DNA of 48,007 bases from Ferrovibrio sp. (GTDB taxonomy: Bacteria > Pseudomonadota > Alphaproteobacteria > Ferrovibrionales > Ferrovibrionaceae): assembly GCF_002796975.1 (NCBI RefSeq), contig NZ_PEKV01000005.1, forward strand, positions 669,587-717,593, given 5' to 3'. The position numbers and the translations under genes are program-made. This document shows, in pieces, positions 1 to 48,007 of the stretch (positions are counted from its first letter, which is position 1; each line of letters begins with the position of its first letter). The notes beneath the pieces are model-generated. The model was not told the origin of the DNA. It searched no databases and saw only the letters and a program-made list of their open reading frames with translations.

Positions 1-432
1 ACCGAGGTCCGCGACAATCTTGTAGGTCGGAATGATGCGCACTTCGACGGGCAGCATCAGGGTGATGAAGATCATCCAGAAGAAGAAATTCTTCAGCGGG
101 AAGCGGAAATAGACGATCGCGAAAGCCGAGAGCAGCGAGATGATGATTTTGCCCACGGCAATCGCGATCGCCATGATCAGGCTGTTCTTCATCAGCACCA
201 GGGCCGGTGTGGCGCCGCTGACGCCAATCATCTGCGGCCCATCGAACAGCGCGCGGGCCGTATTGGTGAATAATTCCGCGCCAGGCAGCAGCGGCATCGG
301 CGTCTGCGACACATCCTGGATGGTATGCGAGGCAGCGATCACGGCCAGATAAATCGGGAATGCGACGATGAGGATCGTCGTTATCAGGAAGATGTGGCCA
401 AAGGCATTGGCGACGGGGCGGCGCTCGATCAT
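1..432 (-). CDS. ugpE: sn-glycerol-3-phosphate ABC transporter permease UgpE (partial, N-terminal part)
   Basis: The first 144 codons of a carbohydrate-uptake ABC permease lie here; the rest runs off the left edge of the window. The protein starts MIERRPVAN, has a first membrane helix around residues 13-30, and a second and third around 80-125, ending in the MLPVEVRIIPTYK stretch typical of UgpE just before the EAA loop region. UgpE pairs with UgpA in the inner membrane to import glycerol-3-phosphate or glycerophosphodiesters. Its ATG shares one base with the ugpA stop (TGATG), so the two genes are translationally coupled. The family call rests on this motif and on the ugpB-ugpA context. Confidence 0.88.
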   Translation of the reverse strand, partial: MIERRPVANAFGHIFLITTILIVAFPIYLAVIAASHTIQDVSQTPMPLLPGAELFTNTARALFDGPQMIGVSGATPALVLMKNSLIMAIAIAVGKIIISLLSAFAIVYFRFPLKNFFFWMIFITLMLPVEVRIIPTYKIVADLG

Positions 433-1322
433 CAGTAATGAACCTTGCGCTCGATATAGCGGAACTGGACCACGGTCAGGGCGATCACGATAACCATCAG
501 GATGACCGACTGAGCCGACGAGCCGCCGAGATCCTGGGCTTCGAAACCGTCATACCAGACCTTGTAGACCAGCACTTCGGTGGCCTTGGCCGGGCCGCCG
601 CGGGTCAGTGAGTGGATCACGCCGAACGTATCGAAGAAGGCGTAGACCACATTGACGACAATGAGGAAGAACAGTGTCGGCGACAGTAGCGGCATAATGA
701 TGGTCCAGAACCGGCGGATCGGTCCGGCGCCATCGATGGCTGCTGCTTCAATCAGGGATTTCGGCACTGACTGGAGTCCCGCCAGGAAGAACAGGAAATT
801 GTAGGATATCTGCTTCCAGGTTGCGGCGACGACGACAACGAACATTGCTTGTCCACCGTTGAGCTGGAAATTCCAGTCGATGCCGGCCCGCTCAAGGACA
901 TAAGCAAGAACGCCGGGGCCGGGCAGGAAGACAAAGCCCCAGAGGGCGCCGGCCACGGCGGGCGCAACGGCATAGGGCCAGATCAGCAGGGTTTTGTATG
1001 CGGTCGTGCCGCGCACCAGGCGGTCGGCGGTGACAGCGAGAAACAGCGACAGGCTCAGGCCGATCGTGGTGACCAGCGAGCTGAACAGGGCCGTGATCTG
1101 GAAGGAATGGAGGTAGTAATCGTCTTCGAACAGGATGATGAAATTTTCCAGTCCGACGAAATAGCTGCGTGTGCCGAAGGCGTCTTCGCGCAACACGGAT
1201 TGCACGATGGCCTGACTGGCGGGCCAGAAGAAAAAGATGATCGTGATCGCGAGCTGCGGGGCGACCAGCAGATACGGCAGAAACTTATTCTGAAAGACGA
1301 CTCGTTTTTCCATCGGGGCCAT
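432..1322 (-). CDS. ugpA: sn-glycerol-3-phosphate ABC transporter permease UgpA
   Basis: Inner-membrane permease of about 296 residues, close to the usual UgpA length. Diagnostic stretches are [22 protein letters not shown] near the N terminus, [13 protein letters not shown] in the middle, and the EAA loop [18 protein letters not shown] that docks on the ATPase. It forms the channel with UgpE for glycerol-3-phosphate import. The open frame starts at ATG 1322, which lies directly after the U-tract of a terminator hairpin and has no visible Shine-Dalgarno; ATG 1313 (residue 4) is an alternative start and also lacks one. Translation therefore probably depends on read-through and local unfolding. 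The gene lies 62 bp after ugpB and overlaps ugpE. Confidence 0.93.
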
Positions 1323-1324
1323 AG

Positions 1325-1359
1325 AAAAAGCCCGCGCCCTGTAAAGTCAAGGCGCGGGC
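1325..1359 (-). terminator. Intrinsic terminator or attenuator between ugpB and ugpA
   Basis: On the minus strand a perfect 9-bp GC stem (arms 1351-1359 and 1330-1338, GCCCGCGCC/GGCGCGGGC) with a 12-nt loop is followed at once by five U residues (1329-1325). It is placed so that ugpB transcripts end here and only part of transcription reaches ugpA-ugpE. This would give an excess of binding protein over permease, as in several ABC operons. Confidence 0.85.
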
Positions 1360-1384
1360 CTCCATTGAGAGGGGAATTAACCCA

Positions 1385-2728
1385 TTACCGCTTGGCGTCG
1401 CGTTCGAACTGACGGAGCAGGCGGTTGCCGCGGTCCACGGCAGTATCAAGCGCTTCCTTGGGCGACTTCTTGCCCGACCAGACCGCTTCCAGCTCCTCGT
1501 CCATGACGTCGCGGATCTGGACGAAGTTGCCCAGGCGCAGGCCCTTGGAGTTGGACGTCGGCGGCTTCAGCGTCATCTGCTGCACCGGGACTTCCGTACC
1601 CGGATGGGCGTTGTAATAGCCCTGCGCCTTGGTGGTTTCGTAGGCCATCGTGGTGATCGGCAGGTAGCCGGTATTCTTGTGCCACCAGACCTGATTCTCG
1701 GTCGCCGACAGGTAGTCGAAGAACTGGGCAACGCCCTTGTATTCGGCCGGCTTGTGCTTGCCGAGTACCCACAGAGACGCGCCGCCGATGATCGAATTCT
1801 GCGGAGCGCCCTGAACGTCCGAATAGTATGGCAGCATCTGCATGCCCCATTTGAACTTGGCACCACGCGAGAACGAAGCGTAGCCGCCCGAGCTCTCCAT
1901 GTGGATGGCGCACTCGCCCGAGATGAACTTGGCATTCGCCTCGTTCTTGCGGCCGCCATACACCATCAGGCCTTCTTTCATCCAGTTGGCCAGAGTGGTG
2001 ATGTGGCGGACATGCAGCGGGCTGTTGAACTTCAGCTCGGTATCGAAGCCATCGAAGCCATTCGACTTGGAGGCAAACGGCACGTTGTGCAGCGCCGAGA
2101 AATTCTCGAGCTGGATCCAGGTCTGCCAGTTGGTCTGGAACGGGCAGGTGCTGCCCGATGCCTTCAGCTTCTTCAGGACCGGTTCGAATTCCTGCCAGGT
2201 CTTCGGCGGCTTGTTCGGGTCAAGGCCGGCCTTCTGGAAGGCGTCCTTGTTGTAATACATCACCGGAGTCGAGGAATTGAACGGATAGGACAGCATCTTG
2301 CCGTCCGAGGTGCTGTAATAGCCGGTTACAGCGCTCAGATACGAACCTGGATCGAACTTGAAGCCGTTCTGCGACATGATCTCGTAGACCGGCTTGATGG
2401 CGGCGCGCGAGGCCATCATCGTGCCGGTGCCGACTTCGAAGACCTGCACGATATGCGGGCCCTTGCCGGCGCGGAAAGCGGCCATGGCGGCGGTCAGGGT
2501 TTCTGGATAGCTACCCTTGTTGACCGCGATGATCTTGTATTTGTCCTGGCCTTTGTTGAAGCCTTCGGCGATTTCATTCACGCGCTCGTTCAGGGCGCCG
2601 CTCATCGCATGCCACCACTGCAGCTCGATGCGATTGTCCTGCGCCCAGGCGCCGGATGCGCTGATGGCTACGGCAGTGCCGCCCAATAGCGCGAGCGCAG
2701 TACGCGCGAGTTTCCCTGTCGATTTCAT
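1385..2728 (-). CDS. ugpB: sn-glycerol-3-phosphate ABC transporter substrate-binding protein UgpB
   Basis: Periplasmic solute-binding protein of 447 residues. A Sec signal peptide covers about residues 1-29, ending GAWA before the mature QDNRIELQWWHAM. The WWHAMSG and FNKGQDKYKI segments and the later GASLWVLGKHKPAEY and QVWWHKNTGYLPIT stretches are typical of UgpB. It captures glycerol-3-phosphate or glycerophosphocholine for UgpAE. It is the first gene of the operon; a GGAG sits 8 nt before the ATG. The gene encoding the ATPase UgpC must lie outside the window or be supplied elsewhere. No clear Pho box was found upstream, so phosphate control cannot be claimed. Confidence 0.93.
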   Translation of the reverse strand: MKSTGKLARTALALLGGTAVAISASGAWAQDNRIELQWWHAMSGALNERVNEIAEGFNKGQDKYKIIAVNKGSYPETLTAAMAAFRAGKGPHIVQVFEVGTGTMMASRAAIKPVYEIMSQNGFKFDPGSYLSAVTGYYSTSDGKMLSYPFNSSTPVMYYNKDAFQKAGLDPNKPPKTWQEFEPVLKKLKASGSTCPFQTNWQTWIQLENFSALHNVPFASKSNGFDGFDTELKFNSPLHVRHITTLANWMKEGLMVYGGRKNEANAKFISGECAIHMESSGGYASFSRGAKFKWGMQMLPYYSDVQGAPQNSIIGGASLWVLGKHKPAEYKGVAQFFDYLSATENQVWWHKNTGYLPITTMAYETTKAQGYYNAHPGTEVPVQQMTLKPPTSNSKGLRLGNFVQIRDVMDEELEAVWSGKKSPKEALDTAVDRGNRLLRQFERDAKR

Positions 2729-2849
2729 TGTTCAGTCTCCAGTGCTAAAGAAAATCCGCCCAGAGTCGGGGGGTGGCCGACGTTTTTATGGTTCCTACGA
2801 TGACGTTCGCACGTAAGATTTGTTACGGTTATATGACAAGGGGCGGGTA

Positions 2850-3587
2850 TTGACCAAGCCTTATTCTGCCATTTCGGCTGTGGAAATTGGTTCTGACAGT
2901 CTGAAAGTCGGCGCGCAGAGCTTTCCGTTTCTAGTGAAGCGTGATTCCCGGGCGCGGCGTATGCTGTTGCGTGTAATGCCGAGGGATGGTGCGGTCATCC
3001 TGGTGCTGCCGACTCGGGCCAGCCTGAAGTCCGGGCAGCAATTCGTCACCGAGCAGGTCGACTGGATTCTTGCCCGGCAGGAAGAAAGGCCGGAAAGCCA
3101 GCCTTGGCAGGATGGTGCGGTCCTGCCGCTGTATGGTGCGCCGCACATCATCCGCCACCGGCCGGCCGGCCGGGGCGGGGTCTGGGTTGAGCAGGACGAA
3201 ATCCATGTCGCCGGCCGCAGCGAGCATCTGCCGCGCCGCCTGCGCGACTGGCTGAAGCGCCGGGCCCGGGAGGAGTTCGCCGCAACCGCCCGCGATATGG
3301 CGGCCAGTATCGGCGTGGAGGTACGGCGCGTCACCGTACGCGATACCCAGAGCCGCTGGGGCAGCTGCTCGGCGCATGGCAACCTGTCCTTCTCCTGGCG
3401 CCTGCTGCTGGCCCCGCCGGCCATCGGCCGCTATCTGGTGGCGCATGAAGTGGCGCATCTGAAGCATATGGATCACAGCGACTCCTTCTGGTCTCTCTGT
3501 GCGCGACTGCTTGGCAGCGAGCAGGATCTGCGCACCGCCCGCGCCTGGCTGCGCCGTCATGGCGCCGCCCTGCACCTGCACGGCTGA
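2850..3587 (+). CDS. YgjP/DUF45-type metal-dependent hydrolase
   Basis: Protein of about 245 residues with the zinc-protease-like motif HEVAHLKHMDHSDSFW near the C terminus (HExxH plus a downstream His), preceded by QSRWGSCSAHGNLSFSWRL, the signature of the YgjP/DUF45 (COG1451) family. Family members were called putative metallopeptidases; E. coli YgjP is reported as a UTP pyrophosphatase, so the substrate is uncertain. I prefer TTG 2850 as start because an AAGGGG run lies 6 nt upstream; an in-frame TTG at 2820 has no such site. It is followed 6 bp later by a Bcr/CflA exporter and is likely co-transcribed with it. Confidence 0.85.
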   Translation: MTKPYSAISAVEIGSDSLKVGAQSFPFLVKRDSRARRMLLRVMPRDGAVILVLPTRASLKSGQQFVTEQVDWILARQEERPESQPWQDGAVLPLYGAPHIIRHRPAGRGGVWVEQDEIHVAGRSEHLPRRLRDWLKRRAREEFAATARDMAASIGVEVRRVTVRDTQSRWGSCSAHGNLSFSWRLLLAPPAIGRYLVAHEVAHLKHMDHSDSFWSLCARLLGSEQDLRTARAWLRRHGAALHLHG

Positions 3588-3593
3588 CCGGCC

Positions 3594-4811
3594 ATGAAAA
3601 ACCTGCAGCGGCCGCTGGCGCGTGACTCGACTGCGCTAGTGATCCTGCTCGGCTGCGCCACCGCGCTCGGGCCGCTCAGCACCGATATGTATCTGCCGTC
3701 GCTGCCGGCACTGGTCACGCTGTATGACAGCGACATGGCCACCGTGCAGCTCACGCTTAGTGCCTTCATGGCGGGTTTTGCCGTGATGCAGCTGGTCTAC
3801 GGTCCGCTGTCGGACCGTTTCGGCCGCCGTCCGGTGCTGCTCGGCGGCATTGCATTATTCGCGCTCGCCTCGATCGGCTGCGCCTTTGCGGGCAGCATCG
3901 AATGGCTGATCCTGTGGCGTTTCATCCAGGCGCTGGGCGCCTGCGCCGGCGTGGTGCTGGGCCGCGCCATCGCCCGCGATCTCTATGAAGGCGCCGCAGC
4001 CGCGCATGCATTGTCCATCATGGCGATGGTGCTGGGCCTGACGCCGTCGGTGGCGCCGATCATTGGCGGCTATCTGCATGTCTGGTTCGGCTGGCAGGCC
4101 AACTTCTACGCCATGGCGACGGCTGGTCTGGCGCTCGGGCTTTGCGTGCTGACCCTGCTGCCGGAAAGCAATCGGCACCGCAATCCGCTCGCCACTCGCG
4201 TCGGCCCGATGCTGCGCAATTTCGGCATCCTGCTGCGCAACCGTGGTTTCCGCGGCTATGCGCTCTGCGTTGCCTTTGCCTATGGCGGATTGTTCGCCTT
4301 CATCTCCGGCTCGTCCTTCACGTTGCGCACGGTGTTCGGCGTCGATGAATACGTGTTCGGTTATTGCTTCATGCTGATCGTGATCGGCTATATCGCCGGC
4401 GGCTTCCTCGGTGTTCGGCTGACGCGCCAGCTCGGCATCGACCGCATGCTTTTGATCGGCGTCTCCGCCTGTGCGGCCGGCGGCGTGTCAGTAGCGCTGC
4501 TGCAGACGATGATGTGGATGTTGCAGGCCCAATGGCACTGGCTCAGCCTGATCGCGCCGATGATGGTGTTCGCCATGGGTGTCGGGCTGACCATGCCGCA
4601 GGGCCAGGCCGGCGCGCTGCAACCGTTTCCGCAGATGGCCGGTTCGGCGGCGGCGCTGATGGGCTTCACGCAGATGTCGCTCGCCGCCATCGGCGGCATT
4701 GGTGTGGGACATGCGCTGAACGAGACGGCGCTGCCGCTCAGTTACGCGCTGGCCGGCATGGGACTGGCGACGTTACTCAGTTATCTGCTGATCGTGCGGC
4801 GGATCGCTTAG
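3594..4811 (+). CDS. Bcr/CflA family multidrug efflux MFS transporter
   Basis: Major facilitator of 405 residues with 12 predicted helices. It has the TDMYLPSLP motif after helix 1 that marks the Bcr/CflA drug:H+ antiporter subfamily, and GPLSDRFGRRPVLLGG as motif A in loop 2-3. Helix 4-5 carries the RFIQALGACAGVVLGRAIARDLY segment, including the antiporter-like region. It probably exports drugs or small metabolites in exchange for protons. ATG 3594 follows the upstream hydrolase gene by 6 bp. The 3' end converges on the next gene with only 5 bp between the stops, and no terminator is visible there. Confidence 0.9.
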   Translation: MKNLQRPLARDSTALVILLGCATALGPLSTDMYLPSLPALVTLYDSDMATVQLTLSAFMAGFAVMQLVYGPLSDRFGRRPVLLGGIALFALASIGCAFAGSIEWLILWRFIQALGACAGVVLGRAIARDLYEGAAAAHALSIMAMVLGLTPSVAPIIGGYLHVWFGWQANFYAMATAGLALGLCVLTLLPESNRHRNPLATRVGPMLRNFGILLRNRGFRGYALCVAFAYGGLFAFISGSSFTLRTVFGVDEYVFGYCFMLIVIGYIAGGFLGVRLTRQLGIDRMLLIGVSACAAGGVSVALLQTMMWMLQAQWHWLSLIAPMMVFAMGVGLTMPQGQAGALQPFPQMAGSAAALMGFTQMSLAAIGGIGVGHALNETALPLSYALAGMGLATLLSYLLIVRRIA

Positions 4812-4816
4812 TCGCT

Positions 4817-5848
4817 TTAGGGCGTCACGGTCTTGCTGAGCAGCCAGACGGCGATGCGGTCGGTCAGCGCCGGATCGATCTCGCCCTCGAAACCCTGATC
4901 CTTGTCGTCCTGAAGGCGTTTCAGGTTGTGACTGGTACGCGGCAGCAGCACCAGCGCGTGATCGTCCATGCTGCGTGTCTGCAGCGCGCGATCCAGTGCC
5001 AGAGCATCGCGTTCGGCCGAGATCTGCGTATCGGCGTCGCCCTGCACGATCATCACCGGGCCGGTATAGCGCTGCGCCAGCTCGGCCGGATTGAGCCTGA
5101 GCTGCGCCTGCCAGAACGGGCCGCTGTAGGAAGGATACAGACCGTTGAGTGCCTGCGGCAGTTTCTCCGGCACCTTGCCGGTCGCGCGGATTTCGCGCAC
5201 CACGCGGTCATTCTCGGCAAGGAAGGCGCGCCTCTGCGCCGGCTTGAGCGATCCGAGCTGGCGTTCCAGCTGTTCGCGCACGATCACGTCGAGCGGCCGG
5301 CCGGCAGTGGAAAGCAGCAGCAGTGCAACCGGCTTTTCCCTGTCTTGCAGCCGATGCGCCAGATCGAGCGCGATCATGCCGCCTTCGGAATGGCCGGCGA
5401 GGCCGACCTTGTTGAGATCGACGCTCGACTGTGAACGCAGAAAGGCATAGGCGGCATAGGCGTCGTCGACGAAATGCTGCCAGTTGAAATAGGCGGCATA
5501 GTCTTTCGGATCAGCGGGAAGTCCGACAGCATTGGCATGCATCCCGCGCTTGTCGTAACGCAGCGAGGCGATGCCTTTCTGCGCCAGTGCTTCGGCGATC
5601 TGGCGCAGAAGATCGGTGCGCATCACCGGCGGTTGGTTCCCGTCGCGATCCGTCGGGCCACTGCCCTGCAGCAGCACAAGTGCGGGCACTTTCTCCACCA
5701 CGCCGCCCGGCATGGTCAGCGTGCCGGCCAGCACGGCGCCATCGTTCGAGGTGAAGCTGATCTGCTGGTTCACCACGCCCTCTGCATGCGCATTCGGTAT
5801 GCAGAGTGTCAGGGCGAGCAGCAGGCCGGCCAGTCGAAGTCGTATCAC
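4817..5848 (-). CDS. Secreted alpha/beta hydrolase (S33-like)
   Basis: Protein of 343 residues with a signal peptide (about residues 1-22, ending NAHA). The fold is alpha/beta hydrolase: an oxyanion-type QGSGPTDRDGN loop near residue 61, the nucleophile elbow GHSEGG with Ser154, a late DGDADTQIS acid motif and RTSHNLK with the probable catalytic His. It is probably a periplasmic esterase or peptidase; the substrate is unknown. The start is GTG 5848, 10 bp after the stop of the penicillin-binding protein gene, so the two are likely one operon and the enzyme may act on cell-envelope material, which is inference from position only. Confidence 0.8.
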   Translation of the reverse strand: MIRLRLAGLLLALTLCIPNAHAEGVVNQQISFTSNDGAVLAGTLTMPGGVVEKVPALVLLQGSGPTDRDGNQPPVMRTDLLRQIAEALAQKGIASLRYDKRGMHANAVGLPADPKDYAAYFNWQHFVDDAYAAYAFLRSQSSVDLNKVGLAGHSEGGMIALDLAHRLQDREKPVALLLLSTAGRPLDVIVREQLERQLGSLKPAQRRAFLAENDRVVREIRATGKVPEKLPQALNGLYPSYSGPFWQAQLRLNPAELAQRYTGPVMIVQGDADTQISAERDALALDRALQTRSMDDHALVLLPRTSHNLKRLQDDKDQGFEGEIDPALTDRIAVWLLSKTVTP

Positions 5849-5858
5849 TGGCGCAGCC

Positions 5859-7985
5859 TCATTGACGTACGGGCTGCGGACCGACCTGCCAGATCATCTG
5901 CGGTTCGGTGCTCTGGCCTTGCGGCGTCACCCGCGCTGCGGGTTCGTTCGCCGCCGGCGTGGCCGGTTCGATGTGGCTGCGTGGCGGCGGCGGTACCGGC
6001 GAGGACGACCGCGCCTGGGCCGGCGTGCTGCCGCCGAAGGAACCGACAATGCGGTCCCACAGCGACGGCAGGGAGAAATTGCGGCTCGGCGCCTGCGGCA
6101 GATCGCTGACCGGACGGCCCTTCAGGGCATCGGTCATGAAACCGCGCCAGATTTGCGCCGGCAGCCCGGAGCCGGTGACCTTTTTCGTCGGCGAATTGTC
6201 GTCGTTGCCGACCCAGACGGCGGAGATCAGGTCGGGCGTATAACCGACGAACCAGGCATCGCGGTAATCCGAGGTCGTACCGGTCTTGCCGGCCGCAGGG
6301 CGGCCGATGCGGGCGGCCCGGCCGGTGCCGGTTTCGACCACACCGCGCAGCAGGTCGTTGAGATCGCCAAGCGCTTCGCCGCCGACCATATGCGCGTAAG
6401 CTCCCCCGTTCTGGCGACGGAACAGAACGTTGTTCTGTGCATCGCGAATCTCGATCACCCCGTATGGCTGTACCGCATAACCGCCGTTCACGAAAGCAGC
6501 ATATGCCGCGGTGAGTTCCAGCACGCCGACCTCGAAAGAGCCAAGCGCCAGCGAGGGATGCGGCTTCAGGTCGCTGGTTATCCCCAGGCGACGGGCGGTC
6601 TCTATCACCTTGTCGCGGCCGACCTTTTCATCGATTTGAACAGCGACGGTGTTGATCGACCGCGCTGCTGCTTCGCGCAGCGTCATGGTGCCGTGGTACT
6701 GGCCGTCGTAATTGCGCGGCTTCCAGCCGCCGATCTCAATCGGTCCGTCGACGAACTGATCATCCGGCCGGATGCCCTGTTCCAGTGCAGTGAGGAAGAC
6801 GATCGGCTTGAAGGCCGAGCCGGGCTGCCGCCGTGCCTGCGTCGCGCGGTTGAAGCTGCTGTCGAGATAGTCGCGGCCGCCGACCATGGCGCGTACCGCA
6901 CCGTCGGGTGCCAGCGCCACCAGGGCGGCCTGGCCGACATCCTGTTTCTCGCCCTCGCGATCCAGCACGGTATCGACCGAGCGTTCGGCCGTGCCCTGCA
7001 GGCGGCTGTCGAGCGTGGTGTAGACGGTGAGGTCGGTCCGGTCGCGGCCGACCAGCTGATAGACCTCTTCCACCGCCCAGTCGGCAAAGTAGCGCGCATT
7101 GGGCAGCGGCAGGCGCGAGCGTGCCAGCTGTGTCGGTTTCGAGATCGCAGTCTCGGCGGTTTCCGGCGTGATGTAGCCGGCCTCGGCCAAGTTGCGCAGC
7201 ACCTGGGCGGCGCGGTGCTGCGCCGACTTGATGTTGCCGGTTGGCGCCAGTTTCGACGGTGCCTTCAGCAGGCCGACCAGCATGGCGGACTCGCCCAGCG
7301 ACAGTTTGCTGGCCGGCTTGTCGAAGAAGCGCTGTGCGGCAGCTTCCACGCCATAGGCGCCGGCGCCGAAATAGACGCGGTTCAGATACATCTCCAGGAT
7401 CTGGTCCTTGCTGAAACGATGTTCGAGCCGGAAGGCGAGCATCAGCTCCTGCACTTTGCGTTTCAGCGTGCGGTTCGGGCTGAGGAAGACGTTCTTGGCG
7501 AGCTGCTGCGTCAGCGTCGAGCCGCCCTGCACGGTGCGGCCGGCGCGCAGGTTGGCGTAGGCGGCACGGGCGAGGCCGAGCGGGTCGATGCCGAAATGCG
7601 AATAGAAGCGGCGATCCTCGGTGGCGATCAGCGCCTGCGGCAACTGCGGCGGCAGGCTTTTCAGCGACTGCCACTCGCCATAGAGATCGCCATAGGTGGC
7701 CAGCACCGTGCCGTCGGCGGCCTTCAGCGTCACCGAGCTTTTGCGCTCGACGATATAAAGCTCGTCGAAATCCGGCAGGTCGTAGGCATACCAGGCGAAC
7801 AGCGCGCCGATCACCACGAAGCCCCAGATCGCCATCACGGCGGCCAGGCTGCCGAGGCGGCCAAGCAGGCTGCCCGAACCGCGGACCGGAAACAGGCGTC
7901 TCAGCCAGCCCCCTCGCGTTGCGGCCTTGCCTCGGGACGAGGTGGATTTCTTCGGGGCAGTGCTGCGGCGTGGCGAACGGGCCAT
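5859..7985 (-). CDS. Class A penicillin-binding protein (PBP1A family)
   Basis: Bifunctional peptidoglycan synthase of 708 residues. A basic cytoplasmic tail (1-45) and one membrane helix (about 47-68) are followed by a GT51 glycosyltransferase domain with catalytic Glu123 in ATEDRRFYSHFG and GGSTLTQQLAKN. The transpeptidase domain carries SAFK (Ser390), SIN (443-445) and KTG (567-569), so all active-site motifs are intact. The C-terminal 90 residues are Pro/Ser-rich. It polymerises and cross-links peptidoglycan at the inner membrane. It is transcribed away from the zinc operon, sharing a roughly 140-bp region that holds a Zur box. mrcA or ponA would be reasonable names, but the exact paralogue is not certain. 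Confidence 0.9.
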   Translation of the reverse strand: MARSPRRSTAPKKSTSSRGKAATRGGWLRRLFPVRGSGSLLGRLGSLAAVMAIWGFVVIGALFAWYAYDLPDFDELYIVERKSSVTLKAADGTVLATYGDLYGEWQSLKSLPPQLPQALIATEDRRFYSHFGIDPLGLARAAYANLRAGRTVQGGSTLTQQLAKNVFLSPNRTLKRKVQELMLAFRLEHRFSKDQILEMYLNRVYFGAGAYGVEAAAQRFFDKPASKLSLGESAMLVGLLKAPSKLAPTGNIKSAQHRAAQVLRNLAEAGYITPETAETAISKPTQLARSRLPLPNARYFADWAVEEVYQLVGRDRTDLTVYTTLDSRLQGTAERSVDTVLDREGEKQDVGQAALVALAPDGAVRAMVGGRDYLDSSFNRATQARRQPGSAFKPIVFLTALEQGIRPDDQFVDGPIEIGGWKPRNYDGQYHGTMTLREAAARSINTVAVQIDEKVGRDKVIETARRLGITSDLKPHPSLALGSFEVGVLELTAAYAAFVNGGYAVQPYGVIEIRDAQNNVLFRRQNGGAYAHMVGGEALGDLNDLLRGVVETGTGRAARIGRPAAGKTGTTSDYRDAWFVGYTPDLISAVWVGNDDNSPTKKVTGSGLPAQIWRGFMTDALKGRPVSDLPQAPSRNFSLPSLWDRIVGSFGGSTPAQARSSSPVPPPPRSHIEPATPAANEPAARVTPQGQSTEPQMIWQVGPQPVRQ

Positions 7986-8102
7986 GGCGGTACAAACTCG
8001 GGTTTCACACGAAAATTCCGGCCCTGCCGGCTGATGGCGCGGGTTTGGCAGCGGAATGTGACCGGTTTAGGGCAGGGTGGGTTGACGGGAGGTGAAGATT
8101 GT

Positions 8103-8119
8103 ATGTTATAAGATAACAT
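8103..8119 (+). promoter_or_regulatory. Zur box upstream of the zinc uptake operon
   Basis: ATGTTAT-AAG-ATAACAT is a perfect 7-bp inverted repeat with a 3-bp centre, closely matching the Gram-negative Zur operator core (TGTTATN-type dyad). It lies 11 bp before the first ATG of the znu operon and about 118 bp from the divergent PBP gene. Zinc-bound Zur would repress here, most simply acting on the zinc genes. Confidence 0.88.
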
Positions 8120-8129
8120 CTCGAAACCG

Positions 8130-8282
8130 ATGCCCATGCCCAGTCGCCAGCCAAAGCCCGCCTTCGACCTGCCGATTGCCGTCCTCACCGCCGGCATCGG
8201 TCTACGCATGGCTGCCTTGTTGCCGGTGCTGGCGCTGCTCTGGGCCGCCATCTGGTGGGCCTTTGGGAGTGGTGAGCCATGA
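8130..8282 (+). CDS. 50-residue single-pass membrane microprotein at the head of the znu operon
   Basis: An uninterrupted frame encodes 50 residues beginning MPMPSRQPKPAFDLP and containing one hydrophobic segment, about residues 26-45, rich in Leu, Ala and Trp (LPVLALLWAAIWWAF). Its TGA overlaps the znuC start as ATGA, a translational-coupling arrangement. It begins 11 bp after the Zur box. No Shine-Dalgarno is obvious; ATG 8136 is a second possible start. No family is recognised. Position suggests a zinc-uptake accessory peptide or a coupling leader for znuC. Coding status is supported by position and overlap only. Confidence 0.55.
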   Translation: MPMPSRQPKPAFDLPIAVLTAGIGLRMAALLPVLALLWAAIWWAFGSGEP

Positions 8283-9100
8283 CCCGCGTCGCTGCCGTCG
8301 CCGGCGAGATCGCTCTACGGGATGTGACGGTCGCCTATGACCGCCATCCGGCGGTGCATCATGTCAGCGGTCGTTTCGCGCCCGGCTCGCTCACTGCCAT
8401 TCTCGGCCCGAATGGCGCCGGCAAATCCACCCTGCTGAAAGCCATTGTCGGCCAGTTGCCGGTGTCCGCCGGCAGCATCGAACGCGGCCCGCTCCGACAG
8501 CGCGACATCGCCTTCCTGCCGCAGCAGTCGAGCCTCGACCGCAGTTTCCCGATTTCGGTGCTGGAACTGGTGCTGCTTGGCCACTGGCAGCGTGCCGGTG
8601 CTTTCGGCCGCATCGGCAAGCAGGGGGTCGAAGCGGCCCGCGCAGCCCTCAGTGCCGTAGGCCTCGAAGGCTTCGAGCAGCGACCGCTTGGCACGCTGTC
8701 TATCGGCCAGGCGCAGCGCGCGCTGTTCGCCCGCGTGCTGGTGCAGGATGCCCGCGTGATTCTGCTGGATGAACCATTCAATGCGCTGGATGCCCGCACG
8801 ATTGCTGACCTGCTGGCGCTGCTGCGCCGCTGGCATGCTGAGAAGCGCACCGTGATCGCTGTGCTGCATGATTTCGAGATGGTGCGGCAGCATTTCCCCG
8901 ACGCCGTCTATCTGGCGCGCCGGCTGATCGCCTGGGGCAAGATCGATGACGTGCTGACGCCGGAAAACCAGCTGGCCGCGCGCCAGATGGCGGAATCCTG
9001 GGATGAGGATGCGGCGCTCTGCCTGCCCCATGAGCATCCATCGTCGGATCATGGCCATCATCATCACGGCCACGATCACGACCACACCCACGCGGCCTGA
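8279..9100 (+). CDS. znuC: Zinc ABC transporter ATP-binding protein ZnuC
   Basis: ABC ATPase of 273 residues with Walker A GPNGAGKS (43-50), a Q-loop LPQQSS, signature LSIGQAQ (a variant of LSGGQ), Walker B VILLDEP and the switch His in LHDFEM. It energises zinc import through ZnuB. The C-terminal tail is histidine-rich (HGHHHHGHDHDHTH within the last 20 residues), a probable cytosolic zinc-binding or sensing tail. The ATG overlaps the upstream microprotein stop (ATGA) and the gene is followed by znuB 5 bp later. The Zur box upstream and the znuA gene downstream settle the metal assignment as zinc rather than manganese. Confidence 0.93.
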   Translation: MTRVAAVAGEIALRDVTVAYDRHPAVHHVSGRFAPGSLTAILGPNGAGKSTLLKAIVGQLPVSAGSIERGPLRQRDIAFLPQQSSLDRSFPISVLELVLLGHWQRAGAFGRIGKQGVEAARAALSAVGLEGFEQRPLGTLSIGQAQRALFARVLVQDARVILLDEPFNALDARTIADLLALLRRWHAEKRTVIAVLHDFEMVRQHFPDAVYLARRLIAWGKIDDVLTPENQLAARQMAESWDEDAALCLPHEHPSSDHGHHHHGHDHDHTHAA

Positions 9101-9105
9101 CATCC

Positions 9106-9981
9106 ATGACCGCTGTCGCGGACTTTCTCTTCGGGCCTTTTGCCGAATTCGCCTTCATGCGCCGCGCGCTGGTGGCCTGCTGCGCGCTCGCGCTCGGCAG
9201 CGCGCCGATTGGCGTGGTGCTGATGCTGCGCCGCATGAGCCTGTTCGGCGAGGCGATGAGCCATGCCATCCTGCCGGGTGCAGCTGTCGGCTTCCTGATC
9301 GCCGGCTTCTCGCTGCCCGCCATCAGTATCGGCGGCGTGATCGCCGGGCTGGTCGTGGCATTGCTGGCGGGCGCTGCCACCCGCGCCACTGACCAACGGG
9401 AAGACGCCAGTTTCGCGGCCTTCTATCTCATTGCACTCGCGCTCGGTGTCACGCTGATCTCCACCCGCGGGTCGGCGGTCGATGTGATGCAGATTCTGTT
9501 CGGCTCGGTGCTGGCAGTCGATGACCCGGCGCTGCTGCTGCTCGGCGCGGTCGCCAGTCTCACCCTGCTGATTTTCGCGATCATCTACCGTCCGCTGCTG
9601 GCCGACGGTTTCGACCCGGAATTCCTGCGCAGCGTGCAGCGCGGCGGCGGCACGCTCTATCACTTCATCTTCCTCGGCCTCGTCGTGGTCAATCTGGTCG
9701 CGGCCTTCCAGGCACTCGGCAGCCTGATGGCGGTCGGCCTGATGATGCTGCCGGCACTGGCGGCGCGTTACTGGTGCCGTTCGCTGGTCAGCGGCATGCT
9801 GGTGGCGGTGCTGATCGCCATGCTGTCGGCCTATTGCGGCCTGCTGCTGTCGTATCATGCCGATCTGCCGTCCGGCCCTTCCGTCGTGCTGCTCGGCGGC
9901 GCGGCCTATGTCCTGTCGCTGGTGTTCGGCCGGCATGGCCTGGTGCTGCTCTGGCATCGCGGTCGCCATCTGGAAGCGTGA
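9106..9981 (+). CDS. znuB: Zinc ABC transporter permease ZnuB
   Basis: Integral membrane protein of 291 residues of the ABC-3 (TroC/ZnuB) family, with eight or so hydrophobic segments. The early RMSLFGEAMSHAILPGAAVGFL segment is the characteristic ZnuB/TroCD signature, and the later FQALGSLMAVGLMMLPALAARYW stretch is also family-typical. It forms the zinc channel in the inner membrane. It sits between znuC (5-bp gap) and znuA (1-bp gap) in one Zur-controlled operon. Confidence 0.93.
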   Translation: MTAVADFLFGPFAEFAFMRRALVACCALALGSAPIGVVLMLRRMSLFGEAMSHAILPGAAVGFLIAGFSLPAISIGGVIAGLVVALLAGAATRATDQREDASFAAFYLIALALGVTLISTRGSAVDVMQILFGSVLAVDDPALLLLGAVASLTLLIFAIIYRPLLADGFDPEFLRSVQRGGGTLYHFIFLGLVVVNLVAAFQALGSLMAVGLMMLPALAARYWCRSLVSGMLVAVLIAMLSAYCGLLLSYHADLPSGPSVVLLGGAAYVLSLVFGRHGLVLLWHRGRHLEA

Positions 9982-9982
9982 T

Positions 9983-10912
9983 ATGCTGCGTCTGATCGCG
10001 GTCTGTCTGTTCGGATTCCTGATTGCAGCACCCGCCCATGCGCAACCTGGGGCACAGCCAAAGCTGCGCGTGATCGCCAGCTTCTCGATCCTGTCCGATA
10101 TGGTCGCGCAGATCGGCGGCGAGCAGATCACGGTCGTCACGCTGGTGCCGGCGATGGCGGACGCGCATGTCTTCCAGCCGACGCCGAGCGATGCACGCGC
10201 CGTCGCCCATGCCGATGTGCTGGTGGCGAGCGGCCTGAATTTCGAACCCTGGCTCGACCGCCTGGTGGCGGCGTCCGGCTTCAGGGGCCGGCGCATCGTG
10301 GCGAGCGAAGACATTGCGCCCCTCGCATTGCGCGCCGATCACGATCATGGGCACGATCATGGCAAATCCGGCAAAGGCAGGATCGACGATCCGCATCTGT
10401 GGCACGACCTGACCCGCATGCAGGCCTATGTGGGCAATATCACGCAGGGCCTGGCGGCGGTCGATCCGGCCCATGCCGAGGGATATCGCGCGCGTGGCGC
10501 TGCCTATGCCGCCGAACTGCGCGCACTCGATGCCTGGGCGGAGGCGGAAGTCGGCAAGCTGCCGTTGGCGCAGCGCAAGGTGATCACGCAGCATGATGCC
10601 TTCGGCTATCTCGCCGCGCGCTACCGGATCGCCTTCATGGCGCCGCAGGGCATCACCACCGAAGCCGAGGCCTCGGCCGAAGCAGTCGGCCGCCTGATCC
10701 GCCAGATCAGGCGCGAGAATGTGCAGGCGCTGTTCTTTGAGAATATCGCCAATCCGCGCCTGATCGAGCAGATCGCGCGCGAGGCCAAGGTGAAGGTCGG
10801 CGGCAGGCTCTATTCCGATGCGCTGTCGCCGCCCGGCGGTGAGGCCGACAGCTTCGTAAAGATGTATCGCCTGAACATCACGCGCCTCGTCGAGGCGATG
10901 AAGCGGGACTGA
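9983..10912 (+). CDS. znuA: Zinc ABC transporter periplasmic binding protein ZnuA
   Basis: Cluster A-I metal-binding protein of 309 residues. A signal peptide ends around residue 20 (APAHA). The mature chain shows the DAHVFQPTPSD metal-ligand motif, a short His/Asp-rich loop (DHDHGHDHG), then DPHLWHD, and later QHDAFGYLA and YSDALSPPGGEADSF, all usual for ZnuA. I chose ATG 9983, directly after the znuB stop at 9979-9981, because it begins a clean signal peptide (MLRLIAVCLFGFLIAA); longer open frame upstream overlaps znuB. In many bacteria znuA is divergent from znuCB; here it is the last gene of the same operon. Confidence 0.94.
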   Translation: MLRLIAVCLFGFLIAAPAHAQPGAQPKLRVIASFSILSDMVAQIGGEQITVVTLVPAMADAHVFQPTPSDARAVAHADVLVASGLNFEPWLDRLVAASGFRGRRIVASEDIAPLALRADHDHGHDHGKSGKGRIDDPHLWHDLTRMQAYVGNITQGLAAVDPAHAEGYRARGAAYAAELRALDAWAEAEVGKLPLAQRKVITQHDAFGYLAARYRIAFMAPQGITTEAEASAEAVGRLIRQIRRENVQALFFENIANPRLIEQIAREAKVKVGGRLYSDALSPPGGEADSFVKMYRLNITRLVEAMKRD

Positions 10913-10955
10913 GCCGCGATGACTCGCAGCCGATCTGTGCCGACTGAACTCAAGA

Positions 10956-11041
10956 CGTGGATACCCGGGACAAGCCCGGGCATGACGGGCTTTGGATGAA
11001 AAATTATATTGTCATGGCCGGGTTTGTCCCGGCCACCCACG
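10956..11041. repeat. Palindromic intergenic repeat, family A copy 1
   Basis: Two 30-nt imperfectly inverted arms (10956-10986 and 11012-11041) read GTGGATACCCGGGACAAGCC... and end in CATGAC/GTCATGG. They flank an AT-rich spacer. Closely similar pairs occur at 22701-22782 and, more diverged, at 23941-24012, all just after the 3' ends of genes. This is a REP/BIME-like family; it may also end znuA transcription, since no other terminator is visible here. Confidence 0.8.
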
Positions 11042-11144
11042 CCTTTGTTTTTCGCAGTATTAAGGCGGCGTCGGGTTGTAAGAGCAGGGAACCGGAGCCT
11101 GTCATGGCGGTTCAGCTAGGATGCAACAAGAAGGATGCCTCCCC

Positions 11145-11297
11145 ATGCTTCGCACGATGTTGGTTCTCTTCACGCTCTCGATGACCGCGCCGCTGCTAAC
11201 GGCCTGCTATGTGGGCGAACCGCCGCCGCCGCGCGTGCCGGTAACCACCGAGCCGGGTCATTACAAGACCTGCCCGGGCGGCGGCACGAACTGCTGA
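11145..11297 (+). CDS. Small lipoprotein, 50 residues
   Basis: A short frame starting MLRTMLVLFTLSMTAPLLTAC encodes a lipoprotein signal: a hydrophobic stretch and lipobox LTAC with the lipidated Cys at residue 21. The mature part is only 30 residues, with a PPPP run and a CPGG...NC end containing two further cysteines. An AAGGA lies about 10 nt upstream. It resembles tiny entericidin-like or other alphaproteobacterial lipoproteins in size, but no family can be named. It is isolated between repeat A and repeat B. Confidence 0.6.
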   Translation: MLRTMLVLFTLSMTAPLLTACYVGEPPPPRVPVTTEPGHYKTCPGGGTNC

Positions 11298-11311
11298 TGT
11301 GAAAGCAAAGA

Positions 11312-11420
11312 CCCTCACCCCGCAGTGGGCGCCCGCGAAAGCCCCACTGGAGCTTTCGCAGTCCACGCGCCTCTCCCGCAAGCGGGAGAGGGAGGGACCC
11401 GCGAAGCGGGAGGGTGAGGG
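11312..11420. repeat. Palindromic intergenic repeat, family B copy 1
   Basis: Begins CCCTCACCC and ends GGGTGAGGG, with an inner CTCTCCCGC-AAGC-GGGAGAG hairpin at about 11371-11390. A second copy with the same ends and core lies at 20025-20092; this copy carries about 40 extra bases after the first arm. Such CCCTCACCC/GGGTGAGGG palindromes are common dispersed elements in alphaproteobacterial genomes. Confidence 0.8.
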
Positions 11421-11428
11421 GCTTCGTT

Positions 11429-11470
11429 CCAAAACAGAACGGCCCGGCGATCCTGCGACCGCCGGGCCGT
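11429..11470 (-). terminator. Terminator of the PII gene
   Basis: Perfect 11-bp stem (11460-11470 with 11439-11449, ACGGCCCGGCG and its complement) and 10-nt loop. On the minus strand it is followed by TCTGTTTT, a short U-rich tract. It begins 21 bp after the PII stop codon. Confidence 0.8.
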
Positions 11471-11490
11471 GTGTTGAAAACGGAAATCTC

Positions 11491-11829
11491 TTACAGCGCG
11501 TCGTCGTCGGTCTCGCCGGTGCGGATGCGCAGCGCCTTTTCCAGATCGACCACGAAGATCTTGCCGTCGCCGATCTGGCCGGTCTTGGCGGCATTCTGGA
11601 TGGCCTCGATCACGCGATCGGCCAGCGCGGACTTCACCGCCACCTCGATCTTGACCTTCGGCAGGAAGCTGACGGCGTATTCCGCGCCGCGATAGATTTC
11701 GGTATGGCCCTTCTGCCGGCCGAACCCCTTTACCTCAGTGACGGTCAGGCCCTCGACGCCGAGGCTTGTCAGCGCCTCGCGCACTTCGTCGAGCTTGAAT
11801 GGCTTGATGACTGCCATGACCAGTTTCAT
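11491..11829 (-). CDS. PII nitrogen regulatory protein (GlnB/GlnK family)
   Basis: A 112-residue PII trimer subunit, the standard length. It shows MKLVMAVIKPFKLDEVREAL, the T-loop with the uridylylation site Tyr51 in EIYRGAEY, the B-loop TGQIGDGKIFV with Lys90, and the C-terminal RIRTGE. PII binds ATP/ADP and 2-oxoglutarate and relays nitrogen status to GlnE, NtrB, AmtB or other targets. I chose ATG 11829, since GAGGAG lies 8 nt before it; an in-frame GTG at 11838 would leave almost no spacing. It is monocistronic; no glnA or amtB adjoins it, so GlnB and GlnK/GlnZ cannot be told apart from context. Confidence 0.92.
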   Translation of the reverse strand: MKLVMAVIKPFKLDEVREALTSLGVEGLTVTEVKGFGRQKGHTEIYRGAEYAVSFLPKVKIEVAVKSALADRVIEAIQNAAKTGQIGDGKIFVVDLEKALRIRTGETDDDAL

Positions 11830-11970
11830 GTGTCTCACTCCTCAGCGTTGTTGGCCGCTGGCCGGGTCTGATGCCCGCACGGCACGGCGTCGCCAGTGTT
11901 ACCTTTCAAGAACCATGCCGGTCGGCTGGCCCCGAGTCCGGACCCACTTTAGCCATCGTCGGCAGCGACA

Positions 11971-12009
11971 GAAAAGGCCGCATTCCGGGAGTCTGCCCGA
12001 AACGCGGCC
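11971..12009 (-). terminator. Terminator of the ubiT-ubiU-ubiV operon
   Basis: Minus-strand stem of 14 pairs with two mismatches (12009-11996 with 11989-11976), 6-nt loop, followed by UUUUC (11975-11971). It starts 15 bp after the ubiV stop. Confidence 0.75.
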
Positions 12010-12023
12010 CCTTTGCTGAAAAA

Positions 12024-12977
12024 TCAGGCAGCGGATTGCGAGGCTGCGCCACCGTGACGGGCTGTGAGCAGGGCCCGTCCTTCGCGGCCATGAATGAAGC
12101 CGTTCGAGAAGCGCAGATCGCCAGCCAGCGCGGCCAGTCCGGCCTCGGCCTGCTCCACTGGCATGTCGCCATCCAGCACGGCGCGGAACAGCCGGCCGAC
12201 CGCCACCATATCCAGAGCCTGCGGCGACAGGCGGAAATGCCGGATGCCGGCCGCCATCAGTCCGGGCAACTCGCCGATCAGATTCAGGCAGGTCTGCGAC
12301 AGGGTCTGCGTGCCATTGATCGCCAGGAAGGCTTCGCCGTCGAGCGTATGCACGGTACGACCGTCCAAATCGGCGCCACAGGCATAGCGGCAGGAATCCT
12401 TATGCAGTCCTTCGGCCCGGGCGTGGAAGCAGCGCGCTGAAATCGCCAGCGGCATACGGCCAAAGGCCAGCACTTCCAGCGGTACCGGCGCGGCGGCTGC
12501 CAGTGCGGAGACGGTCTCGCCCGGCAGTTCCGGCGGCAGGCAGACCCTGACCGCGCCCTGTCGCACCAGATAGTTCAACGTGCCTTCGTTGTAGACATTC
12601 ACATAGGGCCCGATCACATGCGGCTGTCCGGCCAGCTGGCGGACCGCGCCCAGATCGTTGGCTTCGACGGCGAAGCCGGTTTCGCCGGCGCCGTCGATCT
12701 GCTGCGCCGCCAGGCGCGCCTCGCGGGCCGTCATCACCAGCGCGCGCGACGACAGCACCACCTCTTTCCCGCCGCGCTGCAGCCGCTCGATGATGTCGGG
12801 CAGCAGGGGATCGAAGAACGGCGCGCGTTTCGAGCAGACGATCTCGCCGAGATAGACGATGTCGACCGGAGCCTCGTCGGCGATGCGGGCGTAGAAATCC
12901 TGCATCCGCTCCGCCGGCCAGTGGAACAGCACCGGACCCAGGGTGAGTTTCGGTACGGGATTCGTCTGAATGCTCAT
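12024..12977 (-). CDS. ubiV: O2-independent ubiquinone biosynthesis protein UbiV
   Basis: Peptidase U32-family protein of 317 residues. Four cysteines, C48 (EIVCSKR), C183 (ARCFHAR), C196 and C200 (KDSCRYACG), match the [4Fe-4S]-binding pattern described for UbiV. It works with UbiU and UbiT to hydroxylate the ubiquinone ring without oxygen. ATG 12977 overlaps the ubiU stop as ATGA; open frame upstream of it is the ubiU coding region in another frame. It is the last gene of an operon headed by an FNR-type box, consistent with anaerobic expression. Confidence 0.92.
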   Translation of the reverse strand: MSIQTNPVPKLTLGPVLFHWPAERMQDFYARIADEAPVDIVYLGEIVCSKRAPFFDPLLPDIIERLQRGGKEVVLSSRALVMTAREARLAAQQIDGAGETGFAVEANDLGAVRQLAGQPHVIGPYVNVYNEGTLNYLVRQGAVRVCLPPELPGETVSALAAAAPVPLEVLAFGRMPLAISARCFHARAEGLHKDSCRYACGADLDGRTVHTLDGEAFLAINGTQTLSQTCLNLIGELPGLMAAGIRHFRLSPQALDMVAVGRLFRAVLDGDMPVEQAEAGLAALAGDLRFSNGFIHGREGRALLTARHGGAASQSAA

Positions 12978-13984
12978 CGCCAGCCTTTCCTGTAGGCGCC
13001 GGAGGTCTCCTGCTGGCCTTCCGCAAGCTGGCGCAGCGCCGCCACGGCATTGGCAGTCGTGGCATTGGCGGTCGTGCCGCTCGCCATGGCATCCACCAGG
13101 CTGCGGAACTGGCACACCACCTCTGCGACATACGCGCGACCGCGCTGACGGCCCTCGATTTTGAGCGCCTTCACGCCGGCTCTGACCAGGTCGTGCAGGA
13201 TTTCCCCGGTGCTGAGCGAGGTCGGTTCCTCGAACAGGTAGTCGGCATAGGTGCCGCCGACCGCGAACCGTCCCTTGCACAGCGTCGGATAGCCGGCCTT
13301 TTCGGTCTTGTCGAAAATGTTGATGGTCGATCCGCCGAGACTGGAAACCAGATCCTCGCCGCGATGCTCATACCGCACGTGGCTCGCCGGCGAACACACG
13401 CCCTGACGGTTCGGCGACTGGCCGGTGACATACGATGACAGCGAGCAGCGGCCCTCCGCCATCGGGCACATGCCGCCGAAGGCGAATACCTCAGTCTCCA
13501 CCGGGATCTGTTTGGTCAGCTGCGCGATCTCGGCCACGGTCAGCACGCGCGGCAGCACCACGCGGCGCACGCCGAAGGCCTCGTGGTAGAAGCGGATCGC
13601 TTCGGCATGCGAGGCCGCGGCCTGCACCGACAGATGCAGGCGTAAGCCGGGATGTTTCGCTGCGGCATAATCCAGCAGGCCGATATCGGCGACGATCACA
13701 GCATCGGCGCCCAGGGCCGCGGCATCGTCGATGGCGCGATGCCAGGGTGCCTGGTTGCCGGCGGCGGCATAGGTATTGATGGCCACGAACACCTCGCGAC
13801 TGCGCTGATGCGCATAGCCGATGCCGTCGCGCAGCTCGGGCCGGCTAAAATTCAGGCCAGGGAAATTGCGCGCGTTGGTCTCGTCGCGGAAACCCAGATA
13901 GACCACATCGGCGCCGGCATCGATGGCGTCGCGCAAAGCGGCCGGCGTGCCGGCGGGGCAGACCAGTTCCAGTGGTGCGGTCAT
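12974..13984 (-). CDS. ubiU: O2-independent ubiquinone biosynthesis protein UbiU
   Basis: U32-family protein of 336 residues starting MTAPLELVCPAGTPAALRDA. Cysteines C173 (GGMCPMAEGRC), C180, C197 (GVCSPASH) and C236 (PTLCKGRF) reproduce the four-Cys cluster site of UbiU. It forms a complex with UbiV that takes part in anaerobic ring hydroxylation for ubiquinone. Stop and start codons overlap on both sides (ATGA with ubiT at 13981-13984, ATGA with ubiV at 12974-12977), so the three proteins are translationally coupled. Confidence 0.93.
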   Translation of the reverse strand: MTAPLELVCPAGTPAALRDAIDAGADVVYLGFRDETNARNFPGLNFSRPELRDGIGYAHQRSREVFVAINTYAAAGNQAPWHRAIDDAAALGADAVIVADIGLLDYAAAKHPGLRLHLSVQAAASHAEAIRFYHEAFGVRRVVLPRVLTVAEIAQLTKQIPVETEVFAFGGMCPMAEGRCSLSSYVTGQSPNRQGVCSPASHVRYEHRGEDLVSSLGGSTINIFDKTEKAGYPTLCKGRFAVGGTYADYLFEEPTSLSTGEILHDLVRAGVKALKIEGRQRGRAYVAEVVCQFRSLVDAMASGTTANATTANAVAALRQLAEGQQETSGAYRKGWR

Positions 13985-14520
13985 GCGCGCGCCCCCAGGA
14001 TCGCGGCAGAGAGATGGTGGTGCAGCCGTGCCGCCGTGCCGCTCAGTCGCCGGCCGAGCCGCTCGACAGGGGTGGCAAGCGGTCCGCAGGCGGCGGCAGC
14101 ATCGTCGATCAGGTCGATCCTGGCATCGTCCACGGCATTGCGCAGGGCCACCACCACTTCCATGTCGCCTTCGACGGTCAGGTCGCGGGAAAAGAACAGT
14201 GCATCGCCGTCGATGCGGCCTTCCAGCAACTGCAGCAGGGTGGCGAGATCGGCGCGGATCGTTGCCCGCGCTTCGGTTGCTGCCGCATCGACCAGCTCCA
14301 GCCGCGGCGGTTGTGGCGCCGGTTGCAGCGTCAGCAGGAAGGCCGCCGGCAGGTCGCACGGTACGATCAGGCAGGTGGCGCCGGCGAAATTCGAGAGGCG
14401 GTCCAGCATACCGGCGTGACGCCGCGCCAGCAGGCTGGCCAGACGGTTGAGCACGGCCTCTGCCAGATGGCGCGGACCCGGCAGTAGCAGCAGGCGCACC
14501 GGTCGTTCGGCAAAACTCAC
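13981..14520 (-). CDS. ubiT: Ubiquinone accessory SCP2-domain protein UbiT
   Basis: Protein of 179 residues with an SCP2 lipid-binding fold, seen in the C-terminal pattern DALFFSRDLTVEGDMEVVVALRNAVDD that matches E. coli UbiT (YhbT, 174 residues). UbiT is thought to bind the isoprenoid quinone intermediate for UbiU-UbiV. I chose GTG 14520 because AGGAG lies about 7 nt upstream and the length fits the family; an open frame reaches 14598 but would run through the probable promoter. First gene of the operon, 60 bp downstream of the FNR-type box. Confidence 0.88.
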   Translation of the reverse strand: MSFAERPVRLLLLPGPRHLAEAVLNRLASLLARRHAGMLDRLSNFAGATCLIVPCDLPAAFLLTLQPAPQPPRLELVDAAATEARATIRADLATLLQLLEGRIDGDALFFSRDLTVEGDMEVVVALRNAVDDARIDLIDDAAAACGPLATPVERLGRRLSGTAARLHHHLSAAILGARA

Positions 14521-14580
14521 GATGCGCTCCTGTGCTGACACGACTGCCAGCGTGGTTAGGATCGCGACGTCTCGCCGTCG

Positions 14581-14594
14581 TTGACGTGGGTCAA
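14581..14594 (-). promoter_or_regulatory. FNR/Anr-type box upstream of ubiTUV
   Basis: TTGAC-GTGG-GTCAA is a perfect dyad matching the FNR/FixK/Anr consensus TTGAY-N4-RTCAA. The box centre is about 67 bp before the ubiT GTG. With a class II geometry (centre at -41.5) the start site would be near 14546, and a weak TAACCA -10 lies at 14558-14553. Activation under low oxygen fits the function of the operon. Confidence 0.87.
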
Positions 14595-14614
14595 ACAAGA
14601 TCGACCTAAGTGAA

Positions 14615-14639
14615 GAGGCGGGCTCTGCAGGCCCGCCTC
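14615..14639 (-). terminator. Terminator hairpin after leuA
   Basis: Perfect 9-bp stem GAGGCGGGC/GCCCGCCTC with a 7-nt loop, 40 bp after the leuA stop. On the minus strand the following bases are TTCACTT, a poor U-tract. It insulates leuA from the FNR-driven ubi promoter just downstream. Confidence 0.65.
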
Positions 14640-14678
14640 CCTTTAGATCTTCGGCAGATAGCTGATCGCGACTCGCGA

Positions 14679-16478
<1,800 letters not shown>

Positions 16479-16550
16479 GCTGGTAAGTCGAAGCAGGAGC
16501 GAGAAAACAGGGTTTTCGGATGAGATGGACATGACAAACCGCGAGATAGA

Positions 16551-16630
16551 CTGAGCCTGCGCCCTTGGGCGCGTTCTTCTGACCCCGACCCTGCTTACAG
16601 GATCGGGCCGCTAAGAAGGAGTAGGCTCAG
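16551..16630 (-). promoter_or_regulatory. leuA leader RNA: nested hairpins over the Leu codons
   Basis: The leader RNA can fold so that CUGAGCCU inside the leader ORF (16630-16623) pairs with AGGCUCAG (16558-16551). This encloses a 10-bp hairpin CCCGAUCCUG/CAGGGUCGGG (16605-16582, one G-U) whose extended base includes the Leu codons, and a perfect GCGCCC-AA-GGGCGC hairpin (16572-16559). A ribosome stalled at the Leu run would break the outer helix and the first hairpin. Confidence 0.6.
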
Positions 16631-16648
16631 GCGGGCGGTTTTGTTCAT
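16595..16648 (-). CDS. leuL: leuA leader peptide
   Basis: A 17-codon frame, MNKTARLSLLLLSGPIL, with six Leu codons in total and four in a row written CTA CTC CTT CTT, codons that are uncommon in this GC-rich genome. GGGG lies about 4 nt before the ATG. It sits 207 bp upstream of leuA and overlaps a strong leader hairpin. This is the classical architecture of a leucine-sensing attenuator, in which ribosome pausing at scarce Leu-tRNA alters downstream folding. Confidence 0.82.
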   Translation of the reverse strand: MNKTARLSLLLLSGPIL

Positions 16649-16795
16649 ATCCCCAACAAATTGCCAGTCATGCCGGCCTGCGTCAAGTGGACCGTTGCCG
16701 CAGCGCAAACGCGCCGGTAATGTCCCCGCGTTTCAGGCACTTGGGCCCGCATGGTAAATGGCCGGTGCCGAACTCTCCAGTTTGGGAAGGGGCGC

Positions 16796-17497
16796 ATGAA
16801 CAAGGTTTACCCGAATGCGAAGGCGGCGCTGGAAGGCATCGTCCGCGACAACATGATGGTGATGTGCGGCGGCTTCGGCCTCTGCGGCCTGCCGGAAAAG
16901 CTGATCGACGCGCTGATGGAAAGCGGCGTCAAGAACCTGACCTGCGTGTCGAACAATGCCGGCGTCGACGGCGCCGGCCTCGGCAAGCTGCTTGAGACGC
17001 GCCAGGTGAAGAAGATGATCTCGTCCTATGTCGGCGAGAACAAGATCTTCGCCAAGCAGTATCTGGCCGGCGAACTGGAACTCGAATTCAACCCGCAGGG
17101 CACCATGGCCGAGCGCATCCGCGCCGGCGGCGCCGGCATCCCGGCCTTCTTCACCAAGACCGGCGTCGGCACGCTGATCGCCGAAGGCAAGGAAGAGCGC
17201 GTCTTCAACGGCGAGCGCTACATCATGGAGACCGGCCTGGTCGCCGACATCTCGCTGGTCAAGGCCTGGAAGGCCGACACCGCGGGCAACCTGATCTACC
17301 GCAAGACCGCGCGCAACTTTAATCCCGCGATGGCGACCGCCGGCAAGATCACCATTGCCGAGGTGGAAGAGATCGTCGAACCCGGCAAGCTGGACCCCGA
17401 CAACATCCACACGCCGGGCATCTATGTGCAGCGAGTCGTCTGTGGCGCGCCGTACAACAAGATCATCGAAAACCGCACCGTGCGTAAGCGCGCCTGA
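16796..17497 (+). CDS. scoA: 3-oxoacid CoA-transferase subunit A
   Basis: Alpha subunit of 233 residues of a class I CoA transferase. It has the CGGFGLCGLPEKLIDAL nucleotide-type loop near residues 24-40 and the GTMAERIRAGGAGIPAFFT segment. With subunit B it moves CoA from succinyl-CoA to acetoacetate or a related oxoacid, feeding ketone bodies or PHB-derived acetoacetate into central metabolism. ATG 16796 is preceded by GGGAAGGGG; a longer frame to 16751 lacks a ribosome site. The next gene, subunit B, begins 21 bp later. The gene is divergent from leuA. Confidence 0.92.
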   Translation: MNKVYPNAKAALEGIVRDNMMVMCGGFGLCGLPEKLIDALMESGVKNLTCVSNNAGVDGAGLGKLLETRQVKKMISSYVGENKIFAKQYLAGELELEFNPQGTMAERIRAGGAGIPAFFTKTGVGTLIAEGKEERVFNGERYIMETGLVADISLVKAWKADTAGNLIYRKTARNFNPAMATAGKITIAEVEEIVEPGKLDPDNIHTPGIYVQRVVCGAPYNKIIENRTVRKRA

Positions 17498-17518
17498 AGA
17501 CGGGAAGGAGACAACACA

Positions 17519-18169
17519 ATGGCTTGGACCCGCGATGAAATGGCCGCCCGTGCAGCGAAAGAGCTGAAGGACGGTTTCTATGTCAACCTGGGCATCGGCA
17601 TCCCGACGCTCGTCTCGAACTACATCCCCGCCGGCGTCGACGTCGTGCTGCAGTCGGAAAACGGCATGCTCGGCATGGGGCCGTTCCCCTATGAGGGCGA
17701 CGAAGACCCCGACCTGATCAACGCCGGCAAGCAGACCATCACCGAACTGCCGATTTCGAGCTTCTTCGGCTCGGACCAGTCGTTTGCGATGATCCGCGGC
17801 GGCCATATCGATCTCTCCATCCTCGGCGCCATGCAGGTGGCGCAGAATGGCGATCTGGCCAACTGGATGATCCCGGGCAAGATGGTCAAGGGCATGGGCG
17901 GCGCGATGGACCTCGTCGCCGGCGTGAAGCGCGTCGTCGTCGTCATGGAACACAATTCCAAGGACGGCGAGAAGAAGCTGCTCAAGAGCTGCGACCTGCC
18001 GCTGACCGGCGCCGGTGTCGTCGACATGGTGATCACCGACCTCGCCGTCTTCACCATTGACCGCAAGGGTGGCGGCATGGTGCTGATCGAGCGCGCGCCG
18101 GGCGTGACGCTGGAAGAACTGAAGGACAAGACCGGCGCGGACTACACCGTGGCCGCCAGTGCTAAGTAA
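17519..18169 (+). CDS. scoB: 3-oxoacid CoA-transferase subunit B
   Basis: Beta subunit of 216 residues, carrying the catalytic glutamate in QSENGMLG (Glu47), which forms the glutamyl-CoA thioester. [13 protein letters not shown] near residue 25 and [19 protein letters not shown] near 125 are family hallmarks. It pairs with subunit A just upstream; AAGGAG stands before the ATG. A strong intrinsic terminator follows 40 bp after the stop, closing the two-gene operon. The physiological acid (acetoacetate versus 3-oxoadipate) cannot be fixed from sequence; the Sco type fits best. Confidence 0.92.
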
Positions 18170-18209
18170 AAGCGGCGCGAAGTAACGCTTCGCATACGCT
18201 GATGTGATG

Positions 18210-18238
18210 AAGGCCCCGGTATCTGCCGGGGCCTTTTT
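18210..18238 (+). terminator. Intrinsic terminator of scoAB
   Basis: Perfect 10-bp stem AAGGCCCCGG/CCGGGGCCTT (18210-18219, 18226-18235) with a 6-nt loop and a T-run through 18238. Confidence 0.93.
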
Positions 18239-18294
18239 CATTGCGCAGGGCGGTGGATCTCCGGACAATGGACTTCACCAGCAGGAGGTGCCCC

Positions 18295-18645
18295 ATGCCT
18301 GTCCGTCGCACATTTCTCATTGCCGCTTTGGCTCTGTTCTCGGGCGGCGCTCTCGCTCATCACGGCTGGGGTTCGTACGACGCGAACACGGTGCTGACTC
18401 TGGACGGCACGGTGACCGCGATCGACCCGAACAATCCGCATGGCGAACTCAGGCTGAAGACGGCGGACAAGACCTGGATCGTCACGCTGTCGCCGCCCTC
18501 GCGCATGGCAAGCCGCGGCAAGCCGATTGCCGAGATCAAGGTCGGCGACAGGGTGGTGGCGGTCGGCTATCCCAACCGTTCGCGGGCGGACGAGATGCGC
18601 GCCGAACGCATTACCCATAACGGCTTCACCGTAGAGTTACGCTGA
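18295..18645 (+). CDS. DUF6152 family secreted protein
   Basis: Protein of 116 residues with a signal peptide (about 1-21, ending GGALA) and a mature part that begins HHGWGSYD, the conserved start of DUF6152 proteins. The remainder looks like a small beta-barrel (GTVTAIDPNNPHGELRLKT...VGDRVVAVGYP). Function is unknown. An exposed N-terminal His-His after cleavage could bind a metal ion, which is my inference. ATG 18295 is backed by AGGAGGTG. The gene is 2 bp before a GTG-started DUF6644 membrane gene, which often accompanies it. Confidence 0.8.
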   Translation: MPVRRTFLIAALALFSGGALAHHGWGSYDANTVLTLDGTVTAIDPNNPHGELRLKTADKTWIVTLSPPSRMASRGKPIAEIKVGDRVVAVGYPNRSRADEMRAERITHNGFTVELR

Positions 18646-18647
18646 CC

Positions 18648-19145
18648 GTGGAGCATCCCGCCTCGCATCACCCGCTGCTGGTCTCTCTGGAGCAGTCGAA
18701 TCTCGGCGCGGCGATGCGCGAGTCGATGTGGCTGTATCCCGCCGTCGAGATCCTGCACATCTTCGGCTTCATCCTGCTGGTCGGCAGCATCGTCGGCTTC
18801 GACCTGCGGCTGCTCGGCCTGCACCGCTTCCTGCCGGTGCCGCCGCTGGCCCATCACGCCGTGCCGCTCGCCATGATCGGCTTCTGCATCGCCGCGCCGG
18901 CCGGCTTCCTGCTGTTCGCCACCGAGGCCACCAGCATCGCGATGAATCCGGCCTTCCAGGTGAAGCTCTTCTGCATCGCGCTCGGCCTTGCCAATGCGAT
19001 CCTGTTCCATCTCGGCCCCTGGCGCACGATGACGCTCTGGGGTGCCGCGAATTACGTGCCGCCGGTGGCGCGTCTGGGCGCCGCCACCTCGCTGCTGGCC
19101 TGGACCGGCGCAGTGATCGGCGGCCGGCTCATTGCTTATCTTTAG
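18648..19145 (+). CDS. DUF6644-like four-helix membrane protein
   Basis: Integral membrane protein of 165 residues with four hydrophobic segments, about 27-55, 73-95, 104-122 and 140-163. The SMWLYPAVEILHIFGFILLVGSIVGFDLRLLGL opening resembles DUF6644. Conserved-looking histidines lie at the helix edges (EILHIF, LAHHAV, ILFHLG), reminiscent of heme- or copper-handling membrane proteins such as CopD or cytochrome b561, though this is only resemblance. It starts with GTG 18648, 2 bp after the DUF6152 stop, so the two are one operon. Function unknown. Confidence 0.72.
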   Translation: MEHPASHHPLLVSLEQSNLGAAMRESMWLYPAVEILHIFGFILLVGSIVGFDLRLLGLHRFLPVPPLAHHAVPLAMIGFCIAAPAGFLLFATEATSIAMNPAFQVKLFCIALGLANAILFHLGPWRTMTLWGAANYVPPVARLGAATSLLAWTGAVIGGRLIAYL

Positions 19146-19181
19146 CCGGGCCTGTCTCTGAACGGCCAAGCTGCCGCATTT

Positions 19182-19202
19182 CCGCCGCACCCATTGCGGC
19201 GG
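19182..19202 (+). terminator. Possible terminator hairpin after the DUF6152-DUF6644 operon
   Basis: An 8-bp perfect stem CCGCCGCA/TGCGGCGG with a 5-nt loop, 36 bp after the DUF6644 stop. A T-rich tract (GGTTTTC) follows only about 7 bp later, so termination may be inefficient. Confidence 0.4.
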
Positions 19203-19342
19203 GTCGCGGTTTTCTGCCTGAAACAAAAACATGACCGCGTCAAAACCAAGCGGAACCGCATCTCCACGGTCACGTTTGTTGCCTGCCACCCTGCCGGACA
19301 GCGCTTCCTGCGAAGCGCATCCTGGCCATAAGGAGAAAAAAC

Positions 19343-19939
19343 ATGATCGCGCGTCGCTCTTTCTTCATGCTCGCTGCCGCTGCCATTGCGGCTTCCTCAG
19401 TCGTCGCCTGCGCGTCGCGCAGCTACGCCGTCAACGGCACCGTCTCGTACCGTGAACGCCTTATCCTGCCGGCGGACTCGGTGATCGTCGTCCGCCTTGA
19501 AGACGTCACCCGCGGTCAGGCCTATCCGAACGTGATTTCGGAGCAGCGCATCGTGCCGAACAGCATGGCGGTGACGCAGTTCTCGCTGCCCTACCAGTAC
19601 GGCACCATCGATCCGAACGCCACCTATGTGGTGAATGCCTGGATCGAGCAGGGCGGCCGCATCCTGTTCCGCAACAACAAGGTCTACCAGGTGCTGACCA
19701 AGACCGCGCCGTCCAGCAACATCAATGTCGAACTCGAGCAGGTCGCCGCCATGTTCGTGCCGTCGCCTGCCGTGGCGCCGGGGACGGTGGTCCAGCAGAC
19801 CACCACCACAACCACCTCAGGCCCGGCCACCGGGTCGGTGATCGTGCAGCCGGCGCCGGCTGCGCCGGGCACCTACTACGTGGCGCCGGCGCCGGCCGCG
19901 CCGCCGAGCGGAACTGTCATCCTGCAGCCGGCACGCTAA
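19343..19939 (+). CDS. YbaY/YscW-like lipoprotein
   Basis: Lipoprotein of 198 residues: a signal segment and lipobox VVAC with the lipidated Cys near residue 23. Residues 29-135 form a YscW/YbaY-type beta-sandwich (VNGTVSYRERLILPADSVIVVRLEDV..., a YERIALPADAVVTVTLQD-like pattern). The C-terminal 55 residues are a low-complexity Thr, Pro and Ala tail with two related Tyr/Ala/Pro segments (PAPAAP repeated). It is probably anchored in the outer membrane with a folding or envelope role; the family has no firm function. AAGGAG stands before the ATG, and a strong terminator follows. Confidence 0.78.
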   Translation: MIARRSFFMLAAAAIAASSVVACASRSYAVNGTVSYRERLILPADSVIVVRLEDVTRGQAYPNVISEQRIVPNSMAVTQFSLPYQYGTIDPNATYVVNAWIEQGGRILFRNNKVYQVLTKTAPSSNINVELEQVAAMFVPSPAVAPGTVVQQTTTTTTSGPATGSVIVQPAPAAPGTYYVAPAPAAPPSGTVILQPAR

Positions 19940-19969
19940 GCCTTAAGCGCATCGTCTGAAGATCAAGGT

Positions 19970-20013
19970 CAGGGCCTGTCTCCTGCGTCATGGGAGGCGG
20001 GCCCTGATTTTTT
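19970..20013 (+). terminator. Intrinsic terminator of the YbaY-like lipoprotein gene
   Basis: CAGGGCC (19970-19976) pairs with GGCCCTG (20000-20006); inner bases can extend the stem with G-U pairs, and TTTTTT runs at 20008-20013. Confidence 0.85.
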
Positions 20014-20024
20014 AGACAGTCAGA

Positions 20025-20092
20025 CCCTCACCCCCTCCCTCTCCCGCAAGCGGGAGAGGGAGGGGCCCGCGCGCAGCGTGGGAGGGTGAGGG
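20025..20092. repeat. Palindromic intergenic repeat, family B copy 2
   Basis: CCCTCACCC...GGGTGAGGG outer arms around a CCCTCTCCCGC-AAGC-GGGAGAGGG core hairpin. It shares ends and core with 11312-11420, but is a compact form. It lies between a + strand terminator and the 3' end of a minus-strand gene. Confidence 0.8.
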
Positions 20093-20102
20093 CTCTTGTT
20101 TT

Positions 20103-20537
20103 TTACGGACAGGGCACGTCGCGAAACGCGTAGATGCGGTCATCCGCCGGCGTGTAGTCGGCGCGGGCGGCGCTGTCCTTGCCCGTCGCCATCCATTCCG
20201 GCGAGATCGTCGTCTGGTAGGTCTGGCATACTTCGTGGCCGTCGCGTTCGAGCCGGTGATACTCCACCTTCGCCGCCCAGCGTCCGTTGCCGTCGAGCAG
20301 CCGCGTCTCGCCATTGGCGACGGTGACGCGCCAGTGCAGCGGCGGGCCGTCCTGTGGCTGCAGCGTCACCGGGCCGGTGACCGGCGGCAGCGTCACGTCG
20401 GCGGACAGCACATGTCCGCCAGCCAGGATGGTGCCGGCACGGAAATGCAGCGGCGGCGCCGGCGGCTCTTCAGCCCGGGCTGCAAAAGCCATGGCAGGCA
20501 GGGTCAGCAGGAGGAAGGTGGCGGCAGGCCATCGCAT
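20103..20537 (-). CDS. Secreted hypothetical protein
   Basis: Protein of 144 residues with a clear signal peptide (residues 1-22, ending FAARA). The mature part is beta-rich with an LTLPPVTGPVTLQP-like pattern, a HRLERDGHEVCQTYQTTI segment and a final Cys (DVPCP), so its two cysteines could form one disulfide. No family is recognised. It is transcribed convergently with the YbaY-like gene and follows the YkvA gene by 33 bp, possibly as a two-gene unit. Function unknown. Confidence 0.65.
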   Translation of the reverse strand: MRWPAATFLLLTLPAMAFAARAEEPPAPPLHFRAGTILAGGHVLSADVTLPPVTGPVTLQPQDGPPLHWRVTVANGETRLLDGNGRWAAKVEYHRLERDGHEVCQTYQTTISPEWMATGKDSAARADYTPADDRIYAFRDVPCP

Positions 20538-20570
20538 GCCGCCAGTCTAGCAGAGTGACTGAGCGAAGTG

Positions 20571-20951
20571 TCAGTCGCGACGCAGCTTGTTGAGCCAGAC
20601 CGAGGCGGCGCGGCGATGCGCGTCGGTCATGCTGGATTCCACCGCCTTGATCGCGGCGTAGATCACCGCGAGGTCGTCGCCATAGCCCATGGCGCCGAAG
20701 ATGTCGGGGATGAAATCCACCGGCATGACGAAATAGCCCAGTGCGCCGAACAGCACCGCCTTGGCGGTGGCCGGTGTTTTCGGGTCGATGGCGGCATAGA
20801 AGGCAGCCAGAAAGCTCTCGGCGCCCGGCAGGTAGCTGACGGTGTGTTTCAGCTTGCGCCAGAAGCGCCTGGCCAGCCGCGGCTCTTCCAGCTTCAGGCG
20901 GGCGGGATCGGCCGGCACCTGGAAGGCCAGCGGATTGGGGTCTCGGCTCAT
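20571..20951 (-). CDS. YkvA (DUF1232) family protein
   Basis: Protein of 126 residues with the DUF1232 core: TPATAKAVLFGALGYFVMPVDFIPDIFGAMGYGDDLAVIYAAI, including the conserved YFVMPVDFIPD turn between two hydrophobic segments (about residues 62-105). Family members are small membrane-associated proteins of unknown role. I chose ATG 20951; a frame to 20987 adds a Pro-rich leader. No ribosome site is strong for either. Divergent from the binding-protein gene, with three 14-bp tandem repeats in between. Confidence 0.8.
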   Translation of the reverse strand: MSRDPNPLAFQVPADPARLKLEEPRLARRFWRKLKHTVSYLPGAESFLAAFYAAIDPKTPATAKAVLFGALGYFVMPVDFIPDIFGAMGYGDDLAVIYAAIKAVESSMTDAHRRAASVWLNKLRRD

Positions 20952-20982
20952 GGCGGCTGATATGGGGTGCGGCCCAGGCTCA

Positions 20983-21021
20983 TGCAAGCCGGCTCCTGCA
21001 AGCCGGCCGCTGCAAGCCGGG
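20983..21021. repeat. Three tandem 14-bp repeats (TGCAAGCCGGC)
   Basis: TGCAAGCCGG(C/G) starts at 20983, 20997 and 21011, exactly 14 bp apart. The copies are nearly identical in their first ten bases. They lie between the divergent YkvA and substrate-binding genes, so they may be an operator array or a simple repeat. Confidence 0.75.
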
Positions 21022-21069
21022 CCGGGGTATGCGATAACTGCCTCGGGTGTTGAGGGATTTTCGCAGGTT

Positions 21070-21813
21070 ATGAGGATTTTAGAGGTTCTGGGCGCGGCTG
21101 TGGTGCTGGTGGCGCTGGCGATTTCGCCGGCCCGGGCGGCTGACCGCCTGATGCTGGTGACCGGCGAGGATTATCCGCCTTACGTCGATGGCGATGCACC
21201 CGGCGGCGGGCTCGCCGTCCAGCTGGTGCAGCAGGCGATGCGTCGCATGAATGCGACGGCCACGGTCGAGATCGCGCCCTGGCGCCGCGGCTATGAGGAA
21301 ACCCGGCGCGGCCGCTTCGACGCCACTTTCCCCTATGTGCGCACACCCGAGCGCGAGCGCGACTTCCTCTATTCCGATGTGCTGTTCCAGATGCGGCAGG
21401 CGATCTTCATGCCGGTCGCGCGGCGTTTTGCCTATCGCGGGCCGGCCGACCTGAACGGCCGCCGCGTCTGCACGCCGCTCGGCTATGCACCCGCGCAGGG
21501 CCTGCAGGCGATGATCGAAAACAAACAGATCGAGCGCATCTCGGTCGCCAATGCTGCGACCTGTCCCGGCCTGCTGGCGGCCGACCGCGCCGATTTCTTC
21601 GTGCAGGATCTGCGCATCGGCCAGACCCTGCTGACCAGGGCCGGCCTGACGCAGGAGATCGTCGCCGTCAGCGAGCCGCCGTTCGGCCTGTCGGAAATTC
21701 ATTTCATCGTGCCGCGCAGCCGCGCGGATGCAGCCGGGCTGATTGCGCGTTTCAATGCAGCCCTGGCGCAGGTCAGGGCCAGTGGGGATTACGACCGCCT
21801 GCTGGCGCAGTAG
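21070..21813 (+). CDS. Periplasmic substrate-binding protein (SBP_bac_3 family)
   Basis: Protein of 247 residues with a signal peptide (about 1-23, ending PARAA). The mature chain starts DRLMLVTGEDYPPYVD and contains MNATATVEIAPWRRGYEETRRGRFDATFPYVRTPERERDFLYSD, the pattern of amino-acid-type or orphan binding proteins of the SBP_bac_3 superfamily. It binds a small ligand in the periplasm. No permease or ATPase gene adjoins it, so it may deliver to a remote transporter or act in sensing. I chose ATG 21070 because it starts the signal peptide; open frame upstream enters the divergent gene. Confidence 0.82.
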   Translation: MRILEVLGAAVVLVALAISPARAADRLMLVTGEDYPPYVDGDAPGGGLAVQLVQQAMRRMNATATVEIAPWRRGYEETRRGRFDATFPYVRTPERERDFLYSDVLFQMRQAIFMPVARRFAYRGPADLNGRRVCTPLGYAPAQGLQAMIENKQIERISVANAATCPGLLAADRADFFVQDLRIGQTLLTRAGLTQEIVAVSEPPFGLSEIHFIVPRSRADAAGLIARFNAALAQVRASGDYDRLLAQ

Positions 21814-21928
21814 GCTCGAACCGGCCCGGACGTAGCCAAAAGCGGGTCGATTGGTTATAACCACGCCCGGAAAATTAGTTACGATAGATAACAGATTGCC
21901 AATAACAGATTGAAGAGGGAGTGATCTC

Positions 21929-22690
21929 ATGGATCTCAAGGGTGTAGGCGCGATCGTCACCGGCGGTGCTTCGGGTCTGGGCGCGGCGACTGCCAGGGCG
22001 CTGGCCGGCGCGGGCGCCAGGGTCGCCATCTTCGACATGAATCTCGAACTCGCCGAGCAGACCGCCAAGGACATCGGCGGCGTGGCGATCAAATGCGACG
22101 TGGCCGACGGTCCGGGCGGCGAGGCCGCGGTGAAGGATGCCATCGCCAAGGTCGGTCCGGTGCGTGTGCTGGTCAACTGCGCCGGCGTCGGTACGCCGAT
22201 GAAGGCGGTGGGCAAGGATGGCCCGGTCGCGCTGGAGAAGTTCATCAAGGTGGTGCAGATCAACCTGATCGGCACCTTCAACATGATCCGCCTCGTCGCG
22301 CATCACATGCAGCAGCAGCCGGAGATGGCCGACAAGGAACGCGGTTGCATCATCAACACCGCCTCCGTCGCCGCCTTCGACGGCCAGATCGGCCAGCCGG
22401 CCTATGGCGCCTCGAAGGCCGGCGTGCATGGCATGACCTTGCCGCTGGCGCGTGAATTCGCTTCGTTCGGCATCCGCGTCTGCACCATCGCGCCGGGCCT
22501 GTTCGGCACGCCGATGATGTTCGCCCTGCCGCCGGAAGCGCAGGAGTCGCTCGGCAAGTCGGTGCCCTATCCGTCGCGTCTCGGCCGCCCGGAAGAATAC
22601 GCCGCGCTGGCCAAGCATATCTGCGAGAACACCATGCTGAACGGCGAGACCATCCGTCTCGACGGCGCGCTGCGGATGGCGCCGCGGTAA
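21929..22690 (+). CDS. SDR family, 3-hydroxyacyl-CoA dehydrogenase type 2-like
   Basis: Short-chain dehydrogenase of 253 residues: nucleotide loop TGGASGLGAATARAL (12-26), NCAG near residue 88, catalytic Ser in NTASVAAFDGQIGQPAYGASKAG and YxxxK (Tyr and Lys in YGASK). The pattern FGIRVCTIAPGLFGTPMM and the whole layout resemble mammalian HSD17B10 and its bacterial homologues, which oxidise short 2-methyl-3-hydroxyacyl-CoA. It would work in isoleucine or fatty acid degradation. AGGGAG precedes the ATG. It is followed by a palindromic repeat and a strong terminator. Confidence 0.85.
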   Translation: MDLKGVGAIVTGGASGLGAATARALAGAGARVAIFDMNLELAEQTAKDIGGVAIKCDVADGPGGEAAVKDAIAKVGPVRVLVNCAGVGTPMKAVGKDGPVALEKFIKVVQINLIGTFNMIRLVAHHMQQQPEMADKERGCIINTASVAAFDGQIGQPAYGASKAGVHGMTLPLAREFASFGIRVCTIAPGLFGTPMMFALPPEAQESLGKSVPYPSRLGRPEEYAALAKHICENTMLNGETIRLDGALRMAPR

Positions 22691-22700
22691 AAAGAAACGC

Positions 22701-22782
22701 GTGGATGCCCGGATCAAGTCCGGGCATGACACAAGGGACTTAAACTACACTTGTCATGGCCGGGCTTGACCCGGCCATCCAC
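22701..22782. repeat. Palindromic intergenic repeat, family A copy 2
   Basis: Arms 22701-22730 (starting GTGGATGCCCGGATCAAG, ending GGGCATGAC) and 22753-22782 are near-perfect inverted copies around a 22-bp AT-rich spacer. Same family as 10956-11041. Confidence 0.85.
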
Positions 22783-22787
22783 GTCTT

Positions 22788-22818
22788 AAGGCCGCCCTCA
22801 TCGGGCGGCCTTTTCTTT
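22788..22818 (+). terminator. Intrinsic terminator before mdh
   Basis: Perfect 10-bp stem AAGGCCGCCC/GGGCGGCCTT with a 5-nt loop and TTTTCTTT tail. It separates the SDR gene from mdh. Confidence 0.92.
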
Positions 22819-22917
22819 GCCCGGAATCCGGCGATCTCCGGCCCTCAGAGGGGCGCCGAAGCCTTGCCCGCCCGGACGATTCCCGGTACCCCTTGGGCCG
22901 ACCTTTCCACCCCCTGA

Positions 22918-23916
<999 letters not shown>

Positions 23917-23926
23917 AGCAAACCGA

Positions 23927-23948
23927 AGCAAACCAAACGCGTCATCCT
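23927..23948. repeat. Short decameric A-rich repeat after mdh
   Basis: Two AAGCAAACC(G/A) decamers in tandem, followed by AACGCG. The flavour and 10-bp period recall the AACGA array at 24940-25036, but only two copies are present. Confidence 0.45.
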
Positions 23949-24012
23949 CGGGCTCGACCCGAGGATCTTTCTCAGTCTTGTGAGAGATGGTCGGATCAAG
24001 TCCGACCATGAC
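23941..24012. repeat. Palindromic intergenic repeat, family A copy 3 (diverged)
   Basis: Two dyads: GTCATCCTCGGGCTCGACCC... (23941-23967) and GATGGTCGGATCAAGTCC...CATGAC (23986-24012). They share the GTCAT/ATGAC ends and the centre ATCAAG with the two better copies but the arms are individually palindromic. It lies 24 bp after the mdh stop. Confidence 0.65.
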
Positions 24013-24166
24013 GTGAGTGGGAAAGTTCAGAGCGGCGCGCTGGCAACAGCGCGCCGTTTTTCACTCATCGCATACTTCAGTGCATTGAATCATCTCCCGC
24101 CTCTCACGGGAGACTCTCTACTGAAAATGTGGGTCGCTAAATCCTATGCTCGGGATTAGGGGCAGC

Positions 24167-24573
24167 TTATCCGGATGTAGCAACTTGCCGGTATCGGTTT
24201 CGCAAATGAACCGCCGTCTGATCTATGCTCGGGTAAACTGTTGTTGCATTAATGTTGATGCTGTCGAGTTGTTTCAGGACGCGTTGCTTATTTCTAATCG
24301 TGATGCGGGCAATCTCAATTGTTTCGTTGCCGCCTTCAGGCAAAGTTGCTTCGTGTCCGTATAGTAAGAAAGCGCCTAACTGCGATTTTATTCTTGTATT
24401 TGTTCGTTTCGCCTTCACGCAAATAATCGAATTTAAATCATCTGGAAGGATGCGACCTTCAAAATAGCCTTTCTCTGAGCGGATGTGATGAAGGAGTTGC
24501 CCTGCGCAAACGGCGATATAAGAGGGAGGTGTAACTGAGTGTAGCGGCGAGATTAATTTTTTTTGCTATACTG
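24167..24573 (-). pseudogene. FRG-domain protein remnant (5'-truncated)
   Basis: On the minus strand a frame is open for about 135 codons, from after a TAG near 24576 to TAA at 24167. It has no plausible start codon and no ribosome site at its 5' end. The C-terminal part reads LNSIICVKAKRTNTRIKSQLGAFLLYG...KQRVLKQLDSININATTVYPSID, matching the C-terminal half of FRG domains (QSGAFLLFG and K..ILKELD..GI...TLFPDL patterns). FRG proteins are often carried by accessory or defence loci. The stretch is visibly AT-richer than its surroundings. I read it as the 3' remnant of an acquired gene; the missing N-terminal half was lost. Confidence 0.62.
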
Positions 24574-24600
24574 TTGCCCGCTCAAACCCCTGGGAGACCC

Positions 24601-24801
24601 ATGGTGCGCCTGATCATCGCGATCTTTCTGCCCTTCCTGCTGTTCTTCACCATCGGCCGGCCGATCGCCGGCATCATCTGCCTGATCCTGCAATGCACGC
24701 TGATCGGCTGGATCCCGGCGGCGCTCTGGGCGGTCTATGCGCTCAGCCAGTACAGCACCGCCAAACAGATCGAGCAGGCAACCGGGCGAAAGCCCGGTTG
24801 A
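24601..24801 (+). CDS. YqaE/Pmp3 family membrane protein
   Basis: Protein of 66 residues with two hydrophobic helices joined by a short turn, ILQCTLIGWIPAALWAVYALSQY being the family-typical second helix. Pmp3/YqaE proteins are small stress-linked membrane peptides (salt and membrane potential). GGGAG lies before the ATG, and a TATACT -10-like element is at 24567-24572. It directly abuts the FRG remnant. A terminator follows at 24830. Confidence 0.88.
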   Translation: MVRLIIAIFLPFLLFFTIGRPIAGIICLILQCTLIGWIPAALWAVYALSQYSTAKQIEQATGRKPG

Positions 24802-24829
24802 GGCGCCGGCATTCATCCGTCTGCTGAGG

Positions 24830-24860
24830 AAAGGCCGGGCCGCAATCCCGGCTTTCTTTT
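24830..24860 (+). terminator. Terminator of the YqaE gene
   Basis: AAAGGCCGGG pairs with CCCGGCTTT (24847-24855) with one bulged G, a 7-nt loop and a CTTTCTTTT tail. Confidence 0.82.
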
Positions 24861-24871
24861 GCAGTAAAATG

Positions 24872-24881
24872 TTGCTATAAT
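24872..24881 (+). promoter_or_regulatory. Extended -10 promoter leading into the AACGA array and MFS gene
   Basis: TTGCTATAAT contains a consensus TATAAT (24876-24881) with the TGN extension just upstream. No good -35 is placed 16-18 bp before. If used, transcription starts near 24888, and the AACGA array lies inside a roughly 300-nt 5' leader of the MFS gene at 25185. Confidence 0.5.
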
Positions 24882-24939
24882 GTTCCATTTGGCGTGTATC
24901 TCCCCGCCGGATAGGCAGCGATAGGCGGTATTAGCCCAA

Positions 24940-25036
24940 ACGAACGCAAACGAAGCGAAACGAACACCAACGAGTATCCAACGAAGCCGAACGAACGCAA
25001 ACGAGCATCTAACGAACTCAAACGAACCGAAACAAG
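24940..25036. repeat. Phased AACGA array, ten copies at 10-11 bp
   Basis: ACGA (nine copies) or ACAA (last) begins at 24940, 24950, 24960, 24970, 24981, 24991, 25001, 25012, 25022 and 25032, so spacings are 10 or 11 bp. Most copies read AAACGAA or AACGAAC, and the spacers differ. The period matches one turn of DNA. A 13-bp segment, CGAACGCAAACGA, occurs twice 51 bp apart. Period 10 is not a multiple of three, so a repeated peptide is unlikely. Confidence 0.85.
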
Positions 25037-25184
25037 CGCAAGGCAGGGTCCAGGGCTGATCCTGCGGCTCACCCTTCGGTGTGAGTGCCGAATGCAGGGG
25101 CGCAATTGTAGACTTGCCCCTTGCCGGTCAGGGCTTTAGCTCTGCTGCAGACGAACCGCACGCCCGTTCAGGAGAGGCCTCCCG

Positions 25185-26441
25185 ATGTCCGCACCCCCCG
25201 CAGCCGCCCCCGGATCGGCGCCTGGCCCCGTGCTGGGCTGGCGCACGCCGCTCCTGGTCATCATCGCCGGCTGCACCATTGCCCTGCTGAATTTCGGCGT
25301 GCGCTCCGGCTTCGGACTGTTCCTCGAGCCGATCAGCATCGCCAACGGCTGGGGTCGCGAGGTGTTTGCCTTCGGCATCGCCATCCAGACCGTGCTCTGG
25401 GGCTTCGGCCAGCCCTTCGCCGGCGCCATCGCCGATCGCTACGGCTCGGCCCGCGTGCTCGCCGTCGGCGCGCTGCTCTATGCCGGCGGCGTCGCGCTCA
25501 CCGCCTATGCCGCCACGCCGCTGATGCTCAATCTCACGCTGGGCGTGCTGCTCGGCATGGGGCTGGCCGGCACGTCGTTTACCGTGGCGCTTGCCGCCAT
25601 CGCCCGCATGGTGTCGCCCGAGCGGCGGTCCTGGGCGCTTGGGCTGGGCACCGCCGCCGGTTCGATGGGGCAGTTCCTCATGGTGCCGCTCAGCCAGGGC
25701 TTCATCGCCGCCTGGGGCTGGCAGACCGCCTTGCTGCTGCTCAGCCTGTTCGCGCTCGCCATCATACCCCTGTCGAGCGCGCTGGCCGGCAAGGCCGTCG
25801 AGGGCGGCGGTCCGAAACAGTCGATGGGCGAGGCGCTGAAGGAAGCCGGCAACCAGAAGAGCTACTGGCTGCTGATCTCGGGCTTTTTCGTCTGCGGCTT
25901 CCATGTCTCCTTCATCCAGACGCATCTGCCGGCTTATATCGTCGATCGCGGCCTCGATCCGCAGACCGGCGCCTGGGCGCTGGCGCTGGTAGGCCTCGCC
26001 AATGTGGTCGGCTCGTATACCGCCGGCGTACTCGGCGGCAAGCGCAGCAAGAAATACCTGCTCAGCTTCATCTACGCGGCGCGCGCCGTGGTGATCGCCG
26101 TCTTCGTCATGCTGCCGATGACGCAGGTCAGCGTGCTCATCTTTGCCTTCGCCATGGGGCTGCTCTGGCTCTCCACCGTGCCGCTCACCTCAGGGCTGGT
26201 GGCGCAGATTTTCGGCCCGCGCTACATGGCCACCCTGTTCGGCATTGTTTTCTTCAGCCACCAGGTCGGCGGCTTCCTCGGCGTCTGGCTCGGCGGCCGG
26301 CTGTTCGATGCCAGCGGCTCCTATGACGTGGTCTGGTGGATCTCGACGGGTCTGGCCATTTTCGCCGCCATCGTACACTGGCCGATCGACGAACGCCCGC
26401 TGGTGCGTGCACCGGCGCCGGCTGCTGCTGCTGCGGAGTAA
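25185..26441 (+). CDS. MFS transporter (oxalate/formate antiporter-like subfamily)
   Basis: Major facilitator of 418 residues with 12 helices. Loop 2-3 has GAIADRYGSARVL (motif A), the first helices carry NFGVRSGFGLFLEPISIANGWGREVFAFGIAIQ, and the second half holds GFHVSFIQTHLPAYIVDRGL, a pattern seen in MFS members near the OFA/monocarboxylate group. The substrate is not predictable. GGAGAGG lies before the ATG. The C terminus is an Ala-rich tail. A small membrane protein gene follows 2 bp after the stop, so the two are probably co-transcribed. Confidence 0.85.
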   Translation: MSAPPAAAPGSAPGPVLGWRTPLLVIIAGCTIALLNFGVRSGFGLFLEPISIANGWGREVFAFGIAIQTVLWGFGQPFAGAIADRYGSARVLAVGALLYAGGVALTAYAATPLMLNLTLGVLLGMGLAGTSFTVALAAIARMVSPERRSWALGLGTAAGSMGQFLMVPLSQGFIAAWGWQTALLLLSLFALAIIPLSSALAGKAVEGGGPKQSMGEALKEAGNQKSYWLLISGFFVCGFHVSFIQTHLPAYIVDRGLDPQTGAWALALVGLANVVGSYTAGVLGGKRSKKYLLSFIYAARAVVIAVFVMLPMTQVSVLIFAFAMGLLWLSTVPLTSGLVAQIFGPRYMATLFGIVFFSHQVGGFLGVWLGGRLFDASGSYDVVWWISTGLAIFAAIVHWPIDERPLVRAPAPAAAAAE

Positions 26442-26443
26442 AC

Positions 26444-26815
26444 ATGGCGGCGCCGCATCGCCTGGCATTCGGATTTATCGCGGCCGTGCTGCTGCTCTGG
26501 GCCGGCCTGTTCGGCTGGACCCTGCAGCGCGCCGCCCTGCCGCCCGAGGCCAGCGGACGCGTGATCGCCGTCTATCCCTTCGGCTGGAATGAAACGACGG
26601 TGACCGCGGCGGCGATGCGGACCGAAGCCCGGCTGGTGCGGCAGACCTGGCTGACCAACGCGGTCGAACTGGCTTCCGACGATGCGGGTTTTGCTGACCG
26701 CCTGCGCGACAGCGGCGCGATTGCCGTTTACCGCGCGCAGCCTTTCAACCTGTTTACCCTGGCCGGCTGCACCGGCCTGCCGCCGCTGCTGCCGTCACTC
26801 CGCCGCTTCGGCTGA
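26444..26815 (+). CDS. Small membrane-anchored protein downstream of the MFS gene
   Basis: Protein of 123 residues with one N-terminal hydrophobic helix (about 7-27), then a soluble part with [30 protein letters not shown]. No family is recognised. ATG 26444 is 2 bp after the MFS stop; no good Shine-Dalgarno is visible, which fits translational coupling. Its last 21 bp overlap the 3' end of bioB on the other strand. Confidence 0.6.
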
Positions 26816-27832
26816 GTCTTCCTCGACCGTCACATAAGGCATCGGCACGATGCCCAGCTTGGCGATCAGGGCGGTATCGCGATCCTGTCCCGGATTCTTC
26901 GTGGTCAGCAGCCGGTCGCCCAGGAAGATCGAGTTCGCGCCGGCGAGGAAGCACAGCGCCTGCAGTTCGTCGCTCATCGTTTCGCGGCCGGCCGAGAGCC
27001 GCACCATCGATTGCGGCATCACGATCCGCGCGACCGCGATCATGCGGACGAAGTCGATGCCGTCCAGCGGTGCCGACTGGCCAAGCCGCGTGCCCTCGAC
27101 CTGCATCAGCATGTTGACCGGCACGCTTTCCGGATGCGCCGGCAGGGTGGCCAGGCTGTGCAGCAGGCCGACGCGGTCGGTGGCAGCTTCGCCCATGCCG
27201 ACGATGCCGCCGCAGCAGACCTTCATGCCGGCGCCGCGTACATGCTCCAGCGTATCCAGTCGGTCCTGATAGCTGCGGGTGGTGATCACCTCGGCATAGT
27301 GTTCGGGCGAGGTGTCGAGGTTGTGGTTGTAGTAGTCCAGTCCGGCGGCGCGCAGCTGCTGCGCCTGCTCGCCGGTCAGCATGCCCAGCGTGGCGCAGGT
27401 CTCCATGCCCAGCGCCTTCACCTCGGCGATCATGTCGCAGACCTTGTCCAGGTCATGCGCCTTCGGATTGCGCCAGGCGGCGCCCATGCAGAAACGGCTG
27501 GCGCCCTGCGCCTTGGCCGCCTGTGCGGCGGCCAGGGTGGCCTGCACATCCATCAGCTTGGTGGCCTTCAGTCCGGTCTCGAAATGCGCGCTCTGCGAGC
27601 AGTAACCGCAGTCTTCCGGGCAGCCGCCGGTCTTGATGCTCAGCAGCGTGCTCATCTGCACCTGGTTGGGATCGAAATGCCGGCGGTGCACCTGCTGCGC
27701 CAGCCAGGTCAGGTCGCTGAAGGGCAGCGCGAACAGCGCGGCAATCTCGGCGCGTGTCCAGTCGTGGCGGGGCTGCGCCTCGGCGCAGCGGGCGGTGAGG
27801 TTGCGGATCTCCATGGCGTCGACGGCGGCCAT
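26795..27832 (-). CDS. bioB: Biotin synthase BioB
   Basis: Radical SAM enzyme of 345 residues (E. coli 346) that inserts sulfur into dethiobiotin. The [4Fe-4S] motif is C71, C75 and C78 (CPEDCGYC); further cluster cysteines appear in [20 protein letters not shown] and [13 protein letters not shown], and MVRLSAGRE holds the Arg ligand region of the [2Fe-2S] site. ATG 27832 has GAGGAG 6 nt upstream. It is separate from other bio genes in this window. Stop codon overlaps the convergent small membrane gene by 21 bp. Confidence 0.94.
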
Positions 27833-27928
27833 CTTGCTCTCCTCATGCTGGGTGGCGACTGCACTAGCCCTTTGGATGAGGCCTGTCCAGCCTTGTCGCC
27901 AGCCATCGGCTGGGCTACCGTCACGAAC

Positions 27929-28588
27929 ATGACGGGAGCGCAAAAGACCGGCGTTACAGAGCCGGCACTGACGATCATCATTGCCGACGACCATCCGCTG
28001 GTGCGCGAGGCGCTGGGCCAGGCCCTGCGTCAGGCCATGACCGGCGTCGAGGTGGTCGGCGCCGCTGATCTGGATGGCGCCCGTGCCGCGCTGGACGCGC
28101 ATGAAGCCGTCGATCTTCTCATTCTCGATCTCGACATGCCGGGCATGGACGGCTTTGCCGGCCTGGCCGCCGTACGTTCCAGCCATCCCGCCGTGCCGGT
28201 CGCCATCGTGTCCTCGACGCGTGAGCCGGCGACGATGCGCCGTGCCATCGAATTCGGCGCCGCAGCCTTCGTGCCGAAATCGGCGGCGATGGAAACCATC
28301 GCCAGCGCATTGCAGTCGGTGCTGGATGGCGAGGTCTGGCTGCCGCCCGAGATGGAAGGCGGCGACGGCGCGATGCCCGACGATTTCGCCCGCCGCGTGG
28401 GCGAACTGACACCGCAGCAATTGCGCGTTCTCACGCTGCTGTCGAAGGGCAAGCTGAACAAGCAGATCGCGCATGAGCTGTCGGTGGGTGAGGCGACCGT
28501 GAAGGCGCATGTCACCGCGATCCTGAAGAAACTCGGCGTGCGCAGCCGCACCCAGGCCGTGATCGCCGCACGGCACTTCTCGGTCTAA
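27929..28588 (+). CDS. LuxR/NarL-type response regulator (CrbR-like)
   Basis: Two-domain regulator of 219 residues. The receiver domain has the acidic pair [14 protein letters not shown] (DD at 20-21), phospho-acceptor Asp67 in [12 protein letters not shown], Ser/Thr in IVSSTR and Lys in AFVPKSA. The C-terminal LuxR HTH spans about 150-212 ([45 protein letters not shown]). It lies convergently 8 bp from a symporter-type hybrid histidine kinase. This kinase-regulator pair matches CrbS/CrbR (MxtR/ErdR) systems that turn on acetate utilisation; no acs gene is in the window. Confidence 0.86.
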
Positions 28589-28596
28589 CTGAAAGC

Positions 28597-31500
28597 CTAG
28601 TCGCCAGTCTCCGCCAGCGGTCCCGTGGGCCGGCGGCGCTGGCTGATCAGCGCGCGTAACGCGGCTGGCTTCACCGGCTTGTGCAGCACATCCACGCCCA
28701 TCTCGGCGGCACGCTGGTGCATCTCCTGGCTGCGTTCGGCAGTGATCAGAATGGCCGGAATGCGCCGGCCCCAGTCCCTGCGCAGCAGTGCGATGGCCTC
28801 CAGCCCGTCCGGGCTGCCGTCATCCAGATGCAGGTCGGCGAGGATGATGTCGGGGCCGCGGCCGGCCTGCGCCACTGCCTGCCGCGCGGCATCAATCGTG
28901 TCGACGGCGGCGACCGTGCAGGACCAGCCTTCCAGCAGCGTGATCATCGCCTCGCGCACGCCGGCCTCGTTCTCGATGCAGAGTACGAAGCTGCCGGCGA
29001 GCGAACCGGCGACGAAAGCCGGCTCGGGCGCATCCGTGACGGCCTGCGCCGGTTCGACGGCTGCGCGCGGCACGGTGACGCTGAAGACCGAGCCATGACC
29101 CAGACGGGAGTCGAGACGGATCGGATTGTTGAGCATGCGGCCGATGCGATCGACGATGGCAAGGCCAAGCCCCAGCCCGCGTTCGGTATCGCCGCCGCTG
29201 CGCTCCAGCCGGGCGAATTCCTGGAAGATCACCTGCTGCTTGTCGGCGGCAATACCTGGGCCGTTGTCGCAGACCTCGATACGGATCTCGCCGCCGTCGC
29301 GCCGGCAGCCGACCACGACGCGGCGGTCGTCGCGGCCGGGATCGGCATAGCGGATCGCATTGGCGACGAAATTCTGCAAGACACGACGGAGCAGCGCCGG
29401 ATCGGTGCTGATCGTGGCGCTGGTCGGCACGACCTTCAGCGTCACGCCGCGGCGCGCCGCCAGCGGGCCAAACGACGTCGCGATGGCATCGAACAGCGAT
29501 GACAGCGCGACCGGGCGGATTTCAGGCCGCACCGCGCCGGCATCCAGCTTGGAAATATCGAGCAGCGCATCGAGCAGTACCTCGACCGAACCCAGTCCAT
29601 GATCGATCTTGGAGACCAGCGGATTATCCGGCTCGCGCTCGGCCAGGGCGGCGGTGAACAGTCGCGCGGCATGCAGCGGCTGCAGCAGATCGTGGCTGGC
29701 GGCCGCCAGGAAGCGCGTCTTGCCGAGATTTGCGGCCTCGGCCTGGGCACGTGAGGCTTCCAGTTCCTGCACGGCAAGCTGCAGTTCGGCCGTGCGCTCG
29801 GCGACGCGACGCTCCAGGCCTTCATAGGCGGCGCGCAGGGCTGCATCGGCGCGGCGGCGCTCGGTGACATCCTGGTACAGCAGGAAGAAACCAAGCACTT
29901 CGCCGCTATGACCGATATGTGGAATATACGTGCCGTGCGCCACCTCGATCTTGGCATCGTTGGTGGGAAATTCGATTTCAAAGCTCTGGCGCTGGCCGGC
30001 CAGCGCCGCATCGATATGCGGCTTCAGGCGGCTGTAGCGGTCGGCCGAGATCATCTCGTCGAGCGGCCGGCCGTCGATCTGCTGCTGCGGCAGGTTGAGC
30101 GAGCGGCGGAACGGCATGTTGGTGAACCGGTAGCGCTCCTCGCGATCCACATAGGCGATCAGCACCGGCACGTTGTCGGTATAGACGCGAATGGCGCGTT
30201 CCGATGCGCGCAGGGCTTCGGCGGCGCGCACGCGTTCGCTGACATCGGTGCAGGTGGCGACGAAGCCGCCGTCCGGCATCGGGTCGACGCGGATTTCGAT
30301 CACGCCGCCATCGGGCCGGCGGCGCTCGTAGATGCGCGAGCCATGCGCGCCGGAGGCCAGTGTCACGGCAAGGTCGCCGGTGCCGTCGCCGGCGACCTGG
30401 GTGAGCGGCATGCCATTCTCGGCCAGATGGACCGGCAGGCTCAGCAGATCGAAGAAGCGGTCGTTCCAGGCGGCCAGCCGCTGCTCGTGGTCGAACACGC
30501 CGATACCCTGGCTGATATGGTCGAGCGTGGTGCGCAACAAGTCGAGATTGTGCCGGATCGCCTCCGACGCCTCGCCCAGCATGGCGCGGGCCGCGCGCGG
30601 GCTCAACAGATTTTTGCCGCGTGCCGAGGCCATCACGATGCGTGCCGAGGCTGCACCGATGGCGCCGCCGAGCAGATGCTCGGTGAAGGCCATGGCTTCA
30701 GCAGCAGTCATGCGCTTGCCGGCGAAAGCACGTTCGGCGCGTTCGGCTCCGATGAAACGCGCGGCCAGCGCACGCAACTCGTCGATGCGCGGATCCTGGT
30801 CGGCTTCGGCGAAAGCGGCACCCGGCAGGCCTTCGCCGCCGGACACGAAGATGGCGGCCTGTTCGCGGTCGCGCATGCTGGGCCGCGACAGCAGCGAGAT
30901 GCCGACCAGCAGCGAGGTATTGATCGCGACGCAGGCGACGAAGCCCTGCAGGATCGCGTCGAAACGGTCGATCGGCGCAGGCAGCCATGGCCCCAGCGGC
31001 GCCAGCATCGGCTGGCCGATGGCGGCACCCTGGATGGAGGGCAGCAGCAGGGCGTAGAACCAGACGCCGAAGCCGGCGATCAGCCCGGCAATCACGCCAT
31101 GGCGGTGCGCGCGCTTCCAGTAGAGGCCCAGCAGCAACGGAGGCGCGAAATTCGCCACGGCGCAGAAGGAGATCATGCCCATCGAGGCCAGCGGCAGATA
31201 GCCGGCAATCCAGGTGTGGTAGATATAGGCCGCAACCAGCGTGACGACGACGGCGGCGCGGCGCACGTTCAGCACGATCTGGCCGACGTCATGCGAGCCG
31301 CCGGCGCGCGAACGCAGCAGCAGCGGCGTGACCAGTTCGTTCGACACCATGATCGACAGCGCCATGCAGGCGACGATCACCATCGAGGTCGCCGCCGACA
31401 GGCCGCCGATGAAGGCGAAGACCGACAGCGCCAGCTGGTCGTGCATCAGCGGCAGGGTGAGCACGAAGAAATCGGGATTGGTACCTTTGTCGGTCAGCAG

Positions 31501-32421
31501 CAGGCCGGCCGCGGCAATCGGCACCACGAACAGGTTGATCACCAACAGGTAGGTGGGGAACAGCCAGCGTGCGGCCTTGAGCTGGCCGGCATCGCCGCTT
31601 TCCACCACGGCGACATGGAACTGGCGTGGCAGGCAGAGGAAGGCAAAGCCCGACAGCAGCGTCATGGCGATCCAGTTCGTGCCCAGCCCCTTGCTCAGCT
31701 GTTCGCGCAGATCCGGCCGCTCCTGAACGCGGGCGACCAGGTCGCTGCCGGAGTCGAACAGGCCGTAGATCACGAAGAGGCCGACGGCGAGAAACGCCGC
31801 CAGCTTGACCAGCGACTCAAAGGCGATGGCCAGCATCATGCCGCGATGCTGCTCGGTGGCCTGCACATGGCGCACGCCGAACAGGATGGTGAACAATCCC
31901 ATGATACCGGCGACGAACATGGCGGTGTCGCGCCAGGGCGGCGGCAGCGTTGCATTGAGAAGATGCGCCATGTCGCTGCCGACCAGCACTTCGAAAGTGA
32001 CACTGACTGCCTGCATCTGCAGCGAGATGTAGGGCAGCACACCGATCACCGCGATCAGCGTGACCAGCACGGCCACCGCACGGCTCTTGCCATAGCGCGA
32101 GCCGATGAAGTCGGCAATCGAGATCACATTCTGCCGTTTGGCGATGCGGATCATCTTCGCCATCGTCGGATAGCAGGCCGTGATGGCGAGGATCGGCCCG
32201 ACATAGATCAGGATGAAGTCGGGGCCCGACAGGGCGGCGCGGCCGACCGAACCGTAGAAGGTCCAGGAGGTGCAGTAGATCGCCAGCGACAGGGCGTAGA
32301 TGGTGGCGCCGGTGCGGCCGGTGTACCAGCGGGCATTCAGCCGGTCGCCGAGATGGGCGACGGCGAACAGCAGCCCGAGATACCCGAGCGACAGAAGCAG
32401 GATGGCGCTGCCCTGCAGCAT
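28597..32421 (-). CDS. Sodium/solute symporter-type hybrid sensor histidine kinase (CrbS-like)
   Basis: Fusion of 1274 residues. Residues 1 to about 510 form a PutP-like SSS transporter with roughly 13 helices ([19 protein letters not shown] and similar). Two PAS domains follow (about 625-740 and 742-860), then a short coiled coil, HisKA with H910 in [13 protein letters not shown], a HATPase with NAIRYADPG and DNGPGIA, and a C-terminal receiver with Asp1196 (LADLHLDD). CrbS-type kinases couple a solute-sensing transporter domain to acetate-switch gene control. The convergent LuxR-type regulator is the probable partner. The terminal receiver could act as phosphate sink or relay. Confidence 0.88.
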
Positions 32422-32556
32422 GAAATGTTTTCTCCCCGTTCCGGTCAGTAAATCCTTCTGCCGGGCGGCTGTCCACCGGCCTGGGGGGCGGCTTTGGGCC
32501 CGAGGGATTCAGGCCGGATGGTTGCCAGCGCGGCCATAGCCGGCTTTGCTGCGGGC

Positions 32557-33231
32557 ATGACGCTGTTGCTGCGCCTGTTGAAACTGCTTCTGCTGGTCCT
32601 TGCCCTGTTCTGGGGCGGCGGGCTGCTGATTTACCGATTCATCGACCCACCGGGCACGCCCCTGATGGCGATCCGCATGATCGAGCGCGGTCAACTCATC
32701 CATTATCGGCCGGTAGCATTGTCGGCTGTCGCCCAGGGGGTGCCGCGTGCCGTGATCGCATCCGAAGACAGCCGTTTCTGTCTGCACCATGGCATCGATC
32801 TCGGCGCCGTGCAGGATGCGCTGGACGACTACGAGGAAACCGGCCGCCTGCGTGGCGCCAGCACCATCACGATGCAGGTGGCGCGCAACCTGTTCCTCTG
32901 GCCGGGCGGCGGCTTTGTGCGCAAGGGGCTGGAGCTGCCGCTGGCCCTGGCGCTTGATGTCATCTGGCCAAAACGGCGGATCATCGAGGTCTATCTCGGC
33001 ATCGCCGAGATGGGTCCGGGCCTGTTCGGGGCGGAGGCAGCGGCGCAGGCACTGTTCGGCGTGCCGGCCAGCCGGCTGAGCGAGGGCCAGGCGGCCCGGC
33101 TGGCGGCCATCCTGCCCAGCCCGAACCGCTGGAATGCCGCCCGGCCGACAGCTTATATCGAGCGGCGGTCCGGCGTGATCCGCGGGCGGATGGGGCAGCT
33201 GGCCCCGGCTCAGCTTGCCTGCCTGAAGTAA
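32557..33231 (+). CDS. mtgA: Monofunctional peptidoglycan glycosyltransferase MtgA
   Basis: GT51 protein of 224 residues with one N-terminal helix (LLLRLLKLLLLVLALFWGGGLLIY) and the glycosyltransferase signatures ASEDSRFCLHHGID (catalytic Glu), GASTITMQVARNLFL, RIIEVYLGIAEMGPGLFGAEAA. It lacks a transpeptidase domain. It polymerises lipid II at the inner membrane. I chose ATG 32557 because it gives a compact signal-anchor; an in-frame ATG at 32518 has a weak AGG nearby and would add 13 residues. Divergent from the symporter-kinase gene. Confidence 0.88.
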   Translation: MTLLLRLLKLLLLVLALFWGGGLLIYRFIDPPGTPLMAIRMIERGQLIHYRPVALSAVAQGVPRAVIASEDSRFCLHHGIDLGAVQDALDDYEETGRLRGASTITMQVARNLFLWPGGGFVRKGLELPLALALDVIWPKRRIIEVYLGIAEMGPGLFGAEAAAQALFGVPASRLSEGQAARLAAILPSPNRWNAARPTAYIERRSGVIRGRMGQLAPAQLACLK

Positions 33232-33325
33232 CCCTTTCGCAGCGCAAACCGGGTCGATTGACGCAGGGCGGCGACCGATGGCGGCCGGAGGCTGTATCGC
33301 CCGCCGGCCTGTGGGATAATCGGGC

Positions 33326-34857
33326 ATGACGTCGCCGATTGCGCTTCCCATCGCCGGAAAGGAACCCGCCCGTCCGCGTGCGGGCCGGATTCTGCTGCAC
33401 AGCGTTATGGCGGCGGTCGTGGTCGGGCTGGCCGGCATCGCCGTCTTCACGCTCAGCCGCGCCATCAACGTCACCTCCGCTTCGATCCTGTTCGTACCGG
33501 TGATCCTCGGCGCAGCAATTTTCGGCGGCATGATCCCGTCGCTGACCGCGGCCTTCGCATCGCTCGCGGTCTGCTCGGTGCTGTTCTACAACCCGGCCTT
33601 CTTCCTGCCCGATGCCGATCCGCAGGAAGTTGCCGACATTTTCGTTTTTGCCGGCGTCGCCATCGCCTCCAGCCAACTGGCCGGCTATGCCCGCCGCGCT
33701 GCCGCCGCCTCGCGCCACCGCGAGGCAATCATGGAATACCTGCTGGCTTTCAACCGCCGCATCAGCGCGGTGGTCGATCCGGCTATGATCCCGGCCGTGC
33801 TGGCCGAAGAACTGAGCCACAGCCTGGGCAGCGCCGTCGCCATTTACGTCGACGATGCCGGCAGCCTGCGCGAACTCGCCGCAGTTGGCGATTTCGGTGC
33901 CGTGCAGCCGCTGGCTGTCGCCGAACAGACCTGGCGCCGGCAGGAGCGCGCGACGGCCGTGCCGCCGGTCTATCTCCTGCACAGCGGCGGTGCGCCGGTC
34001 GGCGTGATCGTGACCGGCGCCGAGCCCGACGGCCGCCTCGATCCGCTGGCCATCGCAGCGATGGTCGAGCAATCCGGCCTGGCGCTGGCGCGTATGCGGC
34101 TGGCGCTGCGGGTGGAAGAGGCCCGCGTGCAGGCCAAGGCGGAGAATCTGCGCGAGGCCGTGCTGGGGTCGATCAGCCATGACCTGCACACACCGCTCGC
34201 CTCCATTCTCGGCTCCGTCACCACGCTGGAAAAATTCGGCCCGATCTGCGACGAGAATACGCGCGCGGAACTGCAGTCGACCATTCGCGAAGAGGCGCAG
34301 CGGCTGGAGCGCTATATCCGGCGCATGCTGGATCTGACGCGTATCCGCGCCGGCCGCCTGGCGCCGCAGGTGGAACCGATCGACGTTGCCGATATCACCA
34401 ATGCCGCCTTGCGTCAGACCCAGAAGGCGCTGGTGCGGCACAGCATCGAATCCGACGACATGCTGGCCCTGCCGATGGTGGAAACCGACCCGGTGCTGGT
34501 GGAGCAGGCGCTGGTGAATATCCTGGAGAATGCCGCGAAATACTCGCCCCCCGGCTCGGTAATTGCCTTGCGCGGCCAGATTGAGGCTGGACGGGTGGTG
34601 CTGACTGTGCAGGACTCCGGCATCGGGCTGGACGGGACCGAGGCGCAGAAGATTTTCGCGCCCTTCTACCGGGCGGCCGATGCCACCTCGGGCCAGGTGG
34701 CCGGCAACGGGCTGGGCCTGATGGTGAGCAAGGCCTTTGTGGAGGCCGCCGGAGGCGAAATCTGGGCGGACAGCCGTGGGGTGGGGCAAGGTGCCGCATT
34801 CCATATCGGCATGCCGCTCGCCAAAACTCTGCAAGTAACTGATGAAGGGGAAGCCGC

Positions 34858-34882
<25 letters not shown>
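33326..34882 (+). CDS. KdpD-like sensor histidine kinase lacking the N-terminal KdpD/USP domains
   Basis: Kinase of 518 residues. After a short tail come hydrophobic helices of the DUF4118 region of KdpD (about 24-120), a GAF-like segment (about 145-250), HisKA with H285 in SISHDLHTPLASI, and HATPase with NILENAAKYSPPGS and DSGIGLDG. Full KdpD is near 890 residues; the whole Walker-containing KdpD and USP region is absent. It is followed by a KdpE-like regulator whose ATG lies 25 bp inside this gene. No kdpFABC is in the window, so the signal may be something other than potassium. Confidence 0.85.
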
Positions 34883-35568
<686 letters not shown>

Positions 35569-35642
35569 GAGGTCAGGGCTTCTTAAAATGCGTTGAACAA
35601 GCTCCCGGGCGGCTGGGAGACTTGCGCGAACCGGGCCGGGAA

Positions 35643-35671
35643 CGATTAAGTATCGGGGCGATTTAGTATCG
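35643..35671. promoter_or_regulatory. Two direct CGAT-N5-ATCG dyads upstream of the malonyl-CoA synthetase gene
   Basis: CGATTAAGTATCG (35643-35655) and CGATTTAGTATCG (35659-35671) differ by one base, each being a CGAT-N5-ATCG half-palindrome, 16 bp apart. They are 39 bp before the ATG, a likely operator or promoter-proximal site. Confidence 0.6.
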
Positions 35672-35709
35672 CTCCTGATCCGCAACCACGCGCAAGACGA
35701 AAAACGCCG

Positions 35710-37227
35710 ATGTCCGAGAACCTGTATACCCTGATCCGTTCCAGCATTGCCGATCCGGCCAAGATCTTCATCGAGACCGGCGACGGACGGACATTCAGCT
35801 ACGCCGATACCTTCGCGCTGGCCGAGCGCTTTGCCGGCCTGCTGGCCGGGCTGGGTGTGCAGCCGGGCGATCGCGTCGCCGTACAGGTCGACAAATCGGC
35901 CGAGGCGCTGATCTTTTATCTGGGTGTTGTGGCCGCCGGCGGCGTCTATCTGCCGCTCAATGTCGGCTATACCCTGACCGAACTGGAATATTTCATCGGC
36001 GATGCCGAACCGCGCGTGGTGGTCTGCCGCCCGAATGCCGAGAAAGATCTCGCGCCCCTGGCCACGAAGCTGGGCGTCGCCCATGTGCTGACTCTGGGCG
36101 GCAACGGCGACGGCAGCCTGATGGACAAGGCCAAGGCGGTGCCGACCGGGTTCGCCGCCGTGCCGCGTGCGGCCGACGATCTCGCTGCGATTCTCTATAC
36201 CTCGGGCACCACCGGCCGCTCGAAGGGCGCGATGCTGACGCATCACAACCTCTATTCCAATGCCGCCACGCTGAAAGACTACTGGCGCTTCACCAGGGAC
36301 GACGTGCTGCTGCACGCCCTGCCGATCTTCCATACGCATGGACTGTTCGTCGCCAGCAACATCACGCTGCTGGCCGGCGCCTCGATGATCTTCCTGTCGA
36401 AATTCGACGGCGACGAGGTGATGAAGCTGCTGCCGCGCGCGACTTCCATGATGGGCGTGCCGACCTTCTACGTGCGTCTGCTGCAGAGCCCGGCGCTGAC
36501 CAAGGACGCGGTCAAGCATATCCGCCTGTTCGTCTCCGGCTCGGCGCCGTTGCTGGCCGACACACATAAGGAATGGGAGGCGCGTACCGGCCACCGCATC
36601 CTTGAACGCTACGGCATGACCGAGACCAACATGAATACCTCGAATCCCTATGACGGCGAGCGCGTTGCCGGCACGGTCGGCTTCCCGCTGCCCGGTGTGT
36701 CGGTGCGCATTGCAGACCCAGAGAGCGGCAAGCATCTTGCCCAGGGCGAGATCGGCATGATCGAGGTGAAGGGCCCGAATGTGTTCAAGGGCTACTGGCG
36801 CATGCCGGAAAAGACCGCGGCCGAATTCCGGACCGACGGCTTCTTCATCACCGGGGATCTCGGCAAGATCGACGAGCGCGGCTATGTACATATCGTCGGC
36901 CGCGGCAAGGATCTGATCATCACCGGCGGCTACAATGTCTACCCGAAGGAAGTCGAGACCGAGATCGATGCGATGCCGGGCGTGGTCGAATCGGCGGTGA
37001 TCGGCGTCGACCATCCCGATTTCGGCGAGGGCGTGACCGCGGTGATCGTGGCGACGAAAGACCACAAGCTCGATGAAGCCGGCGTGCTGAAGGCGCTGGA
37101 CGGCCGCCTGGCCAAGTTCAAGCTGCCCAAGCGCGTGTTCTTCGTCGACGACCTGCCGCGCAATACCATGGGCAAGGTGCAGAAGAACCTGCTGCGCGAT
37201 CAATACAAGACGCTGTACAAGGCCTGA
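35710..37227 (+). CDS. Malonyl-CoA synthetase (MatB-like)
   Basis: AMP-forming acyl-CoA ligase of 505 residues. It has ILYTSGTTGRSKGAMLTHHNL (P-loop), FHTHGLFV, the ERYGMTETNMNTSNPYDGERVAGTVGFPLPGV segment that sets malonyl-CoA ligases apart from acetyl types, FITGDLG with the Asp, and a C-terminal NTMGKVQKNLLRDQY lysine loop. It makes malonyl-CoA from malonate, ATP and CoA. No matA (decarboxylase) or matC (carrier) adjoins it. Methylmalonate is an alternative substrate. Confidence 0.85.
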   Translation: MSENLYTLIRSSIADPAKIFIETGDGRTFSYADTFALAERFAGLLAGLGVQPGDRVAVQVDKSAEALIFYLGVVAAGGVYLPLNVGYTLTELEYFIGDAEPRVVVCRPNAEKDLAPLATKLGVAHVLTLGGNGDGSLMDKAKAVPTGFAAVPRAADDLAAILYTSGTTGRSKGAMLTHHNLYSNAATLKDYWRFTRDDVLLHALPIFHTHGLFVASNITLLAGASMIFLSKFDGDEVMKLLPRATSMMGVPTFYVRLLQSPALTKDAVKHIRLFVSGSAPLLADTHKEWEARTGHRILERYGMTETNMNTSNPYDGERVAGTVGFPLPGVSVRIADPESGKHLAQGEIGMIEVKGPNVFKGYWRMPEKTAAEFRTDGFFITGDLGKIDERGYVHIVGRGKDLIITGGYNVYPKEVETEIDAMPGVVESAVIGVDHPDFGEGVTAVIVATKDHKLDEAGVLKALDGRLAKFKLPKRVFFVDDLPRNTMGKVQKNLLRDQYKTLYKA

Positions 37228-37244
37228 GTGATCGGCTTCCGCGA

Positions 37245-38981
37245 TCAGCGGTGCAGGCCGATCCACACCAGCAGGCCGGCCACGATAACCGCCAGAACCG
37301 CGGAAACGGATTTCCAGAACCGCACTGGGTTGCGCTCCAGCAGCGGCCTGTCCGGCTGGCTCAGATGCATCTTGTTCGGGTGATGCAGATCGTAGATATA
37401 TTCCGAAAGCTCGGCATAGCGCCGGAGCGGATCGGGCTGCACCGCTTTGCGCAGCACGCTGTCGATCCAGGCCGGAATATCGCGATCTTCATGCAGTACC
37501 GAGGCGTAGTGCAGCTTCTTCTGCGCCGCCTGGGTTCGCGTGCGGGCCACGGCGGCGCCGTAGGGTAACCGGCCGGTCAGCATCTGGTAGGTGATGACGC
37601 CGAGCGAGAAGAGATCGGAACGTGGACTGCCGCTTTCGCCGAGGAAATATTCCGGCGCCGTATATTGATGCGTGCCGAGAATGCCGCTGCGGCTGCTCGG
37701 GCTGGCGGTCTCGATCACGCCGGCGACGCGGGTCGAGCCGAAGTCGATGATCTTCACCGTGCCGGTCCGGTCGATCATGATGTTTTCCGGCCGCAGGTCC
37801 TGGTGCAGCATCTCCATGCGATGGAATGCCTGCAGGCCGCGGGCGATCTGTTCGACGATGCCACGCACGGTCTGCAGGTCCGGCTTCGGATTGTCGATCA
37901 TCCACTGCGCCAGCGTCTGGCCCTCAATGTATTCCATGGCGACATAGAGATAGCTGCGCCGGCGGTTCTGTTCGCGCGGCTTGAGCACATGGGCGCTGTT
38001 GATTCGGCGCGCCACCCATTCCTCCATCGCGAAACGCTTCAGGTAATCCGGCTGGTCGCGCAGGTCGATGGACGGAATCTTCAGGATGAACAGGTCGTCG
38101 GAGGCCGCATCGGTGGCGAGGTAGATATGGCTGCGGCTGCTGCCATGCACCTGGCGCAGAATCCGGTAGCCGTCGAAGACCATGCGAGCCTCCAGTACCG
38201 GGGGCAACGGTAGGTCGGCCAGTTCGCCCAGCGCCTCGTTGGCGTCGCGGCCGGGCAGGTCGTCGATGCGCAGGATCTGGACGGTCAGATTATCCGGGCT
38301 GCCGCGGCGCAAGGCCTCGCCGGCCAGGGTTTCGGCGGCGAAATCGAGTGTTTCCGGGTTGCTGCGGATTGTCTCGGCCATGAAGGCGTCGTCGACATAT
38401 TCGTAGATTCCGTCGGTGGCGAGCAGGAAGATATCGCCCTTTTCCAGCCGTACGGCGCGATAGTCGAGTTCGAGCTGCGGGTTGATGCCGAGAGCGCGGC
38501 TGAGATAGCTCTGCTGCGACGAGACGGCAACCCGATGGTCGTTGGTCAGCTGTTCCAGCGCATTGCCGTTTAGCCGGTAGATGCGACCGTCGCCGACATG
38601 GAAGAGATGTGCGGTCGCCGATTTGATCACCATGCCGCTGAAGGTGCAGACATAGCCCTTGTCGCCGTCGTAACGATAGTGGCTGCGCCGCGTCTGCGCA
38701 TGCAGCCAGGAATTGGTGGCATCCAGCACACGATGCGCTGAGGTCTTCACCGACCATGCGTCGGAGGTGCAGTAATAGTCGGTGAGAAAGCCCTTGACGG
38801 CGGACTCGGCGGCAACCTGGCTGACATCGCTGCTGCTGATGCCGTCGGCCAGCGCGATGGCGATGCCCTTGGCGCTGAGTGTGGGTTCCCTCGGGATGAC
38901 GGCGCCGTGGAAATCCTGGTTGATCTCCTTGCGGCCCCGGTCGGAATATTGCCCGATCGATATCTTCAGTTCGCTCACCAT
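37245..38981 (-). CDS. PP2C phosphatase/Ser-Thr kinase fusion
   Basis: Protein of 578 residues. The N-terminal PP2C domain (about 1-245) has YSDRGRKEINQDFHGAV, ALADGISSSDVSQVAAES and FLLATDGIYEYVDD with metal-binding Asp residues. A protein kinase domain (about 265-530) follows: catalytic loop LHQDLRPENIMI, DFG as IIDFGSTRV and APE as TAPEYFLG. One membrane helix lies near the C terminus (VSAVLAVIVAGLLVWIGLH). Such fusions sit next to nitrite/nitrate transporters in many proteobacteria; here a formate/nitrite channel gene is 63 bp upstream, so they probably form a unit. Confidence 0.88.
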   Translation of the reverse strand: MVSELKISIGQYSDRGRKEINQDFHGAVIPREPTLSAKGIAIALADGISSSDVSQVAAESAVKGFLTDYYCTSDAWSVKTSAHRVLDATNSWLHAQTRRSHYRYDGDKGYVCTFSGMVIKSATAHLFHVGDGRIYRLNGNALEQLTNDHRVAVSSQQSYLSRALGINPQLELDYRAVRLEKGDIFLLATDGIYEYVDDAFMAETIRSNPETLDFAAETLAGEALRRGSPDNLTVQILRIDDLPGRDANEALGELADLPLPPVLEARMVFDGYRILRQVHGSSRSHIYLATDAASDDLFILKIPSIDLRDQPDYLKRFAMEEWVARRINSAHVLKPREQNRRRSYLYVAMEYIEGQTLAQWMIDNPKPDLQTVRGIVEQIARGLQAFHRMEMLHQDLRPENIMIDRTGTVKIIDFGSTRVAGVIETASPSSRSGILGTHQYTAPEYFLGESGSPRSDLFSLGVITYQMLTGRLPYGAAVARTRTQAAQKKLHYASVLHEDRDIPAWIDSVLRKAVQPDPLRRYAELSEYIYDLHHPNKMHLSQPDRPLLERNPVRFWKSVSAVLAVIVAGLLVWIGLHR

Positions 38982-38996
38982 GCCGTGTCCGATCTC

Positions 38997-39032
38997 GGCA
39001 GGGCCCTTTCCGTGACGGAGAAGGGCCCTGCC
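38997..39032 (-). promoter_or_regulatory. Strong hairpin between the transporter and kinase genes
   Basis: GGCAGGGCCCTT (38997-39008) and AAGGGCCCTGCC (39021-39032) form a perfect 12-bp stem; the 12-nt loop can extend it with TCCGT/ACGGA. No U-run follows on the minus strand. It is therefore not a standard terminator; it may be an RNA processing or stability hairpin that sets the ratio of transporter to kinase. Confidence 0.65.
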
Positions 39033-39044
39033 GGACGGTGGTGA

Positions 39045-39857
39045 TCAGGCCAGGCCGCGCTTCGGTGCGGTCCGGGCGTGGGTGGCGTAGAGGGTCAGGC
39101 CGGTAAAGGCCAGGCCACCGACCAGGTTGCCGACCACGGTGGGGATCTCGTTCCAGATCAGGTAGTCCATGATCGAGAAATTGCCGCCGAGCAGCAGGCC
39201 GGACGGGAACAGGAACATGTTCACGATCGAATGCTCGAAGGTCATGGCGAAGAACAGCATGATCGGCATCCACATGGCGATCACCTTGCCGCTGACGGTG
39301 GTGGAGATCATGGCGCCGACGACACCGGCAGACACCATCCAGTTGCAGAGCACGCCACGGATGAACAGCGTCAGCATGCCGGCAGCGCCATGCGCGGCAT
39401 AACCCAGGGTGCGGCCTTCGCCGATATGGGCGAGGGCGACGCCAACCTTGTCGGGCGGCGAGGAGAAGCCGAAAGTGGTGACGATGGCCGCCATCACGGC
39501 AACCGTGAAGGCGCCGCCGAAATTGCCGACGAAGACCAGCCCCCAGTTGCGCAGCACCCCGGCGAACGTCACGCCCGGACGTTTGTCGATCAGGGCCAGC
39601 GGCGACAGGACGAAAACGCCGGTCAGCAGGTCGAAGCCGAACAGATAGAGGATACAGAATCCGACCGGAAACAGGATCGCGCCGATGATCGGCACGCCGG
39701 TATTGACGGTCATGGTGATGGCGAACCAGGCCGCCAGGGTCAGGATCGCACCGGCCATATAGGCGCGTATGATGGTGTCGCGCGTCGACATGAAGATTTT
39801 CGATTCACCGGCATCGATCATCTTGGTGACGAATTCGGTCGGTATCAGATAAGCCAT
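39045..39857 (-). CDS. Formate/nitrite transporter (NirC/FocA family)
   Basis: Integral membrane protein of 270 residues with six helices. It has FGFDLLTGVFVLSPLALIDKRPG, FIRGVLCNWMV, the LGGNFSIMDYLIWNEIPTVVGNLVGG re-entrant segment, and the SIVNMFLFPSG motif of the FNT family. FNT pentamers carry formate or nitrite. The adjoining phosphatase-kinase fusion and the sigma-54-like promoter favour a nitrite role in nitrogen assimilation. AGGGGACTCTC lies upstream of the ATG. Confidence 0.87.
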   Translation of the reverse strand: MAYLIPTEFVTKMIDAGESKIFMSTRDTIIRAYMAGAILTLAAWFAITMTVNTGVPIIGAILFPVGFCILYLFGFDLLTGVFVLSPLALIDKRPGVTFAGVLRNWGLVFVGNFGGAFTVAVMAAIVTTFGFSSPPDKVGVALAHIGEGRTLGYAAHGAAGMLTLFIRGVLCNWMVSAGVVGAMISTTVSGKVIAMWMPIMLFFAMTFEHSIVNMFLFPSGLLLGGNFSIMDYLIWNEIPTVVGNLVGGLAFTGLTLYATHARTAPKRGLA

Positions 39858-39987
39858 GAGAGTCCCCTTCAGTGCTTCAAAGGGACAAAGCGCCGGTTCT
39901 CAGAAACGGGGCCCCTGTCCATTTTCACGGATGGCGCCATCGATGCGCCTGGGCTCAAACCGCCGTTGGCCTGAGTGACCTGTGCAA

Positions 39988-40003
39988 AGCAGGGATCGTG
40001 CCA
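39988..40003 (-). promoter_or_regulatory. Sigma-54-type promoter upstream of the FNT gene
   Basis: On the minus strand TGGCACG-ATCC-CTGCT matches the sigma-54 consensus TGGCACG-N4-TTGCW with only one mismatch; the invariant GG (-24) and GC (-12) are at the correct spacing. Transcription would start about 120 bp before the FNT ATG. Confidence 0.65.
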
Positions 40004-40063
40004 GCGACGCTGCACTGCAAAATCGTGCCCTCGAACCGGGGCTTACGCCGCTGCGGGACAGTA

Positions 40064-40095
40064 TTTGGGCAAAAGCCGGCGACGGCCTGCCCAAA
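40064..40095. repeat. Inverted repeat TTTGGGCA...TGCCCAAA
   Basis: Perfect 8-bp outer arms (40064-40071 and 40088-40095), with a GCCG/CGGC pair inside. It lies 46 bp past the xylose dehydrogenase stop and about 60 bp upstream of the sigma-54 -24 element, so it could be a weak terminator or an activator site. Confidence 0.5.
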
Positions 40096-40141
40096 ATCGG
40101 GGCATTGCCGTCTGCCGCGAGCGGTCACACGCCGGACGAAA

Positions 40142-40909
40142 TTATGCCCAGCCGGCGTCGACGATGAAATCCTGTGCCGTGCAGCCGCTGCTGTCGTCGG
40201 CGGCGAGGAACAGGGCCATTGCGGCCACATGATGCGGCTGCAGGCGGATGTCGAGACACTGGCCGGCGCGGCGCCCCTTGTCGCTTTCGGGATCGAGCCA
40301 GAGTTCGACCTGGCGTTCGGTCAGGATCCAGCCCGGCACGATGGTATTGACCCGGATATTGTCGTGTCCGAAATCGCGCGCCAGCGATCGCGTCAGCCCC
40401 TGCACCGAGGCCTTTGCCATCGTATAGGCGGCCATGCCGCCCTGCTTGAGCATCCAGCTGACCGAACCGAAGTTGAGGATGACGCCGCCACCCAGAGCCT
40501 GCATCTGCGGGATCACGGCCTGCGCGGCAAAGAACTGCGGTCTCTGGTTGATCGCGATCCGCTCATTCCAGTAGTCGACGGAAACTTCCAGCGTCGCGTG
40601 ACGCTGGTCGTTGGCGGCATTGTTGAGCAGCACGCCGATATCGCCGAGCTTTTCGCGCACCGTCGCGATGGCGCGGCGCAGGGCCTCGATATCGGTGATG
40701 TCGCAGGGCAGGAAAAGAACGGATGCGGAGGACTCGTCGCGCAGCCGTTTGACCAGGGCTTCGCTGGCAGGCACGGCGATATCGACGAACGCGACTTTCG
40801 CACCCTGGCGGGCAAAGGCTTCCACCAGGCAGGCGCCAATTCCACTTCCGCCGCCTGTAATGAAGACGACCTTGTCTTTCAGGCTTGGGTAGATTGCGGT
40901 GAGTGTCAT
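40142..40909 (-). CDS. D-xylose 1-dehydrogenase (SDR, XylB-like)
   Basis: Short-chain dehydrogenase of 255 residues. It starts MTLTAIYPSLKDKVVFITGGGSGIGA, close to the Caulobacter XylB start; NNAANDQRH, FGSVSW (Ser) and YTMAK (Tyr, Lys) provide the catalytic set, and it ends ALFLAADDSSGCTAQDFIVDAGWA, again as in XylB. It oxidises D-xylose (or L-arabinose/D-galactose) to the lactone, first step of the Weimberg/Dahms type route. ATG 40909 has GGAGAAG upstream. It is divergent from the xylose ABC operon, which supports the pentose assignment. Confidence 0.82.
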   Translation of the reverse strand: MTLTAIYPSLKDKVVFITGGGSGIGACLVEAFARQGAKVAFVDIAVPASEALVKRLRDESSASVLFLPCDITDIEALRRAIATVREKLGDIGVLLNNAANDQRHATLEVSVDYWNERIAINQRPQFFAAQAVIPQMQALGGGVILNFGSVSWMLKQGGMAAYTMAKASVQGLTRSLARDFGHDNIRVNTIVPGWILTERQVELWLDPESDKGRRAGQCLDIRLQPHHVAAMALFLAADDSSGCTAQDFIVDAGWA

Positions 40910-40925
40910 ATTCGCTTCTCCATGC

Positions 40926-40937
40926 CAAACATGTTTG
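40926..40937. promoter_or_regulatory. Palindromic operator at the xylose locus
   Basis: CAAACATGTTTG is a perfect 12-bp palindrome with partial TGC/GCA flanks. It lies 17 bp upstream of the dehydrogenase ATG and in the 191-bp gap shared with xylF. A sugar-responsive repressor of the LacI or GntR type is plausible, but no regulator gene is in the window. Confidence 0.55.
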
Positions 40938-41100
40938 AGCACATGCAGCTTCATTGCAACAACGCCGGCCAACTCTACGCCTTCGAGAAAGTTCCGGAAC
41001 TCACCTTGGCAATTGCAGTTATAGTGCGGACATAAAGCCGCAGCGCGGCGCGGCTGCATAAAATCATAATCAGACCGCGATGAAGGCCAAGGAGGAAAAC

Positions 41101-42150
41101 ATGAGGTTCAGCACAAAGCTGCTTTCGATTGCTACCCTTGTCATGCTGTTTGCCTGTATCGGCACGGGCGCCATGGCGCAAAAGGCCGCCATCGGCGTAT
41201 CCTGGTCGAATTTTCAGGAGGAACGCTGGAAGACCGACGAAGCCGCGATCAAGGCGGCGATCGCCAAGGCCGGCGGCACGTATATCTCGGCTGATGCGCA
41301 ATCTTCGCCGGCCAAGCAGCTCACCGATATCGAAGGGTTGATCGCGCGCGGCGCAAAGGCGCTCATCGTGCTGGCCCAGGATTCAGATGCGATCCGGCCG
41401 GCGGTAGAGAGGGCGACGCAGGAGGGCATACCCGTGGTCGGTTATGACCGGCTGATCGAGATCCCGGGCGTCTATTACATCACCTTCGACAACCGTGAAG
41501 TCGGTCGCCTGCAGGCGCGCGCCGTGCATATGGCCAAGCCGAAGGGCAACTACGTCTTCATCAAGGGATCTTCCACCGATCCCAATGCCGATTTCCTGCG
41601 CGCCGGTCAGGAGGATGTGCTGAAAGAGGCCATCGCCAAGGGCGACATCAAGAATGTCGGCGAGGCCTATACCGACCAGTGGCTGCCGGCCAATGCGCAG
41701 AAAAACATGGAGCAGATCCTGACGCGCAACAACAACAAGGTCGATGCCGTGGTGGCCTCCAATGACGGTACCGCCGGCGGCGTCATCGCCGCTCTGACGG
41801 CGCAGGGCCTGGCCGGCACCGTGCCGGTGTCGGGGCAGGACGGCGACAAGGCGGCGCTCAACCGCGTGGCGCTGGGCACGCAGACGGTGTCGGTGTGGAA
41901 GGATGCGCGCGTGCTTGGCCAGAATGCCGCCGAGATCGCGGTCGCCCTGGCCTCGGGCAAGAAGCTGTCCGAGATCCCGAATTCAACGACCTTCGGCGAC
42001 GGACCCAAGAAGGTGAAGATGACGGCACGGCTGCTGAAGCCGGTGGCAATCACCAAAGAGAACCTCAATGTCGTGATCGATGCCGGCTGGGCGACCAAAG
42101 CCGCCGTCTGTCAGGGCGTGAAAGCCGGCACGGTCAAGGCCTGCGGCTGA
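41101..42150 (+). CDS. xylF: D-xylose ABC transporter substrate-binding protein XylF
   Basis: Periplasmic protein of 349 residues with a signal peptide (about 1-25, ending GAMA). Mature part: [105 protein letters not shown], all as in XylF. ATG 41101 is preceded by AGGAGG; an upstream ATG at 41080 is not needed. First gene of the operon with xylH and the ATPase gene. Confidence 0.92.
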
Positions 42151-42188
42151 CGCGGACCTGACGCGACGCGGGAACGGGGGCTGCGGCG

Positions 42189-43448
42189 ATGAACGACCTT
42201 CTGGCTAAGCTGGAGATCGACATTCGCCTGGTCGGCATGGTCGCTGCCCTCGGCCTTGTCTGGATCGGCTTCGATTATTTCACCGGCGGCCTGTTCCTCA
42301 CGCCGCGCAATCTGTGGAATCTGTCGGTGCAGACGGCGTCGATCGCCACCATGTCCTGCGGCATGGTGCTGGTGATCGTCACCCGCAGTATCGATCTTTC
42401 GGTCGGATCGATCCTGGGTTTCGCCGGTATGATCGTCGGCGTGGTACAGGCGCGGTTCCTCCCCGTCGATCTCGGCTGGGGCTATGACAACCACTGGATC
42501 TGGCTGGTGGCCGTGCTGGCCGGCCTTGGCATCGGCGGTCTGATCGGCACCATCCAGGGCTTCATCATCGCCTATCTCGGTGTGTCGTCCTTCATCGTCA
42601 CGCTGGGCGGGCTGCTGGTCTGGCGCGGTGCGGCCTGGTGGGTGACCCAGGGCCAGACGGTGGCACCGATCGATGCCCGCTTCCAGATGCTCGGCGGCGG
42701 GATAAAGGGTTCGGTCGGAGCACCTGTGAGCTGGGCCATCGGTATCGTGACAACCCTGCTGGTGATCGGGCTGATGCTGCTGGCGCGCCGCCGGCGCATC
42801 GCTTACGGCTTCTCGATACGTCCGGCCTGGTCGGAAGCGGCGATCTATGGTGTCGTCGCCATTACCATCCTCGGCGTGACCTGGATCTTCAATGCCTATT
42901 ACATCCCTGTCTCGGTCGCCCGGCGGATTGTCGAAGCCAGCGGGCAGGTCTGGCCCGAAGGCGGCGTGCAGATCGCACATGGCTATGCAATCCCGGTACT
43001 GATTGCCATCGTCGCCGGCATCCTGGTCAGCTTCCTGGCGATCCGGACCCGCTTCGGCAGGTATCTGTTTGCCATCGGCGGCAATCCGGAAGCCGCAGAG
43101 CTTTCCGGCATCCGTACCCGACGCACCCAGATGCTGGTCTTCACATTGATGGGTGTGCTCTGCGGCCTGGCGGCCTGCATCTCCACCGCGCGGCTGCAAT
43201 CCGCCACCAATGCCACCGGCACCTTTGACGAACTCTATGTCATTGCCGCCACGGTGATCGGCGGAACCTCGCTGGCCGGCGGCGTCGGCACCATCCATGG
43301 TGCGATGCTGGGTGCCGTTCTGATGGGATCGCTGCAATCCGGTATGCTGCTGCTCGACATGCCGACACCGCTGCAGAACATCGTCGTCGGCTGCGTGCTG
43401 GTGCTTGCCGTCTGGGTGGATGGCGTTTTCCGGCGGCGCGTCGGATAA
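42189..43448 (+). CDS. xylH: Xylose ABC transporter permease XylH
   Basis: Membrane protein of 419 residues of the BPD_transp_2 ribose/xylose class with about ten helices. The segments [28 protein letters not shown] and [33 protein letters not shown] are the family signatures, and the extended linker around residues 180-260 is characteristic of XylH compared with RbsC. It lies 38 bp after xylF and 10 bp before the ATPase gene. Confidence 0.92.
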
Positions 43449-43458
43449 GGGGACGGCC

Positions 43459-44241
43459 ATGGCAGATACGGTTGCGTCGCCGCTTGTCGAAATGTGCGAC
43501 ATCTCCATTGCCTTCGGTGGCGTGAAGGCGGTGGATCGCGCCTCGCTGGACCTGTTCCCCGGCGAGGTGGTCGGGCTGCTCGGCCATAACGGTGCCGGCA
43601 AGTCGACGCTGATCAAGATCCTGTCAGGCGCCTACAAACCTGACGATGGCGAGATCCGCGTGAATGGCCAGACGGCATCGATCCGCAATCCGGCCGACGC
43701 GAAGAAATACGGCATCGAGACGATCTACCAGACGCTCGCGCTGGCCGATAATGTCGATGCTGCCGCGAATGTCTTCCTCGGTCGCGAGTTGCTGACGCGC
43801 TGGGGCACGCTCGACGACGGCGCCATGGAAATGCAGACCCGCAAGGTGATGGCGCGCCTCAACCCGCATTTCCATCGCTTCAAGATGCCGGTCAGGGCGT
43901 TGTCAGGCGGGCAGCGCCAGTCGGTCGCCATCGCGCGGGCGATTCATTTCGACGCCCGCATCCTGATCATGGACGAGCCGACCGCAGCCCTCGGCCCGGC
44001 CGAGACAAAGCAAGTCGCCGATCTGGTTCGCCAACTCAAGACTGAGGGCATCGGCATTTTCCTGATCAGCCATGACATTCATGACGTCTTCGATCTGGCA
44101 GATCGGGTCTTCGTGATGAAAAACGGCCGGGTGGTCGGTTCGGTGCGCGTTGCCAATGTCACCAAGGATGAAGTGCTCGGGATGATCATCCTGGGCAAAT
44201 GCCCGCCCAGCGCCACGCCGGGGCCGGGAGCGGTACGCTAG
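43459..44241 (+). CDS. Xylose ABC transporter ATP-binding protein, single-domain XylG
   Basis: ABC ATPase of 260 residues: Walker [10 protein letters not shown] (about 43-51), signature [16 protein letters not shown], Walker [12 protein letters not shown], and switch His in LISHDIHDV. Classical XylG is a tandem of two ABC domains near 510 residues; this one has only one, as in FrcA-type transporters of alphaproteobacteria. A homodimer would energise XylH. ATG 43459 is 10 bp after the xylH stop and has GGGGACGG; upstream in-frame start would lie within xylH. Confidence 0.9.
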
Positions 44242-44286
44242 ATCTGCCGCCCGCTTCTGCAAGTTCGAAGCGGCGCTGGCATCCGA

Positions 44287-44502
44287 TCAATAATGCGGCG
44301 GGCGTTCGGTTCCGGGCCCCTGGATTGCCTTTGCTTCGATGTCGCGCATCCCGTCGCTCAGGGCCTTGACCAGTCGCGTTAAATTATCGATCTGAGCCCA
44401 TTGTTTGGTAATGGTCTGGTTTAAGGCCTCGATTGTCTCATCCTGGTATGCGACACGCTCCTCAAGTGCGTTGACCCGCGCCGCGACGTTGTCGTCCACC
44501 AT
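44287..44502 (-). CDS. slyX: SlyX family protein
   Basis: Short 71-residue coiled-coil protein, with a heptad pattern through residues 8-56 and the conserved PPHY C terminus. SlyX proteins are widely conserved but have no settled function. AAGGA lies 6 nt before the ATG. It follows the luciferase-like gene by 23 bp on the same strand and may be co-transcribed. Confidence 0.88.
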   Translation of the reverse strand: MVDDNVAARVNALEERVAYQDETIEALNQTITKQWAQIDNLTRLVKALSDGMRDIEAKAIQGPGTERPPHY

Positions 44503-44525
44503 GATTTATCCTTTACGTCAGAAAC

Positions 44526-45542
44526 TCAGCGCCAGCCAAGCGCCGGCGCAATCTGCGTGAGAATGGTCTCGATGACATGGGCGTTGTAGGCAACGCCCAG
44601 CTGATTGGGCACGGTCAGCAGCAGGGTGTCGGCTTCGGCAATCGCTTCATCGCTTTTGAGTGCCTCGATCAACTGCTCCGGCTCGGCTGCGTAGGAGCGG
44701 CCGAATATGGCCCGCATATTGTCGATGACGCCGACCTGGTCGCTGCTGGTGTCGCGACCGAAATAGGTACGGTCGAGATCGTTGACCAGCGCAAAGATCG
44801 AGCGCGAGACGGAGACGCGCGGTGTCCGCGTATGCCCCGCTGCTTTCCAGGCTTCGCGATAGCGCCGGATCTGGTTGGCCTGCTGGATATGGAAAGGTTC
44901 GCCGGTCTCGTCGGCCTTCAGGGTCGAGCTTTGCAGGTTCATCCCCTGCTGTGCTGCCCAGACGGCGGTGGCGTCGGAGGCAGAGCCCCACCAGATGCGG
45001 TCACGCAAACCTTCCGAATGAGGTTCAAGCCGCAGCAGCCCCGGCGGATTGGCAAACATTGGGCGCGGGTTGGGCCGGGCAAAACCTTTGCCGCTCAGGA
45101 GCGACAGAAACACCTCGCCGTGGCGGCGGCCCATATCGGCATCGCTCTCGCCTTCGGCCGGTGCATACCCGAAATGGCGCCAGCCATCGATCACCTGTTC
45201 GGGCGAGCCGCGGCTGATGCCAAGCTGCAGACGGCCGCCGGCAATCAGGTCGGCGGCGCCGGCATCCTCGATCATGTAGAGGGGATTTTCATACCGCATG
45301 TCGATGACGGCAGTGCCGATCTCGATCCGCTGCGTCCGCGCGCCGACGGCGGCGAGAAGCGGGAAGGGCGAGGCAAGCTGGCGGGCAAAATGGTGGACAC
45401 GGAAATACGCGCCATCGGCGCCAAGTTCTTCAGCGGCGACCGCCAGATCGATGGACTGCAAAAGCACGTCCTGCGCCGACCGCGCCTCTGACCCAGGCGA
45501 TTCCGACCAATGGCCAAAGGATAAGAAGCCGATCTTCTTCAT
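44526..45542 (-). CDS. LLM class flavin-dependent oxidoreductase
   Basis: Luciferase-like monooxygenase fold protein of 338 residues: LSFGHWSESPGSEARSAQ near the N terminus, ELGADGAYFRVHHFARQLASPFPLLAA (typical LLM metal-like/active-site segment), GGRLQLGISRGSP, and WWGSASDATAVWAAQQGMNL. It probably uses FMN with an unknown substrate. I chose ATG 45542, which starts MKKIGFLSFGHW; the open frame continues upstream across the tRNA gene and is not coding there. Confidence 0.85.
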   Translation of the reverse strand: MKKIGFLSFGHWSESPGSEARSAQDVLLQSIDLAVAAEELGADGAYFRVHHFARQLASPFPLLAAVGARTQRIEIGTAVIDMRYENPLYMIEDAGAADLIAGGRLQLGISRGSPEQVIDGWRHFGYAPAEGESDADMGRRHGEVFLSLLSGKGFARPNPRPMFANPPGLLRLEPHSEGLRDRIWWGSASDATAVWAAQQGMNLQSSTLKADETGEPFHIQQANQIRRYREAWKAAGHTRTPRVSVSRSIFALVNDLDRTYFGRDTSSDQVGVIDNMRAIFGRSYAAEPEQLIEALKSDEAIAEADTLLLTVPNQLGVAYNAHVIETILTQIAPALGWR

Positions 45543-45623
45543 GAAGGTGTGCCTGCGGGAATGTATGAGTGCAGAACAAGATCTGATGCAAATATCAGCG
45601 TCTTCAATATCTTGGGGAGAATA

Positions 45624-45714
<91 letters not shown>

Positions 45715-45972
45715 GCGAGGAACCGGCTGAAGGTGCAAACCACGGCCGGGGGTCGAAAACGGCGCGGACCTTAACTGAACCGCTCCCTGCCCGCAAGGCC
45801 TTGGGCGACCTGCTGAATCACGGCAAAGCTGGAGCCGCTTCAGGCACTTGAAACAGCCTTTGCAGGGCCGTTTCGAATGGCCTTGTCATCGCCCCGGCCT
45901 TGTCCGAGACTGTTTAGGCGCCGTTTATACTGCCAGCAGGCAGGTTCGGCGGCGCCAGAACCGGGAGGCCGC

Positions 45973-46179
45973 ATGAGCACCGGTACAAAAGGTCGGTTTG
46001 GGCCTGACCACGCCCGCAAATGCCCCAGCCGCAATGGCCTGCCGGCCGCTGCGGTCGTCATTCCGCACCCGCAATTCATCACAGCGCCGTTCGTTGCGGC
46101 GCCGCTCTTTGCAATCTGGCACCTGAACCCGGCCGTCGGCTGCGACGTTTGGCAGGAGAGGACTGTTACGGATCGATAG
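45973..46179 (+). CDS. Possible small ORF upstream of the CBS protein gene
   Basis: A 68-codon frame begins MSTGTKGRFGPD with GGGAGG 5 nt upstream and a TATACT-like -10 at 45926-45931. No recognisable domain. The 508 bp between the tRNA and the CBS gene hold nothing else that I can support. The minus strand is also open, so this may be a non-coding frame in GC-rich DNA. Confidence 0.22.
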   Translation: MSTGTKGRFGPDHARKCPSRNGLPAAAVVIPHPQFITAPFVAAPLFAIWHLNPAVGCDVWQERTVTDR

Positions 46180-46222
46180 CGCACAGGCCCGCCGCAGTGC
46201 GGGCAATCCAGGAGGAAACACC

Positions 46223-46654
46223 ATGACCGTTGCGGCAATACTCAAGGACAAGGTGCCCGGGGTGATCAGCGTCCGGCCCGATGACGGCATCGAGGCCGTC
46301 TGCCAGAAACTGGCCGACAAGGGGATCGGCGCGGTGATGGTGCTGCGGGGCGATGGCGGCATCGCCGGCATCCTGTCGGAACGCGACATCGTGCGCGGCC
46401 TGGCGATGATCGGCACTGACCTCTTGCAGCAGAGCGCCGACACCATCATGACGCGGAATGTGATGGTCTGTTCCAGCCATGACACCATCGAGGATGTCAT
46501 GCATCTGATGACCAAGCGCCGCATCCGCCATCTGCCTGTCGTGGATAGCGGCAAGCTGATCGGCATGATTTCGATCGGCGACGTGGTCAAACGCCGCATC
46601 GCCGACACCGAAATGGAAGCCGAGGCGCTGCGGCACTATATCGCCACCGGCTGA
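46223..46654 (+). CDS. CBS-domain protein
   Basis: Protein of 143 residues made of two tandem CBS domains (about 10-65 and 75-130), with GIGAVMVLRGDGGIAGILSERDIVRGL and MTKRRIRHLPVVDSGKLIGMISIGDVVKR. CBS pairs bind adenine nucleotides. Stand-alone CBS proteins of this type are common in alphaproteobacteria. AGGAGGAAAC stands before the ATG. It converges on the antiporter gene with an 11-bp gap. Confidence 0.9.
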   Translation: MTVAAILKDKVPGVISVRPDDGIEAVCQKLADKGIGAVMVLRGDGGIAGILSERDIVRGLAMIGTDLLQQSADTIMTRNVMVCSSHDTIEDVMHLMTKRRIRHLPVVDSGKLIGMISIGDVVKRRIADTEMEAEALRHYIATG

Positions 46655-46665
46655 ACGGACGTGCT

Positions 46666-47904
46666 TCAGTCTTTGTGTTCCTCGGAGCCGAGCTTGCGCA
46701 GCAGGTCGGGTCTTGCGCGCAGCCAGGCTTCGACCGGCTCCAGGGCGCGGAACAGCAGCGGGTTGAGCGAGATCGACAGCAGCGCGCCGGCCATGATCAG
46801 ATCGCGACCCTCGGGCGGCAGCAGGCCGTAGGACACGCCAAGTCCGGCCAGGATGAAGGAGAATTCGCCGATCTGCGCCAGGCTGGCGGAAATCGTCAGC
46901 GCCGAGGTAAGCGGGTGGCGGAAGGCCAGCACGATCAGGAAGGCCGCCACCGACTTGCCCAGCAGGATGATCAGCAGCACGGCCAGCACCGCCAGCGGCG
47001 CCTCGAAGATGATGCTGGGGCGGAACAGCATGCCGACCGAGACGAAGAACAGCACGGCGAAGGCATCCTGGAAGGGCAACGAGCGCTGCGCGGCATCGTG
47101 GCTGAAATCCGACTCGTTCATGATCACGCCGGCGAAGAATGCGCCGAGTGCAAATGACACGTCGAACAGCATGGCTGCGCCGAAGGCGATCCCCAGCGCG
47201 CAGGCCAGCACGGCGAGGGTGAACAGCTCGCGCGAGCCGGTATCGGCGACATGCTGCAGCAGCCAGGGAATGACACGGCGCCCCACTACCAGCGCCAGCG
47301 CCGCGAACAACGATATCTTCACCACCGTCATCAGCAGGCTGTAGGCCAGGCTGTCGCTGCCGCTGCTCGGCCGGTCGGCCAGCAGGTCGGCAAAGGCCGG
47401 CAGCAGCAGCAGGGCTGCAATCATCAGGATGTCTTCCACCAGCAGCCAGCCGACGGCGATGCGGCCCTGGTCGCTGTCCACCTCGTTGCGGCTTTCCAGT
47501 GCGCGCAGCAACACCACGGTGCTGGCCACCGACAATGCCAGGCCGAAGACCAGGCCGCCGCCCAGGCCCCAGCCGAAAACCTGCGCCACCGCGAAGCCGA
47601 GCAGGGTGGCGACCACGATCTGCGCCAGCGCGCCGGGAATGGCGATCCAGCGCACCCGCATCAGGTCGGCGGGTGAGAAATGCAGGCCGACGCCGAACAT
47701 CAGAAGGATGACGCCGATCTCGGCCAGTTGCTGCGCCAGTACGGTATCGGCGACGAAACCGGGCGTATGGGGTCCGACGGCAATGCCGGCCAGCAGATAG
47801 CCGACCAGCGGCGACAGCCGGAATTTCTGGGCGACCATGCCGAAGACAAACGCGATCACGAAGGCAAGCGCCAGCATCGTGATGAGCGGTGCGTCATGCG
47901 GCAT
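46666..47904 (-). CDS. YbaL/KefB-like cation:proton antiporter (CPA2), no RCK domain
   Basis: Membrane protein of 412 residues with about 12 helices, closest in pattern to E. coli YbaL: MPHDAPLITMLAL..., LSPLVGYLLAGIAVGPHTPGFV, ILLMFGVGLHFSPADLM, FGLALSVASTVVLLRALE, and GWLLVEDILMI. YbaL is about 560 residues; the cytoplasmic TrkA-N (RCK) regulatory part is missing here. It would exchange K+ or Na+ for H+. ATG 47904 has an AAGGA about 10 nt upstream; an in-frame TTG at 47925 has none. Confidence 0.87.
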   Translation of the reverse strand: MPHDAPLITMLALAFVIAFVFGMVAQKFRLSPLVGYLLAGIAVGPHTPGFVADTVLAQQLAEIGVILLMFGVGLHFSPADLMRVRWIAIPGALAQIVVATLLGFAVAQVFGWGLGGGLVFGLALSVASTVVLLRALESRNEVDSDQGRIAVGWLLVEDILMIAALLLLPAFADLLADRPSSGSDSLAYSLLMTVVKISLFAALALVVGRRVIPWLLQHVADTGSRELFTLAVLACALGIAFGAAMLFDVSFALGAFFAGVIMNESDFSHDAAQRSLPFQDAFAVLFFVSVGMLFRPSIIFEAPLAVLAVLLIILLGKSVAAFLIVLAFRHPLTSALTISASLAQIGEFSFILAGLGVSYGLLPPEGRDLIMAGALLSISLNPLLFRALEPVEAWLRARPDLLRKLGSEEHKD

Positions 47905-48007
47905 AATCGAACTGTCCTTTGGCAATGGGGCGCAACTGGCGCCTTTTTATCCCCTGCTTTGTAGCGGCGAATGTCTTAGGGATTTATGAAAAGCCCGGCA
48001 TGAAAAA

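Follow-up and report, generated by a model that had tools for sequence, protein, structure and literature searches.

Rep-iteron systems combine a DNA-binding protein with helically spaced direct repeats near its gene. A small DNA-binding protein and direct repeats at about one helical turn characterize the ParR–parC and TubR–tubC partition systems. Here, ParR of R1 needs 11-bp repeats, that of pB171 binds 10-bp repeats and that of pSK41 binds 20-bp repeats (PMC9426499); TubR, a winged-HTH protein, assembles into filaments on tubC (PMC5016525). In REP/REPIN elements with their RAYT (TnpA-REP) proteins, a few protein genes are accompanied by many small, non-autonomous related copies (PMC3116915, PMC8266576). 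TAACTGA heptamers form intergenic sets of direct repeats in Beggiatoaceae and Cyanobacteria, and a regulatory role has been proposed for them (PMC4679880).

The locus described here lies in the window (the whole 48,007-nt stretch of Ferrovibrio DNA that was analysed) and holds an array of short direct repeats, one of a family that includes arrays at the 3' ends of small HTH genes. The likeness to ParR–parC and TubR–tubC lies in the small DNA-binding protein and in repeats at one or two helical turns, with lags of 10, 11, 20 and 21 only. In contrast to those systems, the Ferrovibrio arrays are chromosomal and dispersed (at least 46), the array stands at the 3' end of the gene and is partly coding rather than in the promoter, the HTH domain has no Pfam match above cut-off, and there are LexA boxes and dialect exchange. 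No ribbon–helix–helix (ParR) or TubR-type protein was recognized by Pfam above its cut-off, and no ParM or TubZ partner was noticed beside the HTH genes. By analogy, the array system may work like ParR–parC or TubR–tubC, but it is not a member of either.

The differences from the other systems are of a similar kind. Unlike iterons, the arrays are not a plasmid origin and occupy dozens of chromosomal sites, and no Rep match above cut-off was obtained. REPs are palindromes with a dedicated transposase, whereas the array units are direct and non-palindromic, the HTH protein has no recognized catalytic domain, and no HUH/Y1 transposase was found above cut-off. The TAACTGA heptamers are the nearest described intergenic arrays, but unit and placement differ: they have one 7-nt unit, mostly just upstream of start codons, and the abstract of that paper mentions neither a LexA box nor an HTH gene (PMC4679880). 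The earlier note on this DNA knew of no named element of this type; none was found in Rfam, Pfam or the literature, and the literature yielded no description of a LexA-linked phased-array element.

The array in the window

The evidence throughout is sequence-based. Re-reading of the window DNA agrees exactly with the ten ACGA/ACAA core positions reported earlier, at 24940, 24950, 24960, 24970, 24981, 24991, 25001, 25012, 25022 and 25032, the last being ACAA; the spacings are 10, 10, 10, 11, 10, 10, 11, 10 and 10. The array starts earlier than had been claimed, as three degenerate units in the same 10-nt register, GATAGGC (24910), GATAGGC (24920) and ATTAGCC (24930), had been missed upstream of the ten cores. 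GATAGGC-type units akin to these also precede the arrays of two small HTH genes, L352 and L357. The features of the locus are as follows; G004 and G005 are congeners.

24837 to 24858, forward strand: terminator-like hairpin with a T-rich tail, the upstream end of the element; conserved in the G004/G005 alignment
24871 to 24885, forward strand: LexA (SOS) box GTTGCTATAATGTTC, containing the -10 TATAAT (24876 to 24881) and the extended -10 TGC; same 15-mer in G004/G005
24886 to 24909, forward strand: short leader from the SOS promoter to the array, from sequence and congener alignment
24910 to 24939, forward strand: three degenerate in-phase units, GATAGGCAGC, GATAGGCGGT and ATTAGCCCAA
24939 to 25041, forward strand: A-dialect array of ten AACGA-N5/6 units, final core ACAAG
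25089 to 25138, forward strand: block conserved with G004/G005 by alignment, immediately 3' of the array
25185 to 26441, forward strand: MFS transporter ORF, orthologous in 8 congeners; a neighbouring gene, probably outside the element

One terminator-like site was found, against 0.9 expected in shuffles. No Rfam model scored above its cut-off over 24500–25300. A three-core search pattern (ACGA-N6/7-ACGA-N6/7-ACGA) gives seven overlapping matches in the window, every one inside the 24939–25041 array; in 100 dinucleotide shuffles of the window the mean is 0.03 and the largest count 1, so that the array stands far above its shuffled frequency in the comparison that the earlier note had proposed. 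Across the whole genome the pattern gives 99 matches in 17 arrays, compared with 6 matches for the backwards control. The same note would have abandoned the array had it lacked conservation in relatives; arrays are present in congeners, and the finding stands. No frame open from a start codon to the array was seen by eye, and a peptide-coding array in the window was rejected.

Array dialects and their distribution

The 4.23-Mb genome from which the window comes (G000) carries at least 46 arrays in several core dialects, for which the letters A, B, C, E and F are labels of this analysis. Pattern searches, whose counts are lower bounds, give 17 arrays with ACGAA (A), 26 with ATAAG (B) and 3 with AACNGG (C). 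Further dialects were recognized by reading the DNA behind other AT-rich LexA boxes, and two were seen in congeners, at arrays of the 10/11-nt type: ATRGACCTGACTCAGC (E) and ATGGGAC/TTCAGCAC (F). The period is 10, 10/11 or 21 nt according to dialect, always one or two turns of B-DNA; this spacing is common to the dialects, as is, in most of them, a loose [AC]AYNRR core. The one-helical-turn spacing claimed for the window array is thus supported. Among 10-nt units of the A dialect, of which there are 42 distinct sequences, ACGA is followed by A in 102/109 and the spacer positions carry 0.3–0.9 bits, which bears out the claim that the motif is held as the spacers vary. In B arrays outside genes, 11–11 spacing is common (27/72 transitions).

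Unit length tracks the spacer word in the A dialect, in which almost all 11-nt units read ACGAG[CT]A[CT]C; in the B dialect, 11-nt units mostly have T at the third spacer base and 10-nt units are without it. An A array is followed by a B array at one site of the same genome (L030:3929–4137), and by an E array at L088 in a congener; arrays can therefore be dialect mosaics.

ACGAA arrays were found in 5/10 Ferrovibrio genomes and in 0/31 others. ATAAG arrays occur in seven Ferrovibrio genomes (one by a single match) and in a genome of a sister genus (G010), beyond which the pattern gives a single match in one further outside genome. Over 385 alphaproteobacterial genomes, matches to a dialect-agnostic AAYRRR pattern cluster in Ferrovibrio. 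A broad spread of the exact 10-nt ACGA pattern was considered and rejected, its matches elsewhere being mostly plain tandem repeats. Separately, intergenic 10-nt arrays of CACGAATGGA/CACGAAGGAA were seen in L068, L091, L111, L113, L121 and L133 (Chloroflexi, Verrucomicrobia, Trichlorobacter, Nitrosomonas), sometimes near inverted copies. Arrays of this type reach many phyla and have the same period and a similar ACGAA core.

LexA boxes upstream of the arrays

Known members of the LexA/SOS regulon in the Alphaproteobacteria are mainly repair genes; SOS promoters bearing arrays, by the dozen, appear to be undescribed. The alphaproteobacterial LexA box is GTTCN7GTTC/GAACN7GAAC (PMC3091678; PMC6237742), and the array promoters have this box class in common with the regulon. 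The box in the window, at 24871–24885, is GTTG-N7-GTTC, with one mismatch (GTTG) to GTTC-N7-GTTC. An extended -10 element had been recorded here; it is present (TGC TATAAT), but as part of a LexA-type operator. In the same genome, lexA (GTTCTAATGAAGTTC) and recA (GTTCTCATATCGTTG, one mismatch) also have a box of the GTTCN7GTTC class upstream, its position relative to each start codon having been worked out by hand.

A LexA-type box was counted as linked to an array if it had at most one mismatch and an AT-rich spacer and lay within 250 nt. Such boxes are found upstream of 16/17 A arrays and 13/25 B arrays, and downstream of 0/17 and 1/25, respectively; the background rate in distant windows is 2.7% for the A comparison and 1.6% for the B comparison. 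The enrichment is thus on the upstream side of the arrays only, and a recognizable box is absent from about half of the B arrays. The array promoters are predicted to be under LexA control in vivo. In Caulobacter, mitomycin-induced sRNA start sites were found to have no SOS box nearby (PMC6237742).

Small HTH genes with 3' arrays

Certain genes for small proteins with the conserved domain W..A..LA.G..P.A.A..LGI.E.R.WRHLR.S.RFR have an array within their last codons or immediately behind them, and coding arrays exist solely at the 3' ends of these HTH genes. When 20 family members were compared with Pfam, no match was above cut-off, including any to a Rep, ParR or TubR family or a transposase; a weak HTH_23 match was seen in 12/20 (best E 1.3e-5). 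A profile search identified 24 HTH genes in Ferrovibrio; two further genera of the same family yielded 7 between them. In 30 distinct HTH genes from the three genera, the 3' regions have an excess of self-similarity solely at lags of 10, 11, 20 and 21, and in 24/30 the array signal is above the 95th percentile of 56 control gene ends; it was not found in this lag analysis for L342. In G000, HTH genes at C36:76392, C44:159242 and C35:210656 bear A, B and C arrays, respectively. L382 (G013), for instance, has eleven CAT[AT]GG units exactly 10 nt apart just behind the stop codon, and L395 (G010) has five 21-nt units in frame. A LexA-type box is present near the start of at least 15 of the 23 Ferrovibrio HTH genes in the lag set, and in the two other genera only at L381 (exact) and L396.

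In the coding A arrays (L338, L339) the reading frame of the core passes through 0, 1 and 2 in turn, and the core is still intact. In coding B arrays, spacings of 11 and 10 alternate, so that TAA is never in frame, and coding E and F arrays run at 21 nt. Since the ACGAA cores are kept though read in all three frames, the array signal is at the level of nucleic acid and not of peptide. For most B arrays a peptide-coding role was rejected because the 11–11 spacing blocks all frames. The HTH domain is under purifying selection (dN about 0.06–0.24, dS about 0.31–0.81).

Eight HTH genes, spread over three genera, have R-N-[LI]-x-R-S in their presumed recognition helix, and every one of them carries NGG-type cores (AACGGG, CATAGG, ATTGGC, AACTGG), an association that rests on few independent lineages with moderate tree support. 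ATAAG arrays and an HTH gene bearing an ATAAG array co-occur in G000, G001, G002, G004, G005 and G010, and G006 has neither an HTH gene nor A or B arrays. In the draft genome G001, A arrays are present and an HTH gene bearing an A array was not found; in G009 (72% complete), B arrays are present and an HTH match was not found. In the clpB-adjacent HTH gene of four species, the presumed recognition helix is nearly unchanged (RIWRHLRKSLRFR) and the array is A, A, E and F; a constant helix with varying arrays is a poor fit with a strict one-protein–one-core reading.

The 3' ends of the G002 and G007 HTH genes (L344, L345) and an ORF-less element of G002 (L270) share a TGTGACAAAANNCCCGGAATGTCCGGGAAGC-like sequence. 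Sequence sharing of this kind suggests copying between HTH gene ends and ORF-less elements. An origin of the HTH gene in phages, plasmids or viruses was set aside, as no homologue was found in those collections: tblastn of one HTH protein against phages and plasmids gave no match, and none was confirmed in viral contigs.

Exchange of dialects at fixed sites

The same intergenic site was recognized across species by its flanking orthologues, and the dialect at a site can differ between species, with the box kept. The L258 site has a B array in G000, G001 and G005 and an A array in G004; the L283 site has B in G000 and A in G005; and the L017 site has A in G000 and G005 and E in G001. Away from the window site, congener loci had been selected on an exact box match, which biases box conservation at them; the window site, located through the MFS gene, is without this bias. 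Here, G005 has an identical 15-mer box and an A-like array, and G004 an identical 15-mer box and a B (ATAAG) array, each followed by the conserved block before the MFS gene. This indicates that at the MFS site the array was swapped, and that box and flanks stayed.

The conserved block at 25089–25138 is probably the MFS gene's own promoter region. In front of the MFS gene, G002, G003, G007 and G009 showed neither box nor array, G008 has a near-box without a clear array, and the G006 contig is too short to judge. The MFS gene therefore does not require the element as its leader. The neighbours of the dispersed array sites are unrelated to one another, and at 6/17 A loci the array faces a convergent gene. 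The probable 5' leader of the MFS gene proposed earlier is contradicted by these convergent arrangements and by the promoter-like block between array and gene.

Possible function of the arrays

Of the three ideas put forward in the earlier note (curvature, protein binding on one face, an open RNA), binding on one face is the best-supported. Predicted bend and RNA openness are not shared among the dialects and helical spacing is; the HTH family, encoded beside its own array, would be the natural reader. We put at about even the chance that the array is a one-face DNA docking platform for SOS-linked small HTH proteins. A complete unit would consist of a LexA-controlled promoter, an HTH gene and, within or just behind that gene's last codons, an array phased at 10/21 nt. 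About 40 further copies, that of the window included, would have kept the array and often the LexA promoter, with the HTH gene lost or never there; these ORF-less copies may be targets or satellites. DNA damage would free the promoters from LexA and raise HTH protein levels. The proteins would then bind cooperatively to a single face of the arrays, with one site in each helical turn, like ParR on parC. Such binding could serve nucleoid organization or segregation after damage, or act as a transcription roadblock.

Among the alternatives, it is not very likely that the arrays are largely selfish or neutral satellites without host function, spread from site to site by gene conversion, by template switching or with HTH assistance. 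At least 46 copies per genome, leader and unit blocks common to unrelated sites, replacement of the dialect at fixed sites, and a box and array at the MFS site in G000, G004 and G005 but not seen in G002, G003, G007 or G009 would all suit such elements. However, the window-site box, at a site found through the MFS gene, is identical in three species though the flanks have diverged, the HTH genes are under purifying selection, cores within coding sequence are intact in all frames, and neither a transposase nor terminal repeats were seen. Simple tandem duplication or slippage without constraint is barely credible: Tandem Repeats Finder detects weak tandem structure, but A follows the core in 102/109 units against spacers of 0.3–0.9 bits and 42 distinct 10-nt units, identical cores recur at many unlinked sites in several species, and the dispersed, LexA-linked distribution contradicts it.

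A function in RNA, whereby LexA-repressed promoters make SOS transcripts with the array tail as a periodic RNA platform or sponge for a protein or an RNA and the HTH gene merely shares that tail, is unlikely. It is favoured by the constant orientation of the array, which without exception follows the box on the sense strand, by the -10 element within the LexA box and by A and B arrays that are nearly unstructured (MFE per nt -0.063 and -0.075, compared with about -0.3 in the flanks). Shuffles give about -0.08, however, so this openness is mostly compositional; C arrays are not unstructured (-0.263 per nt), and strict one- or two-turn spacing across differing cores is expected of duplex DNA rather than single-stranded RNA. 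The unstructured A/C-rich RNA platform of the earlier note thus holds as a description of A and B arrays, largely through their composition, and fails for the structured C arrays. A shared RNA structure was rejected, none being found across the arrays and Rfam giving no match above cut-off over 24500–25300. It is very improbable that the array is DNA with an intrinsic bend, or a 5' leader that regulates the MFS gene. A wedge model predicts a bend of 99 degrees for the window array (38 in shuffles) and an average of 61 for A arrays (34 in shuffles), yet B arrays, at 26 against 27 degrees, replace A arrays at the same sites, the window site included. Curvature is therefore not upheld as the purpose of the array, nor as a common denominator, being predicted for A and two C arrays and absent for B. 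The array does lie upstream of the MFS start codon, but 6/17 A arrays face a convergent gene, and in other congeners neither box nor array accompanies the MFS gene.

Returning to the docking platform, the arrays and the HTH gene ends, taken as sequence, point to an undescribed DNA-damage-linked system of a protein and its landing sites. More tentatively, this may be a lineage-restricted chromosomal system, undescribed so far, in which a LexA-linked HTH family has its own arrays and dozens of ORF-less arrays swap dialect at fixed sites: a damage-triggered, multi-site nucleoprotein organizer analogous to plasmid centromere arrays. If so, dozens of periodic DNA arrays have become part of the DNA-damage response of a single bacterial lineage, and a new family of cognate DNA-binding proteins comes with them. 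Dialect swaps at fixed sites, with spacing and promoter kept, would be a natural experiment that separates helical phasing from base sequence; the pairing of an HTH protein with its own array is directly testable, and the loci would be a new class linked to SOS. Even as satellites, the arrays would show bacterial chromosomes turning over repeats in a way not described before.

A link of B elements to chromosome partition is possible. The parS half-site GTTTCACG precedes the first ATAAG core of L255, L263, L280, L285, L291 and L297 at fixed distances (-10 and about -23), two of these six G000 B elements having it at only one of both positions. Its density is 0.63 per kb in element regions compared with 0.011 per kb elsewhere. 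A complete parS-like palindrome, TATGTTTCACGTGAAACATAT, is located just behind a B array at L289:1621–1641 (G000:C33, about 148.2 kb).
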